A stretch of 64,000 bases of DNA, from assembly GCA_010672925.1 (NCBI GenBank), contig JAAHFP010000007.1, positions 18,759-82,758 on the forward strand, in the 5' to 3' direction. Numbering within the stretch: the first letter of the stretch is position 1; each line of letters opens with the position of its first letter. Below the pieces are notes generated by a model. That model saw nothing but the letters and a program-made list of their open reading frames with translations, did not search any database and had not been told where the DNA came from. A program made the position numbers and the translations under genes. This stretch comes from Symploca sp. SIO1C2. GTDB taxonomy: Bacteria > Cyanobacteriota > Cyanobacteriia > Cyanobacteriales > Coleofasciculaceae. Shown here in pieces: positions 1 through 64,000 of this stretch.

Positions 1-1337
1 TATTCACCTTGCTTCTGTTGCTTTAAAGCTGCAATCGCACGTTTTCGATCCTCTGGATGAACATTGTCTAGGAAAGATTGGGGATTCTGGTACATACTCT
101 GGCAACTACGACCCCAAATCTCTTCGTAAGCAGGACTGATGTAAATCATCTGTTCCTGTTGAGGAGCTTTCATCCAGAAAACCTGACGAATATTTTCCGC
201 CATCTGACGAAATCGCTGTTCACTCTCTCGCAGTGCTTCTTCTGCCTGCTGTTGTTCCATTGCCATTTGATTAGTAGCAATGAACTTACCAATACTTTGA
301 GCCATTAACTCAATCATTTCCTGCTCATCGGTACGAAAATTTGTACCTCTGGATTTGGTTGAAGAAAAACTCAATGTACCGTAAATTTCACCATTGACAA
401 ATATAGGAGTACAAATATAAGAGTTGAGCTTAAAATCGAGACTGGAATGCTGTGGTCTAACCTGGCTGATCTTACCAATACTATTGTAAGTTATAGTTCT
501 TTTTTGCTGGTAAGCTACAGTACAATAAGTATCTTCTAAATCTTGAAATAAATAGGGAATTAAGGATTTTAAATCCGATGTAATGGAGCGAATATCGTAG
601 GAGCTGCCTGTAATTTTAGTAATTATTCCCGTGGTTAAGCCAAAAATTTCACATCCCGTTTGGAGATAATCAGCAAATAAATATTCAATATCTTGGTAAT
701 TGGTAGTATTCAGCCGATGTAGCCTTTTGAGGTTAGAACTGAAGTTAGCTAAAGCATTAGATTTATCAATAAGTGCTGTCTCTGCCTGCTTGCGTTCCGT
801 GATATCTCTGACAATGACAATAACTTCGTCTATGTCACTAACAGCAAACCGTGCTTCATAAAAGCGGAATTGGGAATTACACCATAGTTGATACTCGAAG
901 GATTGGGTTTCTCCAGTAGTTAGTGCTCTTTTCACACAAGCCATTGCTGGTTCTGCTACTTCCCAGGGAAATATGTCATACAAACTTTTATCTAAAAATT
1001 GCCAGGGATTAAATGGCATCTGGCAGTCTTTTGCTGCTTTATAGTTTACTAACTTCCCCTCTATACTAAGCCGCAGGATCAAATCGGGTATTGCGTTAAG
1101 CAAAGCACGATTAGTAGCAAAGCTTCGGGAGAGAGCTTGGTTTGCTCTTTGTAGTTCCCTCTCCGTCTGCTCATGTTCCGCTAGTTCCGTTTGTGCTTGC
1201 TTGATAGTCGATTGTTGGATGGCAATTTGTGCTAATTCAGCATCGTGTTGCTTGATGAGTTCTGTTTTTTCAGCTTGGAGTTCTTCAACTTCTTGCTGTA
1301 GTGACTCAATAGTGCGGTACATTATATGACTAGTCAT
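1..1337 (-). CDS. PAS/GAF-domain sensor protein (probable hybrid/histidine kinase), 3' part outside the window
   Basis: Open frame read by hand from ATG at 1337 to base 1: MTSHIMYRTIESLQQEVEELQAEK..., PAS 'VIVIVRDITERKQAE', GAF-like region, second PAS 'EEALRESEQRFRQMAENIRQVFWM'. Truncated by the window edge, so missing from the ORF track. Confidence 0.75.
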   Translation of the reverse strand, partial: MTSHIMYRTIESLQQEVEELQAEKTELIKQHDAELAQIAIQQSTIKQAQTELAEHEQTERELQRANQALSRSFATNRALLNAIPDLILRLSIEGKLVNYKAAKDCQMPFNPWQFLDKSLYDIFPWEVAEPAMACVKRALTTGETQSFEYQLWCNSQFRFYEARFAVSDIDEVIVIVRDITERKQAETALIDKSNALANFSSNLKRLHRLNTTNYQDIEYLFADYLQTGCEIFGLTTGIITKITGSSYDIRSITSDLKSLIPYLFQDLEDTYCTVAYQQKRTITYNSIGKISQVRPQHSSLDFKLNSYICTPIFVNGEIYGTLSFSSTKSRGTNFRTDEQEMIELMAQSIGKFIATNQMAMEQQQAEEALRESEQRFRQMAENIRQVFWMKAPQQEQMIYISPAYEEIWGRSCQSMYQNPQSFLDNVHPEDRKRAIAALKQQKQGE

Positions 1338-1938
1338 GAAAAAATTTTTATATTGTGTTCAATTGACCATTTTTTTTAATTCAAAATTAAGAATGCATTA
1401 AGAAAAAATAATTTTGTATTCATTAATTTTTGGTACAATACCCACTAATTATCTTTAATTTTGAATTTTGAATTTTGAATTTTGAATTGTCTGGACATTC
1501 CCTGCTCTTGTATCAGAGTGAGGGATGCCAAAACCACTTGTATCGGAATGATTAAAAATTTGGTTTTTTGCTTAGGAAAAATAGATGCTTTTGGGCGCAA
1601 GCATTGCGCCTCTACACCAAGAATATTATCCCGATGTAGCTGGAATTAATATTTTTACCTAACACTTGCTGGCTTAATACTGCTCGGATAATCTCTCATT
1701 ACTCCCAGCTTCCCTGATATTTTAAGCAAATTTTCTTAGCCAAGCAATACTAGAGTGGCATTGTATAGCCTAACCTTAAGGATTTGTTATTGTACCTAAT
1801 TATAAATAGTTTTTCTGCTTAAGTAGATAGACAAGTTAAAATCTTCTTGAAATCTTCATATACAGCGTTTGGGGAATTGGATGTGAAGCTTGACTAACAT
1901 TCAATTGGAGAATTTTACCAAACCCCACACCCTACACC

Positions 1939-2173
1939 CAATGGTGACAAGTTATAGCAAAAGGCAGAAGGCAGAGGGCAGAAGGCAGAAGGCAGAAGGT
2001 AAAAGATTGATAGGTAGAGGTTTCAGGATTCAGCATTGTCCTAACTATCCTGACGGTTGCAATAAAAGGTCCTGCGTTTTGTCAAGTACTATATATAGTG
2101 TTTAATAACTCGACCTTCGACCTTCCCCATTCGACCTTCCCCATTCCCTCTTGACCTTAACTTGTCACTAATG
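1939..2173. mobile_element. MITE-like element, terminal inverted repeats CAATGGTGACAAGTTA / TTAACTTGTCACTAATG
   Basis: Inverted termini about 235 bp apart; same termini at 4765..4970; contains AGAAGGC tandem repeats. Confidence 0.55.
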
Positions 2174-3389
2174 CCCCACGCCTTGAAGGGGAAAGCTCAA
2201 TAGGAGAACCACTAACAGGAATTGTCACAGTAAAGGTTGTTCCTGTACCAACTTTGCTGTCTACTGTAATTTGACCATCATGTAAATCAATAGACTTCTT
2301 GACAATGGCTAATCCCAGTCCAGTACCAGGAATATTACCAACATTGTCACCACGATGGAAGGATTCAAACAAATGTTGTAAGGTTTCTGGGGGAATGCCG
2401 ATACCGCTATCTTGAATCTGGAAAATCAGATGCCCCCCCTCAAAGGCTACTTCTAATTTAATAGTGCTGCTAACTGGTGAATATTTAATCGCATTCGAGA
2501 GCAAATTGATGAGAATCTGCCGTAGTAGTTTTTCATCTAGGCAAACTAACCATTGAGGAAGTTCAGCAACAGCCACTGCTGAGGTAGACTCAGCACCATT
2601 GTGGTACATGGGTATGATCTTATCTTCGGATAAAGAATGATTATTCTCTTCTGCTTTCTTCTCACCAAAGTTTAAGTATTCTACCGGATTTGATAGGAGT
2701 GAAGCAGTTGCATAGGGGCTAGAGTCGTCATAGTTTAAACGACAACAATTGGCTCCTAACAGTTGCTGTTCTTGAACAGTATCTTGGGATAAGCACCGGA
2801 AAATAACATTGTGCTTCTTACCTTCGCTTTGCTGCAACTCTTCTACCAAATTGGAACAAAAGCTAGTGATATTTATCCAGGAAGGATTTAATCTTAATCT
2901 TCGATCGTCTATTTTACTCCAGAATAGTATATCATCTAACATCTCGGTCATATGTTGAACCGTGGAGCAAATTCGCTCAAAATGAACTTGTTTTTTCTGC
3001 TCAGTCCATTTGTGGTTGTAGTGTTGCAGTAATTCCGTGGAACTGAGAATTTTCGCCAAAGGTGTGCGAAATTCATGGGAAGTCATGCAAACAAAGCGAG
3101 ATTTAAGTTCATTCAGTTCTTGTTCTTCTTCAAGAGCTTTGCGCATTTTATGCTCCGTCTGCTCATGCTGGGCTAGTTCAATTTGTGCTTGCTCGATAGT
3201 TGATTGTTGGGTCGCAATTTGTTCTAATTCCGCATTGTGCTGCTTTATGAGTTCGATTTTTTCAGCCTGGAGTTGTTCAACTTCTTGCTGTAGTGACTCA
3301 ATAGTTCCGTATATTGTCTGGTTAGCCATGAAACTTTTGTATAGCGTGTGCGTTTGAGATTCCTTCTTCTTACACCAAATCCCGGTCAA
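2157..3389 (-). CDS. Sensor histidine kinase (coiled coil + HisKA + HATPase_c), start probably near 3329
   Basis: H-box 'FVCMTSHEFRTPLAKIL'; N box 'LINLLSNAIKYSP'; G boxes 'DSGIGIPPETLQHLFESFHRGDN...GTGLGLAIVKKSIDLHDG'. Confidence 0.9.
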   Translation of the reverse strand: MTGIWCKKKESQTHTLYKSFMANQTIYGTIESLQQEVEQLQAEKIELIKQHNAELEQIATQQSTIEQAQIELAQHEQTEHKMRKALEEEQELNELKSRFVCMTSHEFRTPLAKILSSTELLQHYNHKWTEQKKQVHFERICSTVQHMTEMLDDILFWSKIDDRRLRLNPSWINITSFCSNLVEELQQSEGKKHNVIFRCLSQDTVQEQQLLGANCCRLNYDDSSPYATASLLSNPVEYLNFGEKKAEENNHSLSEDKIIPMYHNGAESTSAVAVAELPQWLVCLDEKLLRQILINLLSNAIKYSPVSSTIKLEVAFEGGHLIFQIQDSGIGIPPETLQHLFESFHRGDNVGNIPGTGLGLAIVKKSIDLHDGQITVDSKVGTGTTFTVTIPVSGSPIELSPSRRGALVTS

Positions 3390-3805
3390 CCACCCTTTTT
3401 GAAGAAAGTTCGGAGAGTTAGGGCAGCAGCAGCAATCCCCATCGACTTCAATGGGAAAAAGAATAGGGGATTTAATATTAGATGAACAGCACTTTTACTT
3501 GTACCTTTGGTGTAGGCTCCAAGGCAATTCCAGTGAAAAATCTTTCGCCACGAAATTATAGCCTAACCTTAAGGATTCGTTATAATACTTAATTATAGAT
3601 AATTTTTCTGCTTGAGTAGATAGACAAATTCAAAACTTCTTAAATCTTCATAATATACCAGTCGCCAGGGTGGTTAAGACATTTCTCAAGTAAGGCAAGT
3701 TAGTTAACAAGGGGCTTAAGCCCCTTGTCTCTGTTCTAATCACCTTGGCGTTTGCTATATGCTGGAGATTCTGCTCAACAGCAGGAAGAGAGGGAGTCTC
3801 CAATT

Positions 3806-4648
3806 TCAACGGCGTCTAAATTCGATGATATTTTCTTTAATCGTAACGTCATAGCCGACATAGAAGTCTTGTCCCAGTAGTCCAATAGGCATAGCAGGGG
3901 GAGCAACTGCTACTTTTACCTTACTCTTGAAGCGACCATTGATTTCTATAGAATCGGCAATAGCTACTGGCAGGGCAACTATGCTACCATCAGCAATAGC
4001 CACTGTTTTGATTTCTACTGGTTGAAGTTGCAAGCTAGCTGCTATTGACCTAGTTACCAGAGTACTGCTGGCTCCTGTATCAAACAACATCTCAAATTTC
4101 TGCTTGCCATTGAAGGTAACTTCAATTACCGGTATTCGACTTTGTCTCCCTTTGATGGGAACGGAGAAATAATCTGGTTCCGTGTCACCCTCCTTGGGCT
4201 TTTCTGGGGGAGGAGCGGCTTTAGTTTTTGCTTCTGCCATAAACCGCTGGTATTGGGGTAGTCTTTGTTGAGCATTAGCGTAATTAGCATCAGAAGCAGG
4301 AACAGATTTCAACAAGTCAATTGCTCTTTGCCATTGGCTAGCAACTAAGTTCCAGTCATCTCGGGATACTGCTGATTTAGCAATGGTAATCGCACCAGTG
4401 GCAATATCGATCGCGTGAGGATAGGCATCGGAGTTTGTAGAGGCAGTGGGTTCTGGTGATGGTGAGGCTTTAGGTTTAGGTGTTGGCGTTGGGGAAGCAG
4501 CAGGAGTAGGACTGGTAACAGGAGAAGCAGGAGTAGCATCGGTTAAATTAGCAGTATCAGTATCATTGTTACCACAACCAAGAGAGCCCAAAGCTAAGAT
4601 ACTTGATAAAGCTATCAAAGTACCGGTTTTAAGAACAGGTTTGAACAT
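3806..4648 (-). CDS. Retropepsin-like (clan AA) aspartic protease lipoprotein
   Basis: Lipobox-like 'ILALGSLGCGN'; Pro/Thr-rich linker; catalytic 'EMLFDTGASSTLVTRSIAASL'; 'IGLLGQDFYVGYDVTIKENIIEFRRR'. Confidence 0.85.
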   Translation of the reverse strand: MFKPVLKTGTLIALSSILALGSLGCGNNDTDTANLTDATPASPVTSPTPAASPTPTPKPKASPSPEPTASTNSDAYPHAIDIATGAITIAKSAVSRDDWNLVASQWQRAIDLLKSVPASDANYANAQQRLPQYQRFMAEAKTKAAPPPEKPKEGDTEPDYFSVPIKGRQSRIPVIEVTFNGKQKFEMLFDTGASSTLVTRSIAASLQLQPVEIKTVAIADGSIVALPVAIADSIEINGRFKSKVKVAVAPPAMPIGLLGQDFYVGYDVTIKENIIEFRRR

Positions 4649-4680
4649 GAATTTAGAATTTAGAATTTAGAATTTAGAAT
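4649..4680. repeat. AATTTAG heptanucleotide tandem repeat directly upstream of a start codon
   Basis: aatttagaatttagaatttagaatttagaatt abuts the ATG of the retropepsin gene. Confidence 0.8.
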
Positions 4681-4764
4681 TGGTATATTTAATTCTTCCC
4701 GGTGAAATCTAATAAAAACAATAAATCAGGCTCTCCTGTTACCTGTTGCCTATGACCTTTTGCC

Positions 4765-4970
4765 CAATGGTGACAAGTTAAAAGGTAGTGCATTTTGTCA
4801 ACTCCCATATATGACGTAGTGGTTCTAAAAAAACTTATATATGGAAATACCCCAAGGGTGTCAGAAAATTGTATTCTTCTTCCGGAAGCTCCTCTGCTCC
4901 TCTGCTCCTCTGCTCCTCTGCTCCTCCGCTCCCTTGACAACAGAATTTTTGCCTTAACTTGTCACCAATG
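4765..4970. mobile_element. MITE-like element, TIR CAATGGTGACAAGTTAA / TTAACTTGTCACCAATG
   Basis: Near-perfect ~17-bp terminal inverted repeats 206 bp apart; second copy at 1939..2173; half copy at 55004..55040. Confidence 0.6.
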
Positions 4971-4993
4971 CCTGTTCCCTCTTACCTTCTAGC

Positions 4994-5206
4994 TTATTGA
5001 TGAGATTGATAGGCTTTAGCAGAAGCTCGGATCCAAATAGATACAGCGATCGTTAAGGGAATTAGTAAGAATAACATGCCAGAAACTAAAGGATGTGCTC
5101 GTACCGTTGGACTAAACATCATCATCGCTACTCCTAAGGCACAATAAACTAGTCCACCAAGGGGTAGTCCAATTACTAGCAAAGCGAATTTATTGTCATC
5201 ATTCAT
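4994..5206 (-). CDS. Small membrane protein, hypothetical
   Basis: 70-aa ORF with two hydrophobic segments. Confidence 0.5.
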   Translation of the reverse strand: MNDDNKFALLVIGLPLGGLVYCALGVAMMMFSPTVRAHPLVSGMLFLLIPLTIAVSIWIRASAKAYQSHQ

Positions 5207-5266
5207 TGCAGTTGCCTCGATTAGCTCCCATATCTTTAAATTATATCTTCCCTTTTAGGTCAACCA

Positions 5267-6700
5267 ATGAGCCATCACAAAACCTTAAAGTCTCGTCTTG
5301 ATCGCTTTATTCATGCTCCCCAAACTGAATTGGTGCTCACTGTGTTGATTCTACTAGCAGTGATTTTGGTGATTGCAGAAGTTGCTCTTGAAGGTAAAGG
5401 TGTCAAGTATAAGTTAGTTTATCTTACTCAAGATTTGTTAACGGGGATATTTATTACTGAGCTAGCTATTCGCTATTTTGTCGCCCGCAAGAAGCGGCGT
5501 TTTTTCCGCAACTACTGGGTAGATATTATTGCAGTAATGCCTTTCTTTCGAGCATTTCGCCTCTTGCGCCTGTTACGGATGTTAAGACTCCTGAGAGCAG
5601 CAATTTTGTTGAACCGGAACCTGCATCGGGTCTCATCTCCTTTCGCTGCCAGTTTAGGGGCTCAGATTGGGGTTTTTCTGAGTGTGGGCTTAATTATCCT
5701 TATCGGTGCTTTGGCAATCTACCTGTTGGAGGGGAGAAATAATCAGGCATTTGCTTCGGTGACAGATGCTTTGTGGTGGAGCTTTTTTACCCTGGTATCG
5801 GGAGAACCCATTGGTGGTGAACCCCAAACCACTGCTGGACGTTTTATTACCCTCATTGTAATGATTGGGGGTTTGACCATGTTTGCAGTGTTTACAGGGG
5901 TGGTTTCTGCTGTAATGATGCAAAGACTCAAAATAGTAATGGATGTCAAAAATTTGGAACTAGATGAACTGCGCAACCATATTGTTATCTGCGGCTGGAA
6001 CCGTAGTGGACATCTAATTATTGAAGAACTTCATGCCGATCCGAGCATGAAGCATTATCCTATTGTGGTGGTAGCGGAATTTACGGAAACACCGGAACAC
6101 GAACTCAAGCGTATAGATCTTTCCCGACTTTACTTCAAAATTGGTGACTATACCATCATTGACGTGTTGGAAAGTGTCGGGATTTATCATGCTGCACGGG
6201 CAATTTTGTTGGCAGATGCTACCCATCCTCGCAGTGATCAGGACCGGGATGCCAGAACAGTTTTAGCAGCTTTGACCATTGAAAAACTACATCCAGGGAT
6301 CTACACCTGTGCTCAACTTCTGGATCGGAAAAATAATGTGCAACTGCGAGTAGCGGGAGTTGAGGATGTAATCGTTGCCGCTGAGTTGGCAAGTCACTTG
6401 ATTGCTACCTCAGTTCGGAACCAGGGTTCTGTGGATGTACTAGCAGAGTTACTTACTGTACAGATTGGTAACCAATTTTATAATATACCCTTACCGGAGC
6501 AGTGGGTGGGTATGGCGTTTTGGGAAGTTTCTCAGTTACTGAAAGATGAGTTTGATACAATCCTGCTAGCAATAGAACGACAAGCCAATGGTAATCGAGA
6601 AACTATAGTTAATCCTCCTAAAGAGCAACCAGTAATGCTCGGTGATAATCTTGTGGTTATTGCTCGTAGTTTGCCTCAGGTTGTAGGAAGGAAGGGGTAA
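5267..6700 (+). CDS. Voltage-gated-type ion channel with TrkA-N (RCK) domain
   Basis: S4-like 'RAFRLLRLLRMLRLLRAAILL'; pore-like 'ALWWSFFTLVSGEPIGGEPQTTAGR'; cytosolic 'NHIVICGWNRSGHLIIEEL' nucleotide-binding motif. Confidence 0.85.
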   Translation: MSHHKTLKSRLDRFIHAPQTELVLTVLILLAVILVIAEVALEGKGVKYKLVYLTQDLLTGIFITELAIRYFVARKKRRFFRNYWVDIIAVMPFFRAFRLLRLLRMLRLLRAAILLNRNLHRVSSPFAASLGAQIGVFLSVGLIILIGALAIYLLEGRNNQAFASVTDALWWSFFTLVSGEPIGGEPQTTAGRFITLIVMIGGLTMFAVFTGVVSAVMMQRLKIVMDVKNLELDELRNHIVICGWNRSGHLIIEELHADPSMKHYPIVVVAEFTETPEHELKRIDLSRLYFKIGDYTIIDVLESVGIYHAARAILLADATHPRSDQDRDARTVLAALTIEKLHPGIYTCAQLLDRKNNVQLRVAGVEDVIVAAELASHLIATSVRNQGSVDVLAELLTVQIGNQFYNIPLPEQWVGMAFWEVSQLLKDEFDTILLAIERQANGNRETIVNPPKEQPVMLGDNLVVIARSLPQVVGRKG

Positions 6701-6808
6701 GAGAGTTGAGGTTGTTTGTTATTTGTTGTTTGTTGTTTGCGATCGCAGATTTTATTATTTTAGGATTTCACTAGCCAGAAATTAGAAAATATACGGAATT
6801 TAAGGTAA

Positions 6809-7389
6809 ATGACCCACACACCCGTAAAACTGACTTTTGAGCAATATCTCGAATATGACGATGGCACGGATAACCGTTATGAACTATGTGATGGGGAGCT
6901 AATACAAATGCCCCCAGAGTCAAAAAGAAATATCTGGATCTCCCTGTGGCTAAGAGATGAATTAGTCCAACTGGGTAATCGACGTTTGGTTTTGCCTAGC
7001 AATTGTTGTGAATTGCAAGTAATTGGAAAACACAAAACCGTTTCCCTGACTTAGTGGTAATTAGGGAAGAGCATCTCATCGAGCCTGAAAAACGATGCAC
7101 TATCACTCTCAATATGCCTCCCCCACGGTTAGTTGTTGAGGTAGTCAGCCCTTACCGCCATCAAAAAGATGAAAACTACAAACGTGATTATATTGAGAAG
7201 CGACAACAGTATGAGCAACGAGGTATTCCTGAATACTGGATTGTTGACCCTCAAGCACAGTTAGTCACTGTACTGCTATTGATCAATGGTAGGTATCAGG
7301 CAACTGAATTCACTGGTAATCAGCGGATTGTTTCTCTAATTTTTCCTGAATTAGAACTGACTGCTAAACAGGTTTTGGAAGCTAGGTGA
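6809..7389 (+). pseudogene. Uma2-family (DUF820) endonuclease, frameshifted
   Basis: Two overlapping ORFs (6809..7054, 7054..7389) give one Uma2-like protein if one A is added to the AAAA run near 7033 ('ELQVIGKHKNRFPDLVVIREEH'). Confidence 0.75.
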
Positions 7390-7427
7390 TATCAAATCCG
7401 GTATTCATAAACCAGTTATGCCCACAT

Positions 7428-7457
7428 TGTAGAGACGTTGCATGCAACGTCTCTACA
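7428..7457. repeat. 30-bp perfect palindrome TGTAGAGACGTTGCATGCAACGTCTCTACA
   Basis: Read directly; identical copy at 14702..14731. Confidence 0.95.
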
Positions 7458-7501
7458 GGGTTTTCGCGGTTGCCTTATTTGTGGTCTAGCTTTCATCTTT
7501 T

Positions 7502-7606
7502 GGAAGGCTACAACTGACTGCTGCGGATTTAGTCAATGCTTGGACTTATGCTGAGGCTTACCCAGAAGAAATTGAAGCAGCACTTCGAGAAGAGGATAAA
7601 GAATAA
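7502..7606 (+). pseudogene. C-terminal remnant of a DUF433-like protein
   Basis: Frame encodes GRLQLTAADLVNAWTYAEAYPEEIEAALREEDKE*, with no upstream start or N-terminus. Confidence 0.45.
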
Positions 7607-7772
7607 TAGAAATCTTTCTCTTGATATTGCTTTTATTTTTTGATACTATTATTTCATAATAGGAAATGTGTGCGCCTATATATAAATAAGTAGGGAGCAG
7701 TCAACTTTCATAACCTGGTGGTGAAATTTCTTCATCTGGGCTACCTTCTGTCTTATCCCCGGTTTCCCTTCT

Positions 7773-10700
7773 ATGATGATACCCGCAGCATTCTGGGCAA
7801 GCTTCATTCCATCTTTAGCAGCCAAATTATCTTCAGATTTAATTAATGCTGTATTAGGTGAACTTCGTGGCAGTATACGACGTGCCATTGAAACAGGTCC
7901 TGAACAAGCAGCACTCCAACAAGCTTATGAGTCAGCTTTCCAAGCCTGTTTGCCATACATGTCTCCTCCAAGGGAAGATCTGAAAGACCACTATGCTGAG
8001 TTATTGTACAGTTTTGTTAAGAGACAAAAGGTATCCGAAATTTTTGCTGAATTAGTCGATGTCAGACCCGGTGTCAATCTTGATATACCAGCATTAGAGG
8101 CAGCATTTAAGGCAGATTATGATACTGAAACTTTGCCTGAGTTTAATTTTTCCTTGGTCATGCAGGTATTTGCCAAGGAATATGTTAGTGCTGTAGAACA
8201 CAGCAAGGTTTTGCATCATATTGTTGAAGTTAAACATTTAAAGGCGATTGTTGCTAACTTGGAACAATTGGCAGAACCTGTTAAAGATATAGCCGATAAT
8301 ACCACCGTTCTTCCTGCAATAGAAAAAAAGCTTGTAGAGTTGACTGATGCTGTTTTATCGGGAAAAGAGGATCTAAATAAGTTGGTGCAAGCAATTGCTG
8401 CTTGGCTGACTCATCGGGATCAAGTTACCTTAAAGAATTTATTCCTAGTAGGACAAAAACTGGATCTTTTCTTAAGCACTCCAGGAAGACATGACACGGC
8501 TGAAGTCACTGCTATTAAAGATGAGGTTCAACAGCTGCGAGAGGAAGTTAGTCGTCGTGCAGAGCAAGGATTAAGTACTAGTGAACTAGAGCAGCTTGAG
8601 GAAATATATCGCAGCGAAATTAGCGCTTGCCATAGTTTGCTGACTTTTCAGGGTATGCTGCAAAATAATCAACCTGTTGCTTTACCAATAACAGATATTT
8701 TTGTCTCCTTGTCGGTTGCAGCTGCTAAACCTAGGATTAGCACCCCGGAAGAAGAACAAATTCGGCGTCAATTAGAAGCTGCTGATAAGTTTCCCCAACA
8801 TTCAAGTTTATCGGCAGAGCAAAGGGAAACACTCCTGTGCCGTTTAGAGGAAATACATCAGGAACCTTCCCCTCAGTCAGAGGAAAAATCAGACATAACT
8901 CAAGCCTTGCTGAAGTCTAAATCTCAAGCTTTGGTAGTTTTGGGAGATCCTGGAGCCGGGAAAACAACACTGCTGAGGTATCTAGCATTAGCTTTTGCTG
9001 AAAATCATGCGGCTCAACGGTTAGATTTGGCGGAGCAACGATTGCCAATTTTTGTACCCCTGGCTGCCTATAATGCTACCTTGGACAATAACCATGATTT
9101 TCCTTTATCCGAGTTTCTAGCTTATTACTATCAAACGAATCGAGAGTTACCGGGTTTAACCCCTCTATTTAAAAAATATCTTGAACAAGGACAAGCGATC
9201 GCATTATTTGATGGACTCGATGAAGTTTTAGATGTGAGTACACGTCAATTAATAGCACAGCGGGTTCAAGCATTTATTAATCGCTACCTGCCTCTTGGTA
9301 ATCGGATTATTATGACTAGCCGTGTTGTCGGTTATCAAGAGGTTCGTTTATCGAAGGAAAACGTTGCCCATTTCCGAGTTTTAAGTTTAGATGAGACAGG
9401 GATTGCCAAGTTTATTCGAGCCTGGTCTTTAGCTTTTGAAGCAAGAATCAGAGGAGAAACCCTGGAGCAGGTTTCTAGTGAAACTGTCAGAGAAGCCAAA
9501 ACTAAAGAGCAAGGCTTGGCTGAAGCCATCGAAGCTCCCAGTGTGAAAAAATTGGCAGGTAATCCTCTACTGTTAACAATTTTGGCAGTGGTTTATCGCC
9601 AAGAAGGTCTGCGATTGCCTCGCCGTCGAGTTGAACTGTATGATCGTTACTCTCGGGTTTTGCTAGAAACTTGGAATCGTGTCCGTAGTCAATCTGGTAG
9701 ACCAGTCGGTAAACCATTAGAGTTTTTAAGTACAGCCAAAGTTCTCTCCCATTTGGCTCTGTGGTTACAGCAAAATAGACCTAGTGGTATGGCTCGTGGA
9801 AGGGAGGTTCAGAAACAACTTTGTGATTATTATCTATCCCGTAAAGGGTTCAGTTCACCTAAGGCGTATCTTCAAAGTCAAAAATTTGATGTAGGGGCAA
9901 AGCATTTGGGCGATAATTTATCGATGAAACCCAAGATGTACAGTCCAAATGCTTCGCCCTCCGGCAGTTTTAAAACATGCCCTAGTCCCGAAGAAATAGA
10001 CGCAGTTGAGCAGGAAGCCCAACAATTTCTGCAAGATGTCCGGGAACACAGCGGTTTATTGATCGAGCGAGGGAAAGACACCTATGGCTTTATGCACCTC
10101 ACCTTTCAAGAATATTTTACTGCTTGGGCATTGGCGAAGATGCCATTAGAAGAAAGATGGCAAATCATCTCTCCTCATTTGCACGATTCCCGTTGGCGTG
10201 AGGTAATTCTGCTAACAGCCGGACAAATCAGTGTTGTGGATGCTAACGAATGGGAAGCTACGGCTTTCCTTAGGAAGATTCTAGAGGCTGGCAGTCGTTT
10301 TAATGACTTGCTGCAACGAGATGAAATTTTAGCAGCAGCCTGTCTAGCTGATGAAATCGAAATTGCACCGGATTTAAGTCAAATTATAGTAGAACGTATT
10401 GGTCAAGCCCTGAGATCACCTTATCCTAAGGTAGCAAAAGCTGCTGTTGAAGCTATGGGGAATCTTCAACAGACAATTTTAACCAATTTGGCTACAGCAG
10501 AGACTATCAAAGGACTTACCCAACCGCAAGCCTGGAAGCGGGAAATTGCAGTAGATACCCTAGCCAAACTAGATTCAAGTCCTCAACGTACTCAAGCAGT
10601 GCTCTCTACTCTTGCTGATTCAGATGACTCTGTTCGTATTTCAACGGTTCGTGCTCTTAGTCAGTTTCAGCCGATGAGTGAAGAAGTGCTTGGAGCGATC

Positions 10701-13700
10701 GCTACTAGAATAAAACAGGAGCCAGAAGCTGGACTGCGTTTTGAATTGGGGTTGGCAGTCTGGCAGCAGAAGCAAAGGGAGCCGAATGCTTGTAGGCAAC
10801 TTGAAGAGAGTTTTATTGAAGCTTATCTTGAAATTTTACAACCTTATTCTCATACTTACAGAACTTCTGACTTATTTAAGTCGCTACTTGAACAGCTACT
10901 CACCAAGGACGATACTCCAACTGTTCAGGCTGAGTTTCTCAGACTGCTATTCAAAAGTTGCCAAGCCTATGTTCAACAACTCGGTTTAAACTTTCTCGAA
11001 TATCTAGATCTTGATATTAGCATTGCTCAACCATTCTGGGTTCAGGCATTGAATGATTCAGATTGGCGAATGCGGGGAACAGCACTGCAAAAACTGTTTG
11101 ATCTGAAAGAAGTACCAGAGGAATTAGCAGCAAAAGTCGTGGATGCTTCTCAAAAAGAGCAACATCCTGAACTCAAGGAGCTAGCGCTAGGGTTAAGCCT
11201 TGAATGGGAGCAGCTTAGTGCGAATGAGTCAGACTTAAATACGCTATTAAGTAGTAGTTGGTGGGAAGTACGGCAAGTCGCAGCTCAAGCTTTGGGGAAG
11301 CTGGAGCAACTCAGTGAGGCAACATTGACAGCTTTAGTACAGGGTTTGAGTGATAGCAACTCTAATGTACGACGAGCAATTATAGATACACTCACTACCT
11401 TGGCTCAGCGAGATGAAACGGTTGTGAAGAAACTACGCCAAGCCTTGCCTCTGGCTACTGGGGAGAGTCAAACCTATATCTTTCTGACATTGGTAGCTGC
11501 TTTAAAGCAATTGGATAGTAATGATAAGAACTACTTGTGCGAGTTGCTAGGAGATTCAGATTGGTGGGTGCGGCAGAAAGCAGCTCAAACTTTGGGGAAA
11601 CTGGAGCAACTGAGTGAGGCAATGCTGATGGCTCTGATACAGGGTTCGAGTGACAACAATTCTAATGTGCGACGAGCGATTAGAGATACACTCACTACCC
11701 TGGCTCAGCAAGACAAGACGATTGTGGCAAAACTATGCCAAGTGTTATCTCAGGCAACTGGGCAGACTCGAGTCAACATCATCCTGGTATTAGCTACTTT
11801 AGAAAAATTCGATAGTAATGATGAGAGCTTTTTGTGCGAGTTGCTCGAGTCTTCAAATTGGCAGGTGCGGGAGTTAGCGGCTCAGACTCTGGGAAAGCTG
11901 GAGCAACTGAGTGAGGCAACGTTGATGGCTTTGGTACAGGGCTTAGATGAGAGTGACTCTGATGTGCGACAAGCGATTCAAGATACACTCACTGCCCTAG
12001 TTCAGAAAGAGACGGTTGTGAAGAAACTACGCCAAGCCTTGCCTCAGGTTACTGGGTGGACTCAAGTCAATATTATCCTGACATTGACTGCTTTAAAGCA
12101 ATGGGATAGTACCGATGAGAATTACTTGCGTGAGTTGCTAAGAGACTCAGATGAGGATGTGCGGCAGGCAGCTGCTCAAACTTTGGGGAAACTCGATCAA
12201 CTGAGTAAGGCAACCCTGATAGCTTTGGTACAGGGATTAGGTGACAGTGACTCTGATGTGCAACAAGCTATTAGTGGTACGTTGACTACCCTGGCTCAGC
12301 GAGACGAGAAGATTGTGGTGAAACTACGCCAAGCCTTATCCCAAACGACTGGGCAAAGTCAAACCTATATCATCCTCATATTGGCTGCTGTAGAAGAACT
12401 TGATAGTGAAGAAGTGCTTAGTGCGATCGCTAAAAGAATGAAACAGGAGCCAGAAGCCAGACTGCGCTTTCAATTAAGTCTGGCACTCTGGCAACATAAG
12501 CCAAGGGAGCTTACTGTTTGTAGGCAACTGGAAGAAAGTTTTATAGAAGCTTATTTTGAAACGTTGCAAAGTTATCTTCCTATATCTATAATTTCTAGAC
12601 GATTGAAGTCGCTACTCGAGCAACTACTCACCAAGGAAGATACTCCAACCACTCAGGCTGAGTTTCTCAGACTGCTATTCAGCAGTAGCCAAACCTATGT
12701 TCGACAACTTGGTATAAACCTGCTCACTTCTCTAGATTTGGATAGTAGCATTGCTCAACCATTGTGGGTTCAGGCATTGAATGATTCAGATTGTCGAGTG
12801 CAGCGAATAGTACTGCAAAGCCTATTTAACCTGGAAGAAGTACCTGATCAATTGGTGGCAGAAGTAGTAAGTTTTTCTCAAAAAGAACAACATCCTGAAA
12901 TCAAGCAGCTAGCATTGGGGTTAAGCCTGAAATTGGGGGGATTAGAGCAAATATCAGAGGAGACTGTAGCAGCCCTGATTAACTGTCTGAGTAACAAAGA
13001 CTTTATTGTGCAACAAACTAATCTAGAAGCACTTATTACCTTAGTTCAACAGGACGAGACAATCACGGCTAAGCTACACCAAATACTGCCCCAGGCAACA
13101 GGGCGAACTCGAACCTATATTCTATTGGCATTGGCTACTTTAGAACAACTCAGTAGTAATGATGAAAACCTTTGGTGTGAGCTGCTCGAATCTTCAAATT
13201 GGGAGGTACGGCAGACAGCATTTGAAGCTTTGGGGAAACTCAAGCAACTCAGTGAGACAATGCTGACAAGGTTGGTAAAGGGTTTAAGAGACAGCGATCC
13301 TGATGTAAAAGCAGCGATTCGAGATGCGCTCACTAGCCTAGCTCAACAAGATGGAACGGTTGTAACAAAACTACGCCAAGCCCTACCTCAATCAACTAGG
13401 CAAACTCGAACCAATATCCTACTGACATTGGCTACTTTAAAACAATCCGATAGTAATGATGAAAACCTTTTGTGTGAGCTGCTCGAACATTCAGATAGGC
13501 AGGTACAAAAGTCAGCAGCTGAAGCTTTGGGAAAACTAGAACAACTCAGTGAAGCAACGCTAACAACTCTAGTAAAAAGACTAAGTGACAGTTTTCCTTC
13601 TGTACAACAAGCAATTGAACAGGTACTCTCCAAACACAAAGAATGCTTAGAACCTGTCATCTATGCTATCTTGGCAACTGCTTTTCCCACAGTTCGTATT

Positions 13701-13952
13701 CAAGTAGTTAAGTTAATTAGTGATTTAGGAATCCCTTGCTCAGACCGAATTCAGGCATTACTTCAGAATATGCTGGAAGCGCGAAGCAGTAACTTGCGGC
13801 GAGTAGCTGCTAACACTTTACTCAGTTTTGAGATTGTCAACGACGAAATAATCAACGTACTCAAAAGCGATTTATCTCATGAAAGCGGTCAGATCAATGA
13901 ACAGGCATATCAAAATCTAATCAAAATTAGTGGTGTCACACCAGTAGGTTAG
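7773..13952 (+). CDS. NACHT-domain STAND NTPase with HEAT repeats (NLR-like)
   Basis: 2059 aa; Walker A 'VVLGDPGAGKTTLLRYLAL'; Walker B 'AIALFDGLDEVLD'; sensor-like 'NRIIMTSRVVGY'; 'YGFMHLTFQEYFTAWAL'; long C-terminal HEAT-like repeats 'VRQAAAQTLGKL.QLS.ATL.ALVQGL.DSDSDV..AI..TLTTLAQ'. Confidence 0.92.
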   Translation: MMIPAAFWASFIPSLAAKLSSDLINAVLGELRGSIRRAIETGPEQAALQQAYESAFQACLPYMSPPREDLKDHYAELLYSFVKRQKVSEIFAELVDVRPGVNLDIPALEAAFKADYDTETLPEFNFSLVMQVFAKEYVSAVEHSKVLHHIVEVKHLKAIVANLEQLAEPVKDIADNTTVLPAIEKKLVELTDAVLSGKEDLNKLVQAIAAWLTHRDQVTLKNLFLVGQKLDLFLSTPGRHDTAEVTAIKDEVQQLREEVSRRAEQGLSTSELEQLEEIYRSEISACHSLLTFQGMLQNNQPVALPITDIFVSLSVAAAKPRISTPEEEQIRRQLEAADKFPQHSSLSAEQRETLLCRLEEIHQEPSPQSEEKSDITQALLKSKSQALVVLGDPGAGKTTLLRYLALAFAENHAAQRLDLAEQRLPIFVPLAAYNATLDNNHDFPLSEFLAYYYQTNRELPGLTPLFKKYLEQGQAIALFDGLDEVLDVSTRQLIAQRVQAFINRYLPLGNRIIMTSRVVGYQEVRLSKENVAHFRVLSLDETGIAKFIRAWSLAFEARIRGETLEQVSSETVREAKTKEQGLAEAIEAPSVKKLAGNPLLLTILAVVYRQEGLRLPRRRVELYDRYSRVLLETWNRVRSQSGRPVGKPLEFLSTAKVLSHLALWLQQNRPSGMARGREVQKQLCDYYLSRKGFSSPKAYLQSQKFDVGAKHLGDNLSMKPKMYSPNASPSGSFKTCPSPEEIDAVEQEAQQFLQDVREHSGLLIERGKDTYGFMHLTFQEYFTAWALAKMPLEERWQIISPHLHDSRWREVILLTAGQISVVDANEWEATAFLRKILEAGSRFNDLLQRDEILAAACLADEIEIAPDLSQIIVERIGQALRSPYPKVAKAAVEAMGNLQQTILTNLATAETIKGLTQPQAWKREIAVDTLAKLDSSPQRTQAVLSTLADSDDSVRISTVRALSQFQPMSEEVLGAIATRIKQEPEAGLRFELGLAVWQQKQREPNACRQLEESFIEAYLEILQPYSHTYRTSDLFKSLLEQLLTKDDTPTVQAEFLRLLFKSCQAYVQQLGLNFLEYLDLDISIAQPFWVQALNDSDWRMRGTALQKLFDLKEVPEELAAKVVDASQKEQHPELKELALGLSLEWEQLSANESDLNTLLSSSWWEVRQVAAQALGKLEQLSEATLTALVQGLSDSNSNVRRAIIDTLTTLAQRDETVVKKLRQALPLATGESQTYIFLTLVAALKQLDSNDKNYLCELLGDSDWWVRQKAAQTLGKLEQLSEAMLMALIQGSSDNNSNVRRAIRDTLTTLAQQDKTIVAKLCQVLSQATGQTRVNIILVLATLEKFDSNDESFLCELLESSNWQVRELAAQTLGKLEQLSEATLMALVQGLDESDSDVRQAIQDTLTALVQKETVVKKLRQALPQVTGWTQVNIILTLTALKQWDSTDENYLRELLRDSDEDVRQAAAQTLGKLDQLSKATLIALVQGLGDSDSDVQQAISGTLTTLAQRDEKIVVKLRQALSQTTGQSQTYIILILAAVEELDSEEVLSAIAKRMKQEPEARLRFQLSLALWQHKPRELTVCRQLEESFIEAYFETLQSYLPISIISRRLKSLLEQLLTKEDTPTTQAEFLRLLFSSSQTYVRQLGINLLTSLDLDSSIAQPLWVQALNDSDCRVQRIVLQSLFNLEEVPDQLVAEVVSFSQKEQHPEIKQLALGLSLKLGGLEQISEETVAALINCLSNKDFIVQQTNLEALITLVQQDETITAKLHQILPQATGRTRTYILLALATLEQLSSNDENLWCELLESSNWEVRQTAFEALGKLKQLSETMLTRLVKGLRDSDPDVKAAIRDALTSLAQQDGTVVTKLRQALPQSTRQTRTNILLTLATLKQSDSNDENLLCELLEHSDRQVQKSAAEALGKLEQLSEATLTTLVKRLSDSFPSVQQAIEQVLSKHKECLEPVIYAILATAFPTVRIQVVKLISDLGIPCSDRIQALLQNMLEARSSNLRRVAANTLLSFEIVNDEIINVLKSDLSHESGQINEQAYQNLIKISGVTPVG
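9894..9960. repeat. Interrupted palindrome (GGGGCAAAGCATTTGG...CCAAATGCTTCGCCC) in frame inside the NACHT gene
   Basis: ~15-bp inverted arms with a 35-bp spacer; reading frame maintained. Confidence 0.7.
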
Positions 13953-13999
13953 GCAAAATAAAGCTAGATGTAGAGATGAAATTGGTATCCAGTAAATAT

Positions 14000-14221
14000 T
14001 TAATCCCATTCACTGCGTAGTCCCTGCTGAATTTCTACGGGGTCTTCGTTAAAATTGGGGGAGTTTTTCAAAATTCTCAAGTAGCTAGAAAGCAATTGTG
14101 ATGTAGGGGATGGGGACGATGGAAATTTTACGTGCAAAAACTCTGCAAAGACTAATACCATATTGGCTTGGTCTTCAGGCAAGGTTTTGACTAGTTCGTA
14201 CACAGCTTCTGCGGTAGTCAT
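14000..14221 (-). CDS. Small protein, antitoxin-like (DUF2281-type), apparently without a partner toxin
   Basis: MTTAEAVYELVKTLPEDQANMVLVFAEFLHVKF... resembles short antitoxin-type proteins. Confidence 0.5.
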   Translation of the reverse strand: MTTAEAVYELVKTLPEDQANMVLVFAEFLHVKFPSSPSPTSQLLSSYLRILKNSPNFNEDPVEIQQGLRSEWD

Positions 14222-14448
14222 TAGCTAGTGAGTTGTGTCAGGTGCTACTTGAGTACAGTTATGATCTGAGTTTAGCGAAAGATAAGTCTTTCTAGTTAAG
14301 CTGATGTGCAGCTAAATTGAATAATGCGAAAAGTTGAAAGAGTTTTAGTGCGTTCGCGTAGCGTGCGCGTAGCGCAAACATCTTGCTCGCTAGTACTATA
14401 CAAATTAAATGCGTAGCAGCTTATTACATTCGAGCTATAGGTTGGAAA

Positions 14449-14721
14449 TTAAACAACACGACACCCTTCTTTTGTCAAGTGGCCTTGCAATCGCAGTAAC
14501 TCTATAGACTTTCCCGCACCTCGATGCCCAGAGTAGAGATAACAACCATTATGCTGCGATCGCTTAATTTGATTGCCCAAATCCATTAAAATATCGCTAT
14601 CTCCCCGCACCTCCTCGCAGTTTACGTAGGCAGCATCACCTGCTGGTAAAGGTGCATAAGGATTGAAGGTATTGTAAAGATTGTCTATAAGCTGAAAACC
14701 CTGTAGAGACGTTGCATGCAA
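14449..14721 (-). pseudogene. N-terminal stub of a P-loop (AAA-type) ATPase
   Basis: Walker A 'YSGHRGAGKSIELLRLQGHLTKEGCRVV*', then stop; the annotated ATG lies inside the 14702..14731 palindrome. Confidence 0.65.
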
Positions 14722-14731
14722 CGTCTCTACA
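14702..14731. repeat. 30-bp perfect palindrome, second copy
   Basis: tgtagagacgttgcatgcaacgtctctaca, identical to 7428..7457; adjacent bases also match in reverse-complement orientation. Confidence 0.95.
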
Positions 14732-14837
14732 ATATGGAAAATTAAAAATATTAGCTTTTTATATCCAAAGAGGTGACAATCATTCGTACAATAAATTGTT
14801 GGATTCCAAGATATTTCAATAAATTCAGGAGATTTTC

Positions 14838-15194
14838 ATGGCACTACAGGCAGTTGGATCGCTCGAGACAAAAGGTTTTCCTGGTGTGCTAGCAGCTGCA
14901 GATGCAATGGTCAAAGCTGGTAGAGTGACGTTAGTTGGTTATATCCGAGTTGGTAGTGCTCGCTTCACCGTAAATATTAGGGGAGATGTTTCCGAAGTTA
15001 AAACGGCGATGGATGCAGGGATTGCCGCAGTGGAAAAGACTTTCGGGGCAACTTTAGAAACTTGGGTAATCATTCCTCGACCCCACGAAAACGTCGAGTG
15101 CGTCTTGCCCATCGGCTACACTGATGAAGTCGAACAATACCGAAATGCAGTTGAAAATCCCATCATTTCAGGACGGCCTAATGGTCAGAGGTAG
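14838..15194 (+). CDS. BMC-domain carboxysome shell protein, CcmK-type (closest in my reading to CcmK4)
   Basis: MALQAVGSLETKGFPGVLAAADAMVKAGRVTLVGYIRVGSARFTVNIRGDVSEVKTAMDAGIAAVEKT...WVIIPRPHENVECVLPI; RBS 'aggag' upstream. Confidence 0.92.
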   Translation: MALQAVGSLETKGFPGVLAAADAMVKAGRVTLVGYIRVGSARFTVNIRGDVSEVKTAMDAGIAAVEKTFGATLETWVIIPRPHENVECVLPIGYTDEVEQYRNAVENPIISGRPNGQR

Positions 15195-15196
15195 AG

Positions 15197-15293
15197 TGCT
15201 TGGGGAGCTGGGGGAGCTGGGGGAGCTGAGGGAGCTGAGGAAGCTGAGGAAGCTGAGGAAGCTGGGGGAGCTGAGGAAGCTGGGGGAGATAGG
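15197..15293. repeat. 9-bp minisatellite (GGGAGCTGR)n
   Basis: Tandem gggagctgg/gggagctga/ggaagctga units; related arrays at 59478 and 63813. Confidence 0.9.
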
Positions 15294-15437
15294 GAGAAAA
15301 ATCTGTCGTGTAACATGCGCGTAGTGCTTTCATGTAGCGTGCGCGTAGCGCAAACATCTTGCTCGCTAGGGGTAAAAAGCGAGAGAGACGTTTGTGTTAC
15401 CCAAAATCTAAACCACATTTTTAGTTGTGTCATGCCA

Positions 15438-15549
15438 CTAGTGCAGCAGGCATGGAAATAACCTACCAGTTTGAGAGCGATAGAATCCTTACGACCTAAG
15501 CATTCTAAATTCTTCATTCTTCATTCTTCATTCCGCGCAGCGGTACTAG
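15438..15549. mobile_element. ~112-bp MITE-like repeat, ends CTAGTGCAGC... / ...GCGCAGCGGTACTAG
   Basis: Matches 63414..63523 in reverse complement across a shared core 'ACCAGTTTGAG..CGATAGAATCCTTAC....TAAGCATTCT.AATTCTT'. Confidence 0.65.
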
Positions 15550-16964
15550 CTTCCGCCAATCTCCTGTTCCAATCTTTGACCAATCCCTACCAATGTCTCA
15601 AAAAACGCCTTAATATCTGACTGGCTGGTCTGATTATTACAAATCACTAGGCGAAATACCATCCTGTTGTCCAGCTGGGCATAATTTACCATTGCCACCC
15701 CTTCCTCCCACAAGGCTTGCCGAATTTTCAGTGTTAGGGTGTTGGGGTCTTGCTGGGAATTTTGGGGGATGTATTGGAAACACAGGTTAAGGGACTGCCG
15801 AGGAGTTACCATGACCAGAGACTCATGGGCGTTAATAATTGCTTCAGCATAAGCCGCTAATGTAAAATATTGGTCAATCAAGGTTTCCCAACCGCGATCG
15901 CCCAACTGCTTCCAGGTGAGCCAAAGCTTGACTGCATCTACCCGCCTACCACAATGTATACTGCTTAGACCTAAATCAATAGGTTCTTCCTCCCCTGCAT
16001 GAAACAGGTAATCAGTGCCATCAGCGGAAAAAGTGCTCAACATCATACCCCGGTGTTTGAGCAGCAGTACCGAACACATCAGCGTCATCCCCATCATTTT
16101 GTGGGCATCCCAAACCACAGAGTCCGCCTGTTCTACTCCCTGCATCAAATTCCTATGGGTTGGACTCAGCAACACACTGGCTCCCCAGGCTCCGTCTACA
16201 TGGAACCATAGCCCTTCTCGGTGAGCCACCGTCGCAATTTCCCCAAAAGGATCGTAAGCTCCCTGCACCGTTGTACCTGCGGTTCCAGCCACAAAAAAGG
16301 GTTGAGCCCCTTGAGCACAAGCTTGAGCAATCTGTTTCTCCAACTCAGCTACCACCATCCTGCCTTGCTTATCAACCGGTACTTTCCACAATTGATTTGT
16401 TCCCAAACCCAGTAGATGAGCAGCTTTGGCAAAGGAATAGTGAGCATCGGCAGAAACAAAGGCAATCAACTTGGGACTATTAACCATCCCCTCCTGCTTG
16501 AGACTGGGAATAGCCCGATGACGAGCGATCGCCATAGCCATAAAATTACCATTACTACCCCCCGTCGTAAACTGTCCCTCCGGCTCAGAGAAACCCACCA
16601 ATTTACCCATTTTGGCAACCAAAGTTTTCTCAATCAACGTCGCCACAGGAGCCACCTCATAGGTATACATAGAGGTATTGGTGGCACTAGTCAGGATATC
16701 TCCCATAAAACAAGGGGAGCTAAATCCTCCCCAAAGTTGATTGAAGTATTGGGGATGGGCTGTTTTCACCCCATAGGTTAAATATTGGGCAATATCTGTT
16801 TGCAGTTGTTCCAAAGACTTCCCTTCCATCGGTAAATCAAGGGACAACTGCTCCCGCAATATTTCTGGATCCAACCGCTTGGCAATAGGTTTCTGGTTAG
16901 CAGAGTCCGTAAAAAACTGTTCGATTTGTTGCAAGAGGTTACTATAATCGGAAGCTCTGAACAT
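15546..16964 (-). CDS. PLP-dependent group II decarboxylase (diaminobutyrate/aromatic amino-acid decarboxylase-like)
   Basis: 'WFHVDGAWGASVLLSPTHRNLMQGVEQADSVVWDAHKMMGMTLMCSVLLLK' with PLP lysine in 'DAHKMM'; 'GQFTTGGSNGNFMAMAIAR'. Confidence 0.9.
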   Translation of the reverse strand: MFRASDYSNLLQQIEQFFTDSANQKPIAKRLDPEILREQLSLDLPMEGKSLEQLQTDIAQYLTYGVKTAHPQYFNQLWGGFSSPCFMGDILTSATNTSMYTYEVAPVATLIEKTLVAKMGKLVGFSEPEGQFTTGGSNGNFMAMAIARHRAIPSLKQEGMVNSPKLIAFVSADAHYSFAKAAHLLGLGTNQLWKVPVDKQGRMVVAELEKQIAQACAQGAQPFFVAGTAGTTVQGAYDPFGEIATVAHREGLWFHVDGAWGASVLLSPTHRNLMQGVEQADSVVWDAHKMMGMTLMCSVLLLKHRGMMLSTFSADGTDYLFHAGEEEPIDLGLSSIHCGRRVDAVKLWLTWKQLGDRGWETLIDQYFTLAAYAEAIINAHESLVMVTPRQSLNLCFQYIPQNSQQDPNTLTLKIRQALWEEGVAMVNYAQLDNRMVFRLVICNNQTSQSDIKAFFETLVGIGQRLEQEIGGS

Positions 16965-17061
16965 ATTGGTTATTTGTTGTTTGTTGTTTGTTGTTTGTTA
17001 TTTGTTGTTTGTCATTGGTTATAGCAATTTTCTGCTCTGTGAAGTACCTCTCCCATTCCCA

Positions 17062-17099
17062 ATTCTAAATTCTAAATTCTAAATTCTAAATTCCAAATT
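17062..17099. repeat. ATTCTAA heptanucleotide tandem repeat
   Basis: ccaattctaaattctaaattctaaattctaaattccaaat. Confidence 0.8.
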
Positions 17100-18038
17100 T
17101 TAGGGTTCAACAGAAGTATCACCGTACCTGATCCAAAGTGCGATCGCTAGACTGACGGCAGTAATTAACACCATACTTAAAGCTGAACCAAAGCCCCAGT
17201 TTTGAGTTGCTCCCAAAAACTGATTATAAATCAACCTTGCCGCAGTCATACTTGAGGCTCCTCCTAGCAATTCTGGATTAACAAAATCTCCTAAACCACT
17301 GATGAATACTAGTAAGGAACCAGCAGCAATTCCTGGTATAGCTTGGGGTACTGTGACTTTCCAGAAAGTTTGAACAGGATTTGCCCCTAAATCAGCAGAA
17401 GCTTCCAACAAACGTCTATCTAACTTTTCTAAGGAAGCATAGAGAACCAATACCATATAAGGCAAGAAGCTATAAGCCATACCAATTAATACCGCAGGAC
17501 TACGGTTGAGTAATTCCAATCCAGGTAACCCAAAAAATGTCAAGACTGAATTGAGAACACCAGTCGGGCGTAAAATGGTAATCCAAGCATAGGAACGTAG
17601 TAGAGAGGAAGTCCACAGTGGCAGGATAAACCCCAATAGCAGTAGATTTCGCCATGCCTTTGGCGCCATCTGGGCAATCCAGTAAGCTACAGGAAATCCC
17701 AATAACAGGCAAATTATCGTGCTACCACCAGCGAAAAAAAGCGATCGCCCCATTACTGTAAGGTTAACTGAGTCATTAAATACCCGAAAATAGTTATCAA
17801 GGCCAGAAGGATTTACCACATCCCCAGGTCGGATGTTGGGGACTAAACTCAGTTCAAAAATAACTAGTGTCGGCAGTACCAGCAACAAAACTAACCAAAT
17901 ACCAGCGGGAGTAAGTAATATTACTGGTTCCAACCACTTCCATCGTAAACTTTGCCGCTCCTTCAGGATTGGTGGTTCTTCAATACCATCAGCTGTGGTG
18001 GAATTATGGGAAGAGGGAGGGGGGGTTTTAGTAGACAC
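17100..18038 (-). CDS. potB: Spermidine/putrescine ABC transporter permease (PotB-type)
   Basis: Multi-TM; EAA-loop motif 'EASADLGANPVQTFWKVTVPQAIPGIAAGSLLVFISGLGDFVNPELLGG'. Confidence 0.85.
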   Translation of the reverse strand: MSTKTPPPSSHNSTTADGIEEPPILKERQSLRWKWLEPVILLTPAGIWLVLLLVLPTLVIFELSLVPNIRPGDVVNPSGLDNYFRVFNDSVNLTVMGRSLFFAGGSTIICLLLGFPVAYWIAQMAPKAWRNLLLLGFILPLWTSSLLRSYAWITILRPTGVLNSVLTFFGLPGLELLNRSPAVLIGMAYSFLPYMVLVLYASLEKLDRRLLEASADLGANPVQTFWKVTVPQAIPGIAAGSLLVFISGLGDFVNPELLGGASSMTAARLIYNQFLGATQNWGFGSALSMVLITAVSLAIALWIRYGDTSVEP

Positions 18039-18201
18039 AGTAAAGAATTTAGAATTTAGAATTTAGAATTTAGAATTGGGGATGGGGAATTGGGAATTGG
18101 GAATGGAGAAGGTCGAATGGAGAAGGTCGAATGGAGAATTGTTAGCTCAAGTTCGATGCTTAACACCTACCACCTACCACCTACTACCTACCACCTAACA
18201 C

Positions 18202-19317
18202 CTAGCTGCTTGTTAGTTTAGTCCAGTAGTAGTCATAAACTTCACTCACTTCCTCAACCGGCGCAATACTTTCACAGTGGCTGATGGCTGGACTTGGTGG
18301 AAACAGGCTCTGATTGTCTCGGACTTCGGAGGGTAAAATATTAATTGCTTCTTGGTTTGGTGTGGCGAAACTCAGGCGCTGACAAATTTGAGCAGCAACA
18401 TCTGGCTGGAGCATGAAATTAATCCAGGCGTAAGCTCCTTCAAGATTAGGAGCAGTTTTGGGAATTACGAGATTATCCATCCATAGAGAAGAACCACTTT
18501 GGGGCAATACATACTCTAGAGCGGGATTTTCTTGCATTACTTCGTTAGCACCGTCAGAATAACACATAGCCACTAATAAGTCTCCACTCAAAATTTGCGA
18601 TCGCCAAGACTCGGAACTAAAGGAGGCAAGGCTGGGCTTTAACTCCATGAGTTTTTCATACGCCTGTTGAATTTCTTGGGGATTGGTTGAATTGTAAGAG
18701 TACCCCAACATTCTCAAGGTTGCTCCCATCACTTCCCGAACATCATTGACTAAGGTCATTCGTTTGGATAATTGCTTCTGATGCTCCCAAAGATAATTCC
18801 AATCGGTAGGAAGTGCTAGTAATTTCTTTTTGTTGTAAATCAAGCCAGTTGTTCCCCAGCTTAAGGGGACACTGTGCAGGTTTTTAGGGTCATACTTCAA
18901 ATTGAGGAACTTAGGAAATATCCGTTCGATACCAGTAATACGAGAGAAGTCAAGTTCCCTTAACAAATTTAAACTTACCATCTTCTCTACCATATAGTCA
19001 GACGGATAGATGATGCTATAAGCGCCACCACCTCCTGCCTGAAATCGAGCCAGCATCCCTTCGTTGGAATCAAAAACATCTGCTACAGCCTTGATACCGG
19101 TTTCTTGGGTAAAGCGATCCAGCAAGTCCTGATCCGTATAGCCAGCCCAAGTGTAGATGTATAATAGGTTTGAGTCTCCTTGCACTGTAACTGCAGGTCG
19201 CTCATTAGCTAAAGTCCAACCACACCCAGATAACATGAGACTGCTGAGAGTAGTAGAGGCAGCTACCTGCAAGAACTGACGTCGCGTAGAGTGTTTCAGG
19301 AATGTTCGTTCGTTCAT
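18202..19317 (-). CDS. potD: Polyamine ABC transporter substrate-binding protein (PotD-type)
   Basis: Tat/lipoprotein-like N-terminus 'TRRQFLQVAASTTLSSLMLSGCG'; 'LLYIYTWAGYTDQDLLDRFTQETGIKAVADVFDSNEGMLARFQAGG'. Confidence 0.88.
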   Translation of the reverse strand: MNERTFLKHSTRRQFLQVAASTTLSSLMLSGCGWTLANERPAVTVQGDSNLLYIYTWAGYTDQDLLDRFTQETGIKAVADVFDSNEGMLARFQAGGGGAYSIIYPSDYMVEKMVSLNLLRELDFSRITGIERIFPKFLNLKYDPKNLHSVPLSWGTTGLIYNKKKLLALPTDWNYLWEHQKQLSKRMTLVNDVREVMGATLRMLGYSYNSTNPQEIQQAYEKLMELKPSLASFSSESWRSQILSGDLLVAMCYSDGANEVMQENPALEYVLPQSGSSLWMDNLVIPKTAPNLEGAYAWINFMLQPDVAAQICQRLSFATPNQEAINILPSEVRDNQSLFPPSPAISHCESIAPVEEVSEVYDYYWTKLTSS

Positions 19318-19404
19318 AACCAGGGGATTGGTGATGCCAGCAGTTGTCCTGCAATTAGGAAGAGTATTGGATGATAATTTAGGTACTCCAGACCTAAGTA
19401 TACC

Positions 19405-19503
19405 TAGGGTTTGCTGAATAAATAGTAAAGATTAACTCAAAATTTGTTACTTGTTACTCGTTACTTTTTACTTCCTCAAATACTCCTATTTGACTTATTC
19501 AGC
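19405..19503. mobile_element. Short degenerate MITE-like element (TAGGGTTTGCTGAATAA...ACTTATTCAGC)
   Basis: Same termini as 29147..29430 and 52621..52840; right end incomplete. Confidence 0.4.
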
Positions 19504-21614
19504 TACAAGTTGAGATGTCCCTGCAACCAATAAGTAGTCATTGTTCCCTTACCCTTAACCTCAATTAACCCTCGCTCCTCCAGTAAATACTTATCTTGCA
19601 AACGCTCATAGGTAGTAGCGGTTAACTGAATCTTTCCTGGTTCTCCCTGAGATTCCATCCGGGAAGCTACATTCACTGTATCCCCCCACAAATCGTAGAT
19701 AAACTTTTGAGTACCAATTACCCCAGCAACCACCGGTCCAGTATTAATGCCAATACGAATTTGGAACATTTCACCCCCATTTCCGTGAAATTGGCGAATT
19801 GTCTGCTGCATATCTAAAGCCATTTCAGCAATCGCTTCGGCATGATCATCTTTGGGTACTGGCAAACCCGCTGCTGCCATATAAGCATCCCCAATAGTTT
19901 TAATTTTCTCTAAACCATGCCGTTGAGTAAGTTGATCGAAGCTCGAAAAAATTTGATTGAGTAAGTTTACCAATTCGATAGGAGTCATCCTCGCAGAAAG
20001 AGGGGTGAAGCCGACAATGTCAGCAAACATAATCGTCACATCGTCGAATTGTTCAGCGATCGCACTAGTGTTTTTTTGTAACTGCTCGACAATTTTCTTT
20101 GGTAAAATATTAAGCAGTAGATTTTCCGACTTTTGTTGAGCCATACGCAGCTCAAACTCGGCCTGCTTACGAGCGGTGATATCACGAGCTACCCAGATGA
20201 CAGTATCTTCAGAAATGGGGGAAATCCTGGCACCAAACCATAAATCGATTCCTTCAATAGTTAGGCTATATTCACAATTAACTGTCTGTCGATTGTTGAG
20301 AGCATCCCAAATGTGATGAATAAAAATATTAGCTTGCGTCCGCTCAAAAATATCGTGCACTGTTTTACCAATAAGCTCTTCAGCAGGTTTTTTTAACAGA
20401 GCTGGATTTGTAGGAGCAATTTTGAGATAATATCCCTGAGCATCAAGCACCATTACCAAATCAGTCATGGCAGCAAACAATGCCCTGAGTTCAGCTTCCG
20501 TTTGTTTTTGCTGCACCACGTTTCCTAACTGAGCTGCGATTGCTGAAACTAGCTCAACCAATCGTTGCTCATGCTGTTGTGGTTGAAACATCAAAAAAAC
20601 TAACACTGCTAGCAATTGCTTGTGCTGATGAGGAGTTTTCTTCTTTGTCAGAAGTTCCACTGTTTCCCGACTCGTCGAACTAGGGGAAGATAGAATTGGC
20701 ACACCAAACCCTGCTTTTAATCCCCGCTCTTGTGCCAGTTGCCATCTAAAAAAAACATCATTGAAATCCGCCGAAACATCAGAAATCCACTTTGGCTGTT
20801 CTTTTTCCCAAACTTCTCCTGGCAAGCCCTCACCCATAAGGAAAATCAGCCCTTCGCTATATTCTCGGAACTCTTCTAGGGCAGCGATCGCATTTTCATT
20901 TAGACCTGCACGGTTACAATACCAAGTGGAACTGCATTGTAGTGCCATGGCGTCAGCCTGAGGAATCCAAGCTTCGCCATAACTCCAGCCAGTAGCTTCG
21001 CACAATTTACGCAGTGCTACCTCCAAAGCACCTTCAAAATCTGGAGCTTCGTTAATTGCTTGGGTAATGGTTAATAATAATTGAAGTTCTTCTTCGGCTT
21101 GCTTACGCTCATCAATTTCCTGTTGAAGTTGGGCAGTGCGCTGTACAACTTGTTGCTCTAGAGAAGTAGTTAATTTTTGTAAGAGCTGATTTTGCTGTGC
21201 TAATTGTTGCTCCTGAGTATAACTGCGCAGGGCTTCTTGAACTGTCAAAACCAGGTCTGTCTCATCCCAGGGTTTGGTAATATAACGATACAGGTTAGCA
21301 TTGTTGACTGCATTGAGCACAGAACTAGGGTCAGCTTGCCCCGTGAGCATAATCTTCAGAATCTTAGGATACTGAGTATGAATTTGGCTGAGTAGTTTAT
21401 CCCCCTTCATCCTTGGCATGATTTGATCAGAGATAATTAAGGCAACATCAATTCCCTCTGCTTGTAATTCTTCCAGAATTTCTAGAGCTTCTTCCCCACT
21501 CTGGGCTGCTTCAACTTCATAATCATCTATGAGGTTACGCTTAAGCTGCTCCGTGAGACTGTCTAAAACAAACCTTTGATCATCAACACAGATAATTGCC
21601 AGACTACTCATCAA
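19503..21614 (-). CDS. Response regulator-GAF-PAS-class III adenylate/guanylate cyclase
   Basis: Receiver 'ALIISDQIMPRMKGDKLLSQI...MLTGQAD...YRYITKPWDE'; cyclase 'VTIMFADIVGFTPLSARM', 'EKIKTIGDAYMAAAGLP', 'YDLWGDTVNVASRMES'. Confidence 0.93.
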   Translation of the reverse strand: MMSSLAIICVDDQRFVLDSLTEQLKRNLIDDYEVEAAQSGEEALEILEELQAEGIDVALIISDQIMPRMKGDKLLSQIHTQYPKILKIMLTGQADPSSVLNAVNNANLYRYITKPWDETDLVLTVQEALRSYTQEQQLAQQNQLLQKLTTSLEQQVVQRTAQLQQEIDERKQAEEELQLLLTITQAINEAPDFEGALEVALRKLCEATGWSYGEAWIPQADAMALQCSSTWYCNRAGLNENAIAALEEFREYSEGLIFLMGEGLPGEVWEKEQPKWISDVSADFNDVFFRWQLAQERGLKAGFGVPILSSPSSTSRETVELLTKKKTPHQHKQLLAVLVFLMFQPQQHEQRLVELVSAIAAQLGNVVQQKQTEAELRALFAAMTDLVMVLDAQGYYLKIAPTNPALLKKPAEELIGKTVHDIFERTQANIFIHHIWDALNNRQTVNCEYSLTIEGIDLWFGARISPISEDTVIWVARDITARKQAEFELRMAQQKSENLLLNILPKKIVEQLQKNTSAIAEQFDDVTIMFADIVGFTPLSARMTPIELVNLLNQIFSSFDQLTQRHGLEKIKTIGDAYMAAAGLPVPKDDHAEAIAEMALDMQQTIRQFHGNGGEMFQIRIGINTGPVVAGVIGTQKFIYDLWGDTVNVASRMESQGEPGKIQLTATTYERLQDKYLLEERGLIEVKGKGTMTTYWLQGHLNL

Positions 21615-21718
21615 AAATACATTGAAAATTAAAAATAGGAATTGAGAATTTCATTACCTGTGGGAAGCTTAGCTTATAGCAGCTATGTACATAACATATG
21701 CTAGAGCACCAGTTTTTT

Positions 21719-22624
21719 CTACAGATGAGTCCCAATCCAGTCAATTAATATAGGATTGACTATCTCTGGGGCTTCATCTTGGGGACAATGACCCAAACCT
21801 TCCAAGGGAACAAACTTTTCCACTGTGGGGAAGTTCGCCAAATCTCGCCCCAGTTCAATCGGTTCCCAAGGATCTTCCGTACCCCACAGAATGATTGCGG
21901 AGCAAGGTAAGAGCGGCAGGAGATCCTCTGGCAGTGGTCCTTGAGAATAACGGGTGAAAGCAGTAAACACCTCTGCTGCTCCCACATCAACAGCAGGTGC
22001 CATAAGCATATCTACCAGTTCATCTGTCACCGCTTCTGGACGCCGGTAAGCTTGCAACAAAATTTTACGCACTACCTTTGGCTGAGCTAGTTGACTAAAG
22101 AATAACTGACCAATCCACTTATTTCCTAGCAGCCATTGTACAACTGAAGTTCCCATACTCCGATACCAAGGAAGTTCAGCACGTTTACTTTGATGTAGTA
22201 GTCGCAAAGAACAGTTGAGTAAAGCAACCCCCAAGCTGCTCTCTGGGTTGTCTACTGCTGTCTGCATAGCAACGATGCAGCCAATGGAATTACCCACTAA
22301 AAAAGCCGAATCACCAACAACTTCCCTACAAAAATCAGCAACTTGTTGTCCCCAAGTTTCAAAGGTATACTCAATTTCTTCACCAGGGATAGGTTTAGCA
22401 GAAGCCCCAAAGCCAATTAAGTCAAGGGCATAGCAACGAAAAGATTTTCCCAACACTGGTAAGTTCTTACGCCAGTGCCCTGATGATGCTCCAAAGCCAT
22501 GTATCATGACCACTGCTGCTCCTTGATTGCCATAGGCTTGATAAGCAATAGGAAAATTACGCCAAGTCCAAGTTTTCTGCTCAAAGTTGGTACTGACGGG
22601 AGTACTAGAGTAAGAGGGATTCAT
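21719..22624 (-). CDS. Alpha/beta-fold hydrolase
   Basis: 'VVMIHGFGASSGHWRKNL', nucleophile elbow 'LVGNSIGCIVA', 'LWGTEDPWEP', 'EGLGHCPQDEAPE'. Confidence 0.88.
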   Translation of the reverse strand: MNPSYSSTPVSTNFEQKTWTWRNFPIAYQAYGNQGAAVVMIHGFGASSGHWRKNLPVLGKSFRCYALDLIGFGASAKPIPGEEIEYTFETWGQQVADFCREVVGDSAFLVGNSIGCIVAMQTAVDNPESSLGVALLNCSLRLLHQSKRAELPWYRSMGTSVVQWLLGNKWIGQLFFSQLAQPKVVRKILLQAYRRPEAVTDELVDMLMAPAVDVGAAEVFTAFTRYSQGPLPEDLLPLLPCSAIILWGTEDPWEPIELGRDLANFPTVEKFVPLEGLGHCPQDEAPEIVNPILIDWIGTHL

Positions 22625-22806
22625 ATTATAGGCTACCAGTCAATTAATACAGAGAAAGAAAATTTGTTTATCTTTTACATTATGTAACAAAGAGCAATGA
22701 CTAATGACTTTGGCCCTAGGGCGACATTTCCTCCAATTTCACCACTATGAATGGGCTAGAGGCTGGTAGAAGTGACAAAAGGAGGCTAGTACAAATAAAG
22801 TAGTAG

Positions 22807-23454
22807 TTGTTAGCAAGTCCAAAACCACCAAAAAATCTCTTTAGATTTATAATGGAAGGGCTTTTTTTTAATAATGTTAGTGCACAAAAAGCAAGCCAGA
22901 TAATTTTTATGGGAAAGACTGGTACTCCCGTTGGCAATTATGTTCCGGATTTTGAACTTCCGGGAATCGACGATCAAGTTCACCACCTCTCCCGTTACCT
23001 AGAACAGTGGAGAGCAGTAGGGGTAGTATTTATCTGCAATCAATCTTCCTATGTTGATTCCTATTTAGACAGACTCAAGCAAATTCAATCCCAGTTTGAG
23101 CAGCAGGGTTTTATCCTGGTTGGGATTAATGCTAAAGATGCTAATCAGTATCCAGAATGCAGCTTTGAGAATATGAAGCAGTTTGCCAGAGACAGGAAAT
23201 TAAATTTTCCTTACCTTTGGGACTCAACTCAGGATGTAGCTCAAGGCTTCGGCGTTGAGAAAATACCCACGGCATTCCTTATTGACAAAGAGGGGATTCT
23301 TCGCTATGCAGGCGGCATTGATGATAGTCCTCTGGAGCCAGAAGCAGTGCGAGTGCCTTATTTTAAAAATGCGATCGCAGCACTCCTATCCGGGGAAGAG
23401 ATCTCACCAAAATCTACCGAAGTAACTGGTAGTCAACTAGAGTGGCGAAAATAG
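22807..23454 (+). CDS. Thioredoxin-like AhpC/TSA-family protein (start probably 22909)
   Basis: 'GTPVGNYVPDFELPGIDDQVHHLSRYL...GVVFICNQSSYVDSYLDRLKQIQ...NFPYLWDSTQDVAQGFGVEKIPTAFLIDKEG'. Confidence 0.8.
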   Translation: MLASPKPPKNLFRFIMEGLFFNNVSAQKASQIIFMGKTGTPVGNYVPDFELPGIDDQVHHLSRYLEQWRAVGVVFICNQSSYVDSYLDRLKQIQSQFEQQGFILVGINAKDANQYPECSFENMKQFARDRKLNFPYLWDSTQDVAQGFGVEKIPTAFLIDKEGILRYAGGIDDSPLEPEAVRVPYFKNAIAALLSGEEISPKSTEVTGSQLEWRK

Positions 23455-23524
23455 TACCGCTTACCTTATGCTAGCGGTTTTGTTCTGCTTTTTACCACCA
23501 ATATTAGAGACATAAGACATCTAG

Positions 23525-24857
<1,333 letters not shown>

Positions 24858-25091
24858 CTCTGGCACAAAAAGGCTTAAAGGCAGTAGAAGATTTAATTAT
24901 ACGACCAGACTTAGTGCTAACTATCTAAGTTTTTCTGGTGAGCTATTAAACAATTTTTCTCAATAGCCAATGACCGATAAACAGTAATATCAGTTGAGTT
25001 TTAACTATCTGGATAACTACCAACAATGTCATAACTCAACTTTTCCAGCACTCATAAATTAAAGACTTTGAAATTATTAAGGAGAATCCAA

Positions 25092-25526
25092 ATGGGACTG
25101 AGCCAACTTTTTCAAGAACCAGAAAAAAAGGCAAGCCTTGTGGCTGATTTAATTAGTTTGATGGATGAGCAGGTTTCTGGAAAAGGCGGGATTGGTGGTA
25201 TTGGCTTGAAAGCAGCCTACAGTGCTGTCAAGGGAGTTAAGCCCGGTTATATTCAAGGAGCTATAGAGCGACTTATACCGGAAGCCTTCGATGCGCTAGA
25301 TCCCATATGGGATGAAGGGGTACAGAAAGGTGAGCCAGTCGAATATCTCAGCCAAAACTCCTCTCGTTCAGCGGATGCAGTGCTCAGTGTTACCGATGCC
25401 AGAATTGAGAAAACTGACAATGGAGTTGTACGAGGTGCGTATAGCAAATTGCGCAAGTCAATTAAAGGTGACGTGGAAGGAGCAATACCAGATTTGGCTA
25501 AGATTATTGGTAAGTATGCCAGTTGA
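25092..25526 (+). CDS. Conserved cyanobacterial hypothetical protein
   Basis: 144-aa ORF MGLSQLFQEPEKKASLVADLISLMDEQVSGKGG..., RBS 'aaggag' upstream. Confidence 0.7.
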   Translation: MGLSQLFQEPEKKASLVADLISLMDEQVSGKGGIGGIGLKAAYSAVKGVKPGYIQGAIERLIPEAFDALDPIWDEGVQKGEPVEYLSQNSSRSADAVLSVTDARIEKTDNGVVRGAYSKLRKSIKGDVEGAIPDLAKIIGKYAS

Positions 25527-25873
25527 TTAAGAAAATCTTATCAATAAGCTGCTAACTTGTGAGCAAAACTTACTGAGATTTGAGATCCGCGATCGCTTAA
25601 TCTAGTTGTCCTTAACTCATTCTACATTCTCAAAGGCGATCGCATTCTCCCAGAAATTGTTACCCAATTGCTCCAAATTCACCATTCGTAGAGGTGATTA
25701 AGCGATATAACCTAACTCATTTGACCCGAATATTGGGCTCAAAAACCACCTCACAGCACCTCCTAGTTAACTCAACCAGTCTAATTTCATCTGCGAATTT
25801 ACCGAAAGGTGAAGCATTAAATAAATTTAGGAGCTTGTGAGCGTTTTAATTCTTCGATCTAAAATCTCTCTGG

Positions 25874-26497
25874 TCAATTCGTACTGGGTGTTTGGAGAGT
25901 AATACCAAAGAGAATCGCGATAACCTTAGCCAAGTCGTTGGGGACACCATAGGTATTGATATCTTTTTGAATTAACTTTTGCTGGCGATGGAACAGACCA
26001 AATTTCCAGGTATCTCCTGTCGTGACTGCTCCATAAAGATAGTCTACAGGGGCATCAGTCCACTGGTCTAGGGCAATTAGTTCCACTGCAAGCTGGGTAA
26101 ATCCTTTACCGAGATCGGCATTTTTCGCTTCGATAATTACGAGATTTTGAGGTGTGGGAATAAAATAATCCACATTTCCCTTGAGTTGGTTGCTCACTCG
26201 GATCGAATACTCAATTTTGAGGGGCGACTGGATAAACTTGCAGACGGTTTTCAGCACTGGAAAAATTAGCGATTCTCGACGAGCAATTTCTGAGGTAGGA
26301 TCAACTAGCGCCAAATTTTCTGCCAATTCATCAGTCAGTGGGGTAGGGTCTAGAGGCCGTTGTTCTGGAAACTGAAGAGAAGCTGATTGGAAAGCCACCC
26401 CGAATTCAGCCAGAATATCGGCAGTGTCAAAGGGTAGGGTACTATACTGGCTAAAGCTATAACTTGCAGCAGGGTCAAGAATTGAAAGTTTCACCAT
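25874..26497 (-). CDS. Hypothetical protein, PD-(D/E)XK nuclease-like
   Basis: 'GNVDYFIPTPQNLVIIEAKNADLGKGFTQLAVELIALDQW' resembles the D...EXK strand-Q-helix arrangement. Confidence 0.6.
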   Translation of the reverse strand: MVKLSILDPAASYSFSQYSTLPFDTADILAEFGVAFQSASLQFPEQRPLDPTPLTDELAENLALVDPTSEIARRESLIFPVLKTVCKFIQSPLKIEYSIRVSNQLKGNVDYFIPTPQNLVIIEAKNADLGKGFTQLAVELIALDQWTDAPVDYLYGAVTTGDTWKFGLFHRQQKLIQKDINTYGVPNDLAKVIAILFGITLQTPSTN

Positions 26498-26706
26498 TGC
26501 TTTACTCCGGCAGCTTTTACTTGCCTGGTGTTGGTCTCATCGGTATGGAGGTATCTTTAATGGAAGTATAGCAAGCGATTACCTGCGGTAGCGCAAGCGA
26601 GCGCGAGATAGGTAGGTTTGGTATGAAAAACAGCAAATATGTTAAGAGAAGTCAACATAGTCAGACTCTTACCAATGACCAATAACAAGTAACAAATTCA
26701 ACTTTT

Positions 26707-27216
26707 TTATACTCCTAAATCTTGTAAAGCTAATCTTATTTGTTCTAAACGTCTGCGGTTTACCCCTAAATCAGACTCTCCTAACCGTGAAGCTGAACGT
26801 AGATGGATCACTTTTTCATCTTCTGGAAAATAAAATTCGCCATCATCAACAAATCCTAATAAAGAACTACTTGATTCTGTGCGAATATAATTTTCAGTTT
26901 CTTCTATAACAGTAGTTCGTGGTACAACAGTTAAAACTTTTAATAATACTTTTCTTGCAGTTTCTCGGTCAGTTTGATAAGTAATAGGTTTAATACTATG
27001 GGTATCATCTCCATTTTGACTAATGACACAATTGGGCGAAGCAGGACAGGGTTTTAAAAGTTCTTTATTAATTCCTAAATCTTGCGGTGCAGTACCTTTT
27101 AAACCAAAAATAGCCATACTATAAGGCTGAATTAATGGACTGGCTACAACGGGAAAAGCAGAAAAACAAAAACTGAGAATTAAAGTAACAATCACTGTAA
27201 AAAAAGTGCTGATCAT
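26707..27216 (-). CDS. DUF1499-domain protein
   Basis: 'LKPCPASPNCVISQNGDDTHSIKPI...YIRTESSSSLLGFVDDGEFYFPEDEKVIHLRSASRLGESDLGVNRRRLEQIR'. Confidence 0.85.
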   Translation of the reverse strand: MISTFFTVIVTLILSFCFSAFPVVASPLIQPYSMAIFGLKGTAPQDLGINKELLKPCPASPNCVISQNGDDTHSIKPITYQTDRETARKVLLKVLTVVPRTTVIEETENYIRTESSSSLLGFVDDGEFYFPEDEKVIHLRSASRLGESDLGVNRRRLEQIRLALQDLGV

Positions 27217-27269
27217 AATTATTTTTGGTAAAGGTTCAATAAAAGTAATTATATCACTATACTTATCTT

Positions 27270-27523
27270 ACTCAGATCTTGCACCATGTCGAAAATTGAC
27301 CTGTTGAGTCAGGGAATAGGGAATAGGGAACAGTAATAAGATTTGACGATTTCAGCATTGGAATTGATTGTTCTAACTGACCCTAGTCAGTATTTACAGC
27401 GCTTACCGCTGCAATGAGGTACACCTGAATAAGTTGTCAAGATTTGATATATTTCTTCCTAGTCGATTTTACTGTACCTCGTAACAGCGCGAAGCGCTGT
27501 ATGTACTGGTGCAAGATGTGAGT
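27270..27523. mobile_element. MITE-like element with TIR ACTCAGATCTTGCACC / GGTGCAAGATGTGAGT
   Basis: 16-bp terminal inverted repeats with 15/16 match, 254 bp apart; extra half-copy AGTGTAAGATGTGAGC at 27561..27576. Confidence 0.55.
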
Positions 27524-27639
27524 TGTAACCAGATTTGGTATTATTCAGTATTTTTGTACTAGTGTAAGATGTGAGCTAGAAACCTATTCCACCATAGAGG
27601 AGAGAACATTTATTCCTGTTGCCTTATTTCTCAAAAGTA

Positions 27640-29085
27640 TCAATTTTTAGTTTGTATCCGCTTCAACAACTGATAAAAAGGTTCCCAATTATCTTCTTGA
27701 GTAATATCCTGCCAAACTTCTTCAATCACAGGTCTAAGTAGAGCTGTTTTGGGATTCTGCTCTCGTAAGCGTTGAGCAATTTCCTCTAGTTGCTCATGGG
27801 ATTTATCCTGTAAAAGATGGTAATACAACTCTCGCCACTTGGCTACAACAGATAATTCTGATGCTGCTTGCTTCTCTGAGGAAAATAAAGACAAGTTACT
27901 CCAAACCTGAGCAAAATCATCTCGCCAACTAGGAACAAACTGTTGAGCTAACTCGGCAAAGAAGGCATGATAACCTACTTGGGTATCCTGGAGTAAGCGA
28001 ATCGTTAACTCTAATAACTCCTTGCCTTGATCTGCTGGTAACTGCTCAAAGCCTAACTTATTGACCATTAGCTGCTGATAATTCTGGTAATAATAGGCTC
28101 CAAACTTACCCAAAGCAGCTGCCATCTCCTCGGTAGGCATCACCGCTGCTAATGGTTTTTGCAGCATCTCCAAATTCAAAGCACAAATTCCTGGTTGATT
28201 GCCGTAACTGTAGCGCCGATAATAGTCAAAATAGGCAGCAGTAAACTGGGGGTTATAAGAAGGGATAAAAGCATAGGGGCCGTAATCAAAACTTTCCCCC
28301 GTAATCGACATATTGTCAGTATTTAGAACCCCATGACAAAAACCCGCTGCCATCCACTGCGCTGCTAGTTTTGCGACTCGTTCCACCAATTCAGCATAAA
28401 ACTGAATATAGCTGTCGGTTTTATCTGCTTCTGGCTCAGGGAAAGTAATCTTGGGATAGTAATACTTAATTACATGGTCTAATAGTTTTCTAGTTAAATC
28501 CTTCCGTTTGAGATAATGTAACCGCTCAAAAGTACCAAACCGGATATGGGAATTGCTAAAACGTACCATTACCGATGAGCGAGTGGGAGAAGGTTCATCT
28601 CCCCGCCATAGGGATTCACCAGTTTCAATTAAACTCAAACAGCGGGAAGTACGAACACCTAAATAGTGCAAAGCTTCAGCTGCTAAAACTTCCCTAACCC
28701 CGCCTTTCAGAGTTAGTCTCCCATCAGCACTGCGGGAGTAGGGGGTATTACCAGAACCTTTAGTACCAAAATCATAAAGCTTCCCATCATTGCCCCTTAC
28801 TTGTCCATAGAGAAAGCCTCTACCATCCCCTAGCCTAGAGTTATATTCCCCAAACTGATAACCGTGGTATCTTAGTGCGAGAAAAGGTCGGACTCCCACA
28901 AACTTGCCAAAAGTTTGAATAAAATCAGCATCTTGTACTTCTGTTGGCTCTAATCCAATTTGAGGCAGCAGCTGATCATTCCGATAGCGTAGGATATGGC
29001 CAGGAAACTCCGCAGCCACCACTTCATCAAAATAGTCACTTCCTAAGGATTCTAAAGCTGGTTCGTATTCGAGAGAAAGAAACAT
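27640..29085 (-). CDS. selO: Protein adenylyltransferase SelO/YdiU family
   Basis: '[28 protein letters not shown]', '[32 protein letters not shown]', '[27 protein letters not shown]'. Confidence 0.92.
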
Positions 29086-29146
29086 TATTGAATTAGGTGT
29101 TAGGTTTTATGTGTTAGGTAGTAGGTAGTAGGTGGTAGGTGTTAGG

Positions 29147-29430
29147 TAGGGTTTGCTGAATAAGTAACAAGTAACAAGTAACAAGTAATAACTCACCGTT
29201 CGCCTATTTTGTCTAGTGGTTAGCAAAAATTGCTATACGCTATATATAGTGTATTTCAACGATTTCAAAAACAAATCCAGATTGAGCGATCGCACACAAT
29301 TGTAAGTACACATTTATTTTTATTTGTCAAGCAACTTGACCGTAGCCTGGAATCCCCATTGCCTCGTGACAATTTCTCTAACTAGTTTTCAAATGGGCGA
29401 ACCGTGAGTACACTTATTCAGCAAGCCCTA
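29147..29430. mobile_element. MITE-like element, TIR TAGGGTTTGCTGAATAAGT / ACTTATTCAGCAAGCCCTA
   Basis: 19-bp inverted termini, 284 bp apart, no ORF; same termini at 52621..52840. Confidence 0.6.
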
Positions 29431-29502
29431 GGTGGTAGGGAAAACTCTTGTTCCTCCTGCCTTCTGCCTTCTGCCTCCTGCCTTCTGCCTTCTGCCGTCC
29501 TA

Positions 29503-30543
29503 CTACAATCCCTCAGCACAAATTGCAGCACCAATCAGTCCTACCTGAGGATTTAAAACTATGTATACTGGTACTTTTTTAATTAAGGGAGTGATTCGAC
29601 CTTTCTGGGTAAAGCTACGCAAAAAACTACCTTCTTGCATCAAAGGAAGAATTTTGGCAGCAATGCCACCAGCAATATAAAGTCCCCCGTAAGGCAGAAG
29701 TTTCAGCGCCAGGTTTCCCGCTTCCGTACCGTAGGCATCAACAAACATTTGCATCGTTTTCTCCGAAAGGCGATCGCGCTTTTCTAAGGCAGCATTGGCG
29801 ATTGTCGCCGCTGGATCAACGGTTTTCTCCGGACGACCGGTTTCCTTCTCCCAAGTATTGATTACTTGTTCCACCTCTGGTGATTGAGCCGCAAACTCTT
29901 GGTCCCGGAGAAACTGATAGATTGAGACTATTCCTTGACCAGAAACCACTCGTTCGACGGAAATTCGCTGAATACTATGTTTTGCTAGTAAGTATTGCAG
30001 AAGTTGGAATTCTAGCTTAGTGCGGGGAGCAAAATCAACATGTCCACCTTCTGTGGCTATAATTTGATAATTTCCTTGGTGGTTAACCAGAAAACATTCT
30101 CCCAAGCCAGTACCGGCACCAATAACGGCAATAGGAGCTTCAGGTTGAGGTTTTACCTCTTGCAAACAAAGTAAATCTTCCGTCTCCAAACCAAGAATAC
30201 CGTAACCAATCGCAGCGAAATCATTGATTAACCTGACTTTGGCGATTCCGAGTTCCTGTTCCAAGTGTCTAGCATCCAGAGACCAATCAAGATTAGTCAG
30301 TACACAGGTATCATCAACTACTGGACCAGCGATCGCCAAACAAGCTTTCTCTGGGTAAGGTGTACCATCTAGTTGCTGCTGTGCTGCTGACAAGAACTTC
30401 TTTACTATTGGTACTAAATCAGGGAAGTCTTGACTCTGATAAAGCGCTTCGTGGAGAACCTGTGGTGGTTTGTTACCTTCCTTCTCCACTAGTCGCAGAA
30501 TGGTTTTAGTGCCGCCTATATCCCCTGCCAGTAGTAATGTCAT
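29503..30543 (-). CDS. glk: Glucokinase
   Basis: 'LLLAGDIGGTKTILRLVE', 'LTNLDWSLDARHLEQELGIAKVRLINDFAAIGYGI', 'IGAGTGLGECFL', 'EGGHVDFAPR'. Confidence 0.95.
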   Translation of the reverse strand: MTLLLAGDIGGTKTILRLVEKEGNKPPQVLHEALYQSQDFPDLVPIVKKFLSAAQQQLDGTPYPEKACLAIAGPVVDDTCVLTNLDWSLDARHLEQELGIAKVRLINDFAAIGYGILGLETEDLLCLQEVKPQPEAPIAVIGAGTGLGECFLVNHQGNYQIIATEGGHVDFAPRTKLEFQLLQYLLAKHSIQRISVERVVSGQGIVSIYQFLRDQEFAAQSPEVEQVINTWEKETGRPEKTVDPAATIANAALEKRDRLSEKTMQMFVDAYGTEAGNLALKLLPYGGLYIAGGIAAKILPLMQEGSFLRSFTQKGRITPLIKKVPVYIVLNPQVGLIGAAICAEGL

Positions 30544-30575
30544 CTTTAGAGTTTAGAATTTAGATGTATTTAAGT

Positions 30576-31214
30576 TCAATTAAATCGGATAACTTTTTCC
30601 GTTTGATTCAGGTGAGAAGTATCCCCGTTGAGTTCCATCACCCATTGTTGTTCTTGGCGTACCAGTTTGACGAGGCAGCACAGAGATGCATTAACTTTGG
30701 GTTGTCCGGGAACTAGTCCCCAGGTCGTACCAACAACTGAGGCTCCATGACCTATTAGGAGTATATCTTCTGAAAATTCCGTTGTCAGATGGCGTACTGT
30801 TTCACTAGTACGTTTATCCACCATCTCCTCAGTTTCTGGGTAGTGAGGAATCACACAGGAAGTATAACTAGAGTCAATACGGGGAAAATGCTCTTGCAAT
30901 ACATCGATGGATAATTTTTCCGGTTGAGAGTCCATCCAATCAGGATTGAGCCATTCACTCAAACCAGACTCTAACTTGATGGGTAAATCCAGACACTCTG
31001 CTACTTGGTTAGCTGTTTGTACAGTGCGTAAAAAAGGTGAGGAGAAAATATGTGCAATGTTTTCTCCTACCAAACGTTGTCCCAATTGCTTGGCTTGTAC
31101 AACGCCATCCTCTGACAGGGGTGGGTCATAGCGACGCTTTGCCGTTGTAAACCATTCAGGGTTAACGAAATCGAGGCGATTTCCATGCCTTGCGATCCAG
31201 ACAGTGTGAGTCAT
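30576..31214 (-). CDS. Histidine phosphatase family protein
   Basis: 'VWIARHGNRLDF', 'SEDGVVQAKQLGQRL', 'LLIGHGASV'. Confidence 0.88.
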   Translation of the reverse strand: MTHTVWIARHGNRLDFVNPEWFTTAKRRYDPPLSEDGVVQAKQLGQRLVGENIAHIFSSPFLRTVQTANQVAECLDLPIKLESGLSEWLNPDWMDSQPEKLSIDVLQEHFPRIDSSYTSCVIPHYPETEEMVDKRTSETVRHLTTEFSEDILLIGHGASVVGTTWGLVPGQPKVNASLCCLVKLVRQEQQWVMELNGDTSHLNQTEKVIRFN

Positions 31215-31580
31215 GAATTCTATATTTTAGATTTTAGATTAATAAGAGCACAGCCAAGGACAGTAACTGGGAGAAGCTGACTTTGTCGCCCATGATACAT
31301 TTGTTCAACTGTTCCCTGGGTAAGCTAGCTAAACTGAGCGCTCCAGAGAATTGTACTGACAAGCACGTTTAACTTGAGCCTCCACAAATTCATAAACTTT
31401 ACAATATTTAACTAAAATTATCATATAATAAAGTTTTATGAAGAGAACATTACCACCGACAAATAATAAGTTCTATATCAAAAGGAGTAAATTGCTGGCT
31501 TTTCAGCTATCGGCTTTTAGCAAGCCCTATATAAACCAAGATATTTGCTGTATTGATTCATTCATCTCTAATCGAGCGCT

Positions 31581-32543
31581 ATGAAAACTGCTCAAACTTC
31601 TACAGATTTAGTCCGTACTTACCTCAGAGAAATCGGTCGTGTTCCCCTGCTAACTCATGAGCAGGAAATCTTGTATGGCAAACAGGTGCGGCGACTGATT
31701 AACTTGAGGGAAATAAAAGAGTGTTTATGGGAAAAACTGGATCATGAGCCAACTGTCTCAGAATGGGCGCAAGCGGCTGATATATCCGAAACAGAACTGG
31801 CATCAGTCATCGCCAGTGGTGAAGCTGCGAAAAACAAAATGGTGGAAGCCAATTTACGACTAGTAGTTTCGGTAGCCAAAAAGTATATCAAGCGTAATGT
31901 AGACTTACTGGACTTGATTCAGGAAGGTACTATTGGTATGCAACGGGGGGTAGAAAAATTTGACCCTTCTAAAGGATATCGTTTTTCCACCTACGCCTAC
32001 TGGTGGATTAGGCAAGCAATTACCCGTGCGATCGCAGAAAAAGGGCGTACAATTCGTCTACCAATTCATATTACTGAGAAACTGAACAAGATTAAAAAGG
32101 TTCAGCGCCAACTCTCTCAACAGTTGGGTAGAGCTGCAAGTATCTCAGAATTAGCTCAAGAGTTGGAATTGTCAGAAAAGCAAGTACGGGAGTACTTGGA
32201 AAGGTCACGTCAGCCTTTATCTTTAGATCTGCGTGTGGGAGATAATCAGGATACAGAATTAGTAGAATTGCTAGAGGATCATGGTCAGACCCCCGAAGAT
32301 TTTGTTACTCACTCAGCACTACAGTTTGACTTAAACAAACTGATGGCGGACTTGACTCCTCAGCAACGGGAAGTATTAGCACTACGTTTTGGTTTAGAAA
32401 GTGGACGACCCATGACTCTCGCCAAAATTGGTGATTGCCTCAATATCAGCCGCGAAAGAGTACGACAAATTGAACGGGAAGCACTCTCTAAACTTCGCAA
32501 GCGCAAAGCCGACATCCGAGAATACATAATAGCAGCTAGTTGA
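31581..32543 (+). CDS. Group 2 RNA polymerase sigma-70 factor (SigB/D/E-type)
   Basis: '[71 protein letters not shown]'; region 4.2 '[29 protein letters not shown]'. Confidence 0.95.
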
Positions 32544-32841
32544 GGAAATTAGAGAATTGGCTCAGTTAACAGTATTAAATTCTCAATCCCCGATTCCTCA
32601 AATCAAAATTACCTCTTTTTGAGTAAAACATTCTTCATCTGTAAATGTTCGGATGTTGTCTTCTGACTTTATCGAAGGGCTGGTGAGAGAAACCGATATT
32701 AGTAGTTCGGTTCTACCCACTGTATCATCCCCACTAGGAAAGTTAACTTAGTTTATAGAGACTTCCAGAATAGAGATATACAAAACAAGCAGCCCCTCCT
32801 TCGGTGGGAAGATGTGAGGGGGCTGTTACTAGGAGGAAAAG

Positions 32842-33186
32842 GTGAACCATACATCTAACGATACTCATGAGTTTTTTAACAGCGATTCTGACACTAACTT
32901 GCTGTGGCAGTACGTGCAATCTATGAGTCCAGAAACCATTGCTCATATGTCTAAGCCAACATCTTCTGAAGTATTTCAGGTGATGGAACGCAATATTCTG
33001 GGAATGCTGGGAAACTTGCCTGCAGAAAACTTTGATGTGAATGTTAGTACCACCCGTGAGAATTTGGGACGTTTGTTAGCTTCGGCAATGGTGAGTGGCT
33101 ATTTTTTACGTAATGCTGAGCAGCGGATGACTTTTGAAAAATCTCTGCAAATTGCTGAATCTCAGTCTTCTTATGATGAGCTGTAA
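32842..33186 (+). CDS. DUF760-domain protein
   Basis: 'LLWQYVQSMSPETIAHMSKPTSSEVFQVMERNILGMLGNLPAENFDVNVSTTRENLGRLLASAMVSGYFLRNAEQRMTFE'. Confidence 0.85.
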   Translation: MNHTSNDTHEFFNSDSDTNLLWQYVQSMSPETIAHMSKPTSSEVFQVMERNILGMLGNLPAENFDVNVSTTRENLGRLLASAMVSGYFLRNAEQRMTFEKSLQIAESQSSYDEL

Positions 33187-33347
33187 AACCTTTAGTCCTT
33201 GATCTAGGGAAGGGATTCTTTTTCTTATCAGCAAGTGATGCGTTACGCTGCAACTTAAGCTTTTGTGGAGCATAGTGCGATAGCAGAAATGCATCCTCTT
33301 TAGGTATACACATCTTAAGATAGGTACATTCTTTCGGAAGAAATTTC

Positions 33348-34037
33348 CTACTCGTCGTGTGGTAGTTCACTACGTTTAGAGAATCCCCAAACAAATACTA
33401 GGGTAATCATTGTAATCATTAACCACTCAGGGGGCACTAATTCTGGATTGATCGCCCTCACTAAAAGCCGCAATCCTATCAAGCCAACGGTTACGTAGCC
33501 TGCATCTTCGAGATGAGTGTATTCCTTGAGCCAGCGGATAAATAGCTCCGCCATGAAGCGCAGGGTAACGACACCAATTGTACCACCCGTGATAACTAGC
33601 CAAGTTTCGTTGGAAATAGCGATAGCAGTCGTGACGCTATCCAAAGAGAAAGCTAAATCTGTCACCGCAATCATGGGAATTGCCTGCCACAGTGAAGTAA
33701 ACTTCAGACCATGATGGTGATTTTCTTCATCTTTATCAGAAGTGAAGTACTCGAAAACTAACCACAGGAGGTAGGCTGCTCCTAGCAACTCGAACTGCCA
33801 AAATTTGACAACCCAAGTAGCTGTCAGAATCAAGGTAATTCTAAGCACATAGGCAGCTGCTAGACCGAAGTTGAGAGCACGGTTTTGGAGTTGGCTACCT
33901 TCCAAGCCTCGGGCGATTGCAGCTAGAGCGATCGCATTATCAGCAGATAGCACTGCCTCTAGTGCTACCAAAATCAGCAGCACCAAGGGCGCTTCAATTC
34001 CGATATTGAAAGGGGAGTTAAAAACTTGGTCTAGCAT
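33348..34037 (-). CDS. TerC-family integral membrane protein
   Basis: 'LILVALEAVLSADNAIALAAIARGL', 'MIAVTDLAFSLDSVTTAIAISNETWLVITGGTIGVVTLRFMAELFIRWL'. Confidence 0.92.
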   Translation of the reverse strand: MLDQVFNSPFNIGIEAPLVLLILVALEAVLSADNAIALAAIARGLEGSQLQNRALNFGLAAAYVLRITLILTATWVVKFWQFELLGAAYLLWLVFEYFTSDKDEENHHHGLKFTSLWQAIPMIAVTDLAFSLDSVTTAIAISNETWLVITGGTIGVVTLRFMAELFIRWLKEYTHLEDAGYVTVGLIGLRLLVRAINPELVPPEWLMITMITLVFVWGFSKRSELPHDE

Positions 34038-34314
34038 TAAAAAAAATTAAAAACAGAAAGTCGGTAATCAAAACTATTGCGCCAGCTGCTAAGATACGCA
34101 AAAATCAATGTACACCTTAACTTAGCTTAACCTTTTGTCCGTCATTTATGACCGTCAGACACAGGGAAATTAACAAAAAGTGGCACTGAGACCCACTTCT
34201 TTCAAGGTTATGAGAAATAGTCATCTGCCCCGAAAGTTATTGATCATTGGCAGCAATCGCTAGTGATTTATGTTGCATCTTGTTACAACATGTTTCGTCA
34301 GTCGTCAATTTGAC

Positions 34315-34752
34315 CAAAAGTCATAGGGTGCAAGCCCCTAGCTAAACGCTAGGGGCTTGCGCTTGTAGCGAATTTATTCGCAGTCTTAAGCTAAAATTCA
34401 AAAAGCTAGCCTAACACAGGTGAGAATCCGTCGGTATCACCAAACAATTACTACGACGTAAAGCGATGTTAGTAGCAAGGGCGCGAACAACCCTTAAAAC
34501 GCATGGACTCGAAAGGGTACCGACTACCAGGAAAAGTTAATTTTACTAATGCATGGTAAGGGAGGGCATCCCTGAACCCTGGACTACGTATTCCAGTACG
34601 CTTGTGGAGAGTAAATCCCTGGGTACACTTGCTCAAGCTAGATGATTCGTTCATACACGGTTATTTGGTGCGAGGTACGGCAAAGCCCCTGTGTATTAAA
34701 ATTGACTCGATGAAGCAAGAATCCCCTGTCTTCTAGGCATGGGGAGTGTCAA
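34315..34752 (+). mobile_element. 438-bp non-autonomous IS200/IS605-type element carrying a structured putative ncRNA (omega-RNA/HEARO-like candidate)
   Basis: Left end (11 nt then GGGTGCAAGCCCC...GCGAATTTATTCGC) and right end (ATGAAGCAAGAATCCCCTGTCTTCTAGGCATGGGGAGTGTCAA) match the ends of the TnpB element 61016..62373; TTGAC flanks both left ends; no convincing ORF; several internal hairpins. Confidence 0.7.
34400..34700 (+). ncRNA. Putative structured RNA inside the element
   Basis: Nested complementary segments: GGTGA..TCACC, CTAC..GTAG, AAGGG(CGCGAACAA)CCCTT, GCATGG..AATGC, TACACGG..CCTGTGTA; coding capacity negligible. Confidence 0.5.
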
Positions 34753-34780
34753 GACCCTTGAAATTAGGAGATGTTAAACA

Positions 34781-34876
34781 ATGTCTATCTCAGATGCCCA
34801 AGTTATCGGAGCTCTATTGCTAGCCTTAGTTCCTGGAATACTTGCCTACCGGCTTTCCACGGAACTTTACAAGTAG
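34781..34876 (+). CDS. psaM: Photosystem I reaction center subunit XII
   Basis: [31 protein letters not shown]; matches the PsaM pattern (M.LSDTQ...[13 protein letters not shown]). Not in the ORF track because of size. Confidence 0.93.
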
Positions 34877-34893
34877 AGTTTCATTGCTAAAGT

Positions 34894-34964
34894 GATAGAG
34901 AGCTTATCAAAGGTTCCGCCAGAGGCTTGACTAGAGTTTCAATACTTTTGATAGGCTCTTTATC
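34894..34964 (+). terminator. Long-armed hairpin downstream of psaM (candidate terminator/stabiliser)
   Basis: GATAGAGAGCTTATCAAAGGT / ACTTTTGATAGGCTCTTTATC: 21-bp stem, the three non-Watson-Crick positions are G:U-compatible; no clear U-tract. Confidence 0.5.
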
Positions 34965-35331
34965 CTATGACTTGTTAAGTAGGCACCAGGCAAGGAGAAT
35001 TGGAAATCGGTGGGTGTCAATATCATCTCTTGTTTTCCTGCTTCCTGTCTCTATAAGATACCTCTAACTGGGGGTGCGTTATCCCTTATGAAAGTTAGAA
35101 ACTTTTGCTAAATCCTCTTCTCTTCTTTCCCCTCCTGCCTCCTTCCTTGTTTCTGAAGAGCCCCCCACGGGCGGCACGCCACCCCCTACAAATGAAATAA
35201 ACAAGCCAAATCATCTTCCCTCCTGCCTCCTGCCTTCTGCCTCCTGCCTTCTGCCTCCTGCCTTGTTTCTTAAAAGCCCCCACGGGTGTAGTTACTGCCA
35301 ACGCTGAACCCGTAGTTTCACACGAAAACCG

Positions 35332-35724
35332 ATGAACGCAATTCGAGCCTCCAGACCAAATCTACAAAATTTAGAGCACCGCCGAAAGGTTACTCGAGCT
35401 AAACGCCCTCAGCTACGCCATACTCAGGGAGCGATTGTCGGTGAGACTACAGCTAAGTTAATTGTCAATATCATGCTTTGTGTCGCTGCCTTCACTGGAC
35501 TGAGCAAACTTTGGCCTTATCACTCGTCACAGCAAACTAAATTGCGAGAAGTTCGAGAAGAAGTAAAGCTAACGGAGAAACGAGTCAAGCATTTGAAAGA
35601 GGATTTTAGCCGCTTTTTTGATCCTAAGCAAGCCAAGAGCGTTATGCAGGAGCAAAGCTATCGTGTTGATCCTGCTCAGCGTCAGGTAGTTTGGCAAGAG
35701 CCGGAAATAGTGGACGAGTATTAG
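35332..35724 (+). CDS. Conserved cyanobacterial membrane-associated hypothetical protein
   Basis: Single TM 'LIVNIMLCVAAFTGLSKLWPY' followed by coiled coil. Confidence 0.7.
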   Translation: MNAIRASRPNLQNLEHRRKVTRAKRPQLRHTQGAIVGETTAKLIVNIMLCVAAFTGLSKLWPYHSSQQTKLREVREEVKLTEKRVKHLKEDFSRFFDPKQAKSVMQEQSYRVDPAQRQVVWQEPEIVDEY

Positions 35725-35739
35725 ACTTTTACGGGAATG

Positions 35740-35781
35740 AGGGAATAGGGAATAGGGAATAGGGAATAGGGAATAGGGAAT
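35740..35781. repeat. GGGAATA heptanucleotide tandem repeat
   Basis: agggaatagggaatagggaatagggaatagggaatagggaatt. Confidence 0.85.
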
Positions 35782-35813
35782 TGAGCCCCCTACCACCTAA
35801 AACCTAACCTCTA

Positions 35814-36527
35814 TCAAGCACTCAGGGGTTTTAGTAACTGACTCATCCAGGTTTCAACTTTTCTGTACAGACTACTAGCAGCACTAGAGGGAGATAACTC
35901 TTGGAGAGCTTTCTGGTAGTCAGAAATCGCGCAGTTCCAATCACCTCGTAAATGATAAGTTCTACCCCTTTCAGCATATATATGCTCTTCCGGGCATCCC
36001 AGGATTAAAGCCATATCAAAGTTCTCCAGTGCTAAGTTGTAGAGTCCCAAGTCACGGAAAGTGATAGCTTGGTTGATCCAAGTACGAAAATTTCCTGGAT
36101 TGAGATCAAGAGCTTGCTCGTAGTCAGCAAGAGCTTCTGAGAGTTTGCCAACAGATGCGTAGTAATTAGCGCGATTATTATAGACACTATCTAATTGGGG
36201 ATTGAGTTGTAGAGCCTTGTTATAATCAGCTAGTGCTTTTTCTGGTTGACCACTTTGGAAATAAATCAATCCTCGGTTATTGTAGTCAACCGCGTGATGG
36301 GGGTGTCGGCAAATCAGCTGAGTCAGCAGAGCGATCGCATTGGTATAATCCCTCTGTTTAGCTTTACGCTGCGCTGAGGTGCGTAGCCTTTGATCTGAGT
36401 ATTGTTGATTTTTGCCCGGTACTAGCTTGAAGAGATGGCTAGTTCTTGGCTTCTTACGAGGCATAGGAAACCACTGTATATTTTGCTCTTTTTGCCGATT
36501 TACATTTATAAAAGTATGATTATTCAT
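35814..36527 (-). CDS. Tetratricopeptide repeat protein
   Basis: 'AVDYNNRGLIYFQSGQPEKALADYNKALQLNPQLDSVYNNRANYYASVGKLSEALADYEQALDLNP'. Confidence 0.9.
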   Translation of the reverse strand: MNNHTFINVNRQKEQNIQWFPMPRKKPRTSHLFKLVPGKNQQYSDQRLRTSAQRKAKQRDYTNAIALLTQLICRHPHHAVDYNNRGLIYFQSGQPEKALADYNKALQLNPQLDSVYNNRANYYASVGKLSEALADYEQALDLNPGNFRTWINQAITFRDLGLYNLALENFDMALILGCPEEHIYAERGRTYHLRGDWNCAISDYQKALQELSPSSAASSLYRKVETWMSQLLKPLSA

Positions 36528-36920
36528 GTCTTCCTCAAAAGCACCTGCGGCCTATCTAAAATCAACATTAAGGCTGGCAGCACCCCAATTGTGGCTTTTT
36601 TGTGTCACTTGTTTAGGCGTCTGGAGGTACCCCACAAACACCTAATCAAGACGAATCCTGAGTTTTAGATGTTCCTAATGAACTCTACAGCACTACTTCA
36701 CCGTTTTCCTGAAAGATTGGGAAATAAGTCAAGAATTACCTCTAAGTAAATAGTCGAGACGAGTGGTTAATGTGTTCCTTCAGTAACTGGCACAGGCTCT
36801 GAACTGACATCCATCCTTGCTTCTAAGGCTGCTTTGTTTGATATGCTAAGATGTGTTCGGTTTAAATCCCGGCAGTGGCGGTATATTAAGACTCCTCCTA
36901 TTGTGAAGCTCAATTGTATT

Positions 36921-37385
36921 ATGAAAGTTACAAAGTCTTGGGAACAAGCTACTGATCTTGCCACCAGCAATTATCTGGTAGTTGGTTTAGCTACCTGCTT
37001 TTTGAAACAAGAGGGTGAAGTTCACCAAGTTAAAGTTATAGAACCCATTCCCTCTGCCGCCTTAGAAGCAATTCTCAAAGGAGTTCCCACATCCTATGCT
37101 TTGGCTTGTGGAACAACTTTAGGGGAATTACTTTCTGAGGAACCATTCCAAAAACCCACTGAATTCCCTCTAGAAGCTCAATTTTGTGACGATTTTGCTG
37201 AGCGATCACTGGCGGCAGCACGCACTTACAAGAGTCGCCCCGAGGCTCAGGCTCATATTCCCTTAGGTACAACCCGCAATGATTTCAACTACTCCACAGA
37301 ACGCAAGCGGGTACTTAATCAGACAAGGGTAATCCGTAAAGAAGATGACGTTAAACAGCATGAATACACTCACAAAGTTCTTTAA
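36921..37385 (+). CDS. Conserved cyanobacterial hypothetical protein
   Basis: 154-aa ORF from MKVTKSWEQATDLATSNYLVVGLATCFLKQ; uninterrupted frame next to the GST gene. Confidence 0.65.
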   Translation: MKVTKSWEQATDLATSNYLVVGLATCFLKQEGEVHQVKVIEPIPSAALEAILKGVPTSYALACGTTLGELLSEEPFQKPTEFPLEAQFCDDFAERSLAAARTYKSRPEAQAHIPLGTTRNDFNYSTERKRVLNQTRVIRKEDDVKQHEYTHKVL

Positions 37386-37397
37386 ATTCCTACTGCA

Positions 37398-37955
37398 ATG
37401 CTAAAACTTTATGGTGGAGCCTTGAGTCGGGCATCAATTATTCATTGGTATCTGGAAGAATTGGGAATTCCCTATGAATTTGTCCTGCTGGATATGCAAG
37501 CTGGAGAGCATCAGCAGCCAGAGTTTCTGGCAATTAACCCCATAGGAAAAGTCCCAGCAATTGTAGATGGAGATTTTCAGCTTTGGGAGTCGGGGGCGAT
37601 TTTGTTCTACCTAGCACAAAAGTACGGCAATATGCCCTCATCGGCAGAAGTACAAGCAAAAATTAACCAGTGGATTCTCTTCGGTAATGCGACTCTGGGA
37701 CCAGGAATTTTTGTTGAAGCTGGTCGAGAAAAAGAAACACCTAAGTTAATGAAGCCACTGAATCAAATTTTTGAACAGCAGCCTTTCTTGCTTGGAGATG
37801 AGTTGAGTGTGGCTGATATCGCAGTTGGCTCGATCTTGGCATATATACCAATGATGCTCAAGCTTGACCTAAGTGAATACCCAGCAGTTTTAGACTATAT
37901 CAAGCGTCTTTCAGAACGACCAGCTTTTCAAAAAACTATTGGCAAACGAGGTTGA
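37398..37955 (+). CDS. Glutathione S-transferase family protein
   Basis: 'PYEFVLLDMQAGEHQQPEFLAINPIGKVPAIVDGDFQLWESGAILFYLAQKYG'; 'FLLGDELSVADIAVGSILAYI'. Confidence 0.92.
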   Translation: MLKLYGGALSRASIIHWYLEELGIPYEFVLLDMQAGEHQQPEFLAINPIGKVPAIVDGDFQLWESGAILFYLAQKYGNMPSSAEVQAKINQWILFGNATLGPGIFVEAGREKETPKLMKPLNQIFEQQPFLLGDELSVADIAVGSILAYIPMMLKLDLSEYPAVLDYIKRLSERPAFQKTIGKRG

Positions 37956-38248
37956 TTGGAACAGCTGTGGCTTGGGACGCAGGAAACAGAACCTACCCTT
38001 AGCCCCTCCTAGTAGCAGGGCTGTTTCATTTTCGTCAGAGAAACATCGCATCCCATGAAGTCTCGTACATTTTGCCAAAATCACCAAATGGAAAATATTG
38101 GGTTGTGAATATTCTCTGGTGAACATGAATTAGTCCTGCTCCCAGGAAGGGAACAAAATATTCCGAGGGAAAACAGATTGAAGGGAATCTTTTTCACCTT
38201 TTTAACTGGCTGGTTATTTTTGCCAAGCTGTAGAAACACTAAGTTGGC

Positions 38249-38806
38249 TCAATCTAATCCTTCTTTGATATTAATCCACTCCCACCAACGATTGAGTGGA
38301 TAGTAAATTACTGGTGCCCAGAGGCTGCTAAGAATTGCGGAAGAAAGAGCAATGCGCTGATGATCTGTCCAGATTTCAGCCAAGGTGCGATCGCCCATAA
38401 AACTATACTGGATTGCAGTTACTGTTTCTCCAACTACTGCCATACCAAAAACAATTAGGGCTACTGAAATAAAATCTTCCTGAATATACCGCTGCTTCTG
38501 AATCCGAGCCGTCATAATTCCAACAATAGCCAGACTTAACACATGGGTAGGGTGAGGTGAGGTCATGCCATCTTGAATCAGTCCCAGAGACAAAGCTGCT
38601 AGCACCCCCTGAAATGCCGTGCGTTTGACACTCCAGGCAACAACCCAAATCAACAGCCAGTTTGGGGTAATTCCCAACAATTCCATCCCTGGCAAGCGTG
38701 CTGGTAAGACCATTAAGCAAATGATAACTGAGCTCATGGTCACTACCCAGTTAATAATTTGACGAGTCCAAGGTGAATACTGAGATGCCTTATTCATCGA
38801 AATCAT
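38249..38806 (-). CDS. mreD: Rod shape-determining protein MreD
   Basis: Multi-TM small protein directly following mreC/mreB. Confidence 0.85.
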   Translation of the reverse strand: MISMNKASQYSPWTRQIINWVVTMSSVIICLMVLPARLPGMELLGITPNWLLIWVVAWSVKRTAFQGVLAALSLGLIQDGMTSPHPTHVLSLAIVGIMTARIQKQRYIQEDFISVALIVFGMAVVGETVTAIQYSFMGDRTLAEIWTDHQRIALSSAILSSLWAPVIYYPLNRWWEWINIKEGLD

Positions 38807-38874
38807 TGGGTAAAGAGACTTCGTCCTTCTAGAACGGTGCAGTATAAATGGTGAGAAAATTGATTAGGAAAATG

Positions 38875-39609
38875 TTACTCAGGATAAGTAACTAACCACT
38901 CTAGGTAACTAATTGGTGCAGTCAACTCAATAATTGCTTCTGGAGCAGGACTTTTCTCAAGATTTACTGATTCTACACGTCCTAATGGCAAACCAGAAGG
39001 AAAAAGTTGGCTGACGGGTGAAGTAGAGACAACATCTCCACTACGGACATCTGGTACTTTATCAAAAAATTGCATTACAGCGCGATTAGAACCTTGCCCC
39101 CGGATGAGACCCATACTACGACTACGACTAATTACAGCACCGACTTTACTAGTAGGATCACTAATGAGCAAAACACGACTGCTATTTGGTGTCACACTAA
39201 CGACTCTACCAACTAAACCCCCATGCCCCATAACAATGAAACCCACTTTGATGCCATCTTTACTACCTCGACCTAGAGTTACCTGTTGCCACCAGTGATC
39301 TGCACTACGGCCTACTATAGGAGCTACAATTCCTTGCTTTTTCTGAGCTTCTACATAGCCCAACAAATCTTTTAATTTCTGATTTTGGCTTTCAAGTTCG
39401 ACTAACTGTTCTTGCAATTCTAGAACACGAGCATTTGTAAGGTGCTCTTCTGGAGTCGGACCTAGTGTAAAAGGACGGGTGAGTAATTGGTAAGACTCCA
39501 AGATTACGGCACCTTGAGTCTGACGCAATAACCAGGCTGCACTTAGGGTGGCTCCTACCAATGCAATTGCCACTCCATGTCGCTCCCACCAACGACGCAG
39601 TATATACAT
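38875..39609 (-). CDS. mreC: Rod shape-determining protein MreC
   Basis: 'LELQEQLVELESQNQKLKDLLGYVEAQKKQGIVAPIVGRSADHWWQQVTLGRGSKDGIKVGFIVMGHGGLVGRVV'. Confidence 0.93.
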   Translation of the reverse strand: MYILRRWWERHGVAIALVGATLSAAWLLRQTQGAVILESYQLLTRPFTLGPTPEEHLTNARVLELQEQLVELESQNQKLKDLLGYVEAQKKQGIVAPIVGRSADHWWQQVTLGRGSKDGIKVGFIVMGHGGLVGRVVSVTPNSSRVLLISDPTSKVGAVISRSRSMGLIRGQGSNRAVMQFFDKVPDVRSGDVVSTSPVSQLFPSGLPLGRVESVNLEKSPAPEAIIELTAPISYLEWLVTYPE

Positions 39610-39915
39610 AATTTGTTTATCAACGGTTAGCTTTTGGCTGACAAAGATTGACGAAGATCAATAATTTGATTCATAGGGCGAGAAAATTATTCCCTCAAAT
39701 TGGAAATTTAATAACTGAGCTTCTGAATCGAAATAATTGGGGATTTTGGAATTTTTAGTTTTCCAGGACTTACAAGCAAATCACCTACTCAGTAGGTTGA
39801 GAGAGCTCGACAATATGCCTCACTTTAATAAGATTTTCTGGCACTCTACTCTTAAATCCTGACAATTTATCAAGAGGATTAGTTTCCTCCTCAGTAATCC
39901 AAAATCCCTTGAGCA

Positions 39916-40959
39916 CTAGATGGTGCGAGAGCGACCACTAAAGACGCGCTCTAACTGTTTGAAATTCTCCAGAACTCGACCTGTTCCCAAAACAACACAG
40001 CTTAGAGGATCTGCTGCAACATGGGTGACAATGCCAGTCTCATGACTTATTAAAGTATCCAAGCCCTGCAATAGGGCACCTCCACCGGCCAGCATAATAC
40101 CTCTATCGATAATGTCTGCTGCCAACTCTGGTGGTGTCCTCTCCAAGGTTCGCTTAACCGCATCAACGATTACTGACAATGGTTCTGACATACTTTCACG
40201 AATTTCTGGTCCTTTGATAGTGACAGTTCTTGGTAAGCCAGACAATAGATGTAAGCCCCGTACTTCCAAGTTTGTGTCATCGTCGTCATGAGTTGGATAA
40301 GCTGAACCAATCCGAATTTTAATTTCTTCAGCAGTACGTTCCCCAATGACCAGGTTATGAACTTTTTTCATGTACTGAGTGATGGATTCGCTAAGTTCAT
40401 CCCCAGCAATACGTACAGATTCACTGAGCACTGTACCTTGCAAACTAAGTACGGCGACTTCCGTAGTACCGCCGCCAATATCAATAATCATGTTGCCTGT
40501 TGGCTCTGCCACTGGTAACCCAGCACCAATAGCTGCTGCTACTGGTTCATCAATAAGGTAAACATCTCTGGCACCAGCCTGAGATGCTGCCTCCATAACT
40601 GCCCGTCGTTCGACACCAGTAACACCGCTAGGAATGCCAATCACAATCCGGGGTGAAACCAGAGTTCTGCCTTCGTGTACCTGCCGGATAAAGTGCTTAA
40701 GCATCAGTTCCGCAGTATCGAAGTCGGCAATTACACCATCGCGGAGGGGACGCAGGGCAACCACATTACCTGGGGTTCTGCCCAACATTTTTTTTGCGTC
40801 TTCCCCCACAGCCAGCGGTTCGTTTTTGTCTTGATCCATGGCAACAACGGAAGGTTCTTGAAGAACAATCCCCTTGCCAGACACGTATACTAAAGTATTA
40901 GCAGTGCCTAGATCTATACCCATGTCCCTTGAAAGAGAAAAGCGATTTAAGAGACCCAC
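39916..40959 (-). CDS. mreB: Rod shape-determining protein MreB
   Basis: 'DMGIDLGTANTLVYVSGKGIVLQEPSVVA', 'PSGVTGVERRAVMEAASQAGARDVYLIDEPVAAAIGAGLPV', 'MIIDIGGGTTEVAVLSL'. Confidence 0.97.
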   Translation of the reverse strand: MGLLNRFSLSRDMGIDLGTANTLVYVSGKGIVLQEPSVVAMDQDKNEPLAVGEDAKKMLGRTPGNVVALRPLRDGVIADFDTAELMLKHFIRQVHEGRTLVSPRIVIGIPSGVTGVERRAVMEAASQAGARDVYLIDEPVAAAIGAGLPVAEPTGNMIIDIGGGTTEVAVLSLQGTVLSESVRIAGDELSESITQYMKKVHNLVIGERTAEEIKIRIGSAYPTHDDDDTNLEVRGLHLLSGLPRTVTIKGPEIRESMSEPLSVIVDAVKRTLERTPPELAADIIDRGIMLAGGGALLQGLDTLISHETGIVTHVAADPLSCVVLGTGRVLENFKQLERVFSGRSRTI

Positions 40960-41521
40960 TAGTTTTTACGCCCCCAAAGTCAAATGCTGCTGTGTATGAT
41001 GAAAATTTACTTAAACTGTAACCGAGGTGGATTTTATTACGTTTTCTATGGTTCGTCTAGTGAACTAGACTAATTCCATCAGTAAACGCAGTGTAACCCC
41101 TTCTTCAGTTAGGTAGGAAGGGGAGGAATGACCATCTTGCTCTGACCCAATGAGGCAGATTTGAGACAGACAATCCAGTTACAGAAATGACTAATCCCCT
41201 GTTTCGCTACAAAAACTGGACTTTTTTGGTAAACTGAACCTCAATTCCGGAGTATCTTTTGCTAAGGTCAACTCTTAACATGGAGATAATCCTCTTGCAG
41301 TAGAGTGTGTAGCTCCTTTCCCCTATCTCAACCAAGATGTCTTCACTGAACAACTGAAATTATAGTTCGGGGAATAGAACCTTTCATCCGGAAGAATTTG
41401 GCATAGAGCGTTTCAGGGAATTGCCTTAAGCAGTATTTTCTCCAGAAAGATTATTGATTGTCTCATATTCGGTCAATTAGCTAAAGTAGATCTGGCAATA
41501 AATACTTATGTACTAAATACC

Positions 41522-41893
41522 ATGATCCGTCTCAATGTAGTTAATCTTGTTGGTCGCGTAGGTATGGATCCAGATGTGAGGTATTTCGAGTCTGGAACTG
41601 TTAAATGTAGGCTGACACTGGCTGTAAATCGCTTCAGCCGTAATAGCGACCAGCCAGACTGGTTCAACTTAGAGTTATGGGGTAAAAATGCCGAAACAGC
41701 AGCTAATTACGTGCGCAAAGGTAAGCTAATTGGAGTACAGGGTTCTCTGAAGATAGATCGATGGAGCGATCGCGCCACAGGAGTAGAGCGCACATCTCCA
41801 GTAGTCAGAGTTGATCGCTTTGAATTCCTCGGTTCCAAGCGAGATGAAGAATCTGGCTCATTTAATAGCTACAACAATGACACAGAGTTTTGA
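41522..41893 (+). CDS. ssb: Single-stranded DNA-binding protein
   Basis: 'MIRLNVVNLVGRVGMDPDVRYFESGTVKCRLTLAVNR...DWFNLELWGKNAETAANYVRKGKLIGVQGSLKIDRW'. Confidence 0.92.
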   Translation: MIRLNVVNLVGRVGMDPDVRYFESGTVKCRLTLAVNRFSRNSDQPDWFNLELWGKNAETAANYVRKGKLIGVQGSLKIDRWSDRATGVERTSPVVRVDRFEFLGSKRDEESGSFNSYNNDTEF

Positions 41894-41917
41894 AACCTAA
41901 TACCTAACTAGGGGATC

Positions 41918-42658
41918 TCAGTAACCGATTTGTAGTGTAACTGAGGCTTGTACCTCCTGTTCACCTCCAATTATGGGTATAGTAACTTGCCCAGTAAGTT
42001 TAGTTGTTGCGTCAAAAAGAGGCATCTGCGATTGTGGAGGTGTAGCACCGTTAATTTGAATAGTGACAATATCTTTGCGGGTCAGATTCAAGGTGCTTAA
42101 AACGACATCAGCTTGCTGTTGTGCGTCTTGAGTAGCTTCCCGCAAAGCTTCCTTTTGAGCCGCAGCGATCACACTATCAGATGCGGTGAAGCTAATACGA
42201 TCAATCCGGGTAGCTCCTGCTTGAACAGCTTCATCCAAAATTGCACCAGCTTGCTCAGTGGGAATCTTGAAGCTTATGCTATTGATGGCTCTATAACCAA
42301 TTATTCTTTGTACATTGTTCTCATTGCGATAATTCGGATTGAGTCTGATACCGGTAGTTTGTAGTTTGGCTAGATTACGCGATCGCAGCAATTCTACTAC
42401 CGCTGTTGACCGACGGGCTGCTTCCTCCTGGGCGAGAACAGCAGTTTGTCCTTGCACTTCAACCCCTAGTTGTACCTGAGTCATGGTTGTGGGAATCATC
42501 TCTACTCCTCTACCAGTTACAGTTAGGGTACGTAAGAGTCTTTCTTGGGCAGTAGCAGGATAGTTTAGAGATAGCGTCAGTAGACCTACCGCCAAAGGAA
42601 TAATCGGTAATCGCCGACTAGCTTGAGCAAAGTAACTCAACAAAATAGCTGGATTCAT
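41918..42658 (-). CDS. SIMPL (DUF541) domain protein
   Basis: 'RTLTVTGRGVEMIPTTMTQVQLGVEVQGQTAVLAQEEAARRSTAVVELLRSRNLAKLQTTGIRLNPNY'. Confidence 0.88.
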   Translation of the reverse strand: MNPAILLSYFAQASRRLPIIPLAVGLLTLSLNYPATAQERLLRTLTVTGRGVEMIPTTMTQVQLGVEVQGQTAVLAQEEAARRSTAVVELLRSRNLAKLQTTGIRLNPNYRNENNVQRIIGYRAINSISFKIPTEQAGAILDEAVQAGATRIDRISFTASDSVIAAAQKEALREATQDAQQQADVVLSTLNLTRKDIVTIQINGATPPQSQMPLFDATTKLTGQVTIPIIGGEQEVQASVTLQIGY

Positions 42659-42857
42659 AACAAAATCGATTTTTTATACAGAAGCCTTCAACTCTAGCAG
42701 TTCTTTAATTTGATTCTTTAATTTCCTATATATTAAACTCTAAAATCTTTAGTGTAACGCTCTGTAGGTGTGGCATGTAGGCTTGAAGATCTCGGTGTTC
42801 TTAGTTGGGTTAGTTCAACCAGCTTGTAGAGTAGAGAAAGTAATTTCTTAGCAACTA

Positions 42858-44351
42858 ATGGCTGATGCAATTGCCTGGGTGAGTTTTTTGGCACCCACTA
42901 ACTCAATCTCATTTTTCTCTGCTCAACAGCCGCTTTTAGCAGCAGCAACAGAAGCAACAGAACAAGAAACAGCAAATGGTTCACTGATATTGGCAGGAGT
43001 ACTGCTGAGTCTAGTCGTAATTTACTTTGCCAGTAAACTGGGAGGCGAAATTTGCTCTCGGATTAACTTACCGCCTGTATTAGGTGAACTTATAGGTGGT
43101 GTCATTGTCGGGATTTCTGCTCTGAATCTACTGGTTTTTCCAGAAGGGGGTGCAGATGCCTCTAGCTCAATGATTATGAACTTCCTTCAGACTACTGGTG
43201 GCCTAAGTCCAGAAGCAGCAAATTCAGTATTTGAGGCTCAAAGTGAAGTCATTTCTGTTTTGGCGGAATTAGGAGTCATTATTCTTTTATTTGAAATCGG
43301 ATTGGAGTCCGATCTTCAAGAATTGATCCGTGTTGGACCCCAAGCCGCTGTGGTGGCGGTGGTTGGAGTAGTGGCTCCTTTTGTCGCTGGCACTGCTGGC
43401 TTAGCTTTAATTTTTAACATTCCCGCTGTACCAGCAATTTTTGCCGGTGCTGCTCTGACAGCTACCAGTATTGGCATAACAGCTAAAGTCTTGGCAGAAA
43501 TTGGTCGTCTCAGTTCCAAAGAAGGTCAAATCATTATTGGTGCAGCAGTACTTGATGATGTTCTAGGTATTATTATCTTGGCAGTAGTTGCTAGTCTGGC
43601 GAAGACTGGGGAAATTGTTATCACCAACGTCATCTATCTCATTATCAGCGCAGGAGTTTTCCTAGTAGGTTCAATTTTACTTGGTCGCTTCCTGAGTCCT
43701 TACTTTGTCGGCTTGGTCAATGAAATGAAGACTCGCGGCCAAGTTCTGATTACTGCACTAATTTTTGCCTTACTATTGTCTTATGTTGCTGCTGCTATCC
43801 AATTAGAAGCAATTTTGGGAGCATTTGCAGCAGGACTAATTCTGGCAGAAACAGATAAGCGCCGAGAATTAGAAGAACAGGTGATACCAGTAGCCGATGT
43901 ACTGACACCGATTTTCTTTGTAGTTGTCGGAGCCAGAACTGATTTAAGTGTTCTCAATCCTACAGTTCCTAGCAATCGTGAGGGATTAATTTTAGCAGTT
44001 TTTTTAATCGTAGTGGCGATTGTTGGTAAAGTCATCACTGGCTTCACAGTCTTTGGTCAACCTGGTATCAATAAATTGGCCATTGGAGTCGGAATGATTC
44101 CTAGAGGCGAAGTGGGGTTGGTCTTTGCTGGTGTAGGAGCCGAGAGTGGTGCTTTATCGGAAGCGACTGAGGCTGCCATTATTGTTATGGTTATCCTAAC
44201 AACCTTTCTTGCACCTCCTTTACTAAGACTGGTGTTTCAGGCAAAAGATACAGAAGATACTCCTACAGAAATTACTGCTTTAGACAGTAGCAGTACAAAA
44301 ACTGTGGTAGTAGAACAAGAGTCACCCTCGACCTCAACACCCGAAGACTAA
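42858..44351 (+). CDS. Cation:proton antiporter (CPA2 / Kef-type)
   Basis: Many TM helices; 'LAELGVIILLFEIGLESDLQEL', 'AALTATSIGITAKVLAEIGRLSSKEGQIIIGAAVLDDVLGIIIL'. Confidence 0.92.
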   Translation: MADAIAWVSFLAPTNSISFFSAQQPLLAAATEATEQETANGSLILAGVLLSLVVIYFASKLGGEICSRINLPPVLGELIGGVIVGISALNLLVFPEGGADASSSMIMNFLQTTGGLSPEAANSVFEAQSEVISVLAELGVIILLFEIGLESDLQELIRVGPQAAVVAVVGVVAPFVAGTAGLALIFNIPAVPAIFAGAALTATSIGITAKVLAEIGRLSSKEGQIIIGAAVLDDVLGIIILAVVASLAKTGEIVITNVIYLIISAGVFLVGSILLGRFLSPYFVGLVNEMKTRGQVLITALIFALLLSYVAAAIQLEAILGAFAAGLILAETDKRRELEEQVIPVADVLTPIFFVVVGARTDLSVLNPTVPSNREGLILAVFLIVVAIVGKVITGFTVFGQPGINKLAIGVGMIPRGEVGLVFAGVGAESGALSEATEAAIIVMVILTTFLAPPLLRLVFQAKDTEDTPTEITALDSSSTKTVVVEQESPSTSTPED

Positions 44352-44785
44352 TATTAAAACTTTCACAGGCGTGGCAACAGCCGTTATGGATATAAGAAAC
44401 AATTCAAATTCTGTTGCCTATAGCCTTTTTTTGAAAGGACTCTCGTTGCCAATAGATCTAATCCGAATGGCAAATACCTAAACCATAACCATATTTTGGA
44501 TTTTGGTAAACCCGTGTATAATGTCATATCTGAAACTTAACTTTGCCCTGCTACGTCATTTGGGTTTATCTGCCTCTAGTAGACAACTACAAAGCGGTAA
44601 ACAATTTTGGGTGCAGCAAATACAGCTTTAGCTATTGTGAGAGTATAGTTGTAAATTGTGTATCTGTATTGACAAATGACAATAGATATGAATTGCATTC
44701 TTTACCTCAACAATTTGAACCTGACTAATCATCAGGCCGCTCTCTTAATGTCGTACCGCATTTTCAACAGGAGCAATAAATAACC

Positions 44786-46642
44786 GTGAGATTTCGCTGG
44801 CTGATAGTACTCTTTAGCATCCTCAATGTCCTTATCTGTGCATCTGCTGCTGAAGCAGGTAGACTCCTGCGTTGGAGTTTTGATGGTAAGGACACACTAG
44901 AGTTCATTACAGATCAAGGAGTTCAACCCCAAGCACAATTATTGAGAGAAAGGGGTGAGCCGATCAAGGTAGTCATTGATTTGCCTGGGACTCTTCTGGG
45001 GCAAGCGACACAAAGACGGCAGTATAGAGGTTTGATTCGGGAAATCCGAGCAGGTCAATTTCAACGCAATACGGCTCGGATTGTGATTGAATTAGCCCCT
45101 GGTTATACCCTCGATCCTCAACAAGTGAAGTTCCGGGGGATTACTGCGAGTCGATGGACAGTAGATTTACCAGAACCTCAGAGGATATCTTCCCCTAGCT
45201 CGCCACCTACCAGGAGAAACTCTCAACCAAATTCTAATTCTTCTCAAAGAAGTAACTCTTCTGGCTTACAAAGACGCTCTCAAAACAGAACCTCAAGCTC
45301 TACTACCCAATTGGAAAGTTTTCAGGTAAGTAGAAATGGATTCTTCATCCGTACTAGTGGTAAAAAGCCACAAAATATTGAGGTAGAGCGGAGTCGTAAT
45401 CGCCGCCACATAGATATTGAACTAGAAGATACAGTTCTCTCTGATAATCTATCAGAGCAAGATATAGAAGTAAATCGCTATGGTGTTAGCGAAGTTGAAT
45501 TTGAACAGATTGAAAAGTCACCGCCCGTTGTCCGAATCCGCATGAATGTGGAAAGGGACAGTCCGGATTGGGATGCTGCTTTCAACAATGAATTGGGGTT
45601 AGTTATTATACCTCGTGCCCCTATTTCATCCCTAGATGATTCAGCTTCTGGAAGGCCCACTCGACCAATTACCAATACTAGGATTAGTCAACTGGCAACA
45701 ATCGAGTCAGTTGAATTAGCTAACAATGGGACTCAGTTGTTGATTAGATCTAACCAACAGGTGAGAGCTACTAATCAGTGGAACCGAGGAGCAAACGCTT
45801 ATCAAATTACCATTCCCTCTGCTCAATTGGCAGACAAGTTCGCTGGTCCCCAGCTTAATGCTAACAGTCCTTTAGTAGGGGTTAGGGTTTTACAGCAAGA
45901 CCCAAAAACTGTAGTGATTTTAGTACAACCGAGTACTGACACTCAAATTCAGGAGCTAAATCAAATCAGCGATCGCTTGTTGGCGCTGCAACTTCAGCAG
46001 CGGCAGGCAAGACGAACTTTACCACCAACTAGCTCAATTCCTGTACCACAGCCTGAGCGGAGGACTCCACCTTCAAACACGTTACCCCGTTTACCAAATA
46101 GTCGCATTGTGGTGATGTTGGATCCAGGTCACGGTGGCAAAGACCCTGGAGCAATTGGCATTGGGGGATTGCGAGAAAAAGATGTAGTTCTACCTATTAC
46201 TTTAGAAGTCGCCGCTCTATTGGAACAACAGGGAGTTCAAGCATTATTGACTCGCTCGGATGACCGATTCATTAGTTTAGCAGGAAGGGTGCAAATCGCG
46301 GAAAGAGCTCGTTCTAATTTATTTGTCAGCATTCATGCCAATGCTATTAGTGCTAGCCGTCCTGATGTTAATGGTTTTGAAACCTATTATCACCAACTAG
46401 GTCGAGAGCTTGCCCAAACAGTCCACAAAAACGTCTTACAAAGTATTGAAATTGGAGATAGGCGAGTTAGGCAAGCAAGGTTTTATGTACTCAGAAATAC
46501 TTCAATGCCATCAATTTTAGTGGAAACTGGTTTTGTTACCGGTTATCTAGATGCACCTAAGCTAAGACAGCCGGAGCACCGCAGCCGCATGGCACGAGCA
46601 ATTGCCCAGGGTATCCTTCAGTATATTCGACGGAATTACTGA
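44786..46642 (+). CDS. N-acetylmuramoyl-L-alanine amidase (AMIN + Amidase_3)
   Basis: 'RIVVMLDPGHGGKDPGAIGIGGLREKDVVLPITLEVAALLEQQGVQALLTRSDDRFISLAGRVQIAERARSNLFVSIHANAI'. Confidence 0.95.
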   Translation: MRFRWLIVLFSILNVLICASAAEAGRLLRWSFDGKDTLEFITDQGVQPQAQLLRERGEPIKVVIDLPGTLLGQATQRRQYRGLIREIRAGQFQRNTARIVIELAPGYTLDPQQVKFRGITASRWTVDLPEPQRISSPSSPPTRRNSQPNSNSSQRSNSSGLQRRSQNRTSSSTTQLESFQVSRNGFFIRTSGKKPQNIEVERSRNRRHIDIELEDTVLSDNLSEQDIEVNRYGVSEVEFEQIEKSPPVVRIRMNVERDSPDWDAAFNNELGLVIIPRAPISSLDDSASGRPTRPITNTRISQLATIESVELANNGTQLLIRSNQQVRATNQWNRGANAYQITIPSAQLADKFAGPQLNANSPLVGVRVLQQDPKTVVILVQPSTDTQIQELNQISDRLLALQLQQRQARRTLPPTSSIPVPQPERRTPPSNTLPRLPNSRIVVMLDPGHGGKDPGAIGIGGLREKDVVLPITLEVAALLEQQGVQALLTRSDDRFISLAGRVQIAERARSNLFVSIHANAISASRPDVNGFETYYHQLGRELAQTVHKNVLQSIEIGDRRVRQARFYVLRNTSMPSILVETGFVTGYLDAPKLRQPEHRSRMARAIAQGILQYIRRNY

Positions 46643-46715
46643 TTTTGTCCCTTGGCAAGAAAGTGAGTTTTCTTGGAAAATTCCTGACAAATGAACTCTT
46701 AATAACCGGCAACTA

Positions 46716-47570
46716 ATGAGCAACGAGCAAATCTTGACCTTAAAGGCAGAAGCGCAACGAAGACCAATTGGGGTTTTCGACAGTGGTGTGGGGGGGCTCA
46801 CGGTTTTGAGAGAACTCTACCGGCAGTTACCTAATGAATCAATTATTTACTTTGCCGATACAGCTCGACTACCCTATGGTACTCGTTCTGCAGAGGAAAT
46901 TTTACAGTTCGGTCGCGAGATTATCAGTTGGATGATACAACAAGAGGTCAAGATGATTGTCTTGGCCTGTAATACCACTGATGCTTTGGCTTTATCAACC
47001 TTGCGTGAGGAATTTGACTTACCGATTTTAGGACTAATTCTACCGGGGGCTCGTGTTGCGGTACAACAAGGGAGCAGATTAGGTGTGATTGCTACCCCAG
47101 CAACAGCTGCAAGCAATGCTTATCGACATGCCATACTGGAAGTTCAGCCGACTGCCCAAGTTTGGCAAGTAGGTTGTCCAGAATTTGTTCCCTTGGTTGA
47201 GCAAAACCGTTTGTACGACCCTTACACTAAAGAAGTAGCAAAGCAATATCTTGCCCCTTTACTAGAGCAGCAGATTGATACCTTAATATATGGCTGTACT
47301 CACTATCCTCATCTAGCTCCTGTATTAAGAGAGTTATTACCACTACATATCTGGTTTGTAGATCCTGCCAAACATGTAGCAACAGCTGCCGCTCAAGAAC
47401 TAGACTTAATTGGAGAATTAAATACCTTTCCTCCGTTACCTACTCGCTTTTGTGTTAGTGGTTGCCAACAACAATTTGCTAGCCTTTCATTACAATGGCT
47501 GGGTTTTACCCCAGCCGTTGAAAAAGTATCTCTGCCAACAGTAGCATTGTCCCCACTAGAATCTCACTGA
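46716..47570 (+). CDS. murI: Glutamate racemase
   Basis: 'IGVFDSGVGGLTVLRELYRQLPNESIIYFADTARLPYGTRS', 'LACNTTDALAL', 'LIYGCTHYPHLAPVL'. Confidence 0.96.
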   Translation: MSNEQILTLKAEAQRRPIGVFDSGVGGLTVLRELYRQLPNESIIYFADTARLPYGTRSAEEILQFGREIISWMIQQEVKMIVLACNTTDALALSTLREEFDLPILGLILPGARVAVQQGSRLGVIATPATAASNAYRHAILEVQPTAQVWQVGCPEFVPLVEQNRLYDPYTKEVAKQYLAPLLEQQIDTLIYGCTHYPHLAPVLRELLPLHIWFVDPAKHVATAAAQELDLIGELNTFPPLPTRFCVSGCQQQFASLSLQWLGFTPAVEKVSLPTVALSPLESH

Positions 47571-47600
47571 AATAGTAGATTGAGACAGTTAGTTGAGGTT

Positions 47601-47840
47601 TTAACGAACAATGGTCACTTGTTGGATCTTCTGAGATGAAGATGGTTCAAGTTCTTCCATCTTTTGCTCAGTATCTTTAGTCTCTTTGGACAGATAAGGG
47701 ACGTAAGCATCGGTGAAAGAACTAGTAAAATACCTGGAATTCTTGGTTGTATGCTCCGCCAACCTTAACAGTAGATAAATCATCAACACATAAACAGCAG
47801 CCAAAAAAGGAATAATCAGAGCCAGATCGTCGTAAATCAT
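47601..47840 (-). CDS. Small single-TM hypothetical protein
   Basis: 79-aa ORF with one hydrophobic segment. Confidence 0.5.
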   Translation of the reverse strand: MIYDDLALIIPFLAAVYVLMIYLLLRLAEHTTKNSRYFTSSFTDAYVPYLSKETKDTEQKMEELEPSSSQKIQQVTIVR

Positions 47841-48446
47841 AGTGATGACCAGAGGTGGAGAGATGTAAATTTCAATGGTAATTTTTTCAACAGTTGTTCC
47901 TACCCCTTTCTGGGGTTAAGAGCTCTGTTGTTATAAATAAAAATTGAGGTGATAAATAGTTCTTAGTTGCTCCTCTAATAATTTTGGAGCAAGCAAACCA
48001 TTAAAACTATGAGGCTTGAGCATAGCTCCTAAGCCATACAAGAGGGGAAAATGTTTTAATTAATTATGCCTAGTGAAAGTCTCAATCAACAATTGTACTG
48101 ACAGCTGTGATACTGGCAGCAACAATGATGAATGGTCAATCATATATCAAGCTATCTCTGCCTGCAACAAGGCACTTTCACCACTGAATTCAGGAAAAAT
48201 CATTCCTTATCACTTTGGAAGAAATAAATTTATTAATTTTTCCAAACCCCTATTATTTAGAGTAGCACAAAAATCTTGATCATCTACACTGATTTCTTAT
48301 GGATTTAACAAGTTGATACAATTTCTGTATTTACCCTCCTATCCAGCCTAGAGTTACATCAAACTTTCGGAGTAGGGTATGCTTCGCTTAGAATTGAAGT
48401 AGGAATATGTAAACTTTCGTAACTTAACATCTGAGTCGCCTAATCC

Positions 48447-49418
48447 ATGACCTCAGTAACCTCCCTTTTCTCGCCGGTTGAAGCAGATCTGTGTATTCTG
48501 ACCGAGAACTTAAAGACCCTTGTGGGTGCCCGTCACCCGATACTATACGCTGCCGCTGAACATTTGTTCGGTGCTGGAGGAAAAAGGGTCAGACCAGCCG
48601 TTGTCCTCTTAATTTCCCGGGCAACTATGCTAGAAGAAGATATTACGCCACGTCACCGACGTTTGGCGGAAATTACCGAGATGATTCACACAGCTTCCTT
48701 GGTACACGATGATGTGGTAGATGAATCACAGGTACGCCGCAATGCCCCTACAATCAACAGCTTGTATAGCAATCGAGTAGCTGTACTAGCAGGAGATTTT
48801 TTGTTTGGTCAATCTGCCTGGTATCTAGCTAATCTTGGTAACCTAGAGGTCGTCAAACTACTCTCGGAAGTAATCAAGGACATGGCAGAGGGGGAAATTC
48901 AACAGGGACTGAATCGATTTAATACCACCACTACCATCGAAGCTTACCTAGAGAAGACCTACAAAAAGACTGCTTCCTTAATTGCCAATAGTGCTAAAGC
49001 AGCTGGAATACTCAGTGGTGTACCAGCGGATATTGCTGAAAATCTTTATCACTATGGACGCCATCTTGGGTTGGCTTTCCAGATTGTAGATGATATTTTA
49101 GATTTCACAGCTTCAACAGAAGTATTGGGTAAGCCAGCAGCTTCCGACTTGATTAGCGGTCATTTGACTGCGCCAGTCTTATATTCTCTGAAAGAAAACC
49201 CCCAGCTGGAGTTACTGATCGAGCGACAGTTTGACCAAGTAAACGATATCGAGCAAGCGATTGCTTTGGTAAGGGAAGGACAAGGCATAGAACTTGCCCG
49301 TGAATTAGCGGCACACCATGCTCAGGCTGCGGTAAAAAATCTAGCAAAACTCAGACCTTCAGAGCCATGTACAACTCTGATTGATTTGGCTGATTACGTA
49401 CTAAGTCGTCTGTACTAG
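48447..49418 (+). CDS. sds: Solanesyl diphosphate synthase / long-chain polyprenyl synthase
   Basis: First Asp-rich motif 'LVHDDVVDES', second 'QIVDDILDF'; 'HLFGAGGKRVRPAVVLL'. Confidence 0.93.
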   Translation: MTSVTSLFSPVEADLCILTENLKTLVGARHPILYAAAEHLFGAGGKRVRPAVVLLISRATMLEEDITPRHRRLAEITEMIHTASLVHDDVVDESQVRRNAPTINSLYSNRVAVLAGDFLFGQSAWYLANLGNLEVVKLLSEVIKDMAEGEIQQGLNRFNTTTTIEAYLEKTYKKTASLIANSAKAAGILSGVPADIAENLYHYGRHLGLAFQIVDDILDFTASTEVLGKPAASDLISGHLTAPVLYSLKENPQLELLIERQFDQVNDIEQAIALVREGQGIELARELAAHHAQAAVKNLAKLRPSEPCTTLIDLADYVLSRLY

Positions 49419-49792
49419 TGATAGCTTGATCAAGATGATTTAGAGGTAAGCTGAATGCCTTCAAAGTATCCATTTATCTGCTGATACTGAAGCCAAACAG
49501 GGGCTTGGTCTAAATTACAAGTTGCTGCTTCACCTACTCTGGCTCAAGAAATCAATTTTTCTGTGCTTGTCAGGCCGTCTACAACAGAACAACTAGGACT
49601 AAGAGTATGCACACCACTGGCTATCAAGGTGTATACTTCAGTCAAACATATCTTTAAGAAAGTCGCAACCACGCTGAGCAGTATGGTGATGAGTTATTTG
49701 ATTCATGCTGCACGGCGTGGAGCCTGAGTAACCTTTCCAGTATAGGAATAAAATTGAAGTAACTAACCTGAAGCTAACAATCCTAATATCTT

Positions 49793-50005
49793 ATGGCTGA
49801 GTATCAAAAGATTGAATATCGCATTGGCAAAGACGGCAAAATTACTGAAACGGTCATTAACGGTACTGGAACTGGTTGCACTAATACCACTTCAGAAATC
49901 GAAAAAGCTCTGGGAGAGATTGATGAACGAGAACTACTGCCAGAATATTATGAGGGAGATGAAAGTATTATTACAGCATCAACTGAGTCTATAAGTCAGA
50001 TTTAG
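49793..50005 (+). CDS. DUF2997-like small protein
   Basis: 'EYQKIEYRIGKDGKITETVINGTGTGCTNTTSEIEKALGEIDERELLPEYY'. Confidence 0.75.
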   Translation: MAEYQKIEYRIGKDGKITETVINGTGTGCTNTTSEIEKALGEIDERELLPEYYEGDESIITASTESISQI

Positions 50006-50016
50006 AGAGGTTTGTC

Positions 50017-50874
50017 ATGGCTGAGGATACCAATCTATTCTTGTTCGGTTGCTTCCTCTGGTTGGGAGTTACACTGCTGGTGTTGTTATTACTGAACTCG
50101 AACAACCAAAATAGTACTCATCAGCAGGATGACGAAGTGTGGCGCGAGATTCTTTTGAATCGCCTTCGCAAACGTCGGCATCAGTTAGGAATTTCTACCT
50201 GGGAAGCTTTACGAGCAAGATCTGGTTTGACTAGCTATGAGTTGCAGCAGTTGTGTAAGGGAGAAATCGGACAACTCAAGATATCTCAGTTAAGGAAGCT
50301 GGCTGCCTCGTTAGATTGGAGTCTCGAAGAGTTAATACACAATATTGATCACCAATCCATCTTATTAACAGCCAAATCCCGTGTATCTAACCTGCTTAAG
50401 GCAACTACTGAAGCTACTAAACTTAGACAATTACAACAACAATGTTTCCGACTCCGAAGAGAATTGCGACACCAATCTAGGCAGCTAAGCACAGATTTTC
50501 AAAAATCTACTTTTGAGCAGTTGCAAACCTTGTTGACTAACTACCCAAGTGCTAAACATATGGCTCAGGCTAAGCCTGATTTGCCTGCTAAAAATTTGAC
50601 CTCCTTGTTCACACCCCTAGAGAGTTTGCTACAGAGTTGGGGTTATGAACCCATTGGTAAACCTTGGGAACAAGTGCCTTATAATCCTCAGTTACATCAG
50701 GCTGACACCGATGATATTGAGGAAGGAGAATTGGTTTACATCCGATTTATTGGTTATCGCGATCGCAGAAGCAATGACCATAATACGGCTAAGACAACAA
50801 GTTATACCCAACAAACACAGATCCTTTGTCCGGCTAAAGTCAGCCGCACTCTTCCTGGAGGAATAAAAAATTAA
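50017..50874 (+). CDS. N-terminally membrane-anchored protein with HTH-like segment and GrpE-like C-terminal region
   Basis: TM 'FLFGCFLWLGVTLLVLLLLNS'; 'GISTWEALRARSGLTSYELQQLCKGEIGQLKISQLRKLAASLDWSLEEL'; 'LLQSWGYEPIGKPWEQVPYNPQLHQ...GELVYIRFIGYRDRR'. Confidence 0.7.
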   Translation: MAEDTNLFLFGCFLWLGVTLLVLLLLNSNNQNSTHQQDDEVWREILLNRLRKRRHQLGISTWEALRARSGLTSYELQQLCKGEIGQLKISQLRKLAASLDWSLEELIHNIDHQSILLTAKSRVSNLLKATTEATKLRQLQQQCFRLRRELRHQSRQLSTDFQKSTFEQLQTLLTNYPSAKHMAQAKPDLPAKNLTSLFTPLESLLQSWGYEPIGKPWEQVPYNPQLHQADTDDIEEGELVYIRFIGYRDRRSNDHNTAKTTSYTQQTQILCPAKVSRTLPGGIKN

Positions 50875-51034
50875 GCATCTTTGGGTATATGTATAGCCAA
50901 ATTTTTTGAATAACATTTATTGCTAAACGAGTTTTGTTTGCCTGACTGCCAGATTTGTACCTTAATTTTAGCTGAACTCATCACTGGTATTTTGTAGTAT
51001 ATTTGTAATAAATAATATATTCAACTTAAGTAAT

Positions 51035-52453
51035 ATGAAAATTGGCAAGGCTTTTGGTACATATAGGAAAAAACTGCCTCATTTGTTTGTTTATATAGAT
51101 CCTTGGGCTGTGCTTATCTTTTTGGGAGGCTTGAGCATAGTATTATTTGCTGCAACTACTGTGAATCCCAAAAAAGAGCATAAACTAACTCTCGTCGCAG
51201 GCAACAAAACAGGAGAAAGTTATATTTTTAGCAAAGCTCTAGAAAAGGTAGTTGAAGAGCATCACCCTGAAATTAAAATTGATGTCAAGGAAACTGGGGG
51301 AACATCAAAAAACATTGAGATGTTAGAACAGGGTCAAGCTCAGCTAGCTACTGCTCAAGCTGATGTCCCTGCTGGTTCTTCAGCAAGAATCGTTTCAGTT
51401 CTTTATCAGGATGCTTTTCAGTTAGTTGTTAGACCCAAGTCCAACATTTCCCAATTTGTTGACCTTAAAGGCAAGCGTATTGGTTTACCAACAACCGGTG
51501 GACAATATCGTTCCTTCCTCAAGATAGCAGAACATTACGGTCTCAGGGCACAAGACTTCCAATTTATAGGAGAAAATGATCAAGAAGCAGATCAAGCTTT
51601 TCGCTTAAATCAAGTATCAGCAGTGTTTCGCGTTCGTGCTCTGGGAAATAAATCTATCTCTGAACTGGTGCAACAATACCAAGGAAGATTACTGCCAATT
51701 GCCCAAGTTGAGGCAATGACAATTAAGTATCCAGCCTTTGAACCAGCGACTATTCCTATTGGAGCATACAAGGGTAATCCCCCTGTACCAGCAAATAATT
51801 TGGCAACGGTAGTCATACCAAGAACACTTTTGGCAAGCGAGGAAGTGGATAACAGGATAATCCACAAAATCACGGCTATTTTAGATGAACATCGCCAAGA
51901 ACTAGCTAAAGTTCTCCCTACAGTATATAAACCTTTAGTTGTTAGCGTCAGTCGTCCTAGCACTCAGGGAGGCACAGGTGTCCCTATTCATCTAGGTGCA
52001 CTGGCTTTTTATGAGAGAGAGCAACCCTCTTATGTTCAGGAAAATGCTGATTTTTTAGCATTAATTCTAACTGTTGCTCTGTTAATTGCTTCTGGAGTTC
52101 GCCAGTTGAAAGTGTGGATTGAGCAGAGTAAGAAAGATACTGCTGATGAATTAATATCATCAGCTATTAAACTGATGAATGTCCAAGACAAAGACTTGGA
52201 ACAGAAGCAACAGGAACTTGATAAACTTTTTGGTAAGGCTGCATCTGACTTAGTTGAGGAAAAAATTTCCCAGGAATCTTTCCGAACTTTTAACGAAGCC
52301 TATAAGACAGTTAGGGAAGTCATCGAACACCAAAGAATAATTGCCATTGGACAAGGTCTGAGGCCAGAAAACAAGCAGATTGACAATGCTAAAGACCTAA
52401 GGAAATCATTAGCTATGTCGGAATCATTATTAAACAACCGAGAAGGTAGATAA
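51035..52453 (+). CDS. TAXI-family TRAP transporter solute-binding protein
   Basis: 'LTLVAGNKTGESYIFSKALEKVVEEHHPEIKIDVKETGGTSKNIEMLEQGQAQLATAQADV'. Confidence 0.88.
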   Translation: MKIGKAFGTYRKKLPHLFVYIDPWAVLIFLGGLSIVLFAATTVNPKKEHKLTLVAGNKTGESYIFSKALEKVVEEHHPEIKIDVKETGGTSKNIEMLEQGQAQLATAQADVPAGSSARIVSVLYQDAFQLVVRPKSNISQFVDLKGKRIGLPTTGGQYRSFLKIAEHYGLRAQDFQFIGENDQEADQAFRLNQVSAVFRVRALGNKSISELVQQYQGRLLPIAQVEAMTIKYPAFEPATIPIGAYKGNPPVPANNLATVVIPRTLLASEEVDNRIIHKITAILDEHRQELAKVLPTVYKPLVVSVSRPSTQGGTGVPIHLGALAFYEREQPSYVQENADFLALILTVALLIASGVRQLKVWIEQSKKDTADELISSAIKLMNVQDKDLEQKQQELDKLFGKAASDLVEEKISQESFRTFNEAYKTVREVIEHQRIIAIGQGLRPENKQIDNAKDLRKSLAMSESLLNNREGR

Positions 52454-52620
52454 TCAGAAAGAACTGCGTATTATGTTTTCTCAGGTAGGAGATGATTTTA
52501 TTGCCAGGGGATTTCTCAATGCTTTAGATGATGATTTACATAAGGCAGATGCTAAATTGACATTGTAGATACTAAGGTCTTAACAGAGCGTGAGGAGAGT
52601 GCGATCGCATAATTTTTAGT

Positions 52621-52840
52621 TAGGGTCTGCTGAATAAGTGTGGAAGCGATGCCAGACAAGACTTTCAATCATTTTTGGTTTCGCCAAGTGCAAGGAAATG
52701 GTATCTTTGAGCTCAAAAACCTTGTATCAAGAGTGAAAAATTCCCCAACACCTAATACCATTTAACCTGACCTACCACCTGCCACCTACCACCTACCACC
52801 TATTCAAACCGGAAAGTTACGACTTATTCAGCAAGCCCTA
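52621..52840. mobile_element. MITE-like element, TIR TAGGGTCTGCTGAATAAGT / ACTTATTCAGCAAGCCCTA
   Basis: 19-bp inverted termini, 220 bp apart, no convincing ORF. Confidence 0.6.
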
Positions 52841-52932
52841 GTTAAGATACTTTATGATTAGCTCTAAACAATAAAATATAAATGTGGAATATTCACAAAC
52901 GGATAATTATTAGCCATTATCCATTCTTAAAA

Positions 52933-53601
52933 TTAACCTCGATAACCGTGGACAATATACTGAACCCGTTGACCTATATTAGTTGCATGGTCTGCCATTC
53001 GTTCTAGGTGACGAATTGCCAATACTAATAAGACGATTGGTTCAACAACCCCTTTGATATCCCGCTGATAGGCTAAAGTTTTATATAGTTGGTCGTGGGC
53101 TTTATCCACTTTATCGTCTAACTTTTTGATCGCTTTTCCTTTGATGGCATCTAAATCTGCTAAAGCTACTAGACTTTCCGAGAGCATGGCTTGAGCATGA
53201 TTGGACATTAGCTCTAGTTCAGGGAGGCAATTATGGGGTGGGTAAGGTAGGAGCTTCAGAGCAATTTCGACCAAGTCTTCAGCATAATCACCAATGCGCT
53301 CCAAATCTCGCACCAACTGCATAAAAGCACTAAGGAGACGTAAATCTTGACCCACTGGTGATTTCATGGTGATCAGATTGCTACATTCTGACTCAATTTG
53401 GCGATAGTAGCGATCAATACGTTTTTCATTTAAGCTAATAGCCTGAGCTGCCTCTAGATTGTGGGAAAACATTGCTTGATGACTCAGGCGAAATGAGTTT
53501 TCCACCAAAGCCCCCATTCTCAAAACATCTCGCTCTAAACTCTTTAGGGAGCGCTCAAGTTGGGTAATTTCAGTATTGCTGTTCAGATAAAACAGATTCA
53601 C
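52933..53601 (-). CDS. phoU: Phosphate signalling complex protein PhoU
   Basis: 'LKSLERDVLRMGALVENSFRLSHQAMF...QLVRDLERIGDYAEDLVEIAL...LAIRHLERMADHATNIGQRVQYIVHG'. Confidence 0.94.
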   Translation of the reverse strand: MNLFYLNSNTEITQLERSLKSLERDVLRMGALVENSFRLSHQAMFSHNLEAAQAISLNEKRIDRYYRQIESECSNLITMKSPVGQDLRLLSAFMQLVRDLERIGDYAEDLVEIALKLLPYPPHNCLPELELMSNHAQAMLSESLVALADLDAIKGKAIKKLDDKVDKAHDQLYKTLAYQRDIKGVVEPIVLLVLAIRHLERMADHATNIGQRVQYIVHGYRG

Positions 53602-54019
53602 CTCTTTTATTGAAAACTCGCTGGAGACTCCCGTTATAGCTTGCTTTGTATACAGATATTGGGAGGTAGGTAAAGTTCCTACTTTAACTCCCCTTAATCT
53701 CCTCTTAGTCAGGATGTATACAGGATAACGCTATAGCCAAAGGCAATTTGGGAGAGGAAAGGGGGCGAGATTTACCACCTTCCTGTAAGACAATTTTTGG
53801 TTTAACCCATCCCAAAGTACTAACTTTAACACTCACTGCTAATGTAGTGTCTTAGACACTAAGGCTGGTTATTTATAGGTTTTAATCAAACTTTTGCTAT
53901 GCCTATAGGCGTAGGCGACAGTTTTATAACACCTTTATACTAATATATCAACTTCTATGATATTGAATTTTTTGAAATATTTGGTCATCCATCTGAAGTT
54001 TTGAAGTAAAATCTCACAA

Positions 54020-54607
54020 ATGATATCATCATCCAATACTGCTTTAGGTAACTCAACTACAATTGTGTCGAGCCAAAGCGACGATTTCGTTTCCCGGCGG
54101 GTCATTGACTATCTTGAACAACTTGATGATCCTAGGAAAGAAAAGATTCTAGCATTTCATCAGGCTCATCAAGAACTGATGGAGATAGCTCAGGGTTCTT
54201 TTGCCAAACACCAAGCATGGTTAGGTGGTTATCAAGATCATATCGCAGAGTGTTTTCGGATAGCGGAGGCAATGTATCTTGGTTTACAGAAAGTTAGGCA
54301 AGTTCCCATTAACCTGAACTCAGCACTAGTGGTACTTTACTTTCACGACATTGAAAAAATGTGGAAGTATTCCCAAGGTTTGCCACCTGATTTTGATAAG
54401 CAATGTTTTTATCGGAAAGAACTCCGGGAAATCTATGGAATTGAGCTAACTACAGATGAGTTGAGTGCTCTGAAGTACATTCATGGTGAACCACAGGAAG
54501 AATACAATGCAACAACTCGCTTAATGAGTCCTTTGGCTTCCTTTTGCCACTGTGTTGATACTTTATCTGCGCGTATGTGGTATAACGAGGGAAGAAATTT
54601 GGGGTGA
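54020..54607 (+). CDS. HD-domain-like hydrolase
   Basis: 'YQDHIAECFRIAEAMYLGLQ...VVLYFHDIEKMWKYSQGLPPDFD'. Confidence 0.6.
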   Translation: MISSSNTALGNSTTIVSSQSDDFVSRRVIDYLEQLDDPRKEKILAFHQAHQELMEIAQGSFAKHQAWLGGYQDHIAECFRIAEAMYLGLQKVRQVPINLNSALVVLYFHDIEKMWKYSQGLPPDFDKQCFYRKELREIYGIELTTDELSALKYIHGEPQEEYNATTRLMSPLASFCHCVDTLSARMWYNEGRNLG

Positions 54608-54639
54608 AGGGGAAATATTAAGCCCTATCCAACACTTCA

Positions 54640-54965
54640 TGATTAAAGCAATGGACAACATTTTTAAGTTACCTGCACCTCTTCCTACCTCAGAATTATT
54701 TGAATCTTTACTCTCAACAGAAAAGGTTTTAATTGAGCGTATTATTTCAACAGGACAAAAAACACCCCCAGGAGAATGGTATGACCAAGAAACTGATGAG
54801 TGGGTTATACTGTTACAGGGGGAAGCTGAATTATCCTATGAAGATGGTGAGAGAATTTTTCTGAAAGCAGGAGACTATTTGATGATTCCAGCTCATGTCA
54901 AACATCGAGTTGAGTATACTAGCGATAATCCTCCCTGTATCTGGTTAGCTGTTCATATTAAATAG
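54640..54965 (+). CDS. Cupin-domain protein
   Basis: 'TPPGEWYDQETDEWVILLQGEAELSYEDGERIFLKAGDYLMIPAHVKHRVEYTS'. ORF track starts at 54552; the ATG at 54640 avoids overlap with the HD gene. Confidence 0.85.
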
Positions 54966-55003
54966 AGGTGGTAGGTGTTAGGTTTTTTGTCCCCTCAGCT
55001 TCC

Positions 55004-55040
55004 TTGACAATGACATTTTTGCCTTAACTTGTCACCAATG
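55004..55040. repeat. Solo terminus of the GGTGACAAGTTAA MITE family
   Basis: ttgacaatgacatttttgccttaacttgtcaccaatg; near match to 4934..4970. Confidence 0.7.
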
Positions 55041-55088
55041 GGTGTTAGGTAATTGATTGAGTAGCTTTTGTAGCCAAATTATGGAAAT

Positions 55089-55418
55089 CTAGGGAATTAG
55101 TTTACACTCAAACATCTTATTAGCAATAGGTCCAGCGACCCGATTAATAAATTCCTCTCGCATCTGAGGATCTTTCTTTAACAAAGCGATCACTTTTTCC
55201 TGAAGACCCTTTCCTGACTCCCCATCGGCTGATGAACTGTTGTCAGACTGGGGTTGCATCTGAGCTACTTCTTCACAGGAAGCATTTTGAAGTTTGTCAA
55301 TCACATGATTGGCTGCGGCATCCAACAAAGCTTCTTTGGATGCAAATCCGCTACAGGCAGTTACCACTATTGCTATAGGAGTCAGAGTAGCCAGAAACAT
55401 ATGGGATTTTTTCATCAA
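55089..55418 (-). CDS. Small exported hypothetical protein, paralog A
   Basis: 'MKKSHMFLATLTPIAIVVTACSG' signal; C-terminus paralogous to 55451..55960. Confidence 0.7.
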   Translation of the reverse strand: MMKKSHMFLATLTPIAIVVTACSGFASKEALLDAAANHVIDKLQNASCEEVAQMQPQSDNSSSADGESGKGLQEKVIALLKKDPQMREEFINRVAGPIANKMFECKLIP

Positions 55419-55450
55419 TTTTTTAGATGGTAGTTGGTAGGTAGTAGGTG

Positions 55451-55960
55451 TTAGGGAATCAGATTACAGTCAAACATTTTATTGGCAATAGGTGCTGCCA
55501 CTCGATTGAGAAATTCTTCCCGTATCTCAGGGTTTTTTTCTAACAGAGCGATCGCTTTTTTCTGCATAGCAGCTTGTTGTTCCCCACCAGATGGTGAATT
55601 TTTGTCGGAGTTAGCTGTCATTGTGGATAGTTCTTCACAGGAAGCGTTTTGGAATTTTCCAATTACCAGATTGGCTGCGGCATCTAGTAAGGCTTCTTGA
55701 TTAGGTAATGAAATTTCCCCACTTGGTAAGGAGGGTTGTTCACTGGGTAATGAAGGTTTCTCGTTTTGTTGATCAGGAGGTGATGGAGATTCCTGTAATT
55801 TTGGTAATGAGGGCTTCTCATTTTGTTTGTTGAGAGGGGATGGGGACTCCTGTGATTGAGGTGGAGGGGGAGGTAATGGCTGTAGTAAAGCTCTGCTACA
55901 GATACCTCCCACTATGGCAATGGAAGTGAGAGTAGCTAAAAACAAATGCGACTTTTTCAT
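55451..55960 (-). CDS. Small exported hypothetical protein, paralog B with Pro-rich repeat insert
   Basis: 'MKKSHLFLATLTSIAIVGGICS'; repeated 'ESPSPL/PDQQNEKPSLP' units; same C-terminus 'REEFLNRVAAPIANKMFDCNLIP'. Confidence 0.7.
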   Translation of the reverse strand: MKKSHLFLATLTSIAIVGGICSRALLQPLPPPPPQSQESPSPLNKQNEKPSLPKLQESPSPPDQQNEKPSLPSEQPSLPSGEISLPNQEALLDAAANLVIGKFQNASCEELSTMTANSDKNSPSGGEQQAAMQKKAIALLEKNPEIREEFLNRVAAPIANKMFDCNLIP

Positions 55961-56096
55961 CTAAAACTCTCAATAAATTTGTAGGGTTTTGATCTCAACT
56001 CTTGGCAGAGATACAGGGCAGGTTTGATAGGAATATAGCTATTGAATTGGTAAAGATTTGGGCTAAACCTGCCCCTACAAACCTAACACTTAACAA

Positions 56097-58607
56097 TTAC
56101 CGAGTAACTCCCTGGATAACAGGACGTCCATCAAAGCGTCCTGGATTACCTGTCCAGTTAAAGTCACTAACTTGTAGGCTCACAGAACCGAGTCCCTGTA
56201 CTGGGTTATAACGCAGGACAATATTGTAAGCTCGACGACGGTATTCTAAAAAGTAGTTAGTGCTGATCTCTTGACCAGTGTCTAAATTGAATGAAGTTTG
56301 GAAACCAAGTCTTACTGGACCGTAGAGTTGTTGGGTAATACCACCACTAAGAATACTTCTATCTACAATCCGGTCAAAGAGAAAAGGCGATAAATCACCC
56401 ACAGCTGCCCTAGTATAGCGGATGTTAAAACCGGTATAGTCGAAGAAAGGTCGGGAAAAATGACCAAACTGTCCTACTAGTCCAACACTGCCGTTGATGG
56501 AGTTTTGATTATCACCATTACTATAGAGACTGGTGACACCACTGAGATTTGTACTCAATGCTACATAAGGAATCACTGGTCTTGGAGTGTACCGCAATCC
56601 TTCTTCAGGAGTTGCTGGCAAACCTTTACCGCGCCAGAGTGAAAAACCTTTACTCAAGGAAGCAGCTGCTTGATAGCGTGTTAAGTTGATGCGATTATTG
56701 TCTCTAACTACTGGTAGTAAGTCTAAACGGTTGGTATCAGCATTAATATTTTGAATACCTGCCTGATAGCGAAGGTTGACTCCGGTTTTGCCTAAACGAA
56801 TTACTGGAGAAGTGAGAACTGCACCAATACTACTGTGGACAGTCTGGAAACCTAGGGAACCATTAAACAAGCGATCACGGTAGCTAGCTTCAAAGTCAAG
56901 ATTGTGAGGTAGGGTTGTGCCAATAATCCGCCGTAGTCGCAGACTTGCTCTGGTTTCTTGTTCTAGCTCACTCAAATCCAAACTAGTAACAGCGGAAGAG
57001 CCTACCAAACTTGTCCGAGGGTCAATGGTAACATCCAAGCGAGTTTCAAAACCAAATGCTCTGGGATCTATTGGACTCTCATCAAAAATTGCCCTTTGTA
57101 TAAAAAACTGTGGTGTCAGAGTAAATCTTGCCCTAGGACTGTTGTAGATTTCAATCTGACTCTCTACAAATAAGCCGCCTCGATCATCATCATCAAAGCC
57201 AATGTTGAATAAGCCCGGTTCCCTGGGACGGCGATCGATTAAAATACGATTGCGAAATGTCGGCAATGACAAGCCTTGATCGAAAACAAAACGAGGTTGA
57301 GAGGCAACTATTTCATCTAGCAAGGGGGAAATGCGCCGAAATCGGGCTGTCTTGGCCTGCAATTCTAAATCTGGAGGAGAAAAAGGGTCATTAGTAATTC
57401 TGATGTTCGTCGCAACTGCTTCTGAACCTTCAAAATCAACTCTGTCGGCTTCATAGCGGAAGCGGTTAACGGAACCCCTTGAACCAGTTGTCGGTGTATT
57501 TGGGAGTGAACCATCAGAACCCACTGTTAGGGAAGAACCAACTACATAGGAGTAGCTTCCTGGATTCCTTACTCCTTGTAGGGGTAGATTACGAGCAATG
57601 CGATCGCTTACAGGTCTTGGTATTGCGGTGGCGTCACTATCCTCAGGGGAGGGAGGCTGAGGTAAGTCAGTTTCTGATGAAGCGTTATAAAGTTCACCAT
57701 TAGCATCGTAGACGACGCCACTATCCTGGACAAAGTAATACTCAAATCGTTCACCCCTGAGTATCTGGTCACCTCGCGTTAAAGCAACATTGCCCTCCGC
57801 AACCATAATACGATTGGGCAAGTTAATTTGTACGCGGTCAGCATCTAGTAAGGCTTCCTGAAAGCGCACAATAACATTACCTTCCGCTGTCACTACTTGT
57901 CGCTCTTCGTCATATTCCTGGGAGTCTGCTGTTAATTCTAGTACACCAACGGGTTCGGCGGCTGGTGCGGGTATAGTAATCTGTGACTCTTGGGTGACCG
58001 ATGGTTGAGGAGTTTGAGTTTCCTCATTAGCTGTACCTTCTGTATCTGTTTCCCTTGGAGTTGTGGCTGGGGGTACAATCAACTCAAATTCCCTGGTTTC
58101 TCCTCCCCGCTCTTGAGTTAAAATACGCTTAATAGGTAAGGTATCGGAGATTGGGGATTGGCGAAGATTTAAGGATAACCTTTTGGTAGCGGAACTTTTT
58201 GTGTCAACTGAGTTAATTTTCAGTGTGGCAATCTGTCCTTTGGTTTGACGTTGAAGCTTCTCAGTTGTTTGTGCCAAAGTGCGATGGTTGTCGAGATTTG
58301 GTTTAGCCCTGGATGTAGGTTGCACGGGATAACCAACGGAAATGGGAGGGCCAAGCAGTGCAGCACTCTTACCAAGATTAAGTAAACAGGAGTCCTCTAG
58401 CACCGATATTTTAGGAATCGTTAGTACCGCAGGATCTCTGGTTGCCTGGGTTGGCTTCTCGCAGGCGCTGCTAGATACACAGTCTTTTCCCGATACCGGC
58501 GGCATGCCCTGGGAGCATTGATTGTAGTTAGCAGAAATATTAGAGCTTACAGGTCTAATAATTGCAGGTATTTCAGGCGGCTGAACTGGTTGTGGCATCT
58601 CTAGCAA
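56097..58607 (-). CDS. LptD-like / DUF3769 outer-membrane assembly protein
   Basis: OstA-like 'LELTADSQEYDEERQVVTAEGNVIVRFQEALLDADRVQINLPNRIMVAEGNVALTRGDQILRGERFEYYFVQDSG' plus a long beta-rich C-terminus. Confidence 0.88.
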   Translation of the reverse strand: MLEMPQPVQPPEIPAIIRPVSSNISANYNQCSQGMPPVSGKDCVSSSACEKPTQATRDPAVLTIPKISVLEDSCLLNLGKSAALLGPPISVGYPVQPTSRAKPNLDNHRTLAQTTEKLQRQTKGQIATLKINSVDTKSSATKRLSLNLRQSPISDTLPIKRILTQERGGETREFELIVPPATTPRETDTEGTANEETQTPQPSVTQESQITIPAPAAEPVGVLELTADSQEYDEERQVVTAEGNVIVRFQEALLDADRVQINLPNRIMVAEGNVALTRGDQILRGERFEYYFVQDSGVVYDANGELYNASSETDLPQPPSPEDSDATAIPRPVSDRIARNLPLQGVRNPGSYSYVVGSSLTVGSDGSLPNTPTTGSRGSVNRFRYEADRVDFEGSEAVATNIRITNDPFSPPDLELQAKTARFRRISPLLDEIVASQPRFVFDQGLSLPTFRNRILIDRRPREPGLFNIGFDDDDRGGLFVESQIEIYNSPRARFTLTPQFFIQRAIFDESPIDPRAFGFETRLDVTIDPRTSLVGSSAVTSLDLSELEQETRASLRLRRIIGTTLPHNLDFEASYRDRLFNGSLGFQTVHSSIGAVLTSPVIRLGKTGVNLRYQAGIQNINADTNRLDLLPVVRDNNRINLTRYQAAASLSKGFSLWRGKGLPATPEEGLRYTPRPVIPYVALSTNLSGVTSLYSNGDNQNSINGSVGLVGQFGHFSRPFFDYTGFNIRYTRAAVGDLSPFLFDRIVDRSILSGGITQQLYGPVRLGFQTSFNLDTGQEISTNYFLEYRRRAYNIVLRYNPVQGLGSVSLQVSDFNWTGNPGRFDGRPVIQGVTR

Positions 58608-59067
58608 AATCCACCAAGGACATTTCTCTCACGCAGGCACGGATATAAGGAATTAAGTAAGAAGCGCCTGATGGCGAATTCAAAATTCAAAATTAATGAA
58701 CCGCCGAAAAAGAATTCATAAACTAGTCATATCAAGGTATTTAGACGTACCTTAGTCATTTTTAGTTTCTCGATAGTAAGTAAGTTAAGAGTTTATTGTC
58801 TATTGAAACTAGGCAATACTTTTCTCAAAAGCCTATATATCTTAAGCTTTCTGCCTGGGAAAAACAATAATGCTAGGTTAAGGAGAGATTTGGTTCAAGG
58901 GAATATTAATGTCCTTTTTCTCTTCCTCCTCTACTCACACTCCCCTTATCAAAAGGATTTCAGCTTAACGAGGGTGTCATGCGGGTTGAATTTCTTTACC
59001 AACAATTGCCGGTTGGTGTTGGTGGGGAACTCAATCCCCCACCAGACCCTGTCCCTATTACCTGAAA

Positions 59068-59184
59068 TTATTCTAGATCCTGTCGGTTGGGATTGCGAGC
59101 TGGATCGCTGTTCAAAAAGCCGAATACAAACAGAGCAATAAAGAAAAATACAACGATATAAACAACAATCTTGAGGGTTGCCAT
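59068..59184 (-). CDS. psbI: Photosystem II reaction center protein I
   Basis: Reverse-strand translation [38 protein letters not shown]; matches the PsbI pattern. Not in the ORF track. Confidence 0.94.
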
Positions 59185-59218
59185 CTGGGTATCTCCAAAG
59201 AAAGTATGAACTATTAAA

Positions 59219-59258
59219 ATTGACATCTTCCCCAGCCTGTAGGCACGAGGATTACTAA
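59219..59258 (-). mobile_element. Degenerate solo IS200/IS605-type right end
   Basis: Reverse strand TAGTAATCCTCGTGCCTACAGGCTGGGGAAGATGTCAA aligns with AAGAATCCCC.G.CTTCTAG...TGGGGAGTGTCAA at 34715..34752 and 62336..62373. Confidence 0.5.
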
Positions 59259-59477
59259 ACCGTGCTACGCACTGCTGCGCTAATACGATTTAAATTCCTG
59301 CTTCATTCACCGTAACGTACATCTCAACTATCTGTTGACATGTTCCCAATTATACAGAGTCCACAGGCTTTTGACTCATTTCAGAGTTCTGATCCCGTCT
59401 GTCCCACGGTACTAATTTTATATTTTTTTAATATCATACCTTTAGGCTGGCTTCTTTTGTCACAATTCTTATGAAAT

Positions 59478-59575
59478 ATGGGGAGCTGAGGAGCGGAGGA
59501 GATGAGGGAGCTAAGGGAGCTGGGGGAGCTGAGGGAGCTGGGGAAGCTGGGGGAGCTGAGGAGCTGGGGGAGGCA
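59478..59575. repeat. 9-bp minisatellite (GGGAGCTGR)n
   Basis: gagggagctaagggagctgggggagctgagggagctggggaagctgggggagctgagg. Confidence 0.9.
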
Positions 59576-59650
59576 AGGGAGGTATTCTCAATTCCCAATT
59601 CCCAATTCCCAAATAGCAAACAACAAACGACAAACGACAAATGACAATTC

Positions 59651-60127
59651 TCAATTTCCTTTCGCCTTATTCACTGCTGCTTCGGCATTGACTAAACCAC
59701 TACCATAGAAGTATTGACTAGCTGGTATAGGTTCTGGTAAAGGAAAGACACCAGAAGGTCGTAGAAAGGGAAAGTTGGGGGCACTACCAAAGCCGATGGC
59801 TCTTTGTAGACGGTAGGTTCTTGTATCGGCTTGGGATAAGTTCAATCCTTGATAAGTAGAGGTTTCTTTAAGGATAGCAATTATGCGATCGCGACTGAGA
59901 TTGGGATTTTCTCCTCTCATCAAAGCTACTACCCCAGATACGGTGGGTGCGGCGAAGGATGTACCTTGTACCTGCACATACTGACCTTTAGAGTCTAAGG
60001 CATGACCCCAGCTATAATCTGGTACGCCAATTCCTTGCCAAAAACCATCTATTCCTGTGCCTCCAGTGGTTAAAATTCCTCCTCTTTTGGAATCTGAGGT
60101 TTCTCCCCCAGGAGCTACTATATCCAA
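59651..60127 (-). pseudogene. C-terminal fragment of an S8 (subtilisin-like) peptidase
   Basis: '[16 protein letters not shown]', catalytic-Ser motif 'GTSFAAPTVSGVVALM'; the Asp- and His-bearing N-terminal part is absent. Confidence 0.8.
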
Positions 60128-61004
60128 AATAATTTAGGTAATCGGCACTAAATAACTCCCGCCCTGTCGATTTTGGTGGTAAAACCTGGAAGAAGTTTTG
60201 GTGAAGTAATAATTCTACCAAAGCATCAGATTTAATTCCACTAGCAGCCCAGCTGCCATCTTGATCGTAGGTTTGCTTGCCATTTGTGATACGTTCTACA
60301 GCTAAATCTAGTAGGGCATTCCCAGGGCCGGTATCCCAGCCACATACGAGCTCCAACCAGTTACTCTGAGATGCTGGTATATAAGTTACATTAGCGATAC
60401 CACCGATATTTTGGATACATCGGTGCTTGGTCGGGTGACTTAGTAAGTAGGCATCTACTTTTGGTACTAGTGGAGCCCCTTGTCCTCCAGCAGCAATATC
60501 AGCAGCTCGGAAATTGCTTACGGTTTTGAGCCCAGTCAATTGGGCAATTACTTCTCCCCGCCCTAACTGAAGGCTATATCCTAAGGAGGAGATTGGTTGA
60601 GCTGGTAATTCTTGCTTTCTCTCTGGTTCTTCTGCAACCGTACTATTGGAGTTACTTGGTGGTTGGTGGTATACAGTTTGTCCGTGGGAGCCAATTAACT
60701 CAGCAGGAGAGTTACCTCGCTGAATTTTTTGGGCAGCCTGGGCAAATTGGTAGGCAATGGCATCATCTAGTGCAGCTAACTCTGCCATTGAGAGAGCTTT
60801 ACCGCCACAGACTGCCAAAATTTGTTCCCTTAAGACTTTGGGGTAGGGGTAAGTCGCACTGGCTAGTAGTTCAACATTTAAATCAATATCATTACCAGCA
60901 ATTTCTACCAAAGCAGCATCTATGCCATCCACCGATGTACCGCTGATTAATCCAATGACACGAGTTACTTGACTAGCCCCTGAGGCTTTTTTCTCCAATA
61001 ACAT
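60012..61004 (-). pseudogene. anmK: Anhydro-N-acetylmuramic acid kinase, 3'-truncated and fused out of frame to the S8 peptidase
   Basis: '[25 protein letters not shown]', '[11 protein letters not shown]', '[23 protein letters not shown]', '[20 protein letters not shown]'; ends at '[15 protein letters not shown]', then runs through peptidase DNA in another frame. Confidence 0.8.
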
Positions 61005-61015
61005 TACTTCTTGAC

Positions 61016-62373
61016 CGATAATTGGAGGGCGCAAGCCCCCGAATTTTATTCGTGGGGAGCGAGCCCGTGGGGAATTTATTCCCCGTCAAGCTATGCTATC
61101 ATAGTATTTGATACCATTAGTTTTAGTATCAAACGTGTTTATTTACGAATACAAAGTTAATCCCAAGTTACCACAAATAGCCGCCATTGATGAAGCTATC
61201 AGGACATCTCAATTTGTCCGAAATAAGGTGCTCCGTTATTGGATGGATCACCGTGGTGTTGGTAAAGCCCAGATGTTCAGATACAACACGTTGCTGAGAA
61301 AACAGTTCAAGTTCGTAGAACAACTCAACTCCCATGCCTGTCAAACTGCTGTCGAGCGAGTCTTAAAAGCAGTTAACCGTTTTTACGACAATTGCAAAAA
61401 GCAGATTCGAGGTAAGAAAGGGTATCCCAAGTTTAAGAAACACACTCGTTCGGTGGAGTACAAAGTCTCTGGATGGAAACTATCTCAAGACAGGAAGCGT
61501 ATTACTTTCACAGATAAAAAAGGTATCGGCACTCTTAAGCTGATAGGGACTAGGGACTTGAACTTTTACCAACTAGAACAAATTAAGCGAGTGAGGATTG
61601 TGCGTCGTGCCGATGGATACTACGTGCAGTTTGCAGTAAAATTAGACCCTAGAGACACAGTTAAACCGTTAACTCCTAGCCAAAAAGCAGTAGGCATTGA
61701 TGTGGGTATCAAATATTTCTTGGCAGATAGTCAAGAGAACATTGAACCAAACCCACAGTTCTACCACCAAGGAGAAAAACACCTTAATCGTCTCAATCGT
61801 CGAAAGTCAAAGAAATACCGAAAAGGTAAACCACAGTCTCAAAATTATCACAAAGCTAGAGAGCGATATGCCCTTAAACATTTAAAAGTAAGTAGGCAGC
61901 GAGAAGAGTTTGTCAAGAGGGTGGCACTCCGTTTAATCAAGTCTAACGACTTAGTGGCCTATGAAGATTTAAATGTTCAAAGCATGGTAAAAAATCGACA
62001 TCTAGCGAAGTCGATAAGTGATGCAGGATGGTCAAGATTTCGTCAATGGTTAGATTATTTTGGCTACAAATATGGCAAGGTAACTGTTGCAGTTGCTCCT
62101 CATAATACCAGTCAAAATTGCTCTAACTGTGGTGAAAAAGTGCAAAAATCTCTGTCCAACAGAACTCATGTTTGTCGTGAATGTGGGTTTGTTAAAGATA
62201 GAGACGTTAATGCTGCTATCAACATTTTGCAGAAGGGATTAAGTACGGTGGGGCACACCGGAGCTTTAAAGCTTGGGGAGTTTGATCCTCTAGCTTCGTT
62301 GGAGCAATCCTGCGGAGTTACGATTGGACTATGAACCAAGAATCCCCCGGCTTCTAGCTGTGGGGAGTGTCAA
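61016..62373 (+). mobile_element. IS200/IS605-type element carrying tnpB only (no tnpA)
   Basis: Left hairpin GGGCGCAAGCCCCC... preceded by TTGAC; right end AAGAATCCCCCGGCTTCTAGCTGTGGGGAGTGTCAA. Confidence 0.8.
61135..62334 (+). CDS. tnpB: TnpB RNA-guided endonuclease (GTG start likely; ORF track uses TTG at 61108)
   Basis: RuvC motifs 'AVGIDVGIKYFLADS', 'LVAYEDLNVQSM', 'KDRDVNAAINIL'; zinc ribbon 'CSNCGEKVQKSLSNRTHVCRECG'. Confidence 0.95.
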   Translation: MFIYEYKVNPKLPQIAAIDEAIRTSQFVRNKVLRYWMDHRGVGKAQMFRYNTLLRKQFKFVEQLNSHACQTAVERVLKAVNRFYDNCKKQIRGKKGYPKFKKHTRSVEYKVSGWKLSQDRKRITFTDKKGIGTLKLIGTRDLNFYQLEQIKRVRIVRRADGYYVQFAVKLDPRDTVKPLTPSQKAVGIDVGIKYFLADSQENIEPNPQFYHQGEKHLNRLNRRKSKKYRKGKPQSQNYHKARERYALKHLKVSRQREEFVKRVALRLIKSNDLVAYEDLNVQSMVKNRHLAKSISDAGWSRFRQWLDYFGYKYGKVTVAVAPHNTSQNCSNCGEKVQKSLSNRTHVCRECGFVKDRDVNAAINILQKGLSTVGHTGALKLGEFDPLASLEQSCGVTIGL

Positions 62374-62447
62374 ACAAACGACAATCTAGAATTAGGTTTA
62401 TTTTGAGTCGAAAATAAATTCTAAATTCTAAATTTACTTAATGTACC

Positions 62448-63302
62448 TTAACGCAGAAGGGCTCTCCAAGTAGATGGGCCAACAATGCCGTCTGGTTCTA
62501 ATTGAAAGTTACTTTGAGCTGCCTTAACTGCTGCCAGAGTTTCTACTCCAAAAACTCCATCCGCTTCTTCTTGCAAAAATCCCAAAGCTCTTAGCCGGTC
62601 TTGCAACCGCGATATAGCTGAGCCTCGCATACCCTTTTTGAGAATTGGTAAGTCAATAGATGTGGGCTGGGTATTCTCCCTTGTCCGGGATATGGTAGCA
62701 GGAGGACTATTGCTCCTAGTATTGCTCCTAGGGGTTGTTTGCAGTGCAGTAGGAATTGGAAAAGAAGCTGCTGAGTTATCTGAGGAAGTAGCAGCAGGTA
62801 AAGTAGCCGGATTATTAGGAGTTATAACAGGGGAACTCACATTTGTTGTTGGCTTATTGGAAGTAGTAGGAAGAGAGTTTCCTGCTGTTGTTGAGTTATT
62901 GGAAGTAGTGGGAAAAGAATTTGCCGCTGATGGTGTATCGGGGAACAGATGATCCCAGGTAGCAGGACCGGTGATACCATCAACAGCTATACCTGCGGTT
63001 TCCTGAAATAAAGAAACTGCACTTGCGGTATTTTCTGCGTAGATGCCATCAACAGCACCAGTGTAGTATCCCAAAAGCTTAAGAGCTGCCTGAAGTTCAG
63101 CTACAGCCTTGCCCTTGCTACCAATTTTAAGCATTGGTCTTTCTACTACTGCTGCTGGTATTCCCTGAGCAATCATTGTAGTAGCTAGCTGTGCTTCAGC
63201 TGCAACTACTGGTTCTTCTAAGGTGAAGCTTAGTCCACTTAACAAGCTCCAACAAACTAAACAGCTAGTACTAGCTAAATCCAGCATCATACTCTTAGCC
63301 AT
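62448..63302 (-). CDS. Exported protein with two peptidoglycan-binding (PG_binding_1) domains
   Basis: 'LKIGSKGKAVAELQAALKLLGYYTGAVDGIYAENTASAVSLFQETAGIAVDGITGPATWDHL' and 'LKKGMRGSAISRLQDRLRALGFLQEEADGVFGVETLAAVKAAQSNFQLEPDGIVGPSTWRALL'. Confidence 0.93.
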   Translation of the reverse strand: MAKSMMLDLASTSCLVCWSLLSGLSFTLEEPVVAAEAQLATTMIAQGIPAAVVERPMLKIGSKGKAVAELQAALKLLGYYTGAVDGIYAENTASAVSLFQETAGIAVDGITGPATWDHLFPDTPSAANSFPTTSNNSTTAGNSLPTTSNKPTTNVSSPVITPNNPATLPAATSSDNSAASFPIPTALQTTPRSNTRSNSPPATISRTRENTQPTSIDLPILKKGMRGSAISRLQDRLRALGFLQEEADGVFGVETLAAVKAAQSNFQLEPDGIVGPSTWRALLR

Positions 63303-63413
63303 TTTCGTAGATCCTCTACCTATTTCTAGAGATTATTCTGTTAAGCTTTTGCAAGCTAATTGGTCTTACTGAGCATACAGAACAATTTTGCTCTATTCTA
63401 TAGCAGCCTGCAA

Positions 63414-63523
63414 CTAGTGCCGCTGCGCGGAATTAAGAATTAAGAATTAAGAATTAAGAATGCTTATAGAGTAAGGATTCTATCGACTCAAACTGGTTAC
63501 TTATTTCCGCCACGCTGCACTAG
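63414..63523. mobile_element. ~110-bp MITE-like repeat, second copy
   Basis: Reverse complement matches 15438..15549; ends CTAGTGCCGC / GCTGCACTAG. Confidence 0.65.
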
Positions 63524-63532
63524 AGCTTGAGC

Positions 63533-63812
63533 TTAGCGGGGGCTAAACTCGATAACATTTTCCCTAATCGTTACATCGTAGCTGCCAAAAAAACCCTGTC
63601 CGAGGAGTCCAATATCCAGGAATTCGTTAATACTCACAACGATATTTTTAGCTTCAACTCCTCCTGCGGCTACAGAATTGACACGACCGAAGGCAACTTC
63701 TACTGTACCACCAGCAGTTTCCGAGATACCTTTCCCCTCTGGTTTTACTCCCAAAGCTGTTGCCATCTGAGAGGTAATGGCTACCCCAGAGGGGGTGAGC
63801 GAAAAAAAGGGT
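63533..63812 (-). pseudogene. Retropepsin-like protease fragment lacking the catalytic DTG
   Basis: 'SGVAITSQMATALGVKPEGKGISETAGGTVEVAFGRVNSVAAGGVEAKNIVVSINEFLDIGLLGQGFFGSYDVTIRENVIEFSPR' parallels the C-terminal half of 3806..4648; the 5' side runs into the minisatellite. Confidence 0.7.
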
Positions 63813-63934
63813 GGGGAGCTGAGGGAGCTGAGGGAGCTGAGGGAGCTGAGGGAGCTGAGGGAGCTGAGGGAGCTGGGGGAGCTGAGGGAGCTGAGGGAGC
63901 TGAGGGAGCTGAGGGAGCTGAGGGAGCTGGGGGA
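63813..63934. repeat. 9-bp minisatellite (GGGAGCTGA)n, about 13 copies
   Basis: Near-perfect tandem gggagctga units read directly. Confidence 0.95.
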
Positions 63935-64000
63935 GAAGAGAGAACTTATAATGTTTGGGCACAAAGCTCAAGAAATCCCACCCAAAATTTCGTTCACCCC

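Follow-up and report, generated by a model that had tools for sequence, protein, structure and literature searches.

Anti-phage proteins of the bacterial NACHT (bNACHT) type are tripartite, with a C-terminal sensor and an N-terminal effector (PMC12169576), an example being bNACHT25, in which a PD-(D/E)XK nuclease N-terminus and an NCH1 C-terminus accompany the central NACHT module (PMC12169576). The BELL domain has been described for bacterial NLR-linked effectors (PMC7889193), and in DSR2 it is HEAT repeats that touch a phage-encoded activator and inhibitor (PMC11263360). Pertinent from a different perspective are small palindromic repeats: filamentous cyanobacteria have known REP-like families (PMC3733652), and the literature on Rickettsia palindromic elements and GTAG-type REPs (PMC3733652, PMC10969869) provides the basis for the comparisons made below.

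The gene considered here is at 7773..13952 in a 64,000-nucleotide stretch of DNA (the window, to which positions refer unless another locus is named) from Symploca sp. SIO1C2, whose genome is 8.67 Mb in 245 contigs. It is intact, a single uninterrupted ORF for an NNH2-NACHT-HEAT protein of 2059 aa, and all its features given below are on the forward strand. With bNACHT25 the product shares the tripartite layout and central NACHT module, its termini instead being NNH2 and HEAT. With the NNH2-NACHT-HEAT proteins of its own genome (e.g. loci L043, L044 and L047) and of related cyanobacteria it shares the order NNH2, NACHT, winged helix, HEAT, though those paralogs are shorter, at 974-1517 aa. The closest NACHT plus winged-helix core, and a pre-NACHT motif in common, are found in giant cyanobacterial NACHT-TPR proteins (L030, L036, L039, L117), but these have a TPR C-terminus and an N-terminus without an NNH2 match; by Pfam, their TPR C-terminus is absent from the focal protein, which has HEAT in its place. 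The product is a real and intact NLR-related STAND protein of an already known kind, unusual in its size and divergence. NACHT is matched 53 times in its genome and NNH2 nine times, of which eight are above cut-off (the focal one and seven other loci); the protein is therefore a further bacterial member of the NLR-related STAND group and does not stand out as exceptional.

The NACHT NTPase domain, residues 387-551 (8931..9425), matches Pfam PF05729 with an E of 2.3e-10 and 41 bits versus a curated cut-off of 26.7. What places it among NACHT-clade STAND NTPases, besides that profile score, is a Walker A of the form GxxGxGK[ST] (GDPGAGKT, residues 391-398, 8943..8966), a Walker B with DGxDE (LFDGLDE, residues 478-484, 9204..9224) and a winged helix with the signature FMHLTFQEYF (residues 773-782, 10089..10118); TSR (515-517) and NPLLLT (597-602) are likewise present. 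On alignment with 40 homologs, all the motifs of the module, the winged-helix signature included, fall on invariant or near-invariant columns. An AlphaFold2 model of residues 1-859, made from a 41-row alignment with one plasmid-derived row left out, has a mean pLDDT of 78 and an NLR-like core for which the top Foldseek match in the PDB is NLRC4 (4kxf; E 1.8e-9), with NLRP3, NOD2 and further NLRs next in rank; a viral structure library gave generic P-loop ATPases alone. The predicted fold qualifies as NLR-like, yet with global TM-scores of only about 0.3 the resemblance to NLRs is claimed for the core only. The complete NACHT module and the NLR-like STAND architecture proposed in the initial annotation are both borne out by the profiles, alignment and model.

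That annotation saw the N-terminal region as helical and devoid of recognizable motifs, and only the first part of the description holds. The first ~290 residues are wholly helical in the AlphaFold2 model, and residues 16-166 (7818..8270), in effector position, are a divergent NNH2 domain (Pfam PF22734; E 2.4e-12, 47.3 bits versus a cut-off of 27, profile positions 2-154 of 181), and profile-profile comparison aligns residues 31-292 with the N-terminal parts of NNH2-NACHT proteins (E 4.8e-6, probability 86%). The divergence is considerable, 47 bits versus 165-208 for the paralogs. No housekeeping assignment, which would have spoken against a defence role, was found for the N-terminus. A profile search for a solved relative of NNH2 gave just helical matches that were weak and partial, the best with E 0.005, and no demonstrated activity of the domain was found in the literature consulted. 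Alignment and model define a helical linker, residues 167-386 (8271..8930), that on alignment exceeds its counterpart in the NNH2-NACHT-HEAT paralogs by ~110 aa and includes, at residues 279-318, the conserved pre-NACHT motif common to the NACHT-TPR proteins. Within the N-terminal region, the 19-residue stretch of highest hydrophobicity is at the extreme N-terminus in most of the NNH2 proteins examined, the focal protein being an exception in having a slightly stronger stretch elsewhere. By analogy with BELL, this placement may be taken as a hint of membrane action, though one that is suggestive only.

A plasmid of Azotobacter chroococcum encodes a SIR2-NACHT-HEAT protein (L116, 5110-8019; it adjoins IS3 transposase genes) with a NACHT domain and HEAT array as in the focal protein and SIR2 where the latter has NNH2. 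In the tree the NACHT core of this plasmid protein groups as sister of the main NNH2-NACHT-HEAT clade, with support of 100/99. The N-terminal slot of one NACHT-HEAT chassis can thus be occupied by SIR2, a NADase, or by NNH2, an argument for an output role of NNH2, in keeping with the effector or oligomerization position initially proposed for this region.

The C-terminal part, residues ~890-2059 (10440..13949), is a HEAT-repeat array and the presumed sensor (Pfam HEAT_2 and HEAT with E 9e-67 and 2e-51; also alphaRep matches). At about 1,170 aa it is a little shorter than the 1,200 first estimated, its HEAT-like nature being as described. Within it are four super-repeats of ~99 aa with three HEATs each (residues 1160-1555, 11250..12437) and two more at residues 1806-2003 (13188..13781), at least six being present. 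There is also an internal duplication of ~1.7 kb, residues 969-1402 versus 1545-1948, the best-preserved blocks of which (residues 969-1143, 10677..11201, and 1545-1719, 12405..12929) are identical at 70% of amino acids and 81% of nucleotides. The array grew via the ~99-aa super-repeat together with the ~1.7 kb duplication. Values of dN/dS between HEAT repeats, 0.25-0.49, point to purifying selection and not decay; overall positive selection on the repeats was considered and dropped since dN/dS is below 1. A single-sequence model of the HEAT part alone was of low confidence (pLDDT 55.8), too poor for surface mapping. Given the contacts made by DSR2 HEAT repeats with phage proteins, a protein-sensing role for the focal array is reasonable.

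A different type of feature is found between NACHT and the winged helix, where a copy of a palindromic repeat that is dispersed in the genome encodes residues ~700-739 (9870..9988) in frame, these residues having no counterpart at that position in any homolog of the 40-homolog alignment. A mobile repeat in frame in the middle of a NACHT gene is unusual, and could impair function of the protein. Its RNA forms a hairpin (z -4.07), and at the protein level it is a low-confidence loop, with pLDDT below 50 at residues 708-729 in the AlphaFold2 model. The repeat, with core TGTAGGGGCRAAGCATTTGGG...CCAAATGCTTCGCCC and a derived peptide that is mostly VGAKHLGDNxSxKPKxYNPNASPS, has ~45 matches in its own genome and is matched in 24 of 59 genomes searched. 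Long ORFs contain 20 of the 45 copies examined (43 from the genome itself and 2 from a congener); these 20 share one orientation, 18 of them also sharing a reading frame, and in 17 the antisense frame is open as well. Sites in addition to the one in the focal gene include L177 2118-2182, L039 10385-10439, L036 6521-6623 and 8300-8391, with further copies at L144, L148, L154, L157-L159 and L173, and the host genes encode UvrC, a chorismate-binding enzyme, an NRPS, an EamA transporter, nSTAND1, NACHT-TPR and FGE-domain proteins. In UvrC the insert is absent from one congener, which has an empty site, single in another, and present several times in the genome under study. Occurrence in frame in unrelated genes, together with an empty site in a relative, marks the repeat as a coding palindromic element resembling those of Rickettsia (RPE-like).

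As with Rickettsia palindromic elements, the repeat is small, palindromic and in frame within unrelated genes; unlike them, it is in another taxon and encodes another peptide. Its likeness to GTAG-type REPs, with their cyanobacterial families GTAG-12/15/16, is by description. Since REP-like families of filamentous cyanobacteria are known, the repeat family itself may be known, but no description of the in-gene coding habit seen here was found in the literature searched. Two other observations are pertinent to repeats of this general kind. A second linker in the UvrC of this genus (L177 1133-3316) is expanding, composed of translated short repeats (PIPNSQFPIPNSQFPNNKQPTTNNKQ) and of a different length in each of three genomes, and at L166 1465-4101, where HEAT repeats are fused to a caspase-like Peptidase_C14, the palindromic repeat is present in another frame.

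Relatives of the focal protein are variably distributed. Five intact paralogs in its own genome are NNH2-NACHT-HEAT proteins, and across the 59 genomes (own and relatives) NNH2 matches occur in 24, with 0 to 11 per genome and internal stops in several. Variable copy number and internal stops amount to a birth-and-death pattern such as immune repertoires show. The close-relative scan of genome contigs revealed no ortholog of the focal protein; its N-terminus (residues 1-374) had no match elsewhere in 22 family genomes and one weak match (22%) in 390 class genomes, and phage records had no match to the protein. Plasmid matches are mostly to the NACHT core, at below 60% identity, and none spans 80% of the query. 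The core is nearest to the giant NACHT-TPR proteins (32-41% identity). In the tree it is a long branch outside, and not nested within, both NNH2-NACHT-HEAT clades, and it is weakly placed (80/6) in a wider tree with more NACHTs; with this placement and the lack of an ortholog found, it is called an orphan lineage. By sequence comparison the protein is a divergent, lineage-specific STAND protein.

A tentative alternative about origin, compatible with any function, is that it arose as a chimera, a NACHT core of the NACHT-TPR lineage having acquired both an NNH2 N-terminus and a HEAT array. The best matches of the core are NACHT-TPR giants (35-41% identity), whereas the N-terminus matches NNH2. 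However, the focal branch, besides being long and weakly placed, is between groups in the unrooted tree and not inside the TPR clade, and a deep independent lineage accounts for the data equally well; in the reduced unrooted tree used as a clade test, the focal grouping is 'already one side of a branch', which, the tree being unrooted, favors neither rival.

On its upstream side the focal gene has neighbors for a K+ channel and for a Uma2 protein, the latter split between two frames (6809-7054 and 7054-7389). The downstream neighbors encode a DUF2281 protein, an ATPase stub of 90 aa (14449-14721) and a BMC shell protein; a transporter also belongs to the context. The split Uma2 gene and the ATPase stub bear out the initial description of a gene-decay island only in part, the NACHT gene between them being intact. 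The BMC gene is kept in both congeners and polyamine-type transporter genes in one of them; to the left of the BMC gene, toward the NACHT gene, neither congener has the same flank. The conserved synteny that would have weakened a defence interpretation is thus not found in these relatives. No defence island was found around the gene, the PADLOC matches being to generic HEAT or P-loop proteins, nor was a partner gene conserved beside NNH2-NACHT-HEAT loci common to the focal locus, except for a Uma2 relative near L047. (That relative is an uninterrupted 147-aa Uma2-family ORF, 73% identical over the second Uma2 fragment.) In a separate aspect of the locus, a PLP-dependent decarboxylase gene (15546-16964) is between the BMC and transporter genes, which adjoin each other in congener G001, so that it was either gained here or lost there. 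Another palindromic repeat (7421-7467 and 14685-14737) flanks the NACHT gene in opposite orientations, both copies matching a repeat in congener locus L187; short repeats are so common in this genome that the pair may be due to chance.

With respect to function, the interpretation that is favored here, with some reserve, is that the protein is a bacterial NLR-related STAND switch with an anti-phage or immune role, probably as an alarm protein for phage or cell damage. At rest, the NACHT plus winged-helix core would bind ADP and be held shut by the HEAT solenoid. The HEAT array would then bind its trigger, most likely a protein from a phage or one altered by infection, whereupon the core would swap nucleotide and oligomerize via NACHT, with the clustered NNH2 helical domains executing or recruiting a cell-death or dormancy response. 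If NNH2 carries out or recruits the output, a separate partner gene is unneeded. Counted for the immune interpretation are the profiles, intact motifs, NLR matches, paralogs, apparent birth-and-death pattern, SIR2 sister, dN/dS values, lack of an ortholog and non-syntenic flank; counted against it are the lack of defence neighbors, the generic PADLOC matches, the position of the core outside the NNH2-NACHT-HEAT clades, the low-confidence HEAT model and the in-frame insert. A bolder extension, improbable when taken as a whole, is that NNH2 would be a membrane-acting death domain, as in HeLo/BELL-type helical effectors, that NNH2 proteins would be single-gene bacterial resistosome-like receptors, and that their evolution in the genus would have been aided both by HEAT super-repeat duplication and by a mobile palindromic element whose coding copies add flexible linkers.

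That the protein instead serves non-immune signaling, in differentiation, stress or developmental regulation, with HEAT as scaffold and NNH2 as adaptor, would be congruent with the lack of defence context near the gene and with the dozens of NACHT genes in the genome; it is considered rather unlikely since lineage specificity, lack of synteny, variable copies, pseudogenized relatives and SIR2 in a sister protein are better fitted by conflict systems. That the gene is a non-functional island relic, still open by chance and damaged by the palindromic insert, is quite doubtful. In favor of this reading are the broken Uma2 and ATPase genes nearby, the stops in several NNH2 and NACHT relatives and the mobile repeat that separates NACHT from the winged helix. 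Against it, the frame stays open over all 2059 codons, every motif is intact, dN/dS between repeats is well below 1, and the insert keeps the frame and falls in a low-confidence loop, the same repeat being carried in frame by UvrC.

The gene illustrates how large and repeat-rich the NLR-like receptors of cyanobacteria become. The swap of SIR2 and NNH2 on one NACHT-HEAT chassis is a direct and testable reason for viewing NNH2 as an output domain, and a defined NNH2 output would be useful. With the insert there is a further palindromic repeat that recurs within genes in a single frame, as is best known for Rickettsia, and this side finding may matter more than the NACHT gene itself.
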